Of a stretch of DNA of 39,061 nucleotides, positions 1 to 39,061 are shown in pieces (positions within the stretch are counted from its first letter, which is position 1; the number at the start of each line of letters is the position of its first letter). Location: positions 1 through 39,061 of the forward strand of contig JAFRMK010000004.1 of NCBI GenBank assembly GCA_017430725.1, read 5' to 3'. Origin of the DNA: Candidatus Saccharimonadota bacterium. GTDB taxonomy: Bacteria > Patescibacteriota > Saccharimonadia > Saccharimonadales > Saccharimonadaceae. The notes beneath the pieces were generated by a model. That model saw only the letters and a list, made by a program, of their open reading frames with translations. It had not been told where the DNA came from and ran no database searches. The translations under genes and the position numbers were made by a program.

Positions 1-117
1 GCGTGATTCGTGGTCGTTGTCGCCGAATTGTTTCGACTACGGCAATGCGAACGGGTTCTACTGGTACTCGGGCTCGGGCTACTACAGCGTCCGCGGCACT
101 TATGCGGTGCGTCCCGT
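1..117 (+). repeat. DGR variable repeat (VR)
   Basis: Aligns without gaps to the template repeat at 321-437 (constant offset 320). Differences are at 5, 30, 35, 38, 41, 42, 59, 65, 71, 72, 77, 78, 80, 83, 87, 92, 93, 95, 96 and 101. At every one the template has A and the VR has G, T or C. The 3' end (about 102-117) is an invariant GC-rich stretch that matches the expected initiation-of-mutagenic-homing (IMH) site; homology breaks down from 118 on (CG versus AT), as in IMH versus IMH*. The true 5' limit may lie before base 1. Confidence 0.95.
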
Positions 118-193
118 CGTTTCAATCGCACCCGGAACCGCCATTTCGGCAGGGGATGGAAGCAAAGAGTATCCGTGGGAGCTTGAGCACTAG
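2..193 (+). CDS. DGR target protein, C-terminal variable domain (5' end outside window)
   Basis: Partial gene: 63 residues remain, in the frame that begins at base 2 and ends with TAG. The visible part starts RDSWSLSPN, continues through a Tyr/Gly/Ser-rich stretch (residues 11-34), then AVRPVVSI and a short tail ending WELEH. An aromatic- and Gly-rich stretch followed by a VRPVVS-type end is typical of C-type-lectin-fold variable domains of DGR target proteins, which usually act as binding or adhesion modules. The residues that differ from the template translation are Asn-type codons (AAC/AAT) changed to Asp, Gly, Tyr, Ser, Cys or Arg, the expected outcome of adenine mutagenesis. The ligand and the N-terminal architecture cannot be seen because the window begins inside the gene. 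The fold assignment is inference; the DGR-target role is well supported by the neighbouring TR and RT. Confidence 0.88.
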   Translation, partial: RDSWSLSPNCFDYGNANGFYWYSGSGYYSVRGTYAVRPVVSIAPGTAISAGDGSKEYPWELEH

Positions 194-209
194 GACGTCT
201 TGAGCGATG

Positions 210-258
210 GTTCCGCCTCGAAGACGGAACAAATGCTCGCGAAATCCTTTTCGCGAGC
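210..258. other. Tandem hairpins downstream of VR
   Basis: Two inverted repeats follow the target-gene stop. The first pairs 210-215 with 225-230 (GTTCCG/CGGAAC). The second is a perfect 10-bp stem, 235-244 with 249-258 (GCTCGCGAAA/TTTCGCGAGC), around a 4-base loop. There is no T-run after it, so it is a poor intrinsic terminator. A perfect stem with a 4-base loop downstream of the IMH resembles the hairpin/cruciform that stimulates retrohoming in the Bordetella phage DGR, although here it lies about 120 bases beyond the VR end. Role inferred. Confidence 0.6.
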
Positions 259-268
259 CTAGGTGTAG

Positions 269-274
269 TATAAT
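269..274 (+). promoter_or_regulatory. -10 box of the TR RNA promoter
   Basis: TATAAT at 269-274 would start transcription near 281, about 40 bases before the template repeat. The matching -35 position falls inside the preceding hairpin and is weak. It probably drives the TR RNA and perhaps avd and the RT gene. Confidence 0.6.
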
Positions 275-280
275 TGATGA

Positions 281-680
281 TGAGATTCTTCCGTGAAGTG
301 GCGCCGGTTGGCGTGAGTTCGCGTAATTCGTGGTCGTTGTCGCCGAATTATTTCAACAACAACAATGCGAACGGGTTCAACTGGAACTCGAACTCGAACA
401 ACAACAACGTCAACAACACTAATGCGGTGCGTCCCGTATTTTCACTTTTTGAATCATGGGTTGGTCGTATAGCGCAAGCGACTGCGTGTCGGCTTGAACG
501 TTATGTAAATGGCTCGCCCGATTCACTTTTCATAGGAAAGTGAAACAGGAAGCGTCTCTGGCGTACGGGTTTTTGACCTGTGCCCTAAAACAATTGCCCC
601 AAGTGACTGGTTCTGGCGAATAGCATCATTATTGAGCGCGAAAGTTGGGCTTTTCAGATTGGGGCAGAACCGAGGAAGAA
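281..680 (+). ncRNA. DGR template RNA with structured 3' spacer
   Basis: Proposed non-coding transcript carrying the TR (321-437) and the roughly 240-base spacer up to avd. The spacer is rich in pairing: a 10-bp stem 522-531/535-544 (one G-T pair), and a potential H-type pseudoknot in which 595-602 (TGCCCCAA) pairs with 659-666 (TTGGGGCA) and 609-613 (GGTTC) pairs with 667-671 (GAACC), ending just before the avd ribosome site. In studied DGRs the RNA flanking the TR is bound by Avd-RT and primes cDNA synthesis; assigning that job here is inference. No convincing protein is encoded between 194 and 680. Confidence 0.6.
321..437 (+). repeat. DGR template repeat (TR)
   Basis: Invariant donor copy for the VR at 1-117. 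It has 36 adenines, mostly in AAC/AAT triplets in the frame that matches the target protein, so substitutions generate diverse residues while conserved Trp, Phe, Ser and Gly codons lack adenine. It lies in an intergenic position between target gene and avd, the usual cassette layout. The similarity may extend further 5' than 321, but the VR copy is cut off by the window edge. Confidence 0.95.
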
Positions 681-1061
681 ATGACGACGGATAAACGAAA
701 AGACCCACGCTACCGCTTGCTTGACATGATAATGGATTTGCGTCTTTATAGCAGGACTTATGTTGTGAATAATATCCCGAATGTGCACCGCGATTTGCGC
801 ATTAGATTGCTTGACGAGAGCTATGCTTTGGCGGGGAGCGCGCTGGCGGCGGCTTATACGGTTGGCAATATTCGACGGAAGCATTTGGCCGAAATGTGTG
901 TGGAGTTGGGGAAGATTAATATGATTCTTTCGGAATTAAAAAAGGTACAAGCGATTTCGCCACGAAGACTTAGTGCAATGGCTGGGAAGTTGTCGGATAT
1001 AAAGGACGTGGTGTTTGGTTGGAGGCAGAATGAAGAAGCAAAGAAGGCTACAAAAAAATAG
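681..1061 (+). CDS. avd: Avd-like DGR accessory variability determinant
   Basis: A 126-residue, Arg/Lys- and Leu-rich, all-helical protein of the size and pattern of the Avd four-helix-bundle family, which forms a pentameric barrel that binds the DGR reverse transcriptase and template RNA. Helices can be placed at about 11-32, 36-60, 63-90 and 93-118. It lies between TR and RT, the standard position. ATG 681 is chosen because a purine-rich GAGGAAG (672-678) precedes it; a TTG at 645 in the same frame would add 12 residues overlapping the proposed RNA pseudoknot. The 3' end overlaps the RT gene by 32 bases, suggesting translational coupling. Family call rests on pattern and context, without a profile search. 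Confidence 0.85.
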   Translation: MTTDKRKDPRYRLLDMIMDLRLYSRTYVVNNIPNVHRDLRIRLLDESYALAGSALAAAYTVGNIRRKHLAEMCVELGKINMILSELKKVQAISPRRLSAMAGKLSDIKDVVFGWRQNEEAKKATKK

Positions 1062-2217
1062 TCGCCATATTTATGACGAGGCAGTATCTTACGAAAATTT
1101 GTTTAAGATGTGGAAGACTGTGCGGAAGACTTGCAAGAATAAGCCTTTGCTGATGGCATTTTCACTGAATTTGCATGCGAATTTAGGGAAAATTGAGCAA
1201 GAGCTGAAAACGCGGAGCTATCGGCCACATCGTTTTCGGACTTTTATGATTTTTGAGCCGAAGCCGAGATTGGTGATGAGTCAGTTGATTCGAGACAAGA
1301 TAGTGAATCATTTTGTGGCGAATTTCTTTCTTTTACCCTTGCTGGAGGATTGCTTGATTGACCAGAACGTTGCGACGCGGAAGGGATTCGGGTCGGCTGA
1401 GGCGATGCGCCAGTTGAAAGCGTATTTCGCTTCGATTTTGGCGAAACATCCGGGACAAAAGGTTTATGCGCTGAAGGTTGACGTGAGTAAGTATTTTTAT
1501 AGTATTGAGCATGAGAAATTGATGAGAATGCTTCGCAAGAAGATTTTGGATAAAGATGTGCTTTGGCTGATTAAACTGTTAATTGACGAGACGGATAAGC
1601 CGTATATTAATCGGTCAATTCAGAAGTTCAATCGGCGGTTTTCGACAGATATTCCGGAGTATCGACGGGGGAGAGGGCTGAGTATCGGGGCGATGGCGAG
1701 TCAGTTTCTGGCGATTTATTTTCTGAACGAGCTTGACCACAAAATTAAGGAAGAACTGCGCTGTCGATATTATTTACGCTACATGGATGATTTATTGGTT
1801 TTATCGACGGATAAAAATGAGTTGCGCAAGATACTTGATTGGTTGACGGTTGAATTGGAGAAGTTGGGCCTGACGGTAAATCCAAAATCACGGATTTACA
1901 ATTGCGCAGACGGTTTCGTGTTTTTGGGCTTTCGTTATCGGATCGTAGAAGGACGCCTGCAAGTGTCCTGTGCGGGCGCGACGGTGCGAAGAATTTACCA
2001 GCGGATATTGCTTAAACGGGGGGATTTTTTTGATGGTCCGATGTCGATGGGGCGAGAAGAATTTCGGCAGATGATTGCGAGTTATTGTGGATATTTCGGT
2101 TGTTGCGGAAGGGCGGGGTTGGCACGACTGGAAGGTATGGTGCGGGTGGAGGTAGTCGAAACCTCGTCTTATCCTTGGGAAGGATACATAATAGCCGTTA
2201 TACGACACCCGCAATAG
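1030..2217 (+). CDS. DGR reverse transcriptase
   Basis: A 395-residue retron/group-II-like reverse transcriptase. The first catalytic Asp is in ALKVDVSKYFYSI (D151), the DGR-hallmark motif IGAMASQ (I/V/L-G-x3-S-Q) is at 219-225, and the catalytic YMDD is at 251-254, followed by a LGFRY motif near 299. There is no X/maturase or endonuclease extension; the C-terminal thumb is short, as in DGR RTs. With Avd it would copy the TR RNA into adenine-mutagenised cDNA that replaces the VR. ATG 1030 is preceded by GGAGG (1021-1025) and overlaps the end of avd. The gene ends about 40 bases from the converging tRNA-Asp. All catalytic residues are present, so the element looks active. Confidence 0.95.
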   Translation: MKKQRRLQKNSRHIYDEAVSYENLFKMWKTVRKTCKNKPLLMAFSLNLHANLGKIEQELKTRSYRPHRFRTFMIFEPKPRLVMSQLIRDKIVNHFVANFFLLPLLEDCLIDQNVATRKGFGSAEAMRQLKAYFASILAKHPGQKVYALKVDVSKYFYSIEHEKLMRMLRKKILDKDVLWLIKLLIDETDKPYINRSIQKFNRRFSTDIPEYRRGRGLSIGAMASQFLAIYFLNELDHKIKEELRCRYYLRYMDDLLVLSTDKNELRKILDWLTVELEKLGLTVNPKSRIYNCADGFVFLGFRYRIVEGRLQVSCAGATVRRIYQRILLKRGDFFDGPMSMGREEFRQMIASYCGYFGCCGRAGLARLEGMVRVEVVETSSYPWEGYIIAVIRHPQ

Positions 2218-2231
2218 ATATAGTATAGCAT

Positions 2232-2252
2232 AAAAAAGTCCCCGACAGGGGA
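2232..2252 (-). terminator. Terminator of tRNA-Asp
   Basis: On the minus strand a 5-bp stem with a 4-base loop (2239-2243/2248-2252, TCCCC/GGGGA on +) is followed by six T, just downstream of the tRNA CCA end. Confidence 0.75.
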
Positions 2253-2258
2253 TGATTC

Positions 2259-2335
2259 TGGCGGGCCCGACCAGATTCGAACTGGCGATCTCCTCCGTGA
2301 CAGGGAGGCGTACTAAACCACTATACCACGAGCCC
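2259..2335 (-). tRNA. tRNA-Asp(GTC)
   Basis: 77 nt cloverleaf with encoded CCA (complement of 2259-2261). Acceptor GGGCTCG pairs with CGGGCCC including one G-T pair, discriminator G. The anticodon stem CCTCC/GGAGG encloses CTGTCAC, giving anticodon GTC. The T-loop is TTCGAAT. Confidence 0.96.
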
Positions 2336-2346
2336 GTGTGCTTAAA

Positions 2347-2352
2347 AGTATA
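2347..2352 (-). promoter_or_regulatory. -10 box for tRNA-Asp
   Basis: TATACT on the minus strand, 11 bases before the tRNA 5' end. Confidence 0.55.
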
Positions 2353-2390
2353 ACATGGGGCGACTGGTATGGCAAGGGGGGGATGCGGTT

Positions 2391-2419
2391 TTGACGTAGG
2401 CGGAGGATGGTTGTAAGAT
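2391..2419 (+). promoter_or_regulatory. Promoter of the secreted-protein gene at 2471
   Basis: TTGACG (2391-2396), a 17-base spacer and TAAGAT (2414-2419). Transcription would begin near 2426, giving a leader of about 45 bases with a ribosome site. Confidence 0.6.
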
Positions 2420-2470
2420 AAGAAAGCACCTTAATATTTTTTCCAAATATGCAAGAATGGGGGTGAAGCA

Positions 2471-3391
2471 ATGCGACGAAGGATTGAGCTGGTGCTGACA
2501 GTGATACTCGTGGTGGCTTTGCTGGCGAGTGTTAAAGCGTGGGTGTCACAGGAGTTGGCGGCGGTTTCGATATCACAAGAGATACGCGCTGACGAGATGA
2601 CGCCACTTGGCCTGAAGCTGATTTATGAGGGCAGGATGCCGAGGAAGATTGGCTCCGTGCAGGGTTTTGCGATTACGCGGCAGTACTATGTAATTGCGAT
2701 GCGACCGCCTGGCGATGAAGCGGAAGGTGGCGAAACGAATAATCGGCTGGTGCTGATTAATCGGGATACGCTAGTGGATGAAAGCGCGCGATTTGCGGAA
2801 ACGATGACCGCCTATGAGTTGGGCCATGCGAATGGAATGACCTACAATCCGAGGACGAACGAGATTTTGGTGGTTGGGATTCGAGCAAACTCGATACACT
2901 GTGACGGAATTGCGCACATTCGTGCGAGTGATTTTGCGGTGACATCAGTCGAAAGTTTGCCATCTGGCACGGCGAGCGGCATTGCCTGTATGGAACAGGG
3001 CTATATCTTGCGTTCTGGCTCAACGATTCGACGCATGAGCGAACGATTCCAAACGGTGTCTGAGATGGCTTTGTTTGAATCGGGGCTGGAAGTTCAGGAT
3101 ATCGCCTATCGGAACGGCCATGTTTATATGGCGGATTGGGCCAGTTGGGCGCGGTGGCCGGCGCTGTGGCGGTTGCGATTGCGGCCAGACCAGAACGTTA
3201 TCTATAAGATGCGGCTAACGAACGGCAAGGTGGAGGCTTTTTTGGTGAAGTGCCCAAGGCGCGAGCTGGAAAGTCTTTGTTTTGCGGGGCAAGACTGCTA
3301 CTTATTGATGAATGGACTGGGGAAGGACAATCGGAAATTCTATATTTACCGCGTGGCGCGCGATGCGGCTTTTGACGCATTGATGGCATAG
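2471..3391 (+). CDS. Predicted exported or membrane-anchored protein, propeller-like, unknown function
   Basis: 306 residues. Residues 1-5 are basic (MRRRI) and 6-24 form one hydrophobic segment, so the protein is either secreted or anchored with its body outside the cell. The rest is a series of short beta-type stretches with repeated hydrophobic-aromatic strand patterns (for example GFAITRQYYVIAM, ANGMTYNPRTNEILVVG, VQDIAYRNGHVYMADW), which suggests a beta-propeller of the NHL/SMP-30/phytase-like kind, but no family signature is clear. Two Cys pairs could form disulfides. GGGGGTG is close to ATG 2471. It is a single-gene unit with its own promoter and a strong terminator. I do not recognise a specific function. 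Confidence 0.7.
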   Translation: MRRRIELVLTVILVVALLASVKAWVSQELAAVSISQEIRADEMTPLGLKLIYEGRMPRKIGSVQGFAITRQYYVIAMRPPGDEAEGGETNNRLVLINRDTLVDESARFAETMTAYELGHANGMTYNPRTNEILVVGIRANSIHCDGIAHIRASDFAVTSVESLPSGTASGIACMEQGYILRSGSTIRRMSERFQTVSEMALFESGLEVQDIAYRNGHVYMADWASWARWPALWRLRLRPDQNVIYKMRLTNGKVEAFLVKCPRRELESLCFAGQDCYLLMNGLGKDNRKFYIYRVARDAAFDALMA

Positions 3392-3404
3392 TTGGAAAAA
3401 ATAT

Positions 3405-3432
3405 AACCGGAGGCTGAGTGTCTCCGGTTTTT
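3405..3432 (+). terminator. Intrinsic terminator after the 2471 gene
   Basis: 8-bp perfect stem AACCGGAG/CTCCGGTT (3405-3412/3422-3429) followed by a T-run. Confidence 0.9.
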
Positions 3433-3451
3433 CCATTTCAAGGTGTTGTGG

Positions 3452-3457
3452 TATAAT
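3452..3457 (+). promoter_or_regulatory. -10 box for tRNA-Thr(CGT)
   Basis: Consensus TATAAT 12 bases before the tRNA 5' end. No clear -35 is visible because the preceding terminator occupies the site. Confidence 0.75.
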
Positions 3458-3469
3458 ATTCCGCAAGGT

Positions 3470-3545
3470 GCCGCTGTAGCTCAGTTGGTAGAGCAGCTCA
3501 TTCGTAACGAGCAGGTCACAGGTTCGACCCCTGCCAGCGGCTCCA
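3470..3545 (+). tRNA. tRNA-Thr(CGT)
   Basis: 76 nt with encoded CCA. Acceptor GCCGCTG/CAGCGGC, D arm GCTC/GAGC, anticodon loop TTCGTAA giving CGT (reads ACG). Two positions would be A-C mismatches: the bottom of the anticodon stem (GCTCA/CGAGC, 31-39) and the outer T-stem pair (ACAGG/CCTGC, 49-65). The rest of the cloverleaf is normal. Confidence 0.93.
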
Positions 3546-3625
3546 TTTTTTGATGGCTGCGGCCGGCGCAGGCGGTCATGGGATGGCGAACGGGGGGCGT
3601 TTTGTCATAAAACAGAAAGATATGG

Positions 3626-3631
3626 TAAAAT
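3626..3631 (+). promoter_or_regulatory. Leaderless-type promoter (extended -10)
   Basis: TGG-TAAAAT with the ATG of the next gene only 10 bases further on and no ribosome site between. Confidence 0.65.
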
Positions 3632-3641
3632 ATCTTCCAAG

Positions 3642-4004
3642 ATGAAGCAGTTAGCGACAGACTTTGAGGCGATATTCAAGCGCGACAAGTCTCTAGTGAT
3701 ATGGATGATAGTGAATTTTGGATTGAGCGTTTGGCTGTTTTTTGAGGCGATTTTTCATCTGAATGCAGGCAATGCAGTGGTCTATTCGCGCTATTCGGAT
3801 ATCAATAACGGCTATTCGATGAGTGGATGGTGGTATTTCTTGAGTTTTGCGATTATTGCGATTGTGATGGGGGCGGGGCATATCTTGATTGCGGCGCGGC
3901 TGCATAATCGCCGAGGCAAAGATGTGGCGCGATTGTTTTTGGGCGTGAGTTGCGTTTTGTTGGTAATTGCGCTGCGCGTGCTGATGAACATTGTCGGAGA
4001 CTGA
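3642..4004 (+). CDS. Small integral membrane protein, unknown function
   Basis: 120 residues with three hydrophobic membrane segments at about 18-38, 63-84 and 96-116. The loop between the first two holds Asn/Tyr/Ser (DINNGYSMSGWWYF), probably exposed outside the membrane. No enzyme motif is visible. The start is set by the extended -10 box 10 bases upstream, so the mRNA is probably leaderless. The stop is 3 bases before the glycosyltransferase ATG at 4008, so the two genes form one operon and this protein may assist the glycosyltransferase, though that is inferred only from position. Confidence 0.75.
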   Translation: MKQLATDFEAIFKRDKSLVIWMIVNFGLSVWLFFEAIFHLNAGNAVVYSRYSDINNGYSMSGWWYFLSFAIIAIVMGAGHILIAARLHNRRGKDVARLFLGVSCVLLVIALRVLMNIVGD

Positions 4005-4007
4005 TAG

Positions 4008-5630
4008 ATGTCCAAAGTGATTGAAATACCGGTGGGTAAGCGAACGCGGCGGTATCGATTCTTTGAAATGTTCCCGGCGATGGTCAGCCTGGGTATTATG
4101 GCGCTACTGGTGATTTTGTCGGCGATTTCTTCGGTGGCCGGTGCGGTATTTTTACTGGTCATAGTGATTGGTAGCGTCGTGAAAGCGATTGGCGTGATGG
4201 TGCGGACGGTTCAGGGGTATCATACGGTACAGGACGGTATGCGGGTGGATTGGCGGCGGCGAGTCGAACAGTTGGCGGAGCCGAAGAAAAGCTACGAGAG
4301 CTTGGTGCACAGTAAGAGTCGGGCCTATGGTCATGAGCAGCATCTGCGGAATTTGTGCGCATTGGCGGCCGCGGAGGAGGGGTATTATCCCAAGCCGAAG
4401 GATATTTATCATGCGGTGATTATAACGATGTACAACGAAGGATTGGAGGTGTTGGAGCCGACAATCGAAAGTGTTTTGGCGTCGACTTTTCCGAAAGAGC
4501 AGATGATGGTGATATTGGCTTATGAAGAGCGGGGTGGTGCCGATGCGGAGGCGGTGGCGCAAACTTTGGCGAAGAAATACAAGGGCAAGTTTAATGAGTT
4601 TGTACTTTCGAAGCACCCAGATGGATTACCGAATGAGGTGATAGGTAAAGGCGGTAATATTACATGGGCGGGACGACGATTGCAGGAGCTAGTGAAAACG
4701 AAAGGACTGCGCTATAGCGATGTGATTGTGACGACTTTGGATAGCGACAACCGGCCCCATAAGGTTTACTTTGATCAGGTGGCTTATGAGTATATCGTGC
4801 ATGAGGAGCGCAAGCACCTGTCTTTTCAGCCGGTTTCGTTGTTTACGAACAATATTTGGGATGCACCGGCGGTGACGCGGGTGGTGGCTTCGACTAACTC
4901 GTTCTGGAATCTGGTTTGTACGATGCGTCCGCAAGATTTGCGGAACTTTGCGTCGCATTCGCAGCCGCTGGATGCACTGGTGGAGATGGATTTTTGGAGT
5001 GTGCGGACGATTGTCGAGGACGGTCATCAGTATTGGCGCAGTTTGTTTTACTTTGACGGTGATTATGAGGTTTTGCCGATTCGGGCGCCAATTTATCAGG
5101 ATGCGGTATTGAGCGACACGCTGTTGAAGACGTTGCGAGCGCAATGGGTCCAGTTGCGGCGTTGGGATTATGGCGCAAGTGATGTGGCTTATGTGGCGGA
5201 CTACATGTTCTCGAAGCGGAGAGTAATACCATTGAAAGACTTGTTGCCGAAATTTATGCGACTGCTGGATGGTCACGTAACTTTGGCATCGACGGCGCCG
5301 ATTGTGGCCTTTGGTGGATGGATACCGTTGTTGTTTAATCTAGAGTCTTTGGATATGCTGTCGCACAATCTGCCAAGAATTGTGAGTTATATTCAGACCT
5401 TTGCGGCATGTATGCTGTTTGTATCGATTTTGCTGTCGATTAAGCTGTTGCCGCCGAAGCCGGCGCGCTATAGGGGAACGAAGCGCATTATTATGGTTTT
5501 GCAGTGGATAATGTCGCCAGTAATTGCGATTGTATATACGTCGTTTTGCGCAGTGTATTCGCAAGTGCGGTTGTTGCTGGGGCTATATATGGAGAAATTT
5601 GATGTGACCGAAAAAGCCGTGAAGACTTAG
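4008..5630 (+). CDS. Membrane-bound family 2 glycosyltransferase
   Basis: 540 residues. Two N-terminal membrane segments (about 20-42 and 44-62) precede a cytoplasmic GT-A domain: nucleotide-binding start YHAVIITMYNEG (134-145), DxD motif LDSDN (D245, D247), general-base region VEDGHQYW (E337-D338) and an acceptor motif QLRRW (382-386) resembling the Q-x-x-R-W of processive synthases such as cellulose or hyaluronan synthase. C-terminal hydrophobic segments lie at about 425-445, 455-475 and 495-520. It probably transfers sugar from a nucleotide sugar onto a growing chain or lipid at the membrane; the product cannot be inferred. It is the second gene of an operon with the small membrane protein. 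The extended glycine-rich insert KGGNITWAG (214-222) is typical of this GT2 subgroup. Confidence 0.88.
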   Translation: MSKVIEIPVGKRTRRYRFFEMFPAMVSLGIMALLVILSAISSVAGAVFLLVIVIGSVVKAIGVMVRTVQGYHTVQDGMRVDWRRRVEQLAEPKKSYESLVHSKSRAYGHEQHLRNLCALAAAEEGYYPKPKDIYHAVIITMYNEGLEVLEPTIESVLASTFPKEQMMVILAYEERGGADAEAVAQTLAKKYKGKFNEFVLSKHPDGLPNEVIGKGGNITWAGRRLQELVKTKGLRYSDVIVTTLDSDNRPHKVYFDQVAYEYIVHEERKHLSFQPVSLFTNNIWDAPAVTRVVASTNSFWNLVCTMRPQDLRNFASHSQPLDALVEMDFWSVRTIVEDGHQYWRSLFYFDGDYEVLPIRAPIYQDAVLSDTLLKTLRAQWVQLRRWDYGASDVAYVADYMFSKRRVIPLKDLLPKFMRLLDGHVTLASTAPIVAFGGWIPLLFNLESLDMLSHNLPRIVSYIQTFAACMLFVSILLSIKLLPPKPARYRGTKRIIMVLQWIMSPVIAIVYTSFCAVYSQVRLLLGLYMEKFDVTEKAVKT

Positions 5631-5655
5631 GCCTGGATTGGGGCGTTGAAGGGGT

Positions 5656-5705
5656 AAATGTTGTAGAAAATACAACATTTTTTTGATGTTGTGTTTTTTA
5701 CAACA
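5656..5705. promoter_or_regulatory. Two TTGTR-N5-TACAA palindromes, the first also terminator-like
   Basis: The first site is a 10-bp inverted repeat (5656-5665/5671-5680, AAATGTTGTA/TACAACATTT) around GAAAA and followed by T-residues, so it could end the upstream glycosyltransferase mRNA. The second copy (TTGTG-TTTTT-TACAA, 5689-5703) lies 28 bases on. The same 15-base pattern recurs at five places between 27.7 and 29.3 kb, which favours a binding site. The rest of 5706-5877 is a leader region for the vWA gene with an AT-rich TATAAA near 5761-5768 and GC-rich pairing potential at 5813-5850, but no riboswitch family that I recognise. Confidence 0.5.
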
Positions 5706-5877
5706 AGCAATTGGCCGCGGTGGGCGGCGTGAATAAAATTTTTAAGCGTAAAAATTATTATTATAAAATAATATGCTTATGATTGCAAATTGGCGTTAAG
5801 CAAGATAAGGTAGGGCCAGAAGGTGTGCCGAACGGTGACGGCCGCCGTGTACTAACAATAAGAACGGGAGAAAGTGT

Positions 5878-7683
5878 ATGAGAAAGACATGGGCTTTTCT
5901 GCGAATAGTGGTGGTGGTCTTCGTGGCGAGCTTTTGTATTGGCATGGCGGCGAATGACGCTTATGCTGTTGACGGTGGAGATGGGGGCGAAGCGACGCCG
6001 GCCATAGAAGGTTCGCAAGATGACAACGATGAGGTGAGCGACAATGATGAAGCGCCTGATAATGTTGGCGCTGTTCCGACAGAAGGCGGCGAGGAGACGC
6101 CGGGCGAGGACGGGGCAGAGGACGATGAGTCCGAGGCCCAGGAGTGGGATGTGTCGAAATCAAAGGAAGCAACGGAGCTTGACGAAAACGGCCAAACCGA
6201 AGTCACGCTGTCTTTGCCGTCGAGCGAAGAGAACTTGGCAAGTGATATCGTGTTCGTGATTGATAATTCGAGCTGTAAATCCGAGACTATGAAAGATGGC
6301 TTGAAGCTGGTCGACGACTTGTATGCTCAGGTGCAAAATGATGACGGAACGAAGATAAAGATTGCAATCGTGGTCTTTAAGGGTGATTCGCAAGTAAAGC
6401 AAGAGCTGACGGAGCTGTCGGGTGATAACGTAGATGCGATGAAAGCTTTGATTACAGAGGGATACACGACGCCTCCGTTTGGTGGTTCGAATATTCATGA
6501 TGGCCTATTGAAGGCCGATGAGATTTTGAAGGCAGACACGGCAGTTACCGATGCGCGTAAGTATGTCATATTGGTGACGGACGGCCTGACGCGGTTGTGG
6601 ACTGCGGATGATGGCACGGTGATGGATATTTATTACCAGATGTACAGTGAGGTCGGGAACAAGGCGCAATATTGGGGCGAGCCGTCATCGTGGTCCGCGG
6701 TACGTGGCGTGAGAGACGGTAGCTATGCGATTCCTGGTGGCGATTGGGATAGCTATTTAGCGCAAGTTGAGGCATGGGTGGCGGCCGATGGCGATGATTA
6801 TGCCTATCCATTTAACGGAAAGAATATCTACAGCAGTACTGCAAGTTTGCCAGAAGACTTTGTCTATGTGCCGCACAACGACAAGAACCACGCCGTTTCG
6901 ATGGACCGGGCAATCTATGAAGCCTTGAAGCAGTGGCGCCAGATGGCGGAAAACTACCATGTTTATGCGGTTAAATCCGGTTCGAACAGTCCTTTGACGG
7001 TCGCGTTGATTGACGAGATGAACGGTGGGGAAGCGATGGACTTTACGAAGGTTGGTAAAGACATTTTGTACCTGTTGGGAAGCGGAAGCAAGGTGGTGGA
7101 TGTTATCGGTGAGGATTTCGATTTGCGCGATATGGACAGTTTCGAGCTGACCGTAACGGATGTTAACGGCGAGGCGAAACCGGCGCTGACGAAGAGTATT
7201 GAGGGTAAGGTCGTGAAGTTTGCGAACGCTGATGGTGGAGTTGAATTCACGATTGAGTACGATGCGGACGGCGAAAGCTTCACTTGGAACATTTTGCGGA
7301 GCATCTCTAATTTCGAACGAGTTTCTTTACGCTATGTATTGCAACTAGTTAACAAAGAAACCGCGGCGGGCGAATATACTGTTCCGACGAACGAAGTCGC
7401 AACGCTTTATCCGATTGACTCTGAAGGCAATGAACGCGAGGCGGAGGACTTTGAGCAGCCCTTTGTATCCTATGTCGTTGAAGAGGGCGAGCCGGGTAAA
7501 GGCGGCGACGACGAGATGGAGCCAGAAGAGACGCCGGCGGAGGTCGCGACTGAAGAAGTGGCCGGAGCGGTTAATTTGAATCCGAATACGGCGGATAGTC
7601 TGACGGCTGTCTTGGGCGTGGCACTGTTATCGGCGTTGGCTGGTGTGGCGGCGATTGTCTACGCTCGGCGCGCAGGAGCCTAA
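5878..7683 (+). CDS. Sortase-type cell-surface vWA-domain protein
   Basis: 601 residues. Signal peptide at 1-30 (basic MRK, hydrophobic core, ANDAYA cleavage region), a highly acidic low-complexity stalk (31-90), then a von Willebrand A domain: DIVFVIDNSSC (MIDAS D129, S131), GGSNI (S204 in the MIDAS Thr position) and VTDG (D235). The usual DxSxS has Cys133 in place of the last Ser. After a beta-rich region (about 370-530) and a second acidic linker, the C-terminus has NPNTAD, a membrane segment and RRAGA, which matches a sorting signal of NPxTx/LPNTA type that fits the class-B-like sortase encoded 1.6 kb downstream. Probably the adhesive tip of a surface fibre. Start chosen at ATG 5878 after GGGAGAAAG. 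Confidence 0.85.
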   Translation: MRKTWAFLRIVVVVFVASFCIGMAANDAYAVDGGDGGEATPAIEGSQDDNDEVSDNDEAPDNVGAVPTEGGEETPGEDGAEDDESEAQEWDVSKSKEATELDENGQTEVTLSLPSSEENLASDIVFVIDNSSCKSETMKDGLKLVDDLYAQVQNDDGTKIKIAIVVFKGDSQVKQELTELSGDNVDAMKALITEGYTTPPFGGSNIHDGLLKADEILKADTAVTDARKYVILVTDGLTRLWTADDGTVMDIYYQMYSEVGNKAQYWGEPSSWSAVRGVRDGSYAIPGGDWDSYLAQVEAWVAADGDDYAYPFNGKNIYSSTASLPEDFVYVPHNDKNHAVSMDRAIYEALKQWRQMAENYHVYAVKSGSNSPLTVALIDEMNGGEAMDFTKVGKDILYLLGSGSKVVDVIGEDFDLRDMDSFELTVTDVNGEAKPALTKSIEGKVVKFANADGGVEFTIEYDADGESFTWNILRSISNFERVSLRYVLQLVNKETAAGEYTVPTNEVATLYPIDSEGNEREAEDFEQPFVSYVVEEGEPGKGGDDEMEPEETPAEVATEEVAGAVNLNPNTADSLTAVLGVALLSALAGVAAIVYARRAGA

Positions 7684-7694
7684 TATAATAACAC

Positions 7695-7724
7695 AAAAAA
7701 TCCCTCGTTCTTGGGGGATTTTTT
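7695..7724 (+). terminator. Intrinsic terminator after the vWA gene
   Basis: AAAAAATCCC (7695-7704) pairs with GGGATTTTTT (7715-7724), closing with a T-run; it separates the vWA gene from the pilin-sortase genes. Confidence 0.9.
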
Positions 7725-7846
7725 GATGGCGGAAAAAACTGTTTCAAAAATAATGTACTCGTGCTTTTTTGTCGTTGCGTGAGGTGTTTAAATGGGGGCA
7801 CGAATTCATTGGCCGTGAGTCCGCTATAAGATAAAGAAGGAGGAAA

Positions 7847-8920
7847 ATGAAAAAATTTATGCAGAGCTTGGCGTTGTCTGTGATGGCGCTGGCGACAGCG
7901 ATGACTGGTGCGCCAGCGCTGGCCGCCGAAACGGGGATCACGAACGGGGCAAATAATGTCGTGGTAAGGCGAGAAGTGGCGGATTCGGTGAACCCGGTAT
8001 CGGCGACATTTATGTATTCGATGACGGCGGACGAGAGTAATCCGGCGGAAATTGGCGGATTAGCTAACTTTAGTTTGCAGTTGAGTGGTGCGGCGTCGAA
8101 TGGAGGCGTTTCGATGGGCGAAAAGGTGGTTAATTTATCGGATTTAAGCTTTACGAAAGTGGGCGACTATCGCATCATCATTCGCGAGATTGGTAGCTCG
8201 AACGAACAGAATTTTCCGGTAGATAATGAAAACTATTATGTTGTGTTTGTTGAAGTGCGTAATGAGATGGACGGAAGCAGGCCGACGGGCAATTTGGTGG
8301 CAAGCGTGGCGGACCAAGTGGCCGATAGTTACGGCGAAAAGCGCGACAAGGCGGTGTTTTGGTCGACGGCAAGACGAACACATATTGAATTGTCCAAGAC
8401 GGTTGCGGGAGATAACGCCGATTTGGACAAATATTTCAAATTCAGAATAGATTTCCGGAACGCAAGTCAGGGTGACGTCTTTTCGATAACGGGACAAGAC
8501 GAAGTCGTGGAATATAATGGTCAAAGTATCCGCACGCAAACGCAGTACGTGGTCGGCGAAGAGAACTATGTTTATCTGAAAGCCGGGCAGACTGTAGTTG
8601 TGGGTGAAAATGGGCAAAACGAATTGCCGATTGGTCTGGAGTACACGATTACGGAGCTTGATGCAGGCGATTATGAGACCTATATCGACGGAGGCGCAGA
8701 TGATGGAAAAGCTTCACGCCGAAAATTGACCTTGAGCGAATATGGCCCAAACAATAACGGTATGTCGTTTGCGGAAGAAAATATAACAAACTTTGAAAAC
8801 GTCAAAAATGGCGCAGTTTTGACGGGCGTGTCGACAGCGGTGCTGCCGTTTGTGGGAATAGTCCTACTTGGGGTGACGGCGGTTTTCGTCTATCGAGCGG
8901 TTTCGCGCAAAAAGAACTAA
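7847..8920 (+). CDS. Pilin-like surface protein with isopeptide-type domains
   Basis: 357 residues. Signal peptide 1-27 (MKKFMQ... ending ALAAE). Two Ig-like beta domains follow. The first (about 35-170) resembles Spy0128/FctA-type pilin repeats but has Arg where the bond-forming Lys is expected. The second (about 178-320) has all three elements of an intramolecular isopeptide bond: K184 in ELSKTV, E270 in YTITE and N318 in NFEN. The C-terminus has a hydrophobic segment (about 331-350) and RKKN tail, with only a loose sorting motif (VLTG, 324-327) before it. Likely shaft pilin or anchored fibre subunit, linked by the nearby sortase. AAGGAGG lies 4 bases before the ATG; TATAAG at 7825-7830 is a weak promoter candidate. 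Confidence 0.85.
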   Translation: MKKFMQSLALSVMALATAMTGAPALAAETGITNGANNVVVRREVADSVNPVSATFMYSMTADESNPAEIGGLANFSLQLSGAASNGGVSMGEKVVNLSDLSFTKVGDYRIIIREIGSSNEQNFPVDNENYYVVFVEVRNEMDGSRPTGNLVASVADQVADSYGEKRDKAVFWSTARRTHIELSKTVAGDNADLDKYFKFRIDFRNASQGDVFSITGQDEVVEYNGQSIRTQTQYVVGEENYVYLKAGQTVVVGENGQNELPIGLEYTITELDAGDYETYIDGGADDGKASRRKLTLSEYGPNNNGMSFAEENITNFENVKNGAVLTGVSTAVLPFVGIVLLGVTAVFVYRAVSRKKN

Positions 8921-8932
8921 ATTTAACTTGCT

Positions 8933-8961
8933 GGGCCGTCGCTTGTTATGGGCGACGGCCC
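8933..8961 (+). other. Stable intra-operon hairpin
   Basis: Perfect 10-bp GC-rich stem GGGCCGTCGC/GCGACGGCCC (8933-8942/8952-8961) with a 9-base loop between the pilin stop and the SipA-like gene. No T-run follows, so it may be a processing or mRNA-stability element that lets the pilin be made in excess over the downstream enzymes. Confidence 0.6.
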
Positions 8962-8972
8962 GGTTCGAATAG

Positions 8973-9290
8973 ATGTTGAAAATTGAAAAACGGTGGCGGG
9001 ACAGACTTGATTGGTGGTGCGTGGGGCGGATTTGGATGCTTTTGGTGGCGTTTTGGCTATGTTTTGGTTGGGCGTTAGGGTTTTATCGCGCAAATGGCGA
9101 AGAAGGGGGCGGTTTACGTGATGGCGATCTGGTGATTTACGATAAAATTGTTCGGCAATATGGCTACGAAGATGCGGTGTTATATGAGAAAGACGGCGTG
9201 CGAGTTAGCGAATATGCTGCGATGAATGGAGGGGAACTGCGAGGTAGGATATTGGTTTTGCTGAGAGTGCGAGGGGTAGGCGATGAATAG
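8973..9290 (+). CDS. SipA-like non-catalytic signal peptidase homologue
   Basis: 105 residues: one membrane segment (about 20-37), then LRDGDLVIYDKI, which matches the GDLV region of S26 signal peptidases, YEDAVLYE, and a C-terminal GRILVLLRVRG that matches the family's GxxxxxxxxRG end. The catalytic Ser that normally sits a few residues before GDLV and the Lys of the YxKRV motif are both absent. Non-catalytic signal-peptidase-like proteins (SipA) are encoded in streptococcal pilus islands and are needed for pilus assembly, so a chaperone-like role with the pilin and sortase is reasonable here. ATG 8973 has no visible ribosome site. The assignment is moderate because the protein is short. Confidence 0.6.
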   Translation: MLKIEKRWRDRLDWWCVGRIWMLLVAFWLCFGWALGFYRANGEEGGGLRDGDLVIYDKIVRQYGYEDAVLYEKDGVRVSEYAAMNGGELRGRILVLLRVRGVGDE

Positions 9291-9315
9291 TTTGTTGCAT
9301 TGACTGGAGGTGGGC

Positions 9316-9990
9316 TTGCGAAGAATGTGGGCGGTGGTGCTAGCGGCGATGTTGGCGGTGAGCGGTTATGTTATATGGGATGCGGAGTTCGTAGCGCAAA
9401 GTGCTGTCGTCTTTGCGGACGATGCAGCGGTCGGCGAATCGCTGAAGGCGGCAAGTGCGCAAAGCAAGAATCTGGCGGGGTGGATTAAAATAGACGAAAC
9501 AAAGATTAATCAGCCAATTATGCAGGGAGCGGACAACGATTATTATCTAAGACATAATTATCGAGACGAGTATGCGACGGCAGGGAGCGTCTTTTTGGAT
9601 TATCGTAACGCAAAGGACTGGAGCGATGATTTTTCGATTGTTTATGGGCATCGGATGGATGGGCGATTGATGTTTGGCGATGTGCGTTCGTTTGAGGATG
9701 ATGAGTTTTTTGCTGAGCACGAATGGGGCAGCTTGAGTAGCGATACGAAAAATTGGCGCGTGCATGTTCTGGGCTATGCCGTAATAGACGCAACAGAGAA
9801 ACTATATAGCGTCAAATCTTTTTCGAGGGGAAGAAACCAGGACGTGTTGAGGCTTATCGGGCAGAAAAAGCTACAATGGCGCGATGGATATGAGGGCGGA
9901 AGCTTGGTGTTGTTGTCGACTTGTGACAATAACTCGCGCTTATATAGGGATGTTTTGTTGGTAGAATTGCGGGAGGAAGATGGTGCATAA
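9316..9990 (+). CDS. Class-B-like sortase (surface-protein transpeptidase)
   Basis: 224 residues. An N-terminal membrane segment (about 4-22) is followed by the sortase barrel: IDETKINQPIMQG, YLRHNYRDEYATAGSVFLDYRNA, FSIVYGHRMDGRLMFGDV (catalytic His) and SLVLLSTCDNNSRLYR (catalytic Cys and Arg). The GHRM...MFGDL and LSTC...xR signatures are of the SrtB type, which favours NPxT-like sorting motifs such as the NPNTAD seen in the vWA protein. GGAGG at 9306-9310 fits a TTG start at 9316; GTG 9310 overlaps the ribosome site and ATG 9325 would be 14 bases away. It is the last gene of the pilin operon and would anchor or polymerise the two surface proteins. Confidence 0.92.
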   Translation: MRRMWAVVLAAMLAVSGYVIWDAEFVAQSAVVFADDAAVGESLKAASAQSKNLAGWIKIDETKINQPIMQGADNDYYLRHNYRDEYATAGSVFLDYRNAKDWSDDFSIVYGHRMDGRLMFGDVRSFEDDEFFAEHEWGSLSSDTKNWRVHVLGYAVIDATEKLYSVKSFSRGRNQDVLRLIGQKKLQWRDGYEGGSLVLLSTCDNNSRLYRDVLLVELREEDGA

Positions 9991-10015
9991 AAAATGACCG
10001 CACGGTCATGGTTTT
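9989..10015. terminator. Shared bidirectional terminator
   Basis: ATGACC/GGTCAT stem (9994-9999/10004-10009) flanked by A-run and T-run, serving the sortase gene on + and tRNA-Ala on -. Confidence 0.8.
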
Positions 10016-10091
10016 TGGTGGAGTGTAGGAGATTCGAACTCCTGACCTATTGATTGCGAACCAATCGCTCTACCAACTGAGCTAACACCCC
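10016..10091 (-). tRNA. tRNA-Ala(CGC)
   Basis: 76 nt with encoded CCA. Acceptor GGGGTGT/ACACTCC contains the G3-U70 pair that identifies alanine tRNAs. The anticodon loop TTCGCAA gives CGC (reads GCG). T-loop TTCGAAT. Confidence 0.95.
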
Positions 10092-10101
10092 ATCGGGACT
10101 T

Positions 10102-10107
10102 ATTATA
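10102..10107 (-). promoter_or_regulatory. Extended -10 box for tRNA-Ala
   Basis: TGC-TATAAT on the minus strand, 10 bases before the tRNA start. Confidence 0.75.
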
Positions 10108-10138
10108 GCATAATAGAGAGGAATCGGGGAGATGATGC

Positions 10139-10144
10139 TATAAT
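10139..10144 (+). promoter_or_regulatory. Extended -10 box for the gene at 10219
   Basis: TGC-TATAAT; transcription from about 10151 leaves a leader of roughly 68 bases. It contains a very short ATG ORF (10159, encoding MNWFF then stop), which may be chance. Confidence 0.65.
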
Positions 10145-10218
10145 GATGGGGAGAGTTTATGAACTGGTTCTTTTAGGGATGACAGAACGAGTGGCGCGCT
10201 TTTGCAGGGGGTGTAACT

Positions 10219-10692
10219 ATGCAAAACGAGCTTACAAGCATTATCAAAGACACGATGGTGACTGCCAAAATGATGGGCCTGGTGGAGCATGTCGACGGAA
10301 AATGGCGACTGTATCTTGAGGACCTGCTGTCCTATTATGGACGGAGCAGCAGTTTGGTGTTAGTGACCGATGCAAATGGCAACCGTCAGGCCTCATGCGA
10401 GTTGTGGGGCGGAAAATACAGCGTAAAGCTGTTGGCGATGGACAAGACTCTGTTTGAGTGGGACGACGACCATGGTCCATCATACTTGAACATTGAAGTT
10501 GTGCGTCACCAAAAACATGTGTCTAATGTCATATACAGTAAGCGTATCGAGTCCGAGAAATATGGCGTGAAATATGCCTGCGAGGAATTGGACGTGGATG
10601 TTGACGCTAGGCAGCTTGCGCAGCTGTTTGCGGTTTTGGGCGATGTAGCAGACAATTATGCCGATTGGCGACCACACGAACAGTCATCCTAA
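10219..10692 (+). CDS. Conserved-type hypothetical cytoplasmic protein
   Basis: 157 residues, acidic, with no membrane segment or signal peptide. It has a helical N-terminus (1-25), a central mixed region with strand patterns (SSLVLVTDANGNRQASCELWGGKYSVKLLAM), and a helical C-terminus (DARQLAQLFAVLGDVADNYADW). No catalytic motif can be assigned. GGGGGTG lies 6-7 bases before ATG 10219. It is a single-gene unit ending at a strong terminator shared with the converging glycosyltransferase. Function not recognised. Confidence 0.7.
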   Translation: MQNELTSIIKDTMVTAKMMGLVEHVDGKWRLYLEDLLSYYGRSSSLVLVTDANGNRQASCELWGGKYSVKLLAMDKTLFEWDDDHGPSYLNIEVVRHQKHVSNVIYSKRIESEKYGVKYACEELDVDVDARQLAQLFAVLGDVADNYADWRPHEQSS

Positions 10693-10697
10693 AGACG

Positions 10698-10729
10698 ATT
10701 CCCGAGCCAGTTTGGTTCGGGAATTTTTT
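10698..10729. terminator. Terminator between converging genes
   Basis: 11-bp stem ATTCCCGAGCC/GGTTCGGGAAT (10698-10708/10714-10724, one G-T pair) followed by T-run on +. On the minus strand the T-run is shorter. Confidence 0.88.
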
Positions 10730-12197
10730 AATCGCGGCGGAACTCGCGGGCGACGAATTTTTCGGTGCGAAAAGTGTTGGTGTTTTGGAAGGCGCGGAGG
10801 TCATAATCTGGCGTGTCCGTTGCGTCGGCTGGTAGGATTAGCCAGAAATGGTCTTGGTGGCGGATGAAATCGGCGGTATTTTCAAGGTAGTTTGCTTGAT
10901 AGTTGCGGATGGGTTCAAGTGAGCTCCAGACGACGTCCATGTCGGCGGAGTAGCAAGGATAATCGGGCGTTTCGTAGAAAAAGAGATTGTAATAGTCCAT
11001 GGGGTCGACATGGGCAAGCACGGGTGCTGGCGTGCTGTAGGCGTGAATTGCGGTTGTGATGGCGCGGGGATTTGTGTCGTTGTCGCGCGTGTCGGCTTGC
11101 ACGAGGCCAATGCCGGCGCAGATGAGGCAGCAGACGACGAGCAGACCGGCGGTAAGACGGTGGTTTGTTTGATGTGACCAGGCGATAATGAGGCCAAGCA
11201 GGGCCCAGACGAGCGAAGCGGAATAGGCGACATAGCGCGTGACATAGGTTGGCTTAAGCGGTGGCAGGGAGAGCATGATGAGTAGTAGCGGTGGGAGCAG
11301 GATTAGTAGGGCGAGAAAAACGAAATTAGCGGAGCGACGTGGGCGGTTTTTACAGAGTAGGTATCCGGCAAGGGTCAGCGTGGCGAGGATAGGGACGATG
11401 AGCCAATTGCTGGCCGCAGTGGCATCGTGCAAGGTGAGACTTTCGGAGAAGAAGCTCAGTGGGGTGCTGAGATTGACGGATGGTATCCAGAAACCGCCCT
11501 GCACGCTGTGTAATTGATTGAAGAATGTGGGTAGCCAAGGTAGAAAACAGGCGACAGCGAGCGGATAGACCCAAAAAACATGGGGCTGGAAGCTGGTTTT
11601 GCGAAAATAGTAGGCAATATATGCAAGGTGGGCGAGCCAGGCGAGAGCAGTGAAGTAGTGCGTCCACATGCCGAGTGCGATGATGAGGGCGTAGCCGAGC
11701 CAGGCCGGCCAGCGTTTGTTGCGAAGCGCTGTGTCGAGTAGCAGGGTGGCGCCGAGCATGATGACGAAAACGAGAGCGTACATGCGCATTTCTTGGCTGT
11801 AACGGATGAAGATTGGCGATATTGCCAGGGCGAATGTGGCGAAATTGGCGCTTTTGGCGCCAAACCAACGACAGAGGAGGCGATTGGCCAAGACGATGGC
11901 GATTGCGCCAAAGAAGACGCTCATGGCGCGAAGCGCAAAATCTGAGGTGCCGAAAATGAGTGACCAGATTTTTAAGCAAAAATAATAGACTGGCGGATGG
12001 ACGTCGAGGGCGGTCATCTGCCAGATTTGGCTGAAGTCGCCGCGGATGAGATAGGCGGAGTAGGCCTCATCAAACCAGATAGTAGTGCGAAGGTTAAGCG
12101 CGGCGAAAATGACGAACAGTAAGAGAGATATGACGAGTATCGCTTTGCTTGTAGTGGGAAATATGGTAGAATTATGATGCTGTTTTGATTTGTGCAT
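10728..12197 (-). CDS. GT39-type membrane glycosyltransferase (PMT/ArnT-like)
   Basis: 489 residues with a run of about ten hydrophobic segments (first at about 20-38). The first periplasmic loop has WFDEAYSAYL, whose Asp-Glu matches the catalytic acid of GT39/GT83 enzymes, followed by DVHPPVYY, another family signature. Such enzymes use polyprenyl-phosphate sugars to glycosylate proteins or lipids on the outer face of the membrane. The C-terminal part (about 390-489) is soluble and outside. ATG 12197 is preferred to one 27 bases upstream because the extended -10 TGC-TATTAT ends 9 bases before it, the arrangement seen at many starts here. C-rich codons reflect the G-rich + strand. Confidence 0.87.
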   Translation of the reverse strand: MHKSKQHHNSTIFPTTSKAILVISLLLFVIFAALNLRTTIWFDEAYSAYLIRGDFSQIWQMTALDVHPPVYYFCLKIWSLIFGTSDFALRAMSVFFGAIAIVLANRLLCRWFGAKSANFATFALAISPIFIRYSQEMRMYALVFVIMLGATLLLDTALRNKRWPAWLGYALIIALGMWTHYFTALAWLAHLAYIAYYFRKTSFQPHVFWVYPLAVACFLPWLPTFFNQLHSVQGGFWIPSVNLSTPLSFFSESLTLHDATAASNWLIVPILATLTLAGYLLCKNRPRRSANFVFLALLILLPPLLLIMLSLPPLKPTYVTRYVAYSASLVWALLGLIIAWSHQTNHRLTAGLLVVCCLICAGIGLVQADTRDNDTNPRAITTAIHAYSTPAPVLAHVDPMDYYNLFFYETPDYPCYSADMDVVWSSLEPIRNYQANYLENTADFIRHQDHFWLILPADATDTPDYDLRAFQNTNTFRTEKFVAREFRRD

Positions 12198-12206
12198 TAT
12201 ATTCAA

Positions 12207-12232
12207 ATAATAGCATAAGCGCACATTATAAA
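12207..12232. promoter_or_regulatory. Divergent promoters: GT39 gene (-) and tRNA-Thr (+)
   Basis: Minus strand: TGC-TATTAT (12212-12207), 9 bases before the GT39 ATG. Plus strand: TATAAA (12227-12232), 12 bases before tRNA-Thr(GGT). Confidence 0.6.
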
Positions 12233-12244
12233 TAAGGGATGCGT

Positions 12245-12320
12245 GCCGCGATAGCTCAGTTGGTAGAGCGTCGCCATGGTAAGGCGAAGGTCACCGGTTC
12301 AAGCCCGGTTCGCGGCTCCA
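12245..12320 (+). tRNA. tRNA-Thr(GGT)
   Basis: 76 nt with encoded CCA. Acceptor GCCGCGA/TCGCGGC, anticodon stem TCGCC/GGCGA around ATGGTAA giving GGT. T-loop TTCAAGC. All stems are perfect. Confidence 0.96.
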
Positions 12321-12333
12321 TTTCAAAACAGCC

Positions 12334-12368
12334 TCTGCTCTGGTAAAATCTGCCAGAGCAGATTTTTT
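12334..12368 (+). terminator. Terminator of tRNA-Thr(GGT)
   Basis: 10-bp stem TCTGCTCTGG/CCAGAGCAGA (12334-12343/12353-12362) and six T. Confidence 0.92.
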
Positions 12369-12381
12369 GTGGTCCTCAACT

Positions 12382-13308
12382 CTATTTCAAAAACCCGTTG
12401 ATGATTTGAGATTCGGCTTGGCGCTGGGTGAGGCCGAGCGTCATGAGTTTAGTGAGTTGCTCGTTGGCGATTTTGCCGATGGCGGCTTCGTGGATAAGGG
12501 TGGCGTTGACGCTTTGGGCGTCGAGCGCCGGGGTGGCGGTGACCTGGGCATGGTCCATGATGATGGCGTCACATTCGGAATGGCCGCGACAGTTGGCGGC
12601 GCCAATGATGTGAGAGGAGAAGTTTTGAATTGAGTGGTCTTGCGCAACGGCGCGGGAGACGATGTCAGCCGAGGCGGCATCCTTGCGCAGAGTAACGACA
12701 ATATCGCTCACCGCATTCTGCCGGCCATGCGTGAAGAGGCGTTCTTTTATGACGATGTGGGCGTTTTCGGCAAGTTCGGCTTCGGTGTGGCGGTGCGTGG
12801 AGTCGACGCCCTTAATTTGTTCGAGCAACAATTCGGCGGTGCTGTTTTTGGCGAGGAAGAGGCGCGTGGTGGGGTTGAGAATCTTCTGTGCGCCAGGGCC
12901 AGTGCCGTAGTGCTTTTCGATGTACGAAATATGGGAGTTTTTACCGACATGAAAACTGTGAATTCCGTCATGAATAGAGTTGTCGGCGCCGCAGTTATAG
13001 ATGCCGCAACCGGCAACGATAGTAACGTCCACGTTGTCGCCAATGAAAAAATCGTTATAGACGGCTTCTTTGAGTCCGCTGGCGCTGATGATGACGGGAA
13101 TATGAATAACTTCGCCCTTGGTGCCAGACTTAATATTAATGTCGATGCCGCGGTGGCGGCCGGTTTTAGGCGAAATGTCGATATTGGCGGTGCTGTGGCG
13201 GCTGATAGATTTGCCATTGACGCGGAAGTTGTAGGCGCCGGCCGGGATACCGTTGATGTCGGCGACATCTTGGAGTAATTGACGTTCGATGTCGTCGAGG
13301 CTCAGCAT
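12382..13308 (-). CDS. SufB/SufD-like Fe-S scaffold protein (SmsB-like)
   Basis: 308 residues with the right-handed beta-helix core of the SufB/SufD family: ADNSIHDGIHSFHVGKNSHISYIEKHYG, DIVVTLRKDAASADIVSRAVAQ and, near the end, GHSECDAIIMDHAQVTATPALDAQSVNATLIHEAAIGKI, which is the conserved C-terminal signature with Cys and His/Glu near the SufB cluster site. It is much shorter than SufB (about 470-490) or SufD (about 420) and fits the compact B subunit of minimal SufBC (SMS-type) systems. It would form the scaffold on which SufC drives cluster assembly. GGAGGAAT precedes ATG 13308, which overlaps the end of sufC by 7 bases. No sufD, sufS or sufU is in the window. Confidence 0.88.
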   Translation of the reverse strand: MLSLDDIERQLLQDVADINGIPAGAYNFRVNGKSISRHSTANIDISPKTGRHRGIDINIKSGTKGEVIHIPVIISASGLKEAVYNDFFIGDNVDVTIVAGCGIYNCGADNSIHDGIHSFHVGKNSHISYIEKHYGTGPGAQKILNPTTRLFLAKNSTAELLLEQIKGVDSTHRHTEAELAENAHIVIKERLFTHGRQNAVSDIVVTLRKDAASADIVSRAVAQDHSIQNFSSHIIGAANCRGHSECDAIIMDHAQVTATPALDAQSVNATLIHEAAIGKIANEQLTKLMTLGLTQRQAESQIINGFLK

Positions 13309-14006
13309 GATAATTCCTCCAGTCGGGGCAGTACTTTGGTGGCGGTTCCCTGGTCGACGATACGGCCGTCGCGTAGGACGATGATGCGGTCGGCGATTGT
13401 CATCAGTTTCTTTTGGTGCGAAATTATCAGTAGAGACCGAGAGTCGTCGGACTTTTGCAGTTTTTTGAATACTTGCATGAGGCGGTTGAAACTCCAGATA
13501 TCGATGCCGGCCTCTGGTTCGTCGAAAATCGTGAGCGGGGCATGGCGCGCGATGACGGAGGCGATTTCGATGCGTTTGAGTTCGCCGCCAGAGAGCGAAT
13601 CGTCGATTTCTCGTGCCAGGTATTGTGCGGGGTCGAGCCCGACTTGTTTGAGATACTTGTCGATGCGAGCGGTTTTGGTTTGATAGAGTGATTGTTCGCC
13701 TGTACTGGCGATGAACAATAAGTCTTGAACCGTTACGCCCTTGAAGCGGACGGGTTGTTGGAACGAGAATGCGATACCGGCCTTTGCGTGGTCGGTGCAA
13801 GATGATTTGGTGAGGTCGGTGTCGTTGAAAAAAATATGGCCCGAGCTGGGCTGTTCGACGCCGGCAATGAGTTTGGCGAGGGTAGATTTGCCACTGCCAT
13901 TGGGGCCAGTTATGACAATAATTTCGCCAGCCGAGACATCAAATGAGATGTTTTGCAGGATTTGACGTTTGGGGGTCGAAAAACACACATCGTTCAGGGT
14001 TAACAT
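13302..14006 (-). CDS. sufC: SufC Fe-S assembly ATPase
   Basis: 234 residues of the ABC-ATPase type. Walker A GPNGSGKST (near 35-43), Q-loop FSFQQPVRFKG, signature LSGGELKR, Walker B TIFDEPEAGIDIWS (the Glu after Asp is present), H-loop IISHQKKL. The sequence between Q-loop and signature and the EPEAGID variant are SufC-like. It energises cluster assembly on the SufB-like scaffold encoded next. ATG 14006 is chosen over TTG 14015 because AGGA (overlapping the CCA end of tRNA-Val) is then about 10 bases away. The gene begins 13 bases after tRNA-Val with no terminator between, so both are probably on one transcript. Confidence 0.93.
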   Translation of the reverse strand: MLTLNDVCFSTPKRQILQNISFDVSAGEIIVITGPNGSGKSTLAKLIAGVEQPSSGHIFFNDTDLTKSSCTDHAKAGIAFSFQQPVRFKGVTVQDLLFIASTGEQSLYQTKTARIDKYLKQVGLDPAQYLAREIDDSLSGGELKRIEIASVIARHAPLTIFDEPEAGIDIWSFNRLMQVFKKLQKSDDSRSLLIISHQKKLMTIADRIIVLRDGRIVDQGTATKVLPRLEELSC

Positions 14007-14019
14007 AGTAAACAATTCC

Positions 14020-14096
14020 TGGTGGGTCGCGAGGGGCTCGAACCCCCGACCTTCTCGGTGTAAACGAGACGCTCTAGCCAGCTGAGCTAGCGACCC
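14020..14096 (-). tRNA. tRNA-Val(TAC)
   Basis: 77 nt with encoded CCA. Acceptor GGGTCGC/GCGACCC, anticodon stem TCTCG/CGAGA around TTTACAC giving TAC. T-loop TTCGAGC. Confidence 0.96.
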
Positions 14097-14105
14097 ATAC
14101 TATAT

Positions 14106-14111
14106 ATTATA
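14106..14111 (-). promoter_or_regulatory. -10 box for tRNA-Val (and probably sufCB)
   Basis: TATAAT on the minus strand, 9 bases before the tRNA 5' end. A second TATAAT is 19 bases further upstream (14125-14130). Confidence 0.65.
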
Positions 14112-14173
14112 ACTAATATCTTTCATTATACCGCATTTCTTGGTTGGCTGGAGCGTTAGAAGAGAAATTATGG

Positions 14174-14179
14174 TAAAAT
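14174..14179 (+). promoter_or_regulatory. Leaderless-type promoter of thrS
   Basis: TGG-TAAAAT, then 7 bases, then ATG; no ribosome site. Confidence 0.7.
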
Positions 14180-14186
14180 TACTGAT

Positions 14187-15929
14187 ATGGAACTGATTGA
14201 GAGAATGCGCCACTCGTTGAGTCATGTGATGGCGAGTGCGGTAAAAAATTTGTACGGCGCCGAGACGGAGTTGAGGTTTGGGGTTGGTCCGGCAATCGAA
14301 AATGGCTTTTATTATGATATTGATTTCGGGGACGCGAAGGTTTCGGAAAGTGATTTGAAGAAGATTGAAAAAGAAATGCGTAAAATAATTGCGCAAAAAT
14401 TGCCGATTGTGCGAAGCGAGAAGTCACGGGCGGAGGCGCTGGCTTGGGCGGATGAGAATCATCAGGGCTATAAGCGTGAATTGATTGAAGAATTGCCCGA
14501 TGATGAGGTGATTTCGTTCTATACATTGGGCGATTTTGAGGACTTGTGCCGTGGGCCGCATGTCGAAAATACCGGCGAGCTGGGCGTGTTTAAGTTGGAC
14601 AGGATTGCTGGCGCATATTGGAAGGGCGACGAAAAGCGTGAGATGCTGACGCGGATTTATGGTCTGGCTTTTGAAACGCAAGAGGAGATGGACGCATATT
14701 TGGCGCAACGCGAAGAGGCGCGTAAGCGCGACCACCGTAAATTAGGCAAAGAGCTGGGACTGTTTTGTTTTTCGGACTTGGTGGGCGCGGGATTACCGCT
14801 GTTTACGCCGCGTGGAACGGTTTTGCGTGACAAAGTGGCGGAGCTGGCCAACAGTTATCGCGAGCGGTGCGGCTATCAGAAGGTCTGCATTCCGCACATT
14901 GCGGGGATAGATTTATATAAAACTTCTGGACATTTTGAGAAGTTTCCGGAGATGCTTAGGTTTACGAGCTCGGAATCGGGTGATGAATTGGCGTTGAAGC
15001 CGGTAAACTGCCCGCATCATAGCCAGATTTTTGCCAGCGTGCCACGTTCCTATAAGGAGTTGCCGGTGAAGTTTTTGGAGACCACGATGGTCTATCGGGA
15101 CGAGCGAAAAGGCGAGCTGGGCGGTTTGTCTCGGGTGCGAGCAATTACGCAGGATGATTCGCACGTGTTTTGTACCGAAGAGCAGGTGGGCGATATTTTC
15201 GGCGAATTGATTGAATCAGCGAAAGATTTGTACGCTCGCGTGGGGATGAAACTGAAGTTGCGGCTGTCGTTCCGCGATGACGGTGACGGTTATATCGGTA
15301 CACCGGAAATGTGGGAGAAGGCGCAGAGCTCAATTCAAGCGATGGCGGAAAAATTCCAAATGGATTATTTCATTGGTGAGGGTGAAGCGGCCATGTATGG
15401 ACCGAAAATGGACTTTATGGCGGTGGATGCCTTGGGGCGCGAGTGGCAGTTGGCGACTGTGCAGTTGGACTATGCGATGCCGGCGCGTTTCGGGTTGGAA
15501 TACATCGATGCGGACGGTTCGAAAAAGACGCCGATTATGATTCACTGTGCGCTGATTGGCTCGGTGGAGCGGTTCTTGAGCGTATTTATTGAGCACACGG
15601 CGGGGTGGTTCCCGTTTTGGTGTGCGCCAGAGCAGGTGCGGATTTTGACGATTAATGATTCGGTTAGTGATTATGTGGCGCAGATTCGGGCGGTTTTGGA
15701 CGACCTGGAACTGATGGAGCCGATTGAGCACAATGCGGTGCGCTATACGGTGGATGACCGCAATGAGAGCTTGGGCAAGAAGATTCGCGAGGCGACGAAG
15801 ATGAAGATTCCTTGCGTGCTGATTGTAGGGCCGAAGGATGCCGAGGCCGGAACGGTTAGCGTACGCCTGCGCGATAAAGAAGAGACGGCGGCTTTGGGGG
15901 ATTTGGCGGAATATTTGAAAAAGCTTTAG
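14187..15929 (+). CDS. thrS: Threonyl-tRNA synthetase lacking the TGS domain
   Basis: 580 residues. It begins directly in the N2 editing domain with RHSLSHVMA (H9, H13 of HxxxH) and later CRGPHV, then the class II catalytic core: motif 1 around GYQKVCIPHI, zinc ligand Cys in PVNCPHH, motif 2 MVYRDERKGELGGLSRVRAITQDDSHVF, motif 3 IHCALIGSVERFLSVFIEHTAG, and a C-terminal anticodon-binding domain (about 485-580). Usual ThrS has about 635-645 residues with an N-terminal TGS (ubiquitin-like) domain; here nothing upstream can encode it because the promoter abuts the ATG. Editing and catalytic residues are retained, so it should charge tRNA-Thr and hydrolyse Ser-tRNA-Thr. Two tRNA-Thr genes are in the same window. 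Confidence 0.97.
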   Translation: MELIERMRHSLSHVMASAVKNLYGAETELRFGVGPAIENGFYYDIDFGDAKVSESDLKKIEKEMRKIIAQKLPIVRSEKSRAEALAWADENHQGYKRELIEELPDDEVISFYTLGDFEDLCRGPHVENTGELGVFKLDRIAGAYWKGDEKREMLTRIYGLAFETQEEMDAYLAQREEARKRDHRKLGKELGLFCFSDLVGAGLPLFTPRGTVLRDKVAELANSYRERCGYQKVCIPHIAGIDLYKTSGHFEKFPEMLRFTSSESGDELALKPVNCPHHSQIFASVPRSYKELPVKFLETTMVYRDERKGELGGLSRVRAITQDDSHVFCTEEQVGDIFGELIESAKDLYARVGMKLKLRLSFRDDGDGYIGTPEMWEKAQSSIQAMAEKFQMDYFIGEGEAAMYGPKMDFMAVDALGREWQLATVQLDYAMPARFGLEYIDADGSKKTPIMIHCALIGSVERFLSVFIEHTAGWFPFWCAPEQVRILTINDSVSDYVAQIRAVLDDLELMEPIEHNAVRYTVDDRNESLGKKIREATKMKIPCVLIVGPKDAEAGTVSVRLRDKEETAALGDLAEYLKKL

Positions 15930-15958
15930 TGGTTTCTGGAGGTAATTAGCGAGAATTG

Positions 15959-15987
15959 AAAGGCGCGCTCTCGGAGGGCGCCTTTTT
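15959..15987 (+). terminator. Terminator of thrS
   Basis: AAAGGCGC/GCGCCTTT stem (15959-15966/15978-15985) ending in a T-run. Confidence 0.85.
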
Positions 15988-15994
15988 GATGGTG

Positions 15995-16000
15995 TAAAAT
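15995..16000 (+). promoter_or_regulatory. Leaderless-type promoter of the helicase gene
   Basis: TAAAAT 6 bases before ATG 16007, immediately after the thrS terminator. Confidence 0.65.
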
Positions 16001-16006
16001 AGAGAT

Positions 16007-17923
16007 ATGTCTTCGAAGATTTTTGCGGAGTTGAATCAGGCGCAGAAAGAGGCAGTGGAGACTCTGAGTGGACCGCTATTGATTTTGGCCGGCGCGGGAA
16101 GTGGAAAGACCAAGACTCTGACGCATCGGATTGCGAATTTGATCGAGCACGGTGTGCCGCCGTATGAGATTTTGGCGTTGACCTTTACGAATAAGGCTTC
16201 GCGCGAAATGCGTAGTCGGTTAGCAAAACTGCTGGGGGCGGACGATTCGCATGCTTTTATGCCTTGGATGGGGACTTTTCATGCGATTTGTGTGCGGATT
16301 TTGCGAATTGAGGCTGAGAATGTCGGCTTGTCGAAGAACTTTGTGATATATGATACGGATGACAGACTTGCGTTGATAAAACGTGCGATGAAAGAATTGC
16401 AAATCAGCGACAAAAACCTGAAGCCGCGCGCTTGCGAGGCGGCGATTTCGAAGGCCAAGAATGAGGGGCGGTCGGCAGATGAGCTGTTGGCGGAGGCGAT
16501 GTATCCGCAGCAACAGAAAATTGCGGAAGTGTTCGCGCGTTATGAGAAATTACGAAAGAAAGCTGATGCGGTGGATTTTGATGATTTGCTGCTTGAGGTG
16601 GCAAAATTGCTACAGAGCCGGCCGGATATTCGTGAAAAGTGGCGCCAACGTTTTAAGCATATTCTGATTGACGAATATCAGGATACGAACCATATCCAGT
16701 ATCGGATTATGAAGCTTTTGGTGAATGACGAGCGGAACATTTGTTGCGTGGGGGACGATTGGCAGTCGATTTATTCGTGGCGAGGCGCCGACTATACGAA
16801 TATTCTGAATTTTGAACGGGATTTTCCGGGCGCGAAAGTGATCAAGCTGGAGCAGAATTATCGGTCGACGCAGAATATTCTGGATGCGGCACAGAAGGTC
16901 ATCACGAAGAATACGCAACGCAGCGACAAGGTGCTGTATACGAAAGTCGGCAAGGGGGCACCGATTGAGATTCGGGCGTTGCGAGACGAGAAAGAAGAGG
17001 CTGGCTGGGTGGCGCAAATGATTCGACGGAGCGGACGCAGTTTGGGCGATTTTGCGGTGCTGTATCGTACGAACGCGCAGTCGCAGGTTTTTGAGCATGC
17101 ATTTGCTCAGGCCGTGATTCCATACAAGTTGGTGGGCGGGGTGCGTTTTTACGACCGTAAGGAAATCAAGGACATTCTGGCCTATCTGCACTTGATTGTG
17201 AATCCGCTTGATAGCGTTGCCTTGCAGCGGGTGGTGAACGTGCCGGCACGGGGGATTGGTGCAGTGTCATTGCAGAAGATTTTGGCGGGGCGTGACGTGG
17301 AGCTGACCGGGAAGGCGAAGCTGAATTATGAGAAGTTTTTGACGGTATTGCTGGATTTGCGCAGGATGCACGCTAATGCGGTGCAGCCGGCGGAGATAAT
17401 TGAGCGTTTGCTAAAGAAGATTGATTATCGGGAGTATCTGAACGGCGATGAGAAGCTCAAAGCGGAAGAGCGCAACGAGAACGTTACGGCACTGATTGGC
17501 GAAGCAATGAGTTATGCGTCGCTTGATGAGTTTTTGGCGGACGCGGCGCTGATGTCTTCGGCGGATGAGGCGACGGAGGGCGATGCGGTGACTCTGATGA
17601 CGCTGCATGCGGCGAAAGGCTTGGAGTTTCCGGTGGTCTTTTTGGTCGGTATGGAAGAAGGACTGTTGCCGCACGTGCGCTCGATGGACGAATCGGCGGA
17701 GGACGTGGAAGAGGAGCGGCGATTGGCGTATGTGGGGATGACGCGGGCCATGGAGCAGCTTTTCTTGAGTTATGCGCAATCGCGTTTTATGTTCGGCGGG
17801 CGGAGCTATAATTTTCCGTCGCGCTTTCTGCAGGATTTGGGATACAATCCGTATGGCCTGAACGACACAGAAGAAGAGGAATTTGACGTATTTCCGGACG
17901 ACGATTTGCCGGTTTACCACTAG
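16007..17923 (+). CDS. UvrD/PcrA/Rep-type SF1 DNA helicase
   Basis: 638 residues. Q motif LNQAQKEAV, Walker A AGAGSGKT (29-36), motif Ia TFTNKAS, Walker B DEYQDTN, motif III VGDDWQSIYSWRGA, motif IV KLEQNYRST, motif V VTLMTLHAAKGLEF, motif VI YVGMTRA. This 3'-5' translocase acts in nucleotide-excision and mismatch repair, replication restart or clearing of proteins from DNA. It is shorter than typical UvrD/PcrA (about 720-750), mostly because of a reduced 2B region and a short acidic C-terminal tail (EEEEFDVFPDDD) without the usual C-terminal Tudor-like domain. The start is set by the TAAAAT box 6 bases upstream. UvrD, PcrA and Rep cannot be separated by eye. Confidence 0.95.
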   Translation: MSSKIFAELNQAQKEAVETLSGPLLILAGAGSGKTKTLTHRIANLIEHGVPPYEILALTFTNKASREMRSRLAKLLGADDSHAFMPWMGTFHAICVRILRIEAENVGLSKNFVIYDTDDRLALIKRAMKELQISDKNLKPRACEAAISKAKNEGRSADELLAEAMYPQQQKIAEVFARYEKLRKKADAVDFDDLLLEVAKLLQSRPDIREKWRQRFKHILIDEYQDTNHIQYRIMKLLVNDERNICCVGDDWQSIYSWRGADYTNILNFERDFPGAKVIKLEQNYRSTQNILDAAQKVITKNTQRSDKVLYTKVGKGAPIEIRALRDEKEEAGWVAQMIRRSGRSLGDFAVLYRTNAQSQVFEHAFAQAVIPYKLVGGVRFYDRKEIKDILAYLHLIVNPLDSVALQRVVNVPARGIGAVSLQKILAGRDVELTGKAKLNYEKFLTVLLDLRRMHANAVQPAEIIERLLKKIDYREYLNGDEKLKAEERNENVTALIGEAMSYASLDEFLADAALMSSADEATEGDAVTLMTLHAAKGLEFPVVFLVGMEEGLLPHVRSMDESAEDVEEERRLAYVGMTRAMEQLFLSYAQSRFMFGGRSYNFPSRFLQDLGYNPYGLNDTEEEEFDVFPDDDLPVYH

Positions 17924-17928
17924 CGACA

Positions 17929-17957
17929 TTGACTTTTTTGGTAAAATGTGATATACT
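17929..17957 (+). promoter_or_regulatory. Promoter of the DUF1704-like gene
   Basis: TTGACT (17929-17934), 17-base spacer, TATACT (17952-17957). The leader of about 55 bases holds a small GTCTC/GAGAC hairpin (17973-17988) and a strong ribosome site. Confidence 0.75.
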
Positions 17958-18018
17958 TAGATAGATATGGCTGTCTCTTTTTTGAGACGGTGAGTACATT
18001 AAAAAGGGGGTGATATCC

Positions 18019-19314
18019 TTGACGAGATATTTTGTCAAGGATTTCAAGGGGGCAGATTGCGACCCCAGGCTTAATTCCCTGATCAGGGAAGTTGCCGATA
18101 CGAAGGTATATGTCCTGCGCGCGGTGCAGCCGGAGAATGTCGAGGACGTGAAAAGACGGTGGCTTCGCGAGGCGTGGCGTGGCAGGTTTACGGACCCGCA
18201 CTTCATGTATGACAGAAGTCGAGCGAAGACTCAACTCTGGAAAGAGGAGGCTTTGCTAGATATGCAGGGGGCGCTGGCCAGCCTGCCGGAGTCGATGAGT
18301 CTTGAGGAAGAATACCTCAAGCGGCTATTAGCTCTGCGGATTAAGGGTCTGCTGGAGAGCGTGGAAGTCTTAAAGGCTTTCGTCGAGGGGGACTCAGCGG
18401 AACTGCGCGAGGCCGTAATAAACAAATACGGTCGGCCGAAGATTCCCGACGCCAAAGATGCGGAGACTTGGTTGCGGCGCGACGCGCCGTATATGGTTTT
18501 CGACGAAGAGTCGGGGGTTTTGCAGAGCTTACGCCTTGACGCGGCACAGGTCGCCGAGGCGATGGTTTGGGCCTTGAAACAGTATCGTCTGGATTATCAT
18601 TACGAGGTGATTGTAGACGAGAAAGCTGTCTTGGTCAGCGTGGCGCATCCGGTTGGCGAAAAGATGGGCCGGATAGTGATTCCGGCGCAGCGCATCTTCA
18701 ACGGCGTGGAAGTGTTGCGATTGATTGGGCATGAGATTGAGTGTCATATTCTTGACGAGATGAATGCTAAATCAATCCTGCACGGGATGCCGAGAGTTAG
18801 TAGTGAGTTAATTTCGGAGGGTCGTGCGACCGCTTCGGATGCTCAGCTTGAGGCACATTTCCTGGGAGATACGCCGTTATTGCGCGACAAGGCCCGATTG
18901 TTCATCATGACAAGCAAGGCCTTGAGAGGCGAACGCTTTGGCGATTTGGCGCGATGGGCGCATGAAAGCGTGCGTTCGGACATTACTGACCGCCGTGATT
19001 CGCTGGAAGAAGCTTGGCGACTGGCTTATCGGGTGATGCGGGGTGCTTCTGACGGGCGCAATCCGTATGGATATGCGTTTACGAAGGAATACTCGTATTA
19101 TGCCGGCTATCGGTATGTCCAAGATTTTGAAGGTTCGGCGGTTTGGCTGGCCAGCGGATTATCGACTGATAATGAGCTGCGAGCGCTGTCCGAGCGCTAT
19201 GAGCTGACAAGCGAAGACTTGCCGTGGTCGCCAAAGAAGCTTGCCTGGAGTGAGGAATTGAGAGACATTCTTTTCCGGCTTGCCGGCGAGACGCCACTCA
19301 AGACTGAAAAGTAG
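18019..19314 (+). CDS. DUF1704/MATCAP-like putative metallopeptidase
   Basis: 431 residues. The core has LRLIGHEIECHILDEMN, an HExxxH zinc motif (H238-H243), followed about 20 residues later by ELISEGRATASDAQLEAHF, which resembles the (Q/N)EGLA motif that supplies the third metal ligand in the DUF1704/KIAA0895 family. Vertebrate members (MATCAP) are tubulin carboxypeptidases; bacterial members are uncharacterised. The N-terminal 190 residues are helical and the C-terminus contains an aromatic stretch KEYSYYAGYRYVQDF. No signal peptide, so probably cytoplasmic. TTG 18019 is chosen because AAGGGGGTGAT, an almost full-length anti-16S match, lies just before it; GTG 18010 would overlap that site. 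Peptidase activity is inferred from motif similarity. Confidence 0.78.
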   Translation: MTRYFVKDFKGADCDPRLNSLIREVADTKVYVLRAVQPENVEDVKRRWLREAWRGRFTDPHFMYDRSRAKTQLWKEEALLDMQGALASLPESMSLEEEYLKRLLALRIKGLLESVEVLKAFVEGDSAELREAVINKYGRPKIPDAKDAETWLRRDAPYMVFDEESGVLQSLRLDAAQVAEAMVWALKQYRLDYHYEVIVDEKAVLVSVAHPVGEKMGRIVIPAQRIFNGVEVLRLIGHEIECHILDEMNAKSILHGMPRVSSELISEGRATASDAQLEAHFLGDTPLLRDKARLFIMTSKALRGERFGDLARWAHESVRSDITDRRDSLEEAWRLAYRVMRGASDGRNPYGYAFTKEYSYYAGYRYVQDFEGSAVWLASGLSTDNELRALSERYELTSEDLPWSPKKLAWSEELRDILFRLAGETPLKTEK

Positions 19315-19327
19315 CCCCCAAGAAAAT

Positions 19328-19355
19328 ACCGCTCGGATGATTCCGGGCGGTTTTT
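19328..19355 (+). terminator. Terminator of the DUF1704-like gene
   Basis: 10-bp stem ACCGCTCGGA/TCCGGGCGGT (19328-19337/19342-19351, one T-G pair), 4-base loop and T-run. Confidence 0.9.
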
Positions 19356-19369
19356 CATGAATTGCTACA

Positions 19370-19455
19370 TGGTGCTGGGAGTAGGAGTCGAACCTACGAA
19401 GGCCGAAGCCGGCAGATTTACAGTCTGATGCGTTTGACCACTTCGCTATCCCAGC
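19370..19455 (-). tRNA. tRNA-Tyr(GTA)
   Basis: 86 nt class II tRNA with encoded CCA, long variable arm GCCGGCTTCGGCC, acceptor GCTGGGA/TCCCAGC and anticodon loop CTGTAAA giving GTA. Confidence 0.96.
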
Positions 19456-19465
19456 GACTGGGATA

Positions 19466-19471
19466 ATATTA
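19466..19471 (-). promoter_or_regulatory. Extended -10 box for tRNA-Tyr
   Basis: TGC-TAATAT on the minus strand, 10 bases before the tRNA start; a TATTAT at 19468-19463 is an alternative. Confidence 0.5.
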
Positions 19472-19565
19472 GCATAAAACAGCGTAAGTCGCAATCCGTC
19501 GGCAGGCAAGCCTGGACGAGCAGCGGCGCGCCAGAAAATCCTTTGCATAAGACGTGGTTATATGA

Positions 19566-19628
19566 TATAATTACAGAGATAATAGCTCAGCAAGAGGCAA
19601 AAAGATTCAAAAAGATTGCGCTCTTGCT
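19566..19628 (+). promoter_or_regulatory. rpsF promoter and leader hairpin
   Basis: TGA-TATAAT at 19566-19571 followed by a leader of about 70 bases. AGCAAGAG (19589-19596) pairs perfectly with CTCTTGCT (19621-19628), ending 7 bases before the AAAGGAG ribosome site. An S6:S18 autoregulatory leader would be expected at this place, but I do not see its conserved CCG bulge, so this is only a position-based suggestion. Confidence 0.55.
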
Positions 19629-19646
19629 TTAACCAAAGGAGTGTTC

Positions 19647-20000
19647 ATGCGAGAATACGAATTAACCGTGCTCGTTCATCCGGATTTAGAGATGAATCTT
19701 GAGGCGGCGACCGACAAAGTGAAAGCTTTGATTGAGGCGAACGGGGGGAAAATCACCAAGGAAAATAACGAGGGGAAGAAGAAGCTCGCCTACCAAATCA
19801 AAAAGCAGGACTTTGCGGTTTATTATTACTATGAGGTGGAGTTGCCGGCACCGGCACCAGCGAAGATTTCATCGGTGTTGAACATCACTGATGAGGTGAT
19901 TCGGTACCTGTTGGTGGCCAAAGACCCACGACGCGAAAAAATGCTTGCGAAGCGCCAAGAGCGCAAAGCGCAAGAAGAAGCAAGCAAAGAGGAGGAATAA
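19647..20000 (+). CDS. rpsF: Ribosomal protein S6
   Basis: 117 residues with the S6 pattern: MREYELTVLVHPDL at the start, KKLAYQIKKQDFAVYYYYEVELPA in the middle and ITDEVIRYLLVAKDPRR toward the end. Binds S18 and the 16S platform in the 30S subunit. AAAGGAG precedes ATG 19647; a GTG 6 bases upstream lies in the ribosome site. First gene of rpsF-ssb-rpsR-efp-miaA, spaced 2-20 bases apart or overlapping. Confidence 0.97.
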   Translation: MREYELTVLVHPDLEMNLEAATDKVKALIEANGGKITKENNEGKKKLAYQIKKQDFAVYYYYEVELPAPAPAKISSVLNITDEVIRYLLVAKDPRREKMLAKRQERKAQEEASKEEE

Positions 20001-20002
20001 AA

Positions 20003-20443
20003 ATGGCACGCGGTTTTAGCAAAGCAATCATTATGGGAAATTTAACCCGGGATCCAGAACTTCGTTCGACTTCGACCGGTTCGCAAGTTTGCGGCTTTAC
20101 GGTGGCGGTAAACCGTAGCTACAAAGACAGCTCTGGCAACCAGCAAGAACAAGTTTCGTTTATCGACTGTTCGGCTTGGGGCAAAGCGGGTGAAATCATT
20201 GCGCAGTATGCCAAAAAAGGCAGCGGAATTATGGTTTCAGGCCGTTTGGACCAGCGCAGCTGGGAAGATAAGGAAGGCCAGAAGCGCTCACGCGTTGAAA
20301 TCAACGTGGAAGACTTTAATTTCATTGGTGGCGGCAACGGTGGCAATGATGGCGCCGGCGCAAAATCAGCTAGCGCCAGTCAGGATGTTGCGCCAGATGA
20401 CATCAGTGATGAGCCGATTGATTTAAGCGAGATTCCGTTTTAA
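20003..20443 (+). CDS. ssb: Single-stranded DNA-binding protein
   Basis: 146 residues: an OB-fold (1-108) with ARGFSKAIIMGNLTRDPELRST, VAVNRSYKD, SFIDCSAWGKAGE and VSGRLDQRSWEDKEGQKRSRVEI, then a Gly/Asn/Ala-rich linker and the acidic tip DLSEIPF, which is the DDDIPF-type peptide that recruits repair and replication partners. Tetrameric ssDNA protector. GGAGGAAT lies before the ATG, 2 bases after the rpsF stop. Position between rpsF and rpsR is the classic bacterial order. Confidence 0.97.
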   Translation: MARGFSKAIIMGNLTRDPELRSTSTGSQVCGFTVAVNRSYKDSSGNQQEQVSFIDCSAWGKAGEIIAQYAKKGSGIMVSGRLDQRSWEDKEGQKRSRVEINVEDFNFIGGGNGGNDGAGAKSASASQDVAPDDISDEPIDLSEIPF

Positions 20444-20455
20444 GAAAGGAAAGAG

Positions 20456-20653
20456 ATGAAACGTTATAAAAATGATCCAAATATGTATTTCGACTACCGC
20501 GACGTGAAGACGTTGCAGCGCTATGTTGATGCGTACGGTCGGATTGAGCCGATTTCAAAGACTGGTCTTTCGGCGAAACAACAACGCCAATTGGCCGTAG
20601 CAGTGAAGCGGGCGCGACATTTGGCTCTGATGCCGTTTGTCGCCGCAGCATAG
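20456..20653 (+). CDS. rpsR: Ribosomal protein S18
   Basis: 65 residues, near the family's usual 70-75 length. [50 protein letters not shown] is the S18 core that docks with S6. Ribosome site AGGAAAG; part of the rpsF operon. Confidence 0.97.
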
Positions 20654-20663
20654 GGGGCGGGTG

Positions 20664-21224
20664 ATGTACGGACCGACAGATTTGAAGAAGAACACCCTGA
20701 TTACTTTGGATGGGCAACCATACAAGGTGGTTGAATACGCCCAAAAAGTGATGGGGCGGGGTGGTAGTATCGTGAACGTGAAGGTCAAGAATCTGATTAC
20801 GGGCGCCTTGTTGCCGAAGACTTTTAAGGGGCAGGAAAAGATTGAGCCGGCCGAGGTGACGAATCGCACCGTGCAATATCTGTACAACGATGGCGAGAAG
20901 TTTTATTTCATGGACCCGGCAAGTTTTGAGCAATATGAGCTGCCAGCTGATATGGTGGGCGATGCCAAGGACTTCATGAAAGACGGCAATGAGGTAGATA
21001 TTCAATTCTACAATGATGCGCCGATTAATCTAGCCTTGCCAAAAAATGTCTGGCTGAAGGTGGAATACACCGAGACGGCAGTGAAGGGCGACACATCTTC
21101 TTCTATCGTGAAGGATGCGCGACTGGAGACTGGCGTGACAGTGAAGGTCCCGGCCTTTATTAAGACGGGTGATGTAATTTCAGTTGACACCGAGAGCTAC
21201 GCCTATCGTGAGCGACAAAAATAA
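20664..21224 (+). CDS. efp: Elongation factor P, arginine-tip type
   Basis: 186 residues, normal length, three beta-barrel domains: KOW-like N-domain (MYGPTDLKKNTLITLDGQPYKVVEYAQKVMGRGGSIVNVKVKNL), OB domain (about 65-125) and C-terminal OB domain ending AYRERQ. It rescues ribosomes stalled at proline runs. At the tip of domain I the residue normally modified (Lys34 in E. coli) is Arg, in MGRGGS. Arginine-tip EF-Ps in other bacteria are rhamnosylated by EarP, which is not encoded beside it here. ATG 20664 has GGGGCGGG just upstream and begins 10 bases after rpsR. Confidence 0.95.
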   Translation: MYGPTDLKKNTLITLDGQPYKVVEYAQKVMGRGGSIVNVKVKNLITGALLPKTFKGQEKIEPAEVTNRTVQYLYNDGEKFYFMDPASFEQYELPADMVGDAKDFMKDGNEVDIQFYNDAPINLALPKNVWLKVEYTETAVKGDTSSSIVKDARLETGVTVKVPAFIKTGDVISVDTESYAYRERQK

Positions 21225-21981
21225 GTCAAAAGTTTTGGTGATACTTGGCCCGACGGGGAGCGGTAAAACCGGTCTTGCGGTTGAGGTGGCGCTGGCTGTG
21301 GCGAAAAAACGGGGCGAGAGCTGTGCGGCGGAGATAATCTCCGCCGATTCTCGTGCCATATATAAAGGTATGAATATCGGGACGGCGAAGCCGACCAAGG
21401 AAGAGCAGTGCGGCGTACCGCATTGGGGGATTGACCTGGTATTGCCGACGGAGCGGTTCACGGCGGTAGATTTTCAGCGTTACGCAAGGCAGAAGATTGC
21501 CGAAATAGAGGCGAGGGGGCATTTGCCGATTATTGTGGGGGGTACGGGCTTGTATATTGATGCATTAGTGTATGACTATAAATTTAATGACGATGTAAAA
21601 AAGACTTGTTCAGACAGACGGGAAATTTGTTCAGATTATGTAATGGTGGGGATTAAATGGCAGCGCGAGGAACTAAAACGGCGTTTGTTGGCGCGTTCGC
21701 GCAATTTATTTGCTCAGGACATCGAGGCCGAGACGCGACGGTTGGTCGAGCGGTACGGCTTGGACTGTCCGGCGCTGACGGCGGACATTTATCCAATTGT
21801 GTGGGAGATGATGAGCGGGCAAGTCAGCAGGGAAGAGGCAATACGGCGGAATGCGACCAAGGATTGGCAATTAGCTAAACGACAGCTGACTTGGTTTAAG
21901 CGGAACAAGAATATTCATTGGCTTGAACCGTCGGAGGCAAAAGACTGGATATTAAATTGTGCATTGTGTGCTAAAATGTAG
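21208..21981 (+). CDS. miaA: tRNA dimethylallyltransferase
   Basis: About 257 residues from GTG 21208, which overlaps efp by 17 bases; the family is usually 300-320. P-loop ILGPTGSGKT, IISADSRAIYKGMNIGTAKP, HWGIDLV, FTAVDFQRYA, LPIIVGGTGLYIDALVY and the C-terminal KRQLTWFKRNKNIHWLE are all present. It adds the isopentenyl group to A37 of tRNAs reading UNN codons; tRNA-Tyr in this window has A37 in AAA context. The insert domain is shortened. The start could instead be a TTG at 21184. Last gene of the rpsF unit. Confidence 0.93.
   Translation: MSDKNKSKVLVILGPTGSGKTGLAVEVALAVAKKRGESCAAEIISADSRAIYKGMNIGTAKPTKEEQCGVPHWGIDLVLPTERFTAVDFQRYARQKIAEIEARGHLPIIVGGTGLYIDALVYDYKFNDDVKKTCSDRREICSDYVMVGIKWQREELKRRLLARSRNLFAQDIEAETRRLVERYGLDCPALTADIYPIVWEMMSGQVSREEAIRRNATKDWQLAKRQLTWFKRNKNIHWLEPSEAKDWILNCALCAKM
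21972..21977 (+). promoter_or_regulatory. Leaderless-type promoter of the wHTH gene
   Basis: TGC-TAAAAT (box at 21972-21977) lies inside the end of miaA, 9 bases before ATG 21987. Confidence 0.6.
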
Positions 21982-21986
21982 TTAAG

Positions 21987-22589
21987 ATGAGCAAAGAGAG
22001 TAACGCAATGCCTTTAGAAAAGCTGTTCGGGTCGAAGACACGAGCAAAATTATTGGCGCTTTTCTTCGATAACCCAGACAAAAACTACTATGTGCGGGAG
22101 ATAACGCGCGTGATTGAGGAGCAGATTAACTCCGTGCGTAGAGAACTTAATAACTTGAGTAAGCTTGGTCTAGTGAAGACTGAGAGCTATGAGAATAAAT
22201 TATATTATTCAGCCAATATGAAGCACCCTTTTGCGCGGCCGATGACTGAGATTTTTTCGAAAAAAATTGGTTCGGTCGAGGACGTTGAAGTGCACAGGGA
22301 TGTATGGGCGGAGTATGTGCGCCCGGTGAGTAATTTGATTGATGCTGTGCTAGTGACGAATCGTTTGGTCGGACAAGATGGCGTTGATTTGCTGATTATT
22401 GGTAACGATGAGAATAGAAAGCTGACGCGGTGGGCGGAGGTAGTTGAAAAACGGGAAGGCAAACCGCTGAACTACGTGATTCTCAGCAAAGAAGATTATA
22501 TTTATCGGAAGAGCGTGCGCGATAGGTTTCTGCGAAGTGTGTTCGCGTTGCAAGAAAGCGAGCGCTACGATCCGGACAATATTTTGTAG
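21987..22589 (+). CDS. Winged-helix transcriptional regulator with C-terminal nucleotidyltransferase-like domain
   Basis: 200 residues. N-terminal winged helix-turn-helix: LFGSKTRAKLLALFFDNPDKNYYVREITRVIEEQINSVRRELNNLSKLGLVKTES (about 13-68), of the ArsR/MarR-like type. The second half (about 105-185) has VDLLIIGN and alternating strands and helices reminiscent of minimal nucleotidyltransferase folds, a combination often annotated in CPR genomes as a transcriptional regulator. Catalytic residues of a transferase are not evident. Its target is unknown; the palindromic TTGTR-N5-TACAA sites elsewhere in this window have no assigned regulator and could be tested against it. The following gene starts 16 bases on, so the two are co-transcribed. 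Confidence 0.75.
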   Translation: MSKESNAMPLEKLFGSKTRAKLLALFFDNPDKNYYVREITRVIEEQINSVRRELNNLSKLGLVKTESYENKLYYSANMKHPFARPMTEIFSKKIGSVEDVEVHRDVWAEYVRPVSNLIDAVLVTNRLVGQDGVDLLIIGNDENRKLTRWAEVVEKREGKPLNYVILSKEDYIYRKSVRDRFLRSVFALQESERYDPDNIL

Positions 22590-22604
22590 AGAAGAGGAGG
22601 AAAA

Positions 22605-23054
22605 ATGTTTGACATTGAATTGAAGAATTCTGACGAGATGACGATTCGGGTAAAGGAAAAGACGGTAAATATTAATGTCGCACAATCGACCGTGGATGCC
22701 GATTTGCCGGTCGGAGAATTGAAGGGGGCGGGTGAGTATGAGATTGGCGATATCGTGATTAGCGCCGTAAAGACGAAAGAGGGTGGTGTGATGTATCGCT
22801 TGAATGTTGAGGGCATAAAGATTGGCTTGGTGGGTAGCGGCGTAAAGACGGAAGAGTTGGATGAGCTGGGGCCGATTGATATTTTGGGGACGGCAGATGC
22901 GAAGGTCGTGCCGGTGGTGGAACCAAAAATTGTGATTCCGATGGGGAATATGGACTTCTCCGAAATCAAGGCCAGCGTGAAGGTAGAGAAGAAGCTTCGC
23001 ATCAAGAATAGCTCGGCTTTGCCGCCAACGCTCGAGGTTTATAAGCTGGATTAG
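22605..23054 (+). CDS. MBL-fold-derived protein without metal site
   Basis: 149 residues. PVGELKGAGEYEIGDIVISAV, a YRLNVEGIKIGLVG strand pair, LDELGPIDILGT and EPKIVIPMG resemble the second half of UlaG-like metallo-beta-lactamase-fold hydrolases, in which GEYEIGDVxI and ePkiVIPmHy motifs occur. The metal-binding HxHxDH region is absent and the final His of the IPMHY motif is replaced (IPMGN). The protein therefore looks like a shortened, probably non-enzymatic relative. AGAGGAGG lies 5 bases before the ATG. It is transcribed with the wHTH gene. The relationship is by motif resemblance only. Confidence 0.6.
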   Translation: MFDIELKNSDEMTIRVKEKTVNINVAQSTVDADLPVGELKGAGEYEIGDIVISAVKTKEGGVMYRLNVEGIKIGLVGSGVKTEELDELGPIDILGTADAKVVPVVEPKIVIPMGNMDFSEIKASVKVEKKLRIKNSSALPPTLEVYKLD

Positions 23055-23087
23055 TGGTCGGCACTTGCAGAAACAGATAAGATAAGG

Positions 23088-23093
23088 TATAAT
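23088..23093 (+). promoter_or_regulatory. Leaderless-type promoter of rpmB
   Basis: TATAAT 6 bases before ATG 23100. Confidence 0.7.
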
Positions 23094-23099
23094 TGCGTT

Positions 23100-23291
23100 A
23101 TGGCAGTATGTGAAATTACCGGAAAAGGCAAGATGTATGGCCACAATGTGAGCTTTTCGCAGCATAAGACTCGAAAAGTTTTCAAGCCAAACATCCAGAA
23201 GCGCACCGTGACGGTGAACGGCAAAAAGGTGAAACTGAATGTTTCGACTTCGGCGCTTCGCACTTTGCGCAAAAAAGGTTTGATTAAGTAG
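23100..23291 (+). CDS. rpmB: Ribosomal protein L28
   Basis: 63 residues, the family's size. MAVCEITGKGKMYGHNVSFSQHKTRKVFKPN is the L28 start, and a basic C-terminus (STSALRTLRKKGLIK) completes it. 50S subunit. CxxTGK-type single Cys only, so the zinc-binding form is not indicated. Start determined by TATAAT 6 bases upstream. Confidence 0.96.
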   Translation: MAVCEITGKGKMYGHNVSFSQHKTRKVFKPNIQKRTVTVNGKKVKLNVSTSALRTLRKKGLIK

Positions 23292-23298
23292 TTTTTGA

Positions 23299-23304
23299 TA
23301 TAAT
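23299..23304 (+). promoter_or_regulatory. Leaderless-type promoter of the M50 protease gene
   Basis: TATAAT 6 bases before ATG 23311. Confidence 0.7.
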
Positions 23305-23310
23305 AAGGTA

Positions 23311-23952
23311 ATGGATATACGTTACCTTATTTTTGTGTTTGTAGTGACCGTGGGGTCGATGATTTTGCATGAATTGGCGCATGGATTTACGGCATATAAA
23401 TTAGGCGATGACACGGCAAAGCGAGATGGACGCCTGTCGCTGAATCCGTTGCGACACATTGATCCGTTTATGACAATTTTGGTGCCGCTGCTGTTGGCGA
23501 TAAGCGGAATGCCGGTGTTTGGCGGCGCAAAACCAGTACCGGTTGATACGCGACGCGTGAAAGGGGGAGAGTGGGGCTTTGCGTTAGTGGCGCTGATGGG
23601 GCCGCTGACGAATTTTATCTTGGCATTTGTGGCTTTTGCGCTATTGTATCTGACGGGGGTGAGTATGGACAGTCTGGCGGGGCTGTTTTTGCTGACGGCG
23701 GTGAGGGTGAATTTGGGATTTTGCCTGTTTAATATTTTACCCATTCCGCCATTGGACGGTTCGCGGATATTGTATGCCGTGGCGCCGGAGGGGGTACGGA
23801 GTTTGATGCGAGCGATGGAACAATACGGGATTATGATTATTTATGGCTTGCTGTTGCTGTGTGGCGGGCTGTTCTCGCAATATATGATGAATGCGATGAC
23901 GGGGATAATTCAGCTGTTTACTTGGTTGCTTGGTCCGTTTGTGGGGGCGTGA
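23311..23952 (+). CDS. Membrane site-2-protease-like zinc metalloprotease (M50)
   Basis: 213 residues with about five hydrophobic segments. HELAH (20-24) in the first segment supplies zinc ligands and the catalytic Glu, and NILPIPPLDGSR (about 145-156) supplies the third ligand Asp. A conserved GGAKPVPVDTRR loop and ALMGPLTNFILA follow the first part, as in the short rhomboid-neighbour M50 subfamily without PDZ or CBS domains. It would cleave membrane-embedded substrates; none is identifiable. The gene ends one base before the TATAAT box of the structured RNA downstream. Confidence 0.9.
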   Translation: MDIRYLIFVFVVTVGSMILHELAHGFTAYKLGDDTAKRDGRLSLNPLRHIDPFMTILVPLLLAISGMPVFGGAKPVPVDTRRVKGGEWGFALVALMGPLTNFILAFVAFALLYLTGVSMDSLAGLFLLTAVRVNLGFCLFNILPIPPLDGSRILYAVAPEGVRSLMRAMEQYGIMIIYGLLLLCGGLFSQYMMNAMTGIIQLFTWLLGPFVGA

Positions 23953-23958
23953 TATAAT
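23953..23958 (+). promoter_or_regulatory. -10 box of the structured RNA
   Basis: TATAAT directly after the M50 stop, 6-7 bases before the RNA's closing stem. Confidence 0.7.
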
Positions 23959-23964
23959 AGAACT

Positions 23965-24099
23965 GTCCTAAGTGAGCACATGATTTTCCTGTATAATCAT
24001 GTTTTCGGGAATTTGAGTCCGCAAGACTGTGGTCTTGGGGTCAGAGAATTTACCCACCGTGTTCATACCACGGGAAAACGAGCTTACTTAGGATTTTTT
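23965..24099 (+). ncRNA. Unassigned structured RNA of about 135 nt
   Basis: A 12-bp closing stem pairs 23966-23977 (TCCTAAGTGAGC) with 24082-24093 (GCTTACTTAGGA; one G-T pair), followed by TTTTTT, so the stem doubles as terminator. Inside are hairpins CATGATT/AATCATG (23979-23985/23995-24001), CAAGAC/GTCTTG (24022-24027/24032-24037) and CCGTG/CACGG (24057-24061/24069-24073), and a possible outer GGG/CCC with symmetric AATTT-containing internal strands (24008-24020 and 24038-24054). It has its own -10 box and no credible ORF. It is shorter than typical 6S RNA and lacks the SRP RNA apical motif. A small 6S-like RNA is possible but not shown. Confidence 0.7.
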
Positions 24100-24109
24100 G
24101 TGCTTGTGG

Positions 24110-24115
24110 TAAAAT
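24110..24115 (+). promoter_or_regulatory. Leaderless-type promoter of the Nudix-RNase H gene
   Basis: TGG-TAAAAT ending 7 bases before ATG 24123. Confidence 0.7.
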
Positions 24116-24122
24116 ATAAGCA

Positions 24123-25001
24123 ATGAAACAACGAATTCGGGTGACGGCGATTTGTGAGCGAGACGGCAAGGTTCTGCTGTTGAGGCGAGCGGCGGGGCGT
24201 GTTGAGGGGATGAACAATTACGAATTACCGACGGGGAAGATCATCTTTGGCGAGCAGCCGGATGAGGCGATGTCGCGAGTGATGTACGAGAATCTGGCGG
24301 TCGAGGCGCAGGAGATAACGTTGGAAGACGTCGTGACTTTTACGAACTTAGTGCATGCTTCGGAGCTGGCAAATCTGTTTATCGTGTATCGTAGCAGTTT
24401 TGAAGGGGTTGATATTAAGCTGAATAATGAGCGACATGCGGCCTATCAGTGGTGCGAGTTGAGTGAGTTGGACAAGTTGACGCTGGACGAGGCGTCAAGT
24501 ATGGTGCTGCAGATTATGCACGAAAGGGCGCATCCGGGAGAAGCGGTCAAAGAGTTGCGAGCCAAGACCGAGGGGAACTTGACCGAGGATGGCGTTGTGA
24601 CGATTTATACCGATGGGGGTAGTCGCGGTAATCCTGGTCCGAGCGGTTTGGGCTATTATATCGTTGACCAGCACGGCGAAGAAGTGAAGCGGGGCGGTGA
24701 ATTTTTGGGAATGTCGAACAGTCGATTGGCAGAGTATTATGGCCTGAAGGAAGGGGTTGAGCAGGCGATTGAGCTGGGATATAAAAAAGTGAACTTCGTG
24801 AGTGATTGTTTGATGATGGTGAACCAGATGAATGGGGTGTATCAGGTTAAAAACAAGGATTTGCTGCAAGTCTATAATGATATTTTGAAGTTGCTCGAGA
24901 ACCTGGAGAGCTTCAGCTTCAAGCATGTGCCGCGCTACAAAAACCAAGAGGCGGATGCCGAGGTGAACAGGGTAATTGACGCGAACATTGCGCGGAGTTA
25001 A
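24123..25001 (+). CDS. Nudix-like domain fused to RNase HI
   Basis: 292 residues. The N-terminal part (1-135) is a Nudix fold: RVTAICERDGKVLLLRR, then a Nudix box starting GKIIFGE but continuing RVMYENLAV instead of REUxEExGU, so two of the box's catalytic Glu are missing and hydrolase activity is doubtful. The C-terminal part (about 155-292) is RNase HI with all four acidic residues: TIYTDGGSRGNPGPSG, LAEYYGLKEGV, FVSDCLMMVNQ and NQEADAEVN. It should cleave the RNA of RNA-DNA hybrids. The fusion could give the RNase a nucleotide- or partner-binding module. Start fixed by the TAAAAT box 7 bases upstream. Confidence 0.9.
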   Translation: MKQRIRVTAICERDGKVLLLRRAAGRVEGMNNYELPTGKIIFGEQPDEAMSRVMYENLAVEAQEITLEDVVTFTNLVHASELANLFIVYRSSFEGVDIKLNNERHAAYQWCELSELDKLTLDEASSMVLQIMHERAHPGEAVKELRAKTEGNLTEDGVVTIYTDGGSRGNPGPSGLGYYIVDQHGEEVKRGGEFLGMSNSRLAEYYGLKEGVEQAIELGYKKVNFVSDCLMMVNQMNGVYQVKNKDLLQVYNDILKLLENLESFSFKHVPRYKNQEADAEVNRVIDANIARS

Positions 25002-25029
25002 GCACGAGTTAGCACTTAGCATAGGCGGA

Positions 25030-25058
25030 TTGCTAATTTGGTCGATTTATGGTAAAAT
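25030..25058 (+). promoter_or_regulatory. rnpB promoter
   Basis: TTGCTA (25030-25035), 17-base spacer, TGG-TAAAAT (box at 25053-25058); start expected at about 25065. Confidence 0.75.
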
Positions 25059-25064
25059 TTTGTC

Positions 25065-25413
25065 AAGCTCGTCGAAGTAGCCGCTGGCTTGAAAGATAGC
25101 GAGAGGAAAGTCCGGGCAGCACAGGATACGATAGTTGCTAACGGCAACCGCCCGCAAGGGTAGGAAAAGTGCCACAGAAACTAAACCGCTCCGACTTCGG
25201 TCGTGGTAAGGGTGAAAAGAGTGGGGTAAGAGCCCACAGGCTCTGCTGGTGACAGTAGGGTGAGGTAAACTCTATCGGCTGCAAGGAGGCCTAGATACCG
25301 TGATCCGCGGATGGCCGCTCACCGCTGGATCCCATGAGCAATCGTGGGGCTAGATAGATGGCTACTGCTTCAGCTTCGGTTGAAGTACAGAACCCGGCTT
25401 ATTGGACGAGCTT
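25065..25413 (+). ncRNA. rnpB: RNase P RNA (bacterial class A)
   Basis: About 349 nt. P1 pairs AAGCTCGTC (25065-25073) with GACGAGCTT (25405-25413), followed by T-run as terminator. The conserved CR-I GAGAGGAAAGTCCGGGC, the ACAGAAA element, GTAAGGGTGAAAAGAGTGGGGTAAGAGCCCAC, and the 3' CR-V region (AGATAGATGGCT, ACAGAACCCGGCTTA) are all recognisable. It is the catalytic part of RNase P, which matures tRNA 5' ends; all tRNA genes here need it. Confidence 0.97.
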
Positions 25414-25504
25414 TTTTGGTTGATATTGGTTTTTAGGAATATATAGTTTGTTCGGGTTCGTTGTTATGAACGGATATGTATGCGAGGCATTTGTAGAGGG
25501 GCGC

Positions 25505-25533
25505 AAAAAACCACCCATCAGGGGTGGCTTTTT
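25505..25533. terminator. Terminator of the infC-rpmI-rplT operon
   Basis: CCACCC/GGGTGG (25511-25516/25522-25527) with A-run on the left and T-run on the right, active on the minus strand and possibly on + as a back-up for rnpB. 25418-25504 holds nothing else recognisable. A TGTTGTA half-site with an A-tract lies at 25533-25546. Confidence 0.85.
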
Positions 25534-25556
25534 GTTGTAAAAAAAACTGAAACAGC

Positions 25557-25937
25557 TTAAGCTTTGGCTTTGGCCTTGGGCTGGCTGTCGGCAGATTTTT
25601 TGACGCTGTCACAGACGGCAGTGAAAGCCTGCGGATCATTGACGGCAAGTTCGGCAAGAACTTTGCGGTCGAGCTCGATTCCTGCGGTCTTCAGGCCGTT
25701 GATGAGCGTGCTGTAGTTGAGGCCATTAGCGTGCGCCCCGTTGTTAATACGGGTAATCCATAGGCTGCGTAGGTCGCGTTTGCGATTTCGGCGATCGCGG
25801 TAGGCGTAGCTGAGGGACTTGATTACTCCCTGTTTGGCCATGCGATAGCTGCGGGTGCGATAGTGCTGCATCCCTTTGGCGGCCTTGAGAATCTTTTTGT
25901 GTTTGGCGCGTGCTGGCACTCCTCGTTTAACTCTCAT
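25557..25937 (-). CDS. rplT: Ribosomal protein L20
   Basis: 126 residues: [65 protein letters not shown] and [35 protein letters not shown] are the L20 signature, with a Lys/Ala tail. Early 50S assembly protein and known autoregulator of this operon in other bacteria. It starts 2 bases after rpmI ends. Confidence 0.97.
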
Positions 25938-25939
25938 GA

Positions 25940-26134
25940 TTAAACCCCCAAAGATGTCTTAATGTTTTTGGCGATTTTCCCCTTTACGATGGCAGAGGTC
26001 TTGATGTTGCGCTTGCGGGCCTTGGATTTCTTGGCAAGAATGTGATTGCCGAAGGCGCGCTCACGTACAATCTTCCCGCGAGGGGTGATTTTGACACGCT
26101 TGGCGGTGCCTTTGTGAGTTTTAAGTTTTGGCAT
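25940..26134 (-). CDS. rpmI: Ribosomal protein L35
   Basis: 64 residues: [41 protein letters not shown], the L35 pattern and length. AGGAAAGG lies 6-7 bases upstream of ATG 26134. The infC-rpmI gap (26135-26211) is about 77 bases and has no clear L20-type pseudoknot visible by eye. Confidence 0.96.
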
Positions 26135-26211
26135 TTTGGATACCTTTCCTACTTTAGTTAATATTGAGAGCGCTTTGGGGTGTAGGGAACCGGTGGGCGC
26201 TGGGCAACCTG

Positions 26212-26727
26212 TTACTTGTGGCGAACCAGGAAGATGAGGTTGCGGCCGGACATTTGCGACTTGCCATCGACGACGATGTCGGGTCCGAGCTTTTCGATGA
26301 TTTTGTTCATCAGTTCGGTGCCGATTTCTTTGTGGGCCATTTCGCGGCCTCGAAAGATAATCATCACTTTGACGCGGTCGCCGCCCTCGAGGAGTTCGAG
26401 GATTTTCCGGCATTTGATATTGAGGTCATTTTCCCCAATTTTTAAACCAAGTCTGATTTGTTTGAGTTCGCTGCTTTTGGCCTTTTTCTTGGCCCGACTC
26501 TGTTCTTTCATCTTTTGGTATTGGTATTTTCCCCAATCGATGATTTTGACAACTGGCGGATTGGCGTTTGGCGAAATCTCGACCAGGTCAAGACCAGCGT
26601 CGCGAGCCAGTAGTTGGGCATCGCGACTCGACATGATGCCAAGCTGCGCACCGTCAGCACTTATGACGCGAACCTCGGGATGACGGATTTCTCCGTTGAT
26701 GCGGGTGCGCGAATTATGGTTGCTGAT
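26212..26727 (-). CDS. infC: Translation initiation factor IF-3 with non-AUG start
   Basis: 171 residues from an ATC codon at 26727. The N-domain RINGEIRHPEVRVISADGAQLGIMSSRDAQLLARDAGLDLVEISPNANPPVVKIIDWGKYQYQ continues without break upstream of the first in-frame ATG (26634), so that ATG cannot be the real start. AAAGGAG is 7 bases before ATC 26727; ATT 26733 is the other possibility but sits 1 base from the ribosome site. C-domain KQIRLGLKIGENDLNIKCRKILELLEGGDRVKVMIIFRGREMAHKEIG is complete. IF-3 checks start-codon pairing, and an AUU/AUC start on its own mRNA gives the autoregulation known in E. coli. Confidence 0.93.
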   Translation of the reverse strand: MSNHNSRTRINGEIRHPEVRVISADGAQLGIMSSRDAQLLARDAGLDLVEISPNANPPVVKIIDWGKYQYQKMKEQSRAKKKAKSSELKQIRLGLKIGENDLNIKCRKILELLEGGDRVKVMIIFRGREMAHKEIGTELMNKIIEKLGPDIVVDGKSQMSGRNLIFLVRHK

Positions 26728-26763
26728 GGCAATACTCCTTTAAATTAGACTTGTTATGGGGTG

Positions 26764-26769
26764 ATTTTA
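26764..26769 (-). promoter_or_regulatory. Promoter of the infC operon
   Basis: TGC-TAAAAT on the minus strand; start near 26757 gives a leader of about 30 bases with AAAGGAG. Confidence 0.65.
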
Positions 26770-26786
26770 GCAAAAAACTGGGAAAA

Positions 26787-28310
26787 TTACAAGGGATGGC
26801 GGTATTGTAGGGCTTCGGCGATTTGGGTTTGGTCGATCTGGGGTGCGCCATCGAGGTCGGCGATGCTCTGGGCAACCTTGATGAGCTTGAAATAGGCACG
26901 TGCGGAAAGGTGATAGCGGTCGGCGGCATGGTTCAACAATTGTTTTGCGGTAGGGGTAAGTGAAAGTTTTTGGGCGATTTCGGCTGAACCGAGCGAGGCG
27001 TTAGAGGCGTCAGCGGAATGGTAGCGCAGGCGTTGGCGGTGGCGAGCTTGGCGAATCAAGTGGACTGCGCGGTCGTGTTCAGGGGTGGCAGAAGAGGCTG
27101 CGACGTCGAGAAGCTGTGCGTTATCGACCGAATCAAGACGTATGGTCATGTCGATGCGGTCGAGGATTGGGCCAGAGAGTTTCTTTCGGTATCGCTCGAT
27201 TTGATAGGGCGCACATTGACAGTCGTGCTGGTCGGAGCCAAGAAAGCCGCAAGGGCAAGGGTTCATGGCGGCGATGAGCATGAAGTTTGCGGGATAACAG
27301 AGATTTTGTCCGAGGTGGTTGAGGGTGATCTGATGCGATTCGAGTGGCAAGCGAAGCGCCTCGATGATAGCCGAGGAGAATTCGGGCAATTCATCAAGAA
27401 AGAGGATGCCGTGATGGGCAAGTGATACTTCGCCGGGCGTGAGCTTCAGGCTGCTGCCGAGTAGCTGAGTGAGCGTGAGGTTGTGTTGTGGGGCGCGAAA
27501 CGGGCGTTGGTCGGCAACGATGAATTGCGGGGCGCAGAGAGAATGGAGCTTGGTGATGGCGATACGCTCTGGCGGCGATGGGGGCGGTAGGAGGGCCTGT
27601 GCGGCACGAGCAAGCATGGTTTTGCCGATGCCGGGTGGGCCGCAAAATAGGATGTTGTGTCGTCCCGCGATGGCGACAGTGAGGGCGCGTTTGGCGGGTG
27701 CTTGCCCAACAATGTGGTCGAGCAAGACGTGCTTATGCTTATCTGTTTCTGTATTTTTTACAACAGGAGACAGAGGGGAAATGTGGGCGATTTGCTTCAA
27801 TTGTAGCCAACATTCGCGCAAATTGTGTACCGGAATGACGGTGATTTGCGACGCTACGAGGACGGCTTGTTGCGCGTTGCCGGCCGGAACAAAGATTTGT
27901 TCAATTTGGCGGTGCGCCGCGGCTTCGATGAGCTGAATAATGCCTCGGACGGGCCGAATATCGCCATTAAGCGCCAATTCGCCGATAAAAGCGCATTTTT
28001 GTAGGTCTTTTGGCAGGAGTTGGCCGGAATTGGCTAGAACAGCGACGGCGATGGCGAGATCGAGATGGGCGCCAGTCTTGCGCAGGTCGGCCGGCGCCAG
28101 ATTGATTGTCAACTTGGTTTTCGGGAAATCGAAGAGTGAGTTACGGATAGCGGAGCGCACGCGCAGGCGGCTTTCTTCGATGTCTCGGCCGGGGAGACCA
28201 ACGATATTGAGTCCGGGGAGCCCTCTCGAGGCGTCGCACTCTACGGTGATGAGGCGCCCTTCATAGCCGAACGGTATAGCAGAGTAACATTTTGCTGGGT
28301 GATATGTCAT
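26787..28310 (-). CDS. comM: ComM/YifB-type Mg-chelatase-like AAA+ ATPase
   Basis: 507 residues, family-typical. N-terminal ChlI/LonC-like domain (ITVECDASRGLPGLNIVGLPGRDIEESRLRVRSAIRNS, APADLRKTGAHLDLAIAVAVL), AAA+ core with Walker A CGPPGIGKT, Walker B GILFLDELPEF, and the C-terminal Mg-chelatase-like domain (NPCPCGFLG, RIDMTI). ComM helicases promote branch migration during natural transformation, so DNA uptake and recombination are suggested. Four Cys near NPCPCGFLGSDQHDCQC may bind zinc. ATG 28310 follows TATAGT by 6 bases; an upstream in-frame extension would run into tmRNA and is rejected. Codons 180-190 coincide with a TTGTR-N5-TACA site (27749-27763). Confidence 0.95.
   Translation of the reverse strand: MTYHPAKCYSAIPFGYEGRLITVECDASRGLPGLNIVGLPGRDIEESRLRVRSAIRNSLFDFPKTKLTINLAPADLRKTGAHLDLAIAVAVLANSGQLLPKDLQKCAFIGELALNGDIRPVRGIIQLIEAAAHRQIEQIFVPAGNAQQAVLVASQITVIPVHNLRECWLQLKQIAHISPLSPVVKNTETDKHKHVLLDHIVGQAPAKRALTVAIAGRHNILFCGPPGIGKTMLARAAQALLPPPSPPERIAITKLHSLCAPQFIVADQRPFRAPQHNLTLTQLLGSSLKLTPGEVSLAHHGILFLDELPEFSSAIIEALRLPLESHQITLNHLGQNLCYPANFMLIAAMNPCPCGFLGSDQHDCQCAPYQIERYRKKLSGPILDRIDMTIRLDSVDNAQLLDVAASSATPEHDRAVHLIRQARHRQRLRYHSADASNASLGSAEIAQKLSLTPTAKQLLNHAADRYHLSARAYFKLIKVAQSIADLDGAPQIDQTQIAEALQYRHPL
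27749..27763 (-). promoter_or_regulatory. TTGTA-N5-TACA palindrome inside comM
   Basis: Reads TTGTAAAAAATACAG on the minus strand, within codons for VVKNT. It is part of a 23-base segment identical to one just after tmRNA (28745-28767 region), so it may be a shared binding site or repeat remnant. Confidence 0.4.
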
Positions 28311-28316
28311 GGGCTG

Positions 28317-28322
28317 ACTATA
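28317..28322 (-). promoter_or_regulatory. Leaderless-type promoter of comM
   Basis: TATAGT on the minus strand, 6 bases before ATG 28310, back-to-back with the tmRNA promoter. Confidence 0.6.
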
Positions 28323-28334
28323 AGGGGTGAGAGC

Positions 28335-28363
28335 TTGAAATAAAAGCGTGAGTTTGATAAAAT
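28335..28363 (+). promoter_or_regulatory. tmRNA promoter
   Basis: TTGAAA (28335-28340), 17-base spacer, TAAAAT (28358-28363); the RNA begins 10 bases later. Confidence 0.85.
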
Positions 28364-28373
28364 TGAAACAGTT

Positions 28374-28742
28374 GGGGCTGACATAGCTTAGACGGATTAT
28401 TAACAACATGCAGGCGAGTCGCTTTGTACCGTAAGTACTTCCATAAATGCAGAAAAAACTGCTAGTAAGCACTTGGCTTATATGCCAGCTTACGCCTAGG
28501 ACTAGAATAATCTAGACCTGTTTCTTTGCGCGAGATACCATAGCGCAGAGAAATATCATACATATGGTATTAAGACAATTTCAGTGACGAGACATTGTAC
28601 GAAAACCCTGTCATGGCATCAGAACAGTTTTGTCTATTCCAGCTGATTTGAAGCACGCCAAGATTGAAAGAACAGACTATGCTCGTAGAATGCATGATTG
28701 AAGATTTTTCGGACCCGGAGGCGGTATCCGGCAGCTCCACCA
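28374..28742 (+). ncRNA. ssrA: tmRNA (trans-translation RNA)
   Basis: 369 nt with encoded CCA. Acceptor GGGGCTG (28374-28380) pairs with CAGCTCC (28732-28738), followed by A-CCA. A TTAGACGG element near the 5' end and CGGAC before the T-arm match tmRNA conserved sites. The tag frame begins at GCA 28449 and encodes AEKTASKHLAYMPAYA before TAG (28497-28499), with AAAT just before the resume codon. The T-arm has a perfect stem CCGGA/TCCGG but loop GGCGGTA instead of the usual TTCRANT. It rescues stalled ribosomes with SmpB, whose gene is not in the window. Confidence 0.93.
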
Positions 28743-28748
28743 CAGTTT

Positions 28749-28763
28749 CTGTATTTTTTACAA
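28749..28763 (-). promoter_or_regulatory. TTGTA-N5-TACA palindrome after tmRNA
   Basis: Minus-strand TTGTAAAAAATACAG starting 7 bases beyond the tmRNA CCA; identical over 23 bases to the copy inside comM. Confidence 0.45.
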
Positions 28764-28777
28764 CAGGCTTCAGTGAG

Positions 28778-28805
28778 AAAAAAGACCCGATTGGGGCCTT
28801 TTTTT
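28778..28805 (+). terminator. tmRNA terminator
   Basis: AAAAAAG...CCC pairs with GGG...CTTTTTT (28778-28788/28794-28804, one internal mismatch), with extra T. Confidence 0.75.
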
Positions 28806-28855
28806 GATTGTCGCGAGTGGGCGAGGAGAGCAGCGACGGCGACAGGATGGCGGAG

Positions 28856-28914
28856 CGAAAAAACAAAAACAAAAACAAAGAGCTTCGGTAACTGCGAGGA
28901 AAACCGAAGCTCTT
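28856..28914 (-). terminator. Strong leftward terminator
   Basis: 12-bp perfect stem AAGAGCTTCGGT/ACCGAAGCTCTT (28878-28889/28903-28914). On the minus strand it is followed by a long T-rich run (complement of 28856-28877). No leftward protein gene is upstream; a TATAAT on the minus strand at 29011-29006 could start a short RNA of about 130 nt that ends here. Confidence 0.65.
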
Positions 28915-29047
28915 AGTGGAGTGTGTTTGTGTGTGGAGTTTTATTTGTTTTGGAATCGTTTTTTTGTTTTTTGCTTTTGTATAATGATTTTATTCAAAAG
29001 CTAAAATTATAATAAATTACCAAAAATCTATTGTAAAAACTTTTTTT

Positions 29048-29239
29048 TTGTATTATTTACAACATATTTCTTATCTGTAGGAACTGGGGTGGAAGAATAA
29101 TGAAAAAAGCATACATTTTTTAATAAATAGCTAAAAACGCGTTTTTTCAGGGGTAGATCTTGTATGTTGTAAAAAATACATATTATTGGCTGGGAACCTT
29201 CTTATCTGTTGAGTATTAGTTATGTTGTGAAGATTACAA
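29048..29239. promoter_or_regulatory. Cluster of three TTGTR-N5-TACAA palindromes
   Basis: Sites at 29048-29062 (TTGTA-TTATT-TACAA), 29167-29181 (TTGTA-AAAAA-TACAT) and 29225-29239 (TTGTG-AAGAT-TACAA). All lie upstream of the strong promoter at 29263; the last ends 24 bases before its -35 box. TTCTTATCTGT also occurs twice here (about 29067 and 29200). The region 28915-29260 is AT-rich and has no credible protein gene. Confidence 0.5.
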
Positions 29240-29262
29240 CACCTATTTGAACAAATAAATTA

Positions 29263-29291
29263 TTGACTTTTGAGGTTCAATTTGCTATAGT
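29263..29291 (+). promoter_or_regulatory. Near-consensus promoter into a non-coding region
   Basis: TTGACT (29263-29268), 17-base spacer ending TGC, TATAGT (29286-29291). With -35, extended -10 and ideal spacing it is one of the strongest-looking promoters in the window. Confidence 0.8.
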
Positions 29292-29297
29292 GAGAAC

Positions 29298-29700
29298 GTG
29301 CAAATCAAGCAAAAACAAACAGCACAAAAATAAACAAAGGTGAGCGTGGTGGGAGTGTAGCGATTTGGCGTCGTTATAGCTTATTTCTAGCCATAAATTA
29401 CAACTAGGAGTAAGCTCAGCTCCGCCAAATATTGCAGGGATGCAATGAGCGTCGAGCGCGTATTCGAGGACATCGACTAGCACCTTAGATACCCAAACAG
29501 AGAAGATGAATCGGATGCAAGGATGTGCCTCTCTACATGAGAGGCGGTCAATAAAGCTCAAGTAGAGGATAAAACTTGTGGCACATAGTAAGATGTTTTT
29601 AGCCAGATAAGTTCCCTCTACTTTGAGCCCAGGGTTTTTCGTTTTACCTGGGGCGTCTTGTGGGGGACTTGAGGCTAGCACATTATCCGGTTTGAGACCG
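29298..29700 (+). ncRNA. Candidate long structured RNA (limits uncertain)
   Basis: The promoter above reads into about 460 bases with no credible + strand ORF. Pairing visible by eye: GCCTCTC/GAGAGGC (29527-29533/29539-29545), a long-range stem GCTCAAGTAGAGG/CCTCTACTTTGAGC (29556-29568/29615-29628, one bulged T) and GCCCAGG/CCTGGGG (29627-29633/29647-29653). No rRNA, tRNA, SRP, 6S or riboswitch signature is recognised. The 3' end is unknown; T-runs at about 29634-29638 and 29746-29750 are candidates. A minus-strand reading frame of 158 codons runs antisense to it but looks fortuitous. Confidence 0.5.
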
Positions 29701-29755
29701 CAAAAGAGCCGAAGAGTGAAAAGAAGTGGCATGTCGTTGATGGGCTTTTTCATGC

Positions 29756-29761
29756 TATAAT
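29756..29761 (+). promoter_or_regulatory. Leaderless-type promoter of the gene at 29768
   Basis: TGC-TATAAT, 6 bases before ATG. Confidence 0.7.
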
Positions 29762-29767
29762 CTGCTT

Positions 29768-30145
29768 ATGGAAAAAGCTTGGGACAAGATTCTATTGATC
29801 GCCGTTACGTTGGCAGGAATTTTGTTGTCAGGGATGCTGTTGTTTAGCTCGCCGAGCGGAGTAGGTCCGTTGGGCCTTTTGTTGTTTCTGATGTTGTGCT
29901 ATGTGGTGTTTCTGGGGCTTGCAGTGCTTATCTGCAGGCTTTTTTTCAAATTTCGGGCTTTCTTGGACAAGAGTCGAGCGCATAATATCGTAAAGAAAAG
30001 CTATTACTATGGCGCGGCGGTGGCCGTGGCGCCGTTGATTCTTCTGGTGAGCCAGTCGTTTGGCGGCATAACAATCTTAGAGGTCGTCTTGGTGGGAATC
30101 TTTGAATTTGTGCTGTGTTTCCTGATTGCGCACGACATTCTATGA
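29768..30145 (+). CDS. Small four-segment membrane protein
   Basis: 125 residues, with hydrophobic segments at about 8-27, 34-58, 80-96 and 102-122. A short basic cytoplasmic loop (KFRAFLDKSRAHNIVKKS) lies between the second and third. No motif of a known transporter or enzyme is visible; the pattern resembles generic CPR membrane proteins and pilin-like (TrbC/VirB2) subunits have only two to three segments. It precedes a small acidic protein and a VirD4-like ATPase, which each have their own signals, so a link to that machinery is only positional. Start fixed by TATAAT 6 bases upstream. Confidence 0.7.
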   Translation: MEKAWDKILLIAVTLAGILLSGMLLFSSPSGVGPLGLLLFLMLCYVVFLGLAVLICRLFFKFRAFLDKSRAHNIVKKSYYYGAAVAVAPLILLVSQSFGGITILEVVLVGIFEFVLCFLIAHDIL

Positions 30146-30151
30146 TATAAT
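30146..30151 (+). promoter_or_regulatory. Leaderless-type promoter of the gene at 30159
   Basis: TATAAT begins one base after the stop of the membrane-protein gene and ends 7 bases before ATG 30159. Confidence 0.7.
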
Positions 30152-30158
30152 GATGCTT

Positions 30159-30614
30159 ATGGATAACTCTGGTGTGGCGAAGATTGAGGGTGCGGGTGGT
30201 GAGCCAGTGCCGAGTACGGCGGAAGCCGAGAAATTTGATGCTTTTTTGGCAGAGCGCAGTGATTTGAAAACACCAGAGCTGGGGGAGCCTTTGCTGGGCA
30301 AGGGCGAAAAGGTGTCGGGGGCGGAACAGGCCGAGATGGTGAACCAGGCGATGACCAATGTGGCGCCGGCGCGCTCGGTCAGTACGGGCGACGATATGGC
30401 GCGCGCGACGTCTGATAGCCCAGAGTTACGGGAATTGAGCCAAATTGCGGTGCCACGCGATGCCGAGCAACTACCAAAACCGTATATGGATAAAGTGGTG
30501 GCCATTATTCATAAAGACAGGAAGGATCCGCATCAATTGGTGACCGACTTGGATTTGGCACGATGGGACATGATGCGCAAAGCGTTCAACCGTAAGCGAG
30601 GTGATGGGAAGTAA
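30159..30614 (+). CDS. Small soluble protein upstream of the VirD4-like ATPase
   Basis: 151 residues, without membrane segments. The first 100 are Ala/Glu/Ser/Pro-rich and probably disordered. The end (about 105-151) is a compact helical region with LPKPYMDKVVAIIHKDRKDPHQLVTDLDLARWDMMRKAFNRKRG. No known domain is recognised. ATG 30159 is placed 7 bases after TATAAT, so the start is leaderless. The stop lies one base before the next start codon, so it is co-transcribed with the ATPase and may be its adaptor or cargo; that is inference from context. Confidence 0.7.
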   Translation: MDNSGVAKIEGAGGEPVPSTAEAEKFDAFLAERSDLKTPELGEPLLGKGEKVSGAEQAEMVNQAMTNVAPARSVSTGDDMARATSDSPELRELSQIAVPRDAEQLPKPYMDKVVAIIHKDRKDPHQLVTDLDLARWDMMRKAFNRKRGDGK

Positions 30615-30615
30615 G

Positions 30616-33507
30616 ATGGATGTCGCGACGCTAGTCGAGTTGTTGGCAATGATAGCCGTCGTTATGGTGGTGCTTGCTTTGATATGGCGCAGCTTTGCCG
30701 GTGCGAAACGCGACCGCAAGAACTATGAACGCTCGTTGAAGATGGTGCCGATGTTGATTCATTTGCCACCAAGCACAGACGACGTGCAAGGGGGCGGTCG
30801 AGATGAGCGGGACGTGACGGACGAGCAGCTGTCGGAGGCGCAGGTGATGTACAGTATTATCTCGTCGACGTTGACGAAGGGGCTAAAGAGCAAGCTTTAT
30901 GGTCAGCGACACATCAGTTTTGAGATGGTGGCGCACGATGGGTTTATTAAATACTATGCGGTGGTGCCGGCGGTGTTAACGGATACGATGCAGCAGGCGA
31001 TTACGGCCGCCTACCCAACGGCGCGGTTGGAAGAGGTGGCGGACCCGAACTTCTTCAGTAAAGTTGGCCAAATTGATGCCGTAGCCGGTGGTGAACTGCG
31101 GCTGAAAGAGGACTATTGCTATCCGATTGCGACCTATCAGGATTCGAAGCGTGATGCGAGTCTGGCATTGATTAACGCGCTGTCTGTCGCGAAGAAGGGC
31201 GATGGTGTGGGCATCCAAATTATGTTCCGACCGACGGACGGGAACTGGACACAAAAATCATTGCAGAGAGTACAAAATATTCGCGACGGAAAGAAGGTGC
31301 GCAATGCGTCGAACAATTTATTAGGGCGTTTGGTGCATGGTGCGGGAAATATAGTTGGCGACGTGGCGCAGGCTTTGTGGCAGCCACCAGAAGAACATGA
31401 GCAATATCAAAATACCGAGCGAATATTGACTAATTTGCAGCAAGAGGAAATTCAGCGCATTGAGGAGAAGACGCGTTATCCGGGCTTTGAGGTATTGATT
31501 CGGATTTGCGCCAGTTCCGACTCGAAGGCGCGTTCGAATGGCTTGTTGCAGAATGTCGTGTCAGTATTTTCGCAGTTTGATTTGACCAACTACAATGGTT
31601 TTCGCTATGACGCTTTGAAGAATAGTGAGTCGTTGGCGCGTGAATACGTTTTGCGGTCCTTCCCGCAAACGCAGAATGATATGATTTTGAACAGTGTAGA
31701 GATGGCGAGTTTGTTCCATCTGCCGGCACAGAGTGCGATTCCGACGAGCCAGGTGGAACGCCAGGCGACAAAACAGGTTGATGGACCGGCCAAGTTGCCG
31801 GATGAGGGGATAGTGCTGGGTGTTAATGAGTTTAGAGGGGAAGAAAAGACGATTCGGTTGAGCACGAAAGACCGGCGGCGACATACTTATGTGATTGGTG
31901 CGACCGGTATGGGTAAATCCGTATTGTTGACGAACCTGGCATACCAAGACATGTGCGACGGGCGAGGTTTTTGTTTTATTGACCCGCATGGTGATGCCGT
32001 AGAGACGATCCTGTCGAAGGTGCCACCAGAGCGGATGGAGGATGTAATTCTGTTCGAGCCGGGAAATCTGGCAAATCCGGTAGGGATGAATATGTTCGAG
32101 TTTCAGACCGAGGACCAGAAGGACTTTATCGTGCAGGAATCGTTGAATATGCTGGTCAGTTTGTATGACCCGGGTAATACGGGAATATTTGGCCCGCGCG
32201 CACAGCATATGTTCCGCAATGCCGCGTTGCTGTTGATGAGTGACCCGAATGGTGGAACTTTTATTGATGTGCCGCGTTGTTTTATTGACCCGGAATTTGT
32301 GAAGTCCAAGTTGCGATATGTGACGGACAAGACGGTTTATGATTATTGGACAAAGGAGTATCCGGAGTCGCGCAAGTCGAATGAGGCGGGTGACGTCGTG
32401 AGCTGGTTCGTATCGAAATGGGGGCCGTTCCTGAGTAATAAGATGATGCGGAATATTCTTGGACAGACCAAGTCCGGTTTTAACATTCGAGAAATCATGG
32501 ACAATAAGAAGATTCTGTTGGTGAACCTGTCAAAGGGGCGAACGGGCGAGCTGAATGCGCAGCTTCTGGGGATGATATTCGTGATGAAATTCCAGGCAGC
32601 CGCGATGAGTCGGGCCGATACGCCGGAAGATGAACGGCAGGACTTTTGTCTGTATGTGGACGAGTTCCAGAATTTTGCAACAGAGAGCTTTGAGTCGATA
32701 CTATCTGAGGCGCGAAAATACCGCCTGAATCTGATATTGGCAAACCAGTTTATGACTCAGTTGACTGATAAAATTCGTGAGGCGATTTTAGGGAACGTCG
32801 GGACGATTATGTGCGGACGGATTGGCGTGACGGACGCGGAACTGATGGAGAAGGCATTTAGACCGGTGTTTACCGCCGAGGATTTGCATAAGATCCCGAA
32901 CTATCATGCAGTGGCGACGGTCCTGATGTTTGGCTTGCCAACATCGCCGTTTACGATGCACCTGTTGCCGCCGATTGGTGAAGGCAGCCCGGAGCTGATG
33001 GCGAGCATGCGCGAATATGCGTTGTCGAAGCATGGTCGGCCACGAGCAGAGGTGGAGGCGGAGATTGATGCGCGCCTGGCAGCAACGCCGCCGATGAAGC
33101 CCGCAGCGGCAGTGCCAAAAACGGCGCCGCAACAAGAGAAAGTGGCGGCGAAAGATGAAGCGACGGCAGAGCCAAAAGAGAGTTTTCTTGATGCGTGGTT
33201 GCGAAAGAAGGCTGAGATGGACGAGGCGGCGAAGCAATCGGCGCGAACAGCGGTGGAGACATCGGCTGCGCAATCGAACCAAACTACAGCCAAGACGACT
33301 AAAAAGGAGGCGGCGGTACGGATAGCAAAGCCGGTGGGCAAGGCCGTCCAGCCAGAGAAGATGCCGACAGTAAAGCCCGACGAGACGGCGACGGCTTGGG
33401 TGGCAGAGGCGAGTCAAAATGCCGTAGCGAAAACTAAGGTTCAGCAGCTCAAAGGCGGTGCAACGGTGACCGAGGAAGATGACGGCGCCGTGCTACGATG
33501 GCGCTAG
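30616..33507 (+). CDS. VirD4/TraG-like membrane ATPase (type IV secretion family)
   Basis: 963 residues from ATG 30616 (ATG 30604, overlapping the previous gene, is the alternative). One N-terminal membrane segment (about 5-26), a 400-residue N-domain, then a HerA/VirD4-type motor: Walker A GATGMGKS (428-435), FIDPHGDAVETIL, DVILFEPGN, IFGPRAQHMFRNAALLL, Walker B CLYVDEFQNF (about 678), the motif LILANQFMTQL and GTIMCGRIGVTDAE. The C-terminal 150 residues are Ala/Lys/Glu-rich and low-complexity. Such ATPases couple DNA or protein substrates to secretion channels, or assist pilus-like machines; CPR genomes commonly carry stand-alone copies. No relaxase or VirB4 is in the window, so conjugation is not established. 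Confidence 0.85.
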   Translation: MDVATLVELLAMIAVVMVVLALIWRSFAGAKRDRKNYERSLKMVPMLIHLPPSTDDVQGGGRDERDVTDEQLSEAQVMYSIISSTLTKGLKSKLYGQRHISFEMVAHDGFIKYYAVVPAVLTDTMQQAITAAYPTARLEEVADPNFFSKVGQIDAVAGGELRLKEDYCYPIATYQDSKRDASLALINALSVAKKGDGVGIQIMFRPTDGNWTQKSLQRVQNIRDGKKVRNASNNLLGRLVHGAGNIVGDVAQALWQPPEEHEQYQNTERILTNLQQEEIQRIEEKTRYPGFEVLIRICASSDSKARSNGLLQNVVSVFSQFDLTNYNGFRYDALKNSESLAREYVLRSFPQTQNDMILNSVEMASLFHLPAQSAIPTSQVERQATKQVDGPAKLPDEGIVLGVNEFRGEEKTIRLSTKDRRRHTYVIGATGMGKSVLLTNLAYQDMCDGRGFCFIDPHGDAVETILSKVPPERMEDVILFEPGNLANPVGMNMFEFQTEDQKDFIVQESLNMLVSLYDPGNTGIFGPRAQHMFRNAALLLMSDPNGGTFIDVPRCFIDPEFVKSKLRYVTDKTVYDYWTKEYPESRKSNEAGDVVSWFVSKWGPFLSNKMMRNILGQTKSGFNIREIMDNKKILLVNLSKGRTGELNAQLLGMIFVMKFQAAAMSRADTPEDERQDFCLYVDEFQNFATESFESILSEARKYRLNLILANQFMTQLTDKIREAILGNVGTIMCGRIGVTDAELMEKAFRPVFTAEDLHKIPNYHAVATVLMFGLPTSPFTMHLLPPIGEGSPELMASMREYALSKHGRPRAEVEAEIDARLAATPPMKPAAAVPKTAPQQEKVAAKDEATAEPKESFLDAWLRKKAEMDEAAKQSARTAVETSAAQSNQTTAKTTKKEAAVRIAKPVGKAVQPEKMPTVKPDETATAWVAEASQNAVAKTKVQQLKGGATVTEEDDGAVLRWR

Positions 33508-33587
33508 AAACGAGTTTAGCTTGAAATAGTATAATTATTGGTTTTTTGTGCAAAAACGCCGTAGAGCGCGAAATAACGGGCTTATAC

Positions 33588-33616
33588 TTGATTTTTAGGG
33601 GAGTGAGGCGTATGAT
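33588..33616 (+). promoter_or_regulatory. gyrB promoter
   Basis: TTGATT (33588-33593), 17-base spacer, TATGAT (33611-33616); leader of about 30 bases with GAGG at 33640-33643. A TATAAT at 33530-33535 may be a further start. Confidence 0.6.
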
Positions 33617-33654
33617 TGGATATGTATAAAACAAAAGTTGAGGTAGTAAAAAAT

Positions 33655-35655
33655 ATGACGGCAGCGAAAAAGTCCGGTGGGGCTGAAGAAGATTACAATG
33701 CGTCAGAAATTCAGGTGCTGGAAGGATTGGAACCGGTGCGCAAGCGCCCGGGGATGTATATCGGTTCGACCGGTTATGACGGCTTGCACCACTTGATAAA
33801 AGAGATTGCGGACAACTCGATAGATGAGGCGATTGCGGGCTTTGCGACGCACGTCAAGGTGACATTGTTGGCTGACGGTGGTTGTCGGGTAGACGATAAC
33901 GGTCGCGGTATTCCGGTTGACATTCACCCCAAGACAAAAATGTCGGCGCTAGAGACGGTGCTAACGGTGCTGCACGCAGGTGGTAAGTTCGGCGGTGGCG
34001 GCTACAAGGTTTCCTCTGGTTTGCACGGGGTTGGCTCTTCGGTAGTAAATGCCTTGTCGACGCACATGATTGCGGAGGTCTATAAAGACGGTAAAATTCA
34101 CCACGTAGAGTTTGAGGTGGGGCATACTACGGTGCCTTTTGGCGTAACGGGGAAGACAGAAAAACACGGCACGAGCATTACTTTTTATCCTGATCCGGCG
34201 ATTTTCAAAGAGACGGTTGAGTTTGATTATGATTGGGTGGTAAATTATTTGCGCCATCAGGCATATCTGACAAAGGGCATTTTGACGTCCGTGTATGATG
34301 AGCGGACCGGAAAACAGGATTCGTTCTATTTTGAGGGCGGTATCAAGAGCTATGTACGCAGGATGAATGCCGGCAAGGAAACGCTGACGGATGATATTTT
34401 CTATGCCGAAAAGCAGGTCGGCGATGGCTTGGTTGAGTTGGCAGTGCAGTATAATGATACTTTTTCGGAAACTTTGCGTCCGTTCGCGAATAACGTGTTG
34501 ACGCCAGATGGCGGTACGCACGTGGTTGGTTTTCGCACGGCCTTGAATCGCACGATAAACGATTATGCGCGCAAGAATGGCCTATTGAAAGAGAAAGACG
34601 ACAATTTGACTGGCGATGATATCAAGGAGGGGCTGACGGCGGTCGTGTTAGTGAAGATTCCGGATCCGCAGTTTGAGGGGCAGACCAAGAACAAGCTGGG
34701 TAATCCAGAGGTGCGCGGCTATGTTGATCGCGTGATGAACGAATACTTCTCGTACTACCTTGAGGAGCATCCTGATATCGCTAAGAAGATTGTGACGAAA
34801 GCGACTTTGGCGGCCCGGGCGCGCAAGGCGGCACGGGCGGCGCGAGACAACGTGATTCGGAAGGGTGCTTTTGAGGGGCTGAATCTCCCATCGAAGTTGG
34901 CGGACTGTTCTTCGCGCGACCGGACACAGTGCGAGCTGTTTATCGTAGAGGGTAACTCGGCGGCCGGTTCGGCGAAAGAGGGGCGTGATTCGAAGATTCA
35001 GGCGATTTTGCCGTTGCGCGGTAAAGTGCTGAATACGGAACGAGCGCGCCTGGACAAGATGTATGCCAACGCCGAATTAGTCTCGTTGATTAAGGCGCTT
35101 GGCGTGGGGATTGGCGAACAGTTCGACATCAATGGCCTGCGTTATTACAAGATTGTCTTCATGACTGATGCCGATGTTGACGGGGCGCATATTTCGACGC
35201 TGCTTTTGACATTCTTCTTCCGCTATATGCCAGAGGTGATTAAGGCAGGGCATGTCTATCTGGCGAAGCCGCCACTCTTCGGCTTGATAAAAGGGACGGG
35301 GCCGAATCGTAAGATTGAATATATTTACAATGAAGAGGCGTTGGAGCAGACCTTGAGCAAGAAAATTGCCGAACGAAAAGCGGCCGGCACAAAGATTGAT
35401 GAGACGGCGGAACGCTTTAAGCAGGCCGGCTATACGGCACAGCAACGCTTTAAGGGTTTAGGCGAGATGGACGCCGCTCAGCTTTGGGAGACGACGATGA
35501 ACCCAGAAAATCGAACGTTGATTCGGGTGAATATAGAGGACGCCGAAAAAGCGGACGCCATCTTTACGAAGTTGATGGGTTCGGAGGCGGAATTGCGAAA
35601 GCACTTTATTCAGTCGCGTGCGGCAACAGTTAACTTGGATGAATTGGACTTCTAG
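33655..35655 (+). CDS. gyrB: DNA gyrase subunit B
   Basis: 666 residues. GHKL ATPase: EIADNSIDEA (ATP-lid Asn/Glu), VDDNGRGIPVDIH, GGKFGGGGYKVSSGLHGVGSSVVNALS. Transducer and TOPRIM domains: LFIVEGNSAAGSAKEGRDSKIQAILPLRGKVLNTE (catalytic Glu) and MTDADVDGAHISTLLLTFFFR (DxD), ending RFKGLGEMDAAQLWETTMNPE. With GyrA it introduces negative supercoils. ATG 33655 is preferred because GAGG lies before it; ATG 33622 or TTG 33616 would fall at or before the expected transcription start. gyrA follows after 11 bases. Confidence 0.96.
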   Translation: MTAAKKSGGAEEDYNASEIQVLEGLEPVRKRPGMYIGSTGYDGLHHLIKEIADNSIDEAIAGFATHVKVTLLADGGCRVDDNGRGIPVDIHPKTKMSALETVLTVLHAGGKFGGGGYKVSSGLHGVGSSVVNALSTHMIAEVYKDGKIHHVEFEVGHTTVPFGVTGKTEKHGTSITFYPDPAIFKETVEFDYDWVVNYLRHQAYLTKGILTSVYDERTGKQDSFYFEGGIKSYVRRMNAGKETLTDDIFYAEKQVGDGLVELAVQYNDTFSETLRPFANNVLTPDGGTHVVGFRTALNRTINDYARKNGLLKEKDDNLTGDDIKEGLTAVVLVKIPDPQFEGQTKNKLGNPEVRGYVDRVMNEYFSYYLEEHPDIAKKIVTKATLAARARKAARAARDNVIRKGAFEGLNLPSKLADCSSRDRTQCELFIVEGNSAAGSAKEGRDSKIQAILPLRGKVLNTERARLDKMYANAELVSLIKALGVGIGEQFDINGLRYYKIVFMTDADVDGAHISTLLLTFFFRYMPEVIKAGHVYLAKPPLFGLIKGTGPNRKIEYIYNEEALEQTLSKKIAERKAAGTKIDETAERFKQAGYTAQQRFKGLGEMDAAQLWETTMNPENRTLIRVNIEDAEKADAIFTKLMGSEAELRKHFIQSRAATVNLDELDF

Positions 35656-35666
35656 GAGGATAGGAT

Positions 35667-38321
35667 ATGACAGGAAAAGACAGCAAAATTGGCGGAGTGC
35701 CAGACGCGGCGGACGACAAGGGCCTGGATGAGGCGATGGGCGATGTCGTGAACGGCAGCGAAGAAGAAGCCTTGGCGCGGGCCGAGGAAGAGCCGACGGT
35801 GAAAGTCGGCGGGCTGACGGCGACGAAGGCCGAAGATGGCGTTGAAGAGTTGACGGTCGAAAACGTGATGGAAGATTCTTTCATTCGCTATTCGATGTCG
35901 GTGATTATTGACCGGGCCTTGCCGGATGTCCGGGATGGCCTGAAGCCGGTACACCGTCGTATTTTGTATGCGATGGAGAAGAACGGCTGGAAGGCGCCAC
36001 ATGCGACAGTGAAGTCGGCGCGTATCGTTGGTGAGGTGATGGGTAAGTACCATCCGCACGGCGACTCTTCGATTTATGATGCCATGGTCAATTTGGCACA
36101 ACCGTGGAAGATGCGCTACAAATTGGTCGAAGGGCAAGGTAACTTCGGCTCAATGGACGGCGATGAGGCAGCAGCGTCGCGCTATACAGAGGCGCGAATG
36201 GACAAGGTGGGTAGTGAGCTATTGGCCGATATCGAGAAAAATACCGTTGATTTTCGAGATAATTTTGATGGTACCGAAAAAGAGCCGGAAGTGTTGCCGG
36301 CGGCCGTGCCGAATATCCTGCTGAATGGACAGATGGGTATTGCAGTGGGAATGGCGACGAATATTCCGCCGCATAACCTCGGTGAAGTAGTGGATGCTAC
36401 GGTGGCACAGATTGATAACCCCGATATCACGTTGAAAGAATTGATGAAGCACGTGAAGGGTCCGGATTTTCCGACCGGAGCCGAGGTTTATGGCGGTGCG
36501 CCAATGATGCAAGCCTATGAAACTGGTCGTGGTTCGGTGACGATTCGAGCCGTAACGAGCATTGAAGAGCGGAAAAATGGCCGCTATAGCATCGTGATTA
36601 CAGAGGTGCCGTATGGCATGAGCAAAGAGGGCTTTGTCGAGAAAGTGCGCGAGCTGGTCTTGGCGAAGAAGTTGGATCACATTGCCGATGCGCGCGATGA
36701 ATCGGCGCGCGGCAAGATCCGTATCGTCGTGGAGTTGAAAAAAGATGCTTTCCCGAAGAAGATTTTGAATCAGCTGTATAAATTAACTGGTTTGCAGACG
36801 ACTTTCCACTATAATGTGCTGGCGCTGGTAGATGGTATTCAGCCGAAGGTGATGGGCCTGAAAGAGATTCTGGCCGAGTTCATCAAGCACCGCCAGAAAG
36901 TAATTCGGCGGCGAACGGAATTTGAACTGAATAAGGCAAAGGAACGGGCGCATATCTTGGAAGGTCTGAAAATCGCTTTGGACCATATCGATGAAGTGAT
37001 TAAGACGATTCGTGAATCGTATGATGATGCCGATAAGCGTTTGATGAGTCGGTTTGGTTTGAGCGAAGTGCAGGCGGCGGCGATTTTGGCGATGCAGCTG
37101 CGTCGGTTGCAGGGTCTGGAACGAGATAAGATTGAGGCCGAATTGAAAGAATTGCACGATTTGATTAAGAAGCTCGAGGCGATTTTGGCAGACGAAAAAG
37201 AAGTGTTGCGCGTCGTGAAAGAGGAGTTGTTGGCCGCGAAAGAGAAATTTGGCGATGAGCGGCGCAGCAAGATTTTCAATCATGAACTGGGTAAGTTCGC
37301 GGAAGAAGATTTGATTCCAGACGAAGAGAGCGCAGTGCTGTTGACGGCGCAGGGTTATGTGAAGCGAGTTTTGCAGGCCGACTTTAAGAAACAGAACCGA
37401 GGCGGTAAAGGACGACGTGGCATGACGACAAAGGAAGAGGATGTGATAGATACAATTATCACGGCAAGCTCGCATGATTATTTGTTGTTCTTTACGAACC
37501 AGGGGCGAGTGTTCCGCTTGAAAGCGTACGAAATTCCACAATCTTCGTTGTCGGCGAAGGGCACGGCAAGTGTCAATCTGTTGAATTTGCACCCTGAGGA
37601 GCGCGTGACGGCCGTCATCAAGCAGGGCGACGATGTGGGCGAAAATGGCTTCCTGTTTATGGCAACAACGAAGGGCACCATCAAGAAGACGCCGGTAAAG
37701 CAATACGAAAATATCCGAACGAATGGCTTGATTACGATTAATCTGGACGAGGGTGACGAATTGCGTTGGGTGCGTGGTACGACTGGCGAGAACGAGATTG
37801 TGATTTCGACGTCTGCCGGGCAAGCGGTGCGCTTTAATGAAGCGGAAGTGCGTCCGATGGGGCGGACGGCGCGTGGCGTACGTGGCGTGCGTTTGCGTCC
37901 GCGCGACACGGTGGTCGGCATGGATGTAGTCAGCGACCCGAAGAGTCAAAAACTGATTGCGGTGTCAACGCGTGGCTACGGCAAGATGACCGCAGTGACG
38001 AATTTCCCGCCGCATAAGCGTGGTGGCGTGGGCGTGAAAGTGGCCTCGATTACGGCAAAGACCGGCCCGATTGCGGCAGTGCACACGCTCGATCCTGAAG
38101 CAAAGGAGATTATCATGATGTCGACTTCCGGACAGGCGATTAGGGTGGCCGTGAAGGATATTCCAACTTTGGGACGTGCCACGCAAGGAGTGCGCATTAT
38201 GAAGATGAATGAGGGCGACACGGTGGCTTCAATTGGAATTATTCCGAAAGAAGAGGAGCCGGAAGAGAAAGAAGTAAAAACGACACAAGCAGCAAAAACA
38301 ACAAAGAAAGCGAGTAAATAG
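35667..38321 (+). CDS. gyrA: DNA gyrase subunit A
   Basis: 884 residues. An acidic extension (1-62) precedes the usual start [40 protein letters not shown]. Winged-helix domain with catalytic Tyr in [11 protein letters not shown]. The quinolone-determining region [23 protein letters not shown] keeps Ser and Asp at the positions equivalent to E. coli 83 and 87, so no classical resistance change is seen. A coiled coil follows, then the C-terminal beta-pinwheel with GyrA-box [10 protein letters not shown], marking a true gyrase rather than topoisomerase IV. Ends in a Lys/Thr-rich tail. GGAGGAT precedes the ATG; operon with gyrB and the DUF212 gene. Confidence 0.97.
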
Positions 38322-38767
38322 TGGATATGGATGGTTTGGGTGGACTAGTAGCGTTCGTGGTGGGGTGGTTTTTCGCTCAGAGCGCCAAGCTATTGGGAGA
38401 TATGGCGCGAATGGGGCGACCGCTTAAGAAAACTGAGTTGATTGACGGTTTTTTGCGAAGTGGCGGGATGCCGAGCGGACATACGGCGAGTTTTTTGGCG
38501 CTGACGACCTTTTTGGGCGTGCAGAACGGGTTTTTGTCGCAGATTTGTGTTCTGTCCTTGTGCGTGTCGATTATCGTGATATACGACGCAATAAACGTGC
38601 GTTACGCCGTGGGTGAGCAGGGGAAGATGTTGAATATTATCGCGATGGACCACAACTATAAGAAGAGTAAGGTGAAAGTGGTCGAGGGGCATACCGTATC
38701 GCAGGTGATTGTGGGCGCGATAATTGGAATTGCGTTTGGCTTGCTGGTTGGTTTTGCCTTTAAATAA
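38321..38767 (+). CDS. DUF212 divergent PAP2-family membrane protein
   Basis: 148 residues. LRSGGMPSGHTASFLALTTFLGVQNGF, VIYDAINVRYAVGEQGKMLN and KVVEGHTVSQVIVGAIIGIAFGLLVGF are the three conserved blocks of the DUF212/YuiD family, related to PAP2 phosphatases (the PSGH and GHT motifs correspond to phosphatase motifs 2 and 3). Four hydrophobic segments. Possible lipid-phosphate phosphatase, for example on polyprenyl or phosphatidyl substrates, but activity in this family is unproven. GTG 38321 overlaps the last base of the gyrA stop; ATG 38327 is an alternative. Confidence 0.88.
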   Translation: MDMDGLGGLVAFVVGWFFAQSAKLLGDMARMGRPLKKTELIDGFLRSGGMPSGHTASFLALTTFLGVQNGFLSQICVLSLCVSIIVIYDAINVRYAVGEQGKMLNIIAMDHNYKKSKVKVVEGHTVSQVIVGAIIGIAFGLLVGFAFK

Positions 38768-38787
38768 ATGTTTTTTCCAAAAAACCC

Positions 38788-38816
38788 TTGCACATCTGGT
38801 TTTTTTGGGGTAGTAT
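38788..38816 (+). promoter_or_regulatory. rRNA operon promoter
   Basis: TTGCAC (38788-38793), 17-base spacer, TAGTAT (38811-38816). Transcription would begin near 38823, about 210 bases before 16S. Confidence 0.7.
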
Positions 38817-38825
38817 AGAAACAGT

Positions 38826-38953
38826 CCAATTGCGATGAACAATCTTTTGGAGGCTCTATACGCAATTGGTTTTGTGCTGTTTAACAATTTAGTTGTGCAA
38901 TTTATATCATCGTCAGTTTATTTTGTTTGAGTTTTGTCTTGACTTTGTCAAGA
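38826..38953 (+). other. Pre-16S leader hairpins
   Basis: CCAATTGCG/CGCAATTGG (38826-38834/38861-38869) and TCTTGAC/GTCAAGA (38937-38943/38947-38953) are perfect stems in the rRNA leader, likely concerned with antitermination or processing. The partner strand of any 16S processing stem lies beyond the window. 38870-39032 otherwise shows no gene. Confidence 0.55.
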
Positions 38954-39032
38954 TATCGAATCGATGCATTCTTGGAAATAGAAAATTCGTTTTCTAGTTC
39001 GTTTGGATGTTTGATTAGTCAAATTCAATATT

Positions 39033-39061
39033 TTTATGGAGAGTTTGATCCTAGCTCAGGA
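39033..39061 (+). rRNA. 16S rRNA, 5' end (continues beyond window)
   Basis: AGAGTTTGATCCTAGCTCAG at 39040-39059 is the universal 16S start (E. coli positions 8-27), with A in place of G at one position. The 5' terminus is estimated by alignment to E. coli numbering. Confidence 0.93.

What the first reader, a model, noticed from the sequence alone, without database searches (positions are those of the whole stretch)
1..2217. Apparently active diversity-generating retroelement with pure adenine mutagenesis
VR (1-117) and TR (321-437) align without gaps; all 20 differences fall on TR adenines (20 of 36), and none of 81 non-adenines changed. avd and an RT with the DGR motif IGAMASQ and intact YMDD follow. 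The clean pattern implies that mutagenic homing is recent or ongoing. DGRs are known to be enriched in CPR bacteria; the ligand and biological use in this lineage remain open.
Basis: partly seen in the sequence, partly recalled or inferred. Interest (0 to 1): 0.92.

Follow-up and report, generated by a model that had tools for sequence, protein, structure and literature searches.

The report
Bacterial self-mutating surface protein cassette
A tiny-genome bacterium carries a genuine gene cassette that rewrites one part of a probable surface-binding protein by copying it with errors at adenines, and family trees show that the cassette was most likely acquired long ago from gut-type Firmicutes (Bacilli) rather than from its own relatives.

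Summary
VR 1-117 and TR 321-437 align without gaps, with 20 differences, all on TR adenines (20/36 A, 0/81 non-A; p about 4e-13). Avd (681-1061) and an RT (1030-2217; IGAMASQ, YMDD) follow. The RT's best solved relative is the BPP-1 DGR RT, and the modelled Avd superposes on BPP-1 Avd, so this is a real DGR. Adenine-only divergence is normal for DGRs (20 of 30 pairs scanned have no non-A mismatch). It shows homing since the last few percent of divergence, not present activity.
New here: (1) a second complete DGR in the same genome, whose whole target has a signal-peptide-like start and a sortase-like tail; (2) the RTs of both, plus one congener, nest inside RTs of a Bacilli family (100/99), and a clade with the window's own family's RTs is rejected (p-AU 5e-77), so the cassette crossed phyla; (3) an IMH/IMH* difference and a post-VR hairpin (235-258), shared with Bacilli relatives, with loop TCCT/ACCC instead of phage GRNA; (4) Bacilli relatives' RTs carry a C-terminal MutS domain I, absent here, where the RT ends antisense to a tRNA-Gly gene. 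The target's N-terminus is lost at the contig edge.

The parts
2..193 (+). 3' end of the DGR target gene (63 codons seen, stop 191-193; 5' part beyond contig edge)
   Evidence: C-terminal homologues in the same genus and in Bacilli DGR loci
1..117 (+). variable repeat (VR)
   Evidence: 20 of 36 TR adenines changed, 0 of 81 other sites
107..123 (+). IMH-like 3' end of VR: GTGCGTCCCGT then CGTTTC
   Evidence: TR has ATTTTC at the same place; same or near-identical contrast in own C9, G202 and several Bacilli relatives
235..258 (+). hairpin downstream of VR, 10-bp stem, 4-nt loop TCCT, GAAA/TTTC at the top of the stem
   Evidence: present after VR and not after TR; like hairpins in own C9, G202 and most Bacilli relatives; only 2 of 332 segments of the window hold a 9-bp stem with 4-nt loop
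321..437 (+). template repeat (TR)
   Evidence: 17 AAY codons and no third-position A in the VR frame
427..443 (+). IMH*-like end of TR: GTGCGTCCCGT then ATTTTC
681..1061 (+). avd, accessory variability determinant (126 aa, GAGGAAG before ATG)
   Evidence: NF033474 E 4e-5, below its cut-off; PHROG 3206 'Avd protein of DGR' E 2e-4; AlphaFold model pLDDT 89.8, TM 0.77/0.88, rmsd 1.5 to 4dwl
1030..2217 (+). DGR reverse transcriptase (IGAMASQ, YMDD); start overlaps the avd end by 32 nt
   Evidence: best PDB hit 8ub7 (DGR RT) E 8.5e-26 against 1e-11 for the next, a group II type RT; PHROG 1423 E 1e-78; tree
2138..2212 (-). tRNA-Gly(CCC), antisense to about the last 25 codons of the RT ORF; followed by tRNA-Asp 2259-2335
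   Evidence: ARAGORN and Rfam RF00005 56 bits
5878..9990 (+). context: VWA/GBS104-like tip pilin, second surface protein, sortase (a sortase-dependent pilus-type operon)
   Evidence: PF21426, PF00092, PF24547; sortase PF04203 E 5e-5, below its cut-off; genome has 4 sortase-like genes

Best explanation
A functional-looking chromosomal diversity-generating retroelement. The TR is transcribed, the Avd-RT complex copies the TR RNA into cDNA with errors at adenines, and the cDNA replaces the VR at the 3' end of a target gene, guided by the IMH and the hairpin downstream of VR. The VR encodes the C-terminal ligand-binding surface (C-type-lectin-like, DUF6273-like) of a probable exported adhesin of a host-dependent, CPR-type bacterium, so repeated homing varies what its cells bind. 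The cassette (RT, Avd, TR/VR, hairpin) was acquired horizontally from a Bacilli lineage, exists in two diverged copies in this genome, and its composition has since adapted to the host. Shown: anatomy, family membership of RT and Avd, A-only divergence, nesting in Bacilli, second copy. Inferred: transcription, present activity, surface location and ligand role of the target, direction of transfer.
For: A-only pattern, also in own C9 25/35 A and G202 25/34 A; RT; Avd; IMH/IMH*, hairpin; RT nested in Bacilli: 11 rows 100/99, 16 rows 100/100; one clade for the own family p-AU 5e-77; Bacilli without these three p-AU 0.002; GC 0.47 here against 0.20-0.31 in Bacilli relatives = old transfer; uL30 absent, present in 13 of 14 controls: a CPR trait; targets.
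Against: No reads or strains, so activity is untested. The target's N-terminus is missing. The RT lacks the C-terminal extension of its relatives and ends antisense to a tRNA gene. The hairpin loop is not the GRNA consensus, and its distance (118 bp) exceeds the published 4-34 bp. The three CPR RTs form one clade with only 85/96 support. The naming of the donor family rests on MAG titles.
Confidence: 0.88

Rival explanations
1. A DGR that was active until recently but is now silent: the RT lost its C-terminal domain where it runs into the tRNA-Gly gene, and the A-only pattern is a relic.
For: RT 397 aa against 426-510 aa in its nearest relatives, about the last 25 codons antisense to tRNA-Gly.
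Against: 0 of 81 non-A changes; the RT core is complete, the alignment to the DGR RT 8ub7 (328 aa) covers residues 11-323; active-site and SQ motifs are intact.
Confidence: 0.15
2. Transfer in the other direction, or older shared inheritance: the DGR clade belongs to CPR and Bacilli took it.
For: Direction rests only on nesting; within the innermost 11-row clade some forks are open.
Against: Three CPR rows lie inside 13-21 Bacilli rows at several levels; holding Bacilli together without them is rejected, p-AU 0.002.
Confidence: 0.08
3. Not a DGR: VR and TR are diverged paralogous gene ends beside a group II intron or retron-type RT.
For: Generic RT models (group II, DRT) also score.
Against: A-only mismatches p 4e-13; DGR RT is the best structural relative by 14 orders of magnitude; Avd fold; group II outgroup separated 100/100.
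Confidence: 0.01
4. Mis-binned contig: the DGR belongs to a Bacilli genome.
For: RT affinity to Bacilli.
Against: GC 0.50 across the contig against 0.20-0.31 in Bacilli relatives; the genome's second DGR lies on another contig of 114 kb and a congener's on a contig of 106 kb.
Confidence: 0.02

Closest known systems
Bordetella phage BPP-1 DGR (mtd, avd, TR, brt)
   Same: A-specific VR/TR divergence, Avd fold, RT family, IMH end of VR, hairpin with 4-nt loop after VR
   Different: Chromosomal, not phage; order VR-TR-avd-RT instead of VR-avd-TR-RT; loop TCCT not GAAA; hairpin 118 bp from VR; RT only distantly related (E 8.5e-26)
DGRs of a gut/rumen-type Bacilli family (L030, L031, L032, G436, G405, G378, G439, G387)
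   Same: RT 43-54% identical over the matched stretch; near-identical TR layout; same VR-TR-avd-RT order in L032; hairpins with GAAA-ACCC-TTTC; target tail VRPVVSL...GDGS..NPY
   Different: GC 20-31%; RT carries a C-terminal MutS domain I, missing here
Second DGR of the same genome (G000:C9) and of congener G202
   Same: RT clade, hairpin, A-only pattern
   Different: TR lies after RT; target ends in a sortase-like tail (NPQTA / NPATS), so the hairpin lies inside the coding region; window target stops before any such tail
CPR DGR clade 2 of Roux et al. 2021 (PMC8144416)
   Same: Cell-encoded DGR of a CPR bacterium
   Different: RT groups with Bacilli DGRs instead; clade 2 is described as restricted to CPR, mostly aquatic, with targets lacking recognisable membrane domains

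Membership tests
Diversity-generating retroelement (DGR) | VR and TR differ (almost) only at TR adenines | tested here: met
   20/20 on A, p 4.3e-13
Diversity-generating retroelement (DGR) | RT of the DGR family with SQ motif and YxDD | tested here: met
Diversity-generating retroelement (DGR) | Avd-type accessory protein | tested here: met
   weak sequence match, clear fold match to 4dwl and the 8ub7 Avd chains
Diversity-generating retroelement (DGR) | IMH at VR end, IMH* at TR end | tested here: met
   CGTTTC against ATTTTC after a shared GTGCGTCCCGT, contrast conserved in several relatives; function not tested
Diversity-generating retroelement (DGR) | Post-VR hairpin, 7-10 bp GC-rich stem, loop GRNA, 4-34 bp from VR (phage DGRs, PMC3240598) | tested here: inconclusive
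   hairpin present (10 bp, 4-nt loop) but loop TCCT and distance 118 bp
Diversity-generating retroelement (DGR) | VR in a C-type lectin-fold domain of the target | tested here: inconclusive
   only 63 aa of target seen; DUF6273 weak for the TR frame (E 0.025) and near cut-off for the L032 target (E 1e-4)
Diversity-generating retroelement (DGR) | Mutagenic homing takes place | not testable with these tools
   needs reads, strains or an assay
CPR-specific DGR clade (clade 2 of PMC8144416) | RT groups with RTs of other CPR bacteria | tested here: not met
   one clade with own-family RTs rejected, p-AU 5e-77; clade 2 reference sequences themselves were not on hand
CPR / Patescibacteria host | Very small genome and no uL30 | tested here: met
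   688,696 bp at 98.4% completeness; PF00327 absent, found in 13 of 14 controls; no named relative was compared

The most novel reading that the evidence does not exclude
The Bacilli clade from which this DGR came fuses its RT to a MutS mismatch-recognition domain I (PF01624; the predicted fold finds MutS in all 50 listed PDB hits). This domain may bind the mismatched cDNA-target duplex, or the post-VR hairpin, and so shield or steer mutagenic homing; the lineage that moved into CPR lost it and changed target anchoring to sortase in one copy.
Probability: 0.3. Interest if true: 0.75.

Novelty: new member of a known kind. Interest (0 to 1): 0.5.

Why it matters
DGRs are known to be enriched in CPR, but a large survey places CPR DGRs mainly in a clade of their own. 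This genome shows a Bacilli-type cassette inside a CPR genus, in two copies, carrying its cis-acting hairpin and target domain along. That makes testable which parts of a DGR move together, and whether a parasite-like bacterium took over the binding-protein diversifier of other bacteria of its habitat. The RT-MutS domain I fusion in the donor clade offers a direct handle on how mutagenic cDNA meets mismatch repair.

Tried and rejected
Missing target 5' end on other contig ends: none found. Exact TR stretch in viral contigs: 0 matches; the RT finds one distant relative there, 28% identical. The third 15-mer hit in the genome (C5:35993) lies in an ABC transporter gene, chance. Terminator reading of the 235-258 hairpin: no T-run on the sense strand, and in C9 and G202 the hairpin lies inside the ORF. 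Remnant MutS domain I in the C9 and G202 RTs: not supported (hhalign E 0.66; no Pfam hit). The MutS I profile by sequence alone finds no MutS in PDB; the fold does. Structure of the 63-aa target fragment was not attempted (too short).

Full report
Observation. VR 1-117 and TR 321-437 align over 117 columns without gaps; 20 differences, all on TR adenines (36 A), none on the other 81 bases; p 4.3e-13 if differences fell at random. TR adenines lie only at codon positions 1 and 2 of the VR frame, mostly in AAC (13) and AAT (4); such codons cannot become stops, and AAC is the codon favoured in native DGR templates (PMC12875486). The window is a whole contig, cut at VR base 1. The rest of the target is in no contig end, and the TR has no other VR in the assembly.

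Identity. The RT's closest solved chain is 8ub7_A (E 8.5e-26), then group II type RTs (1e-11); one search prints the title of 8ub7 as a DGR ribonucleoprotein RT. PHROG 1423 matches at 1e-78. Group II intron RTs stand apart with 100/100 support. Avd matches Avd families weakly by sequence, but its model (pLDDT 89.8) superposes on BPP-1 Avd 4dwl_C at TM 0.77/0.88, rmsd 1.5. Foldseek E-values there are modest (about 0.01), as usual for four-helix bundles, and the same fold is shared by S23-type proteins (2gsc, 2rld), so the Avd call rests on fold, sequence and place together. This is a DGR.

Cis elements. After the shared GTGCGTCCCGT, VR continues CGTTTC and TR ATTTTC. The same or a near-identical contrast is seen in own C9, G202, L032, G436, G378, G439 and G387, as expected of IMH and IMH*. 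A hairpin follows VR (235-258, GCTCGCGAAA-TCCT-TTTCGCGAGC) and not TR. Most relatives of the clade have one: 9-12 bp, 4-nt loop, often GAAA-ACCC-TTTC, absent after TR. Stems of 9 bp or more with a 4-nt loop occur in 2 of 332 segments of 220 bases of this window. In BPP-1 this hairpin is needed for homing and phage loops read GRNA at 4-34 bp (PMC3240598). Here the loops and distances (44-123 bp) differ. Two more distant family DGRs do carry GRNA-type loops (L071 GAAA, L067 GACA).

Activity. Adenine purity is usual: 20 of 30 VR/TR pairs scanned show no non-A mismatch (the scan favours such pairs, so this count leans upward). 0/81 bounds non-A divergence at about 3.7%, so homing has happened since then. 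Present activity is open; in a survey 50-75% of DGRs showed recent activity from reads (PMC8144416).

Second DGR. G000:C9 holds target (542 aa), avd, RT and TR (L009: 1826-3454, 3473-3940, 3897-5192, 5235-5359), 25 of 35 A changed and 2 non-A in 125. Its target starts like a signal peptide and ends NPQTADM..., hydrophobic, RKTARR, like a sortase signal (by eye); the genome has four sortase-like genes. Congener G202 has the same type. The target in the window ends right after the lectin-like tail (GDGSKEYPWELEH), like the Bacilli targets.

Origin. RT tree of 64 rows and careful tree of 35 rows: window RT, C9 RT and G202 RT sit in a clade with 8 RTs of a Bacilli family (100/99), itself within 13-21 Bacilli RTs (100/100). 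Most RTs of the window's own family lie elsewhere. Holding own-family RTs together is rejected (p-AU 5e-77); holding Bacilli together without the three is rejected (p-AU 0.002). The family is that of the MAG titled uncultured Erysipelotrichaceae (L032) and includes the MAG titled Tenericutes (L031). GC of the cassette is 0.47 in a 0.50 contig, against 0.20-0.31 in the donor-type loci: an old transfer. Host: small genome and no uL30 fit CPR; a Saccharibacteria affiliation is my inference and was not tested.

RT end. The RT ORF runs through the antisense of tRNA-Gly(CCC) 2138-2212. The closest Bacilli relatives are mostly 458-510 aa with an extra C-terminal domain. Pfam MutS_I scores over its cut-off in six of the eight checked, and the predicted fold (pLDDT 74.6) has MutS in all 50 listed PDB hits. 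The window RT lacks it. Two literature searches found no report of such a fusion, which is not proof of absence.

Verdict. A genuine DGR, new member of a known kind, with an inter-phylum origin and lineage-specific cis elements as the surprising parts.

Noticed in passing
L030:951-2438, L031:636-2117 and loci L095, L096, L097, L099, L101 (RT C-termini): DGR RTs of the Bacilli clade carry a C-terminal MutS domain I (FYE motif of MutS reads FYK/FYY), a fusion not found in the papers searched.
   Followed up: yes
window 2138-2217: RT ORF end overlaps an antisense tRNA-Gly(CCC) gene; the second DGR (L009) also has a tRNA-like stretch (about 1566-1640) upstream of its target, which may point to insertion at tRNA genes.
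   Followed up: partly
L009:1826-5370 (G000:C9): Second complete DGR in the same genome with a sortase-type target and TR downstream of RT.
   Followed up: yes
L032, L120, L124 and the window: Contigs break within about 130 bases of VR in four DGR loci, perhaps because VR diversity or paralogous targets break assemblies.
   Followed up: no
loci L072-L090, several genomes of the genus: Large paralogous families (up to 9 matches per genome) of proteins with the same C-terminal domain as the target, in genomes without a detected close RT; possible reservoir of VR domains.
   Followed up: partly
window 5878-9990: Sortase-dependent pilus-type operon (VWA/GBS104-like tip protein, second surface protein, sortase-like gene) near the DGR.
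   Followed up: partly
L071 after VR, L067 after VR: Other DGR lineages of the same family carry GAAA or GACA hairpin loops, so loop type differs by DGR lineage within one host family.
   Followed up: no
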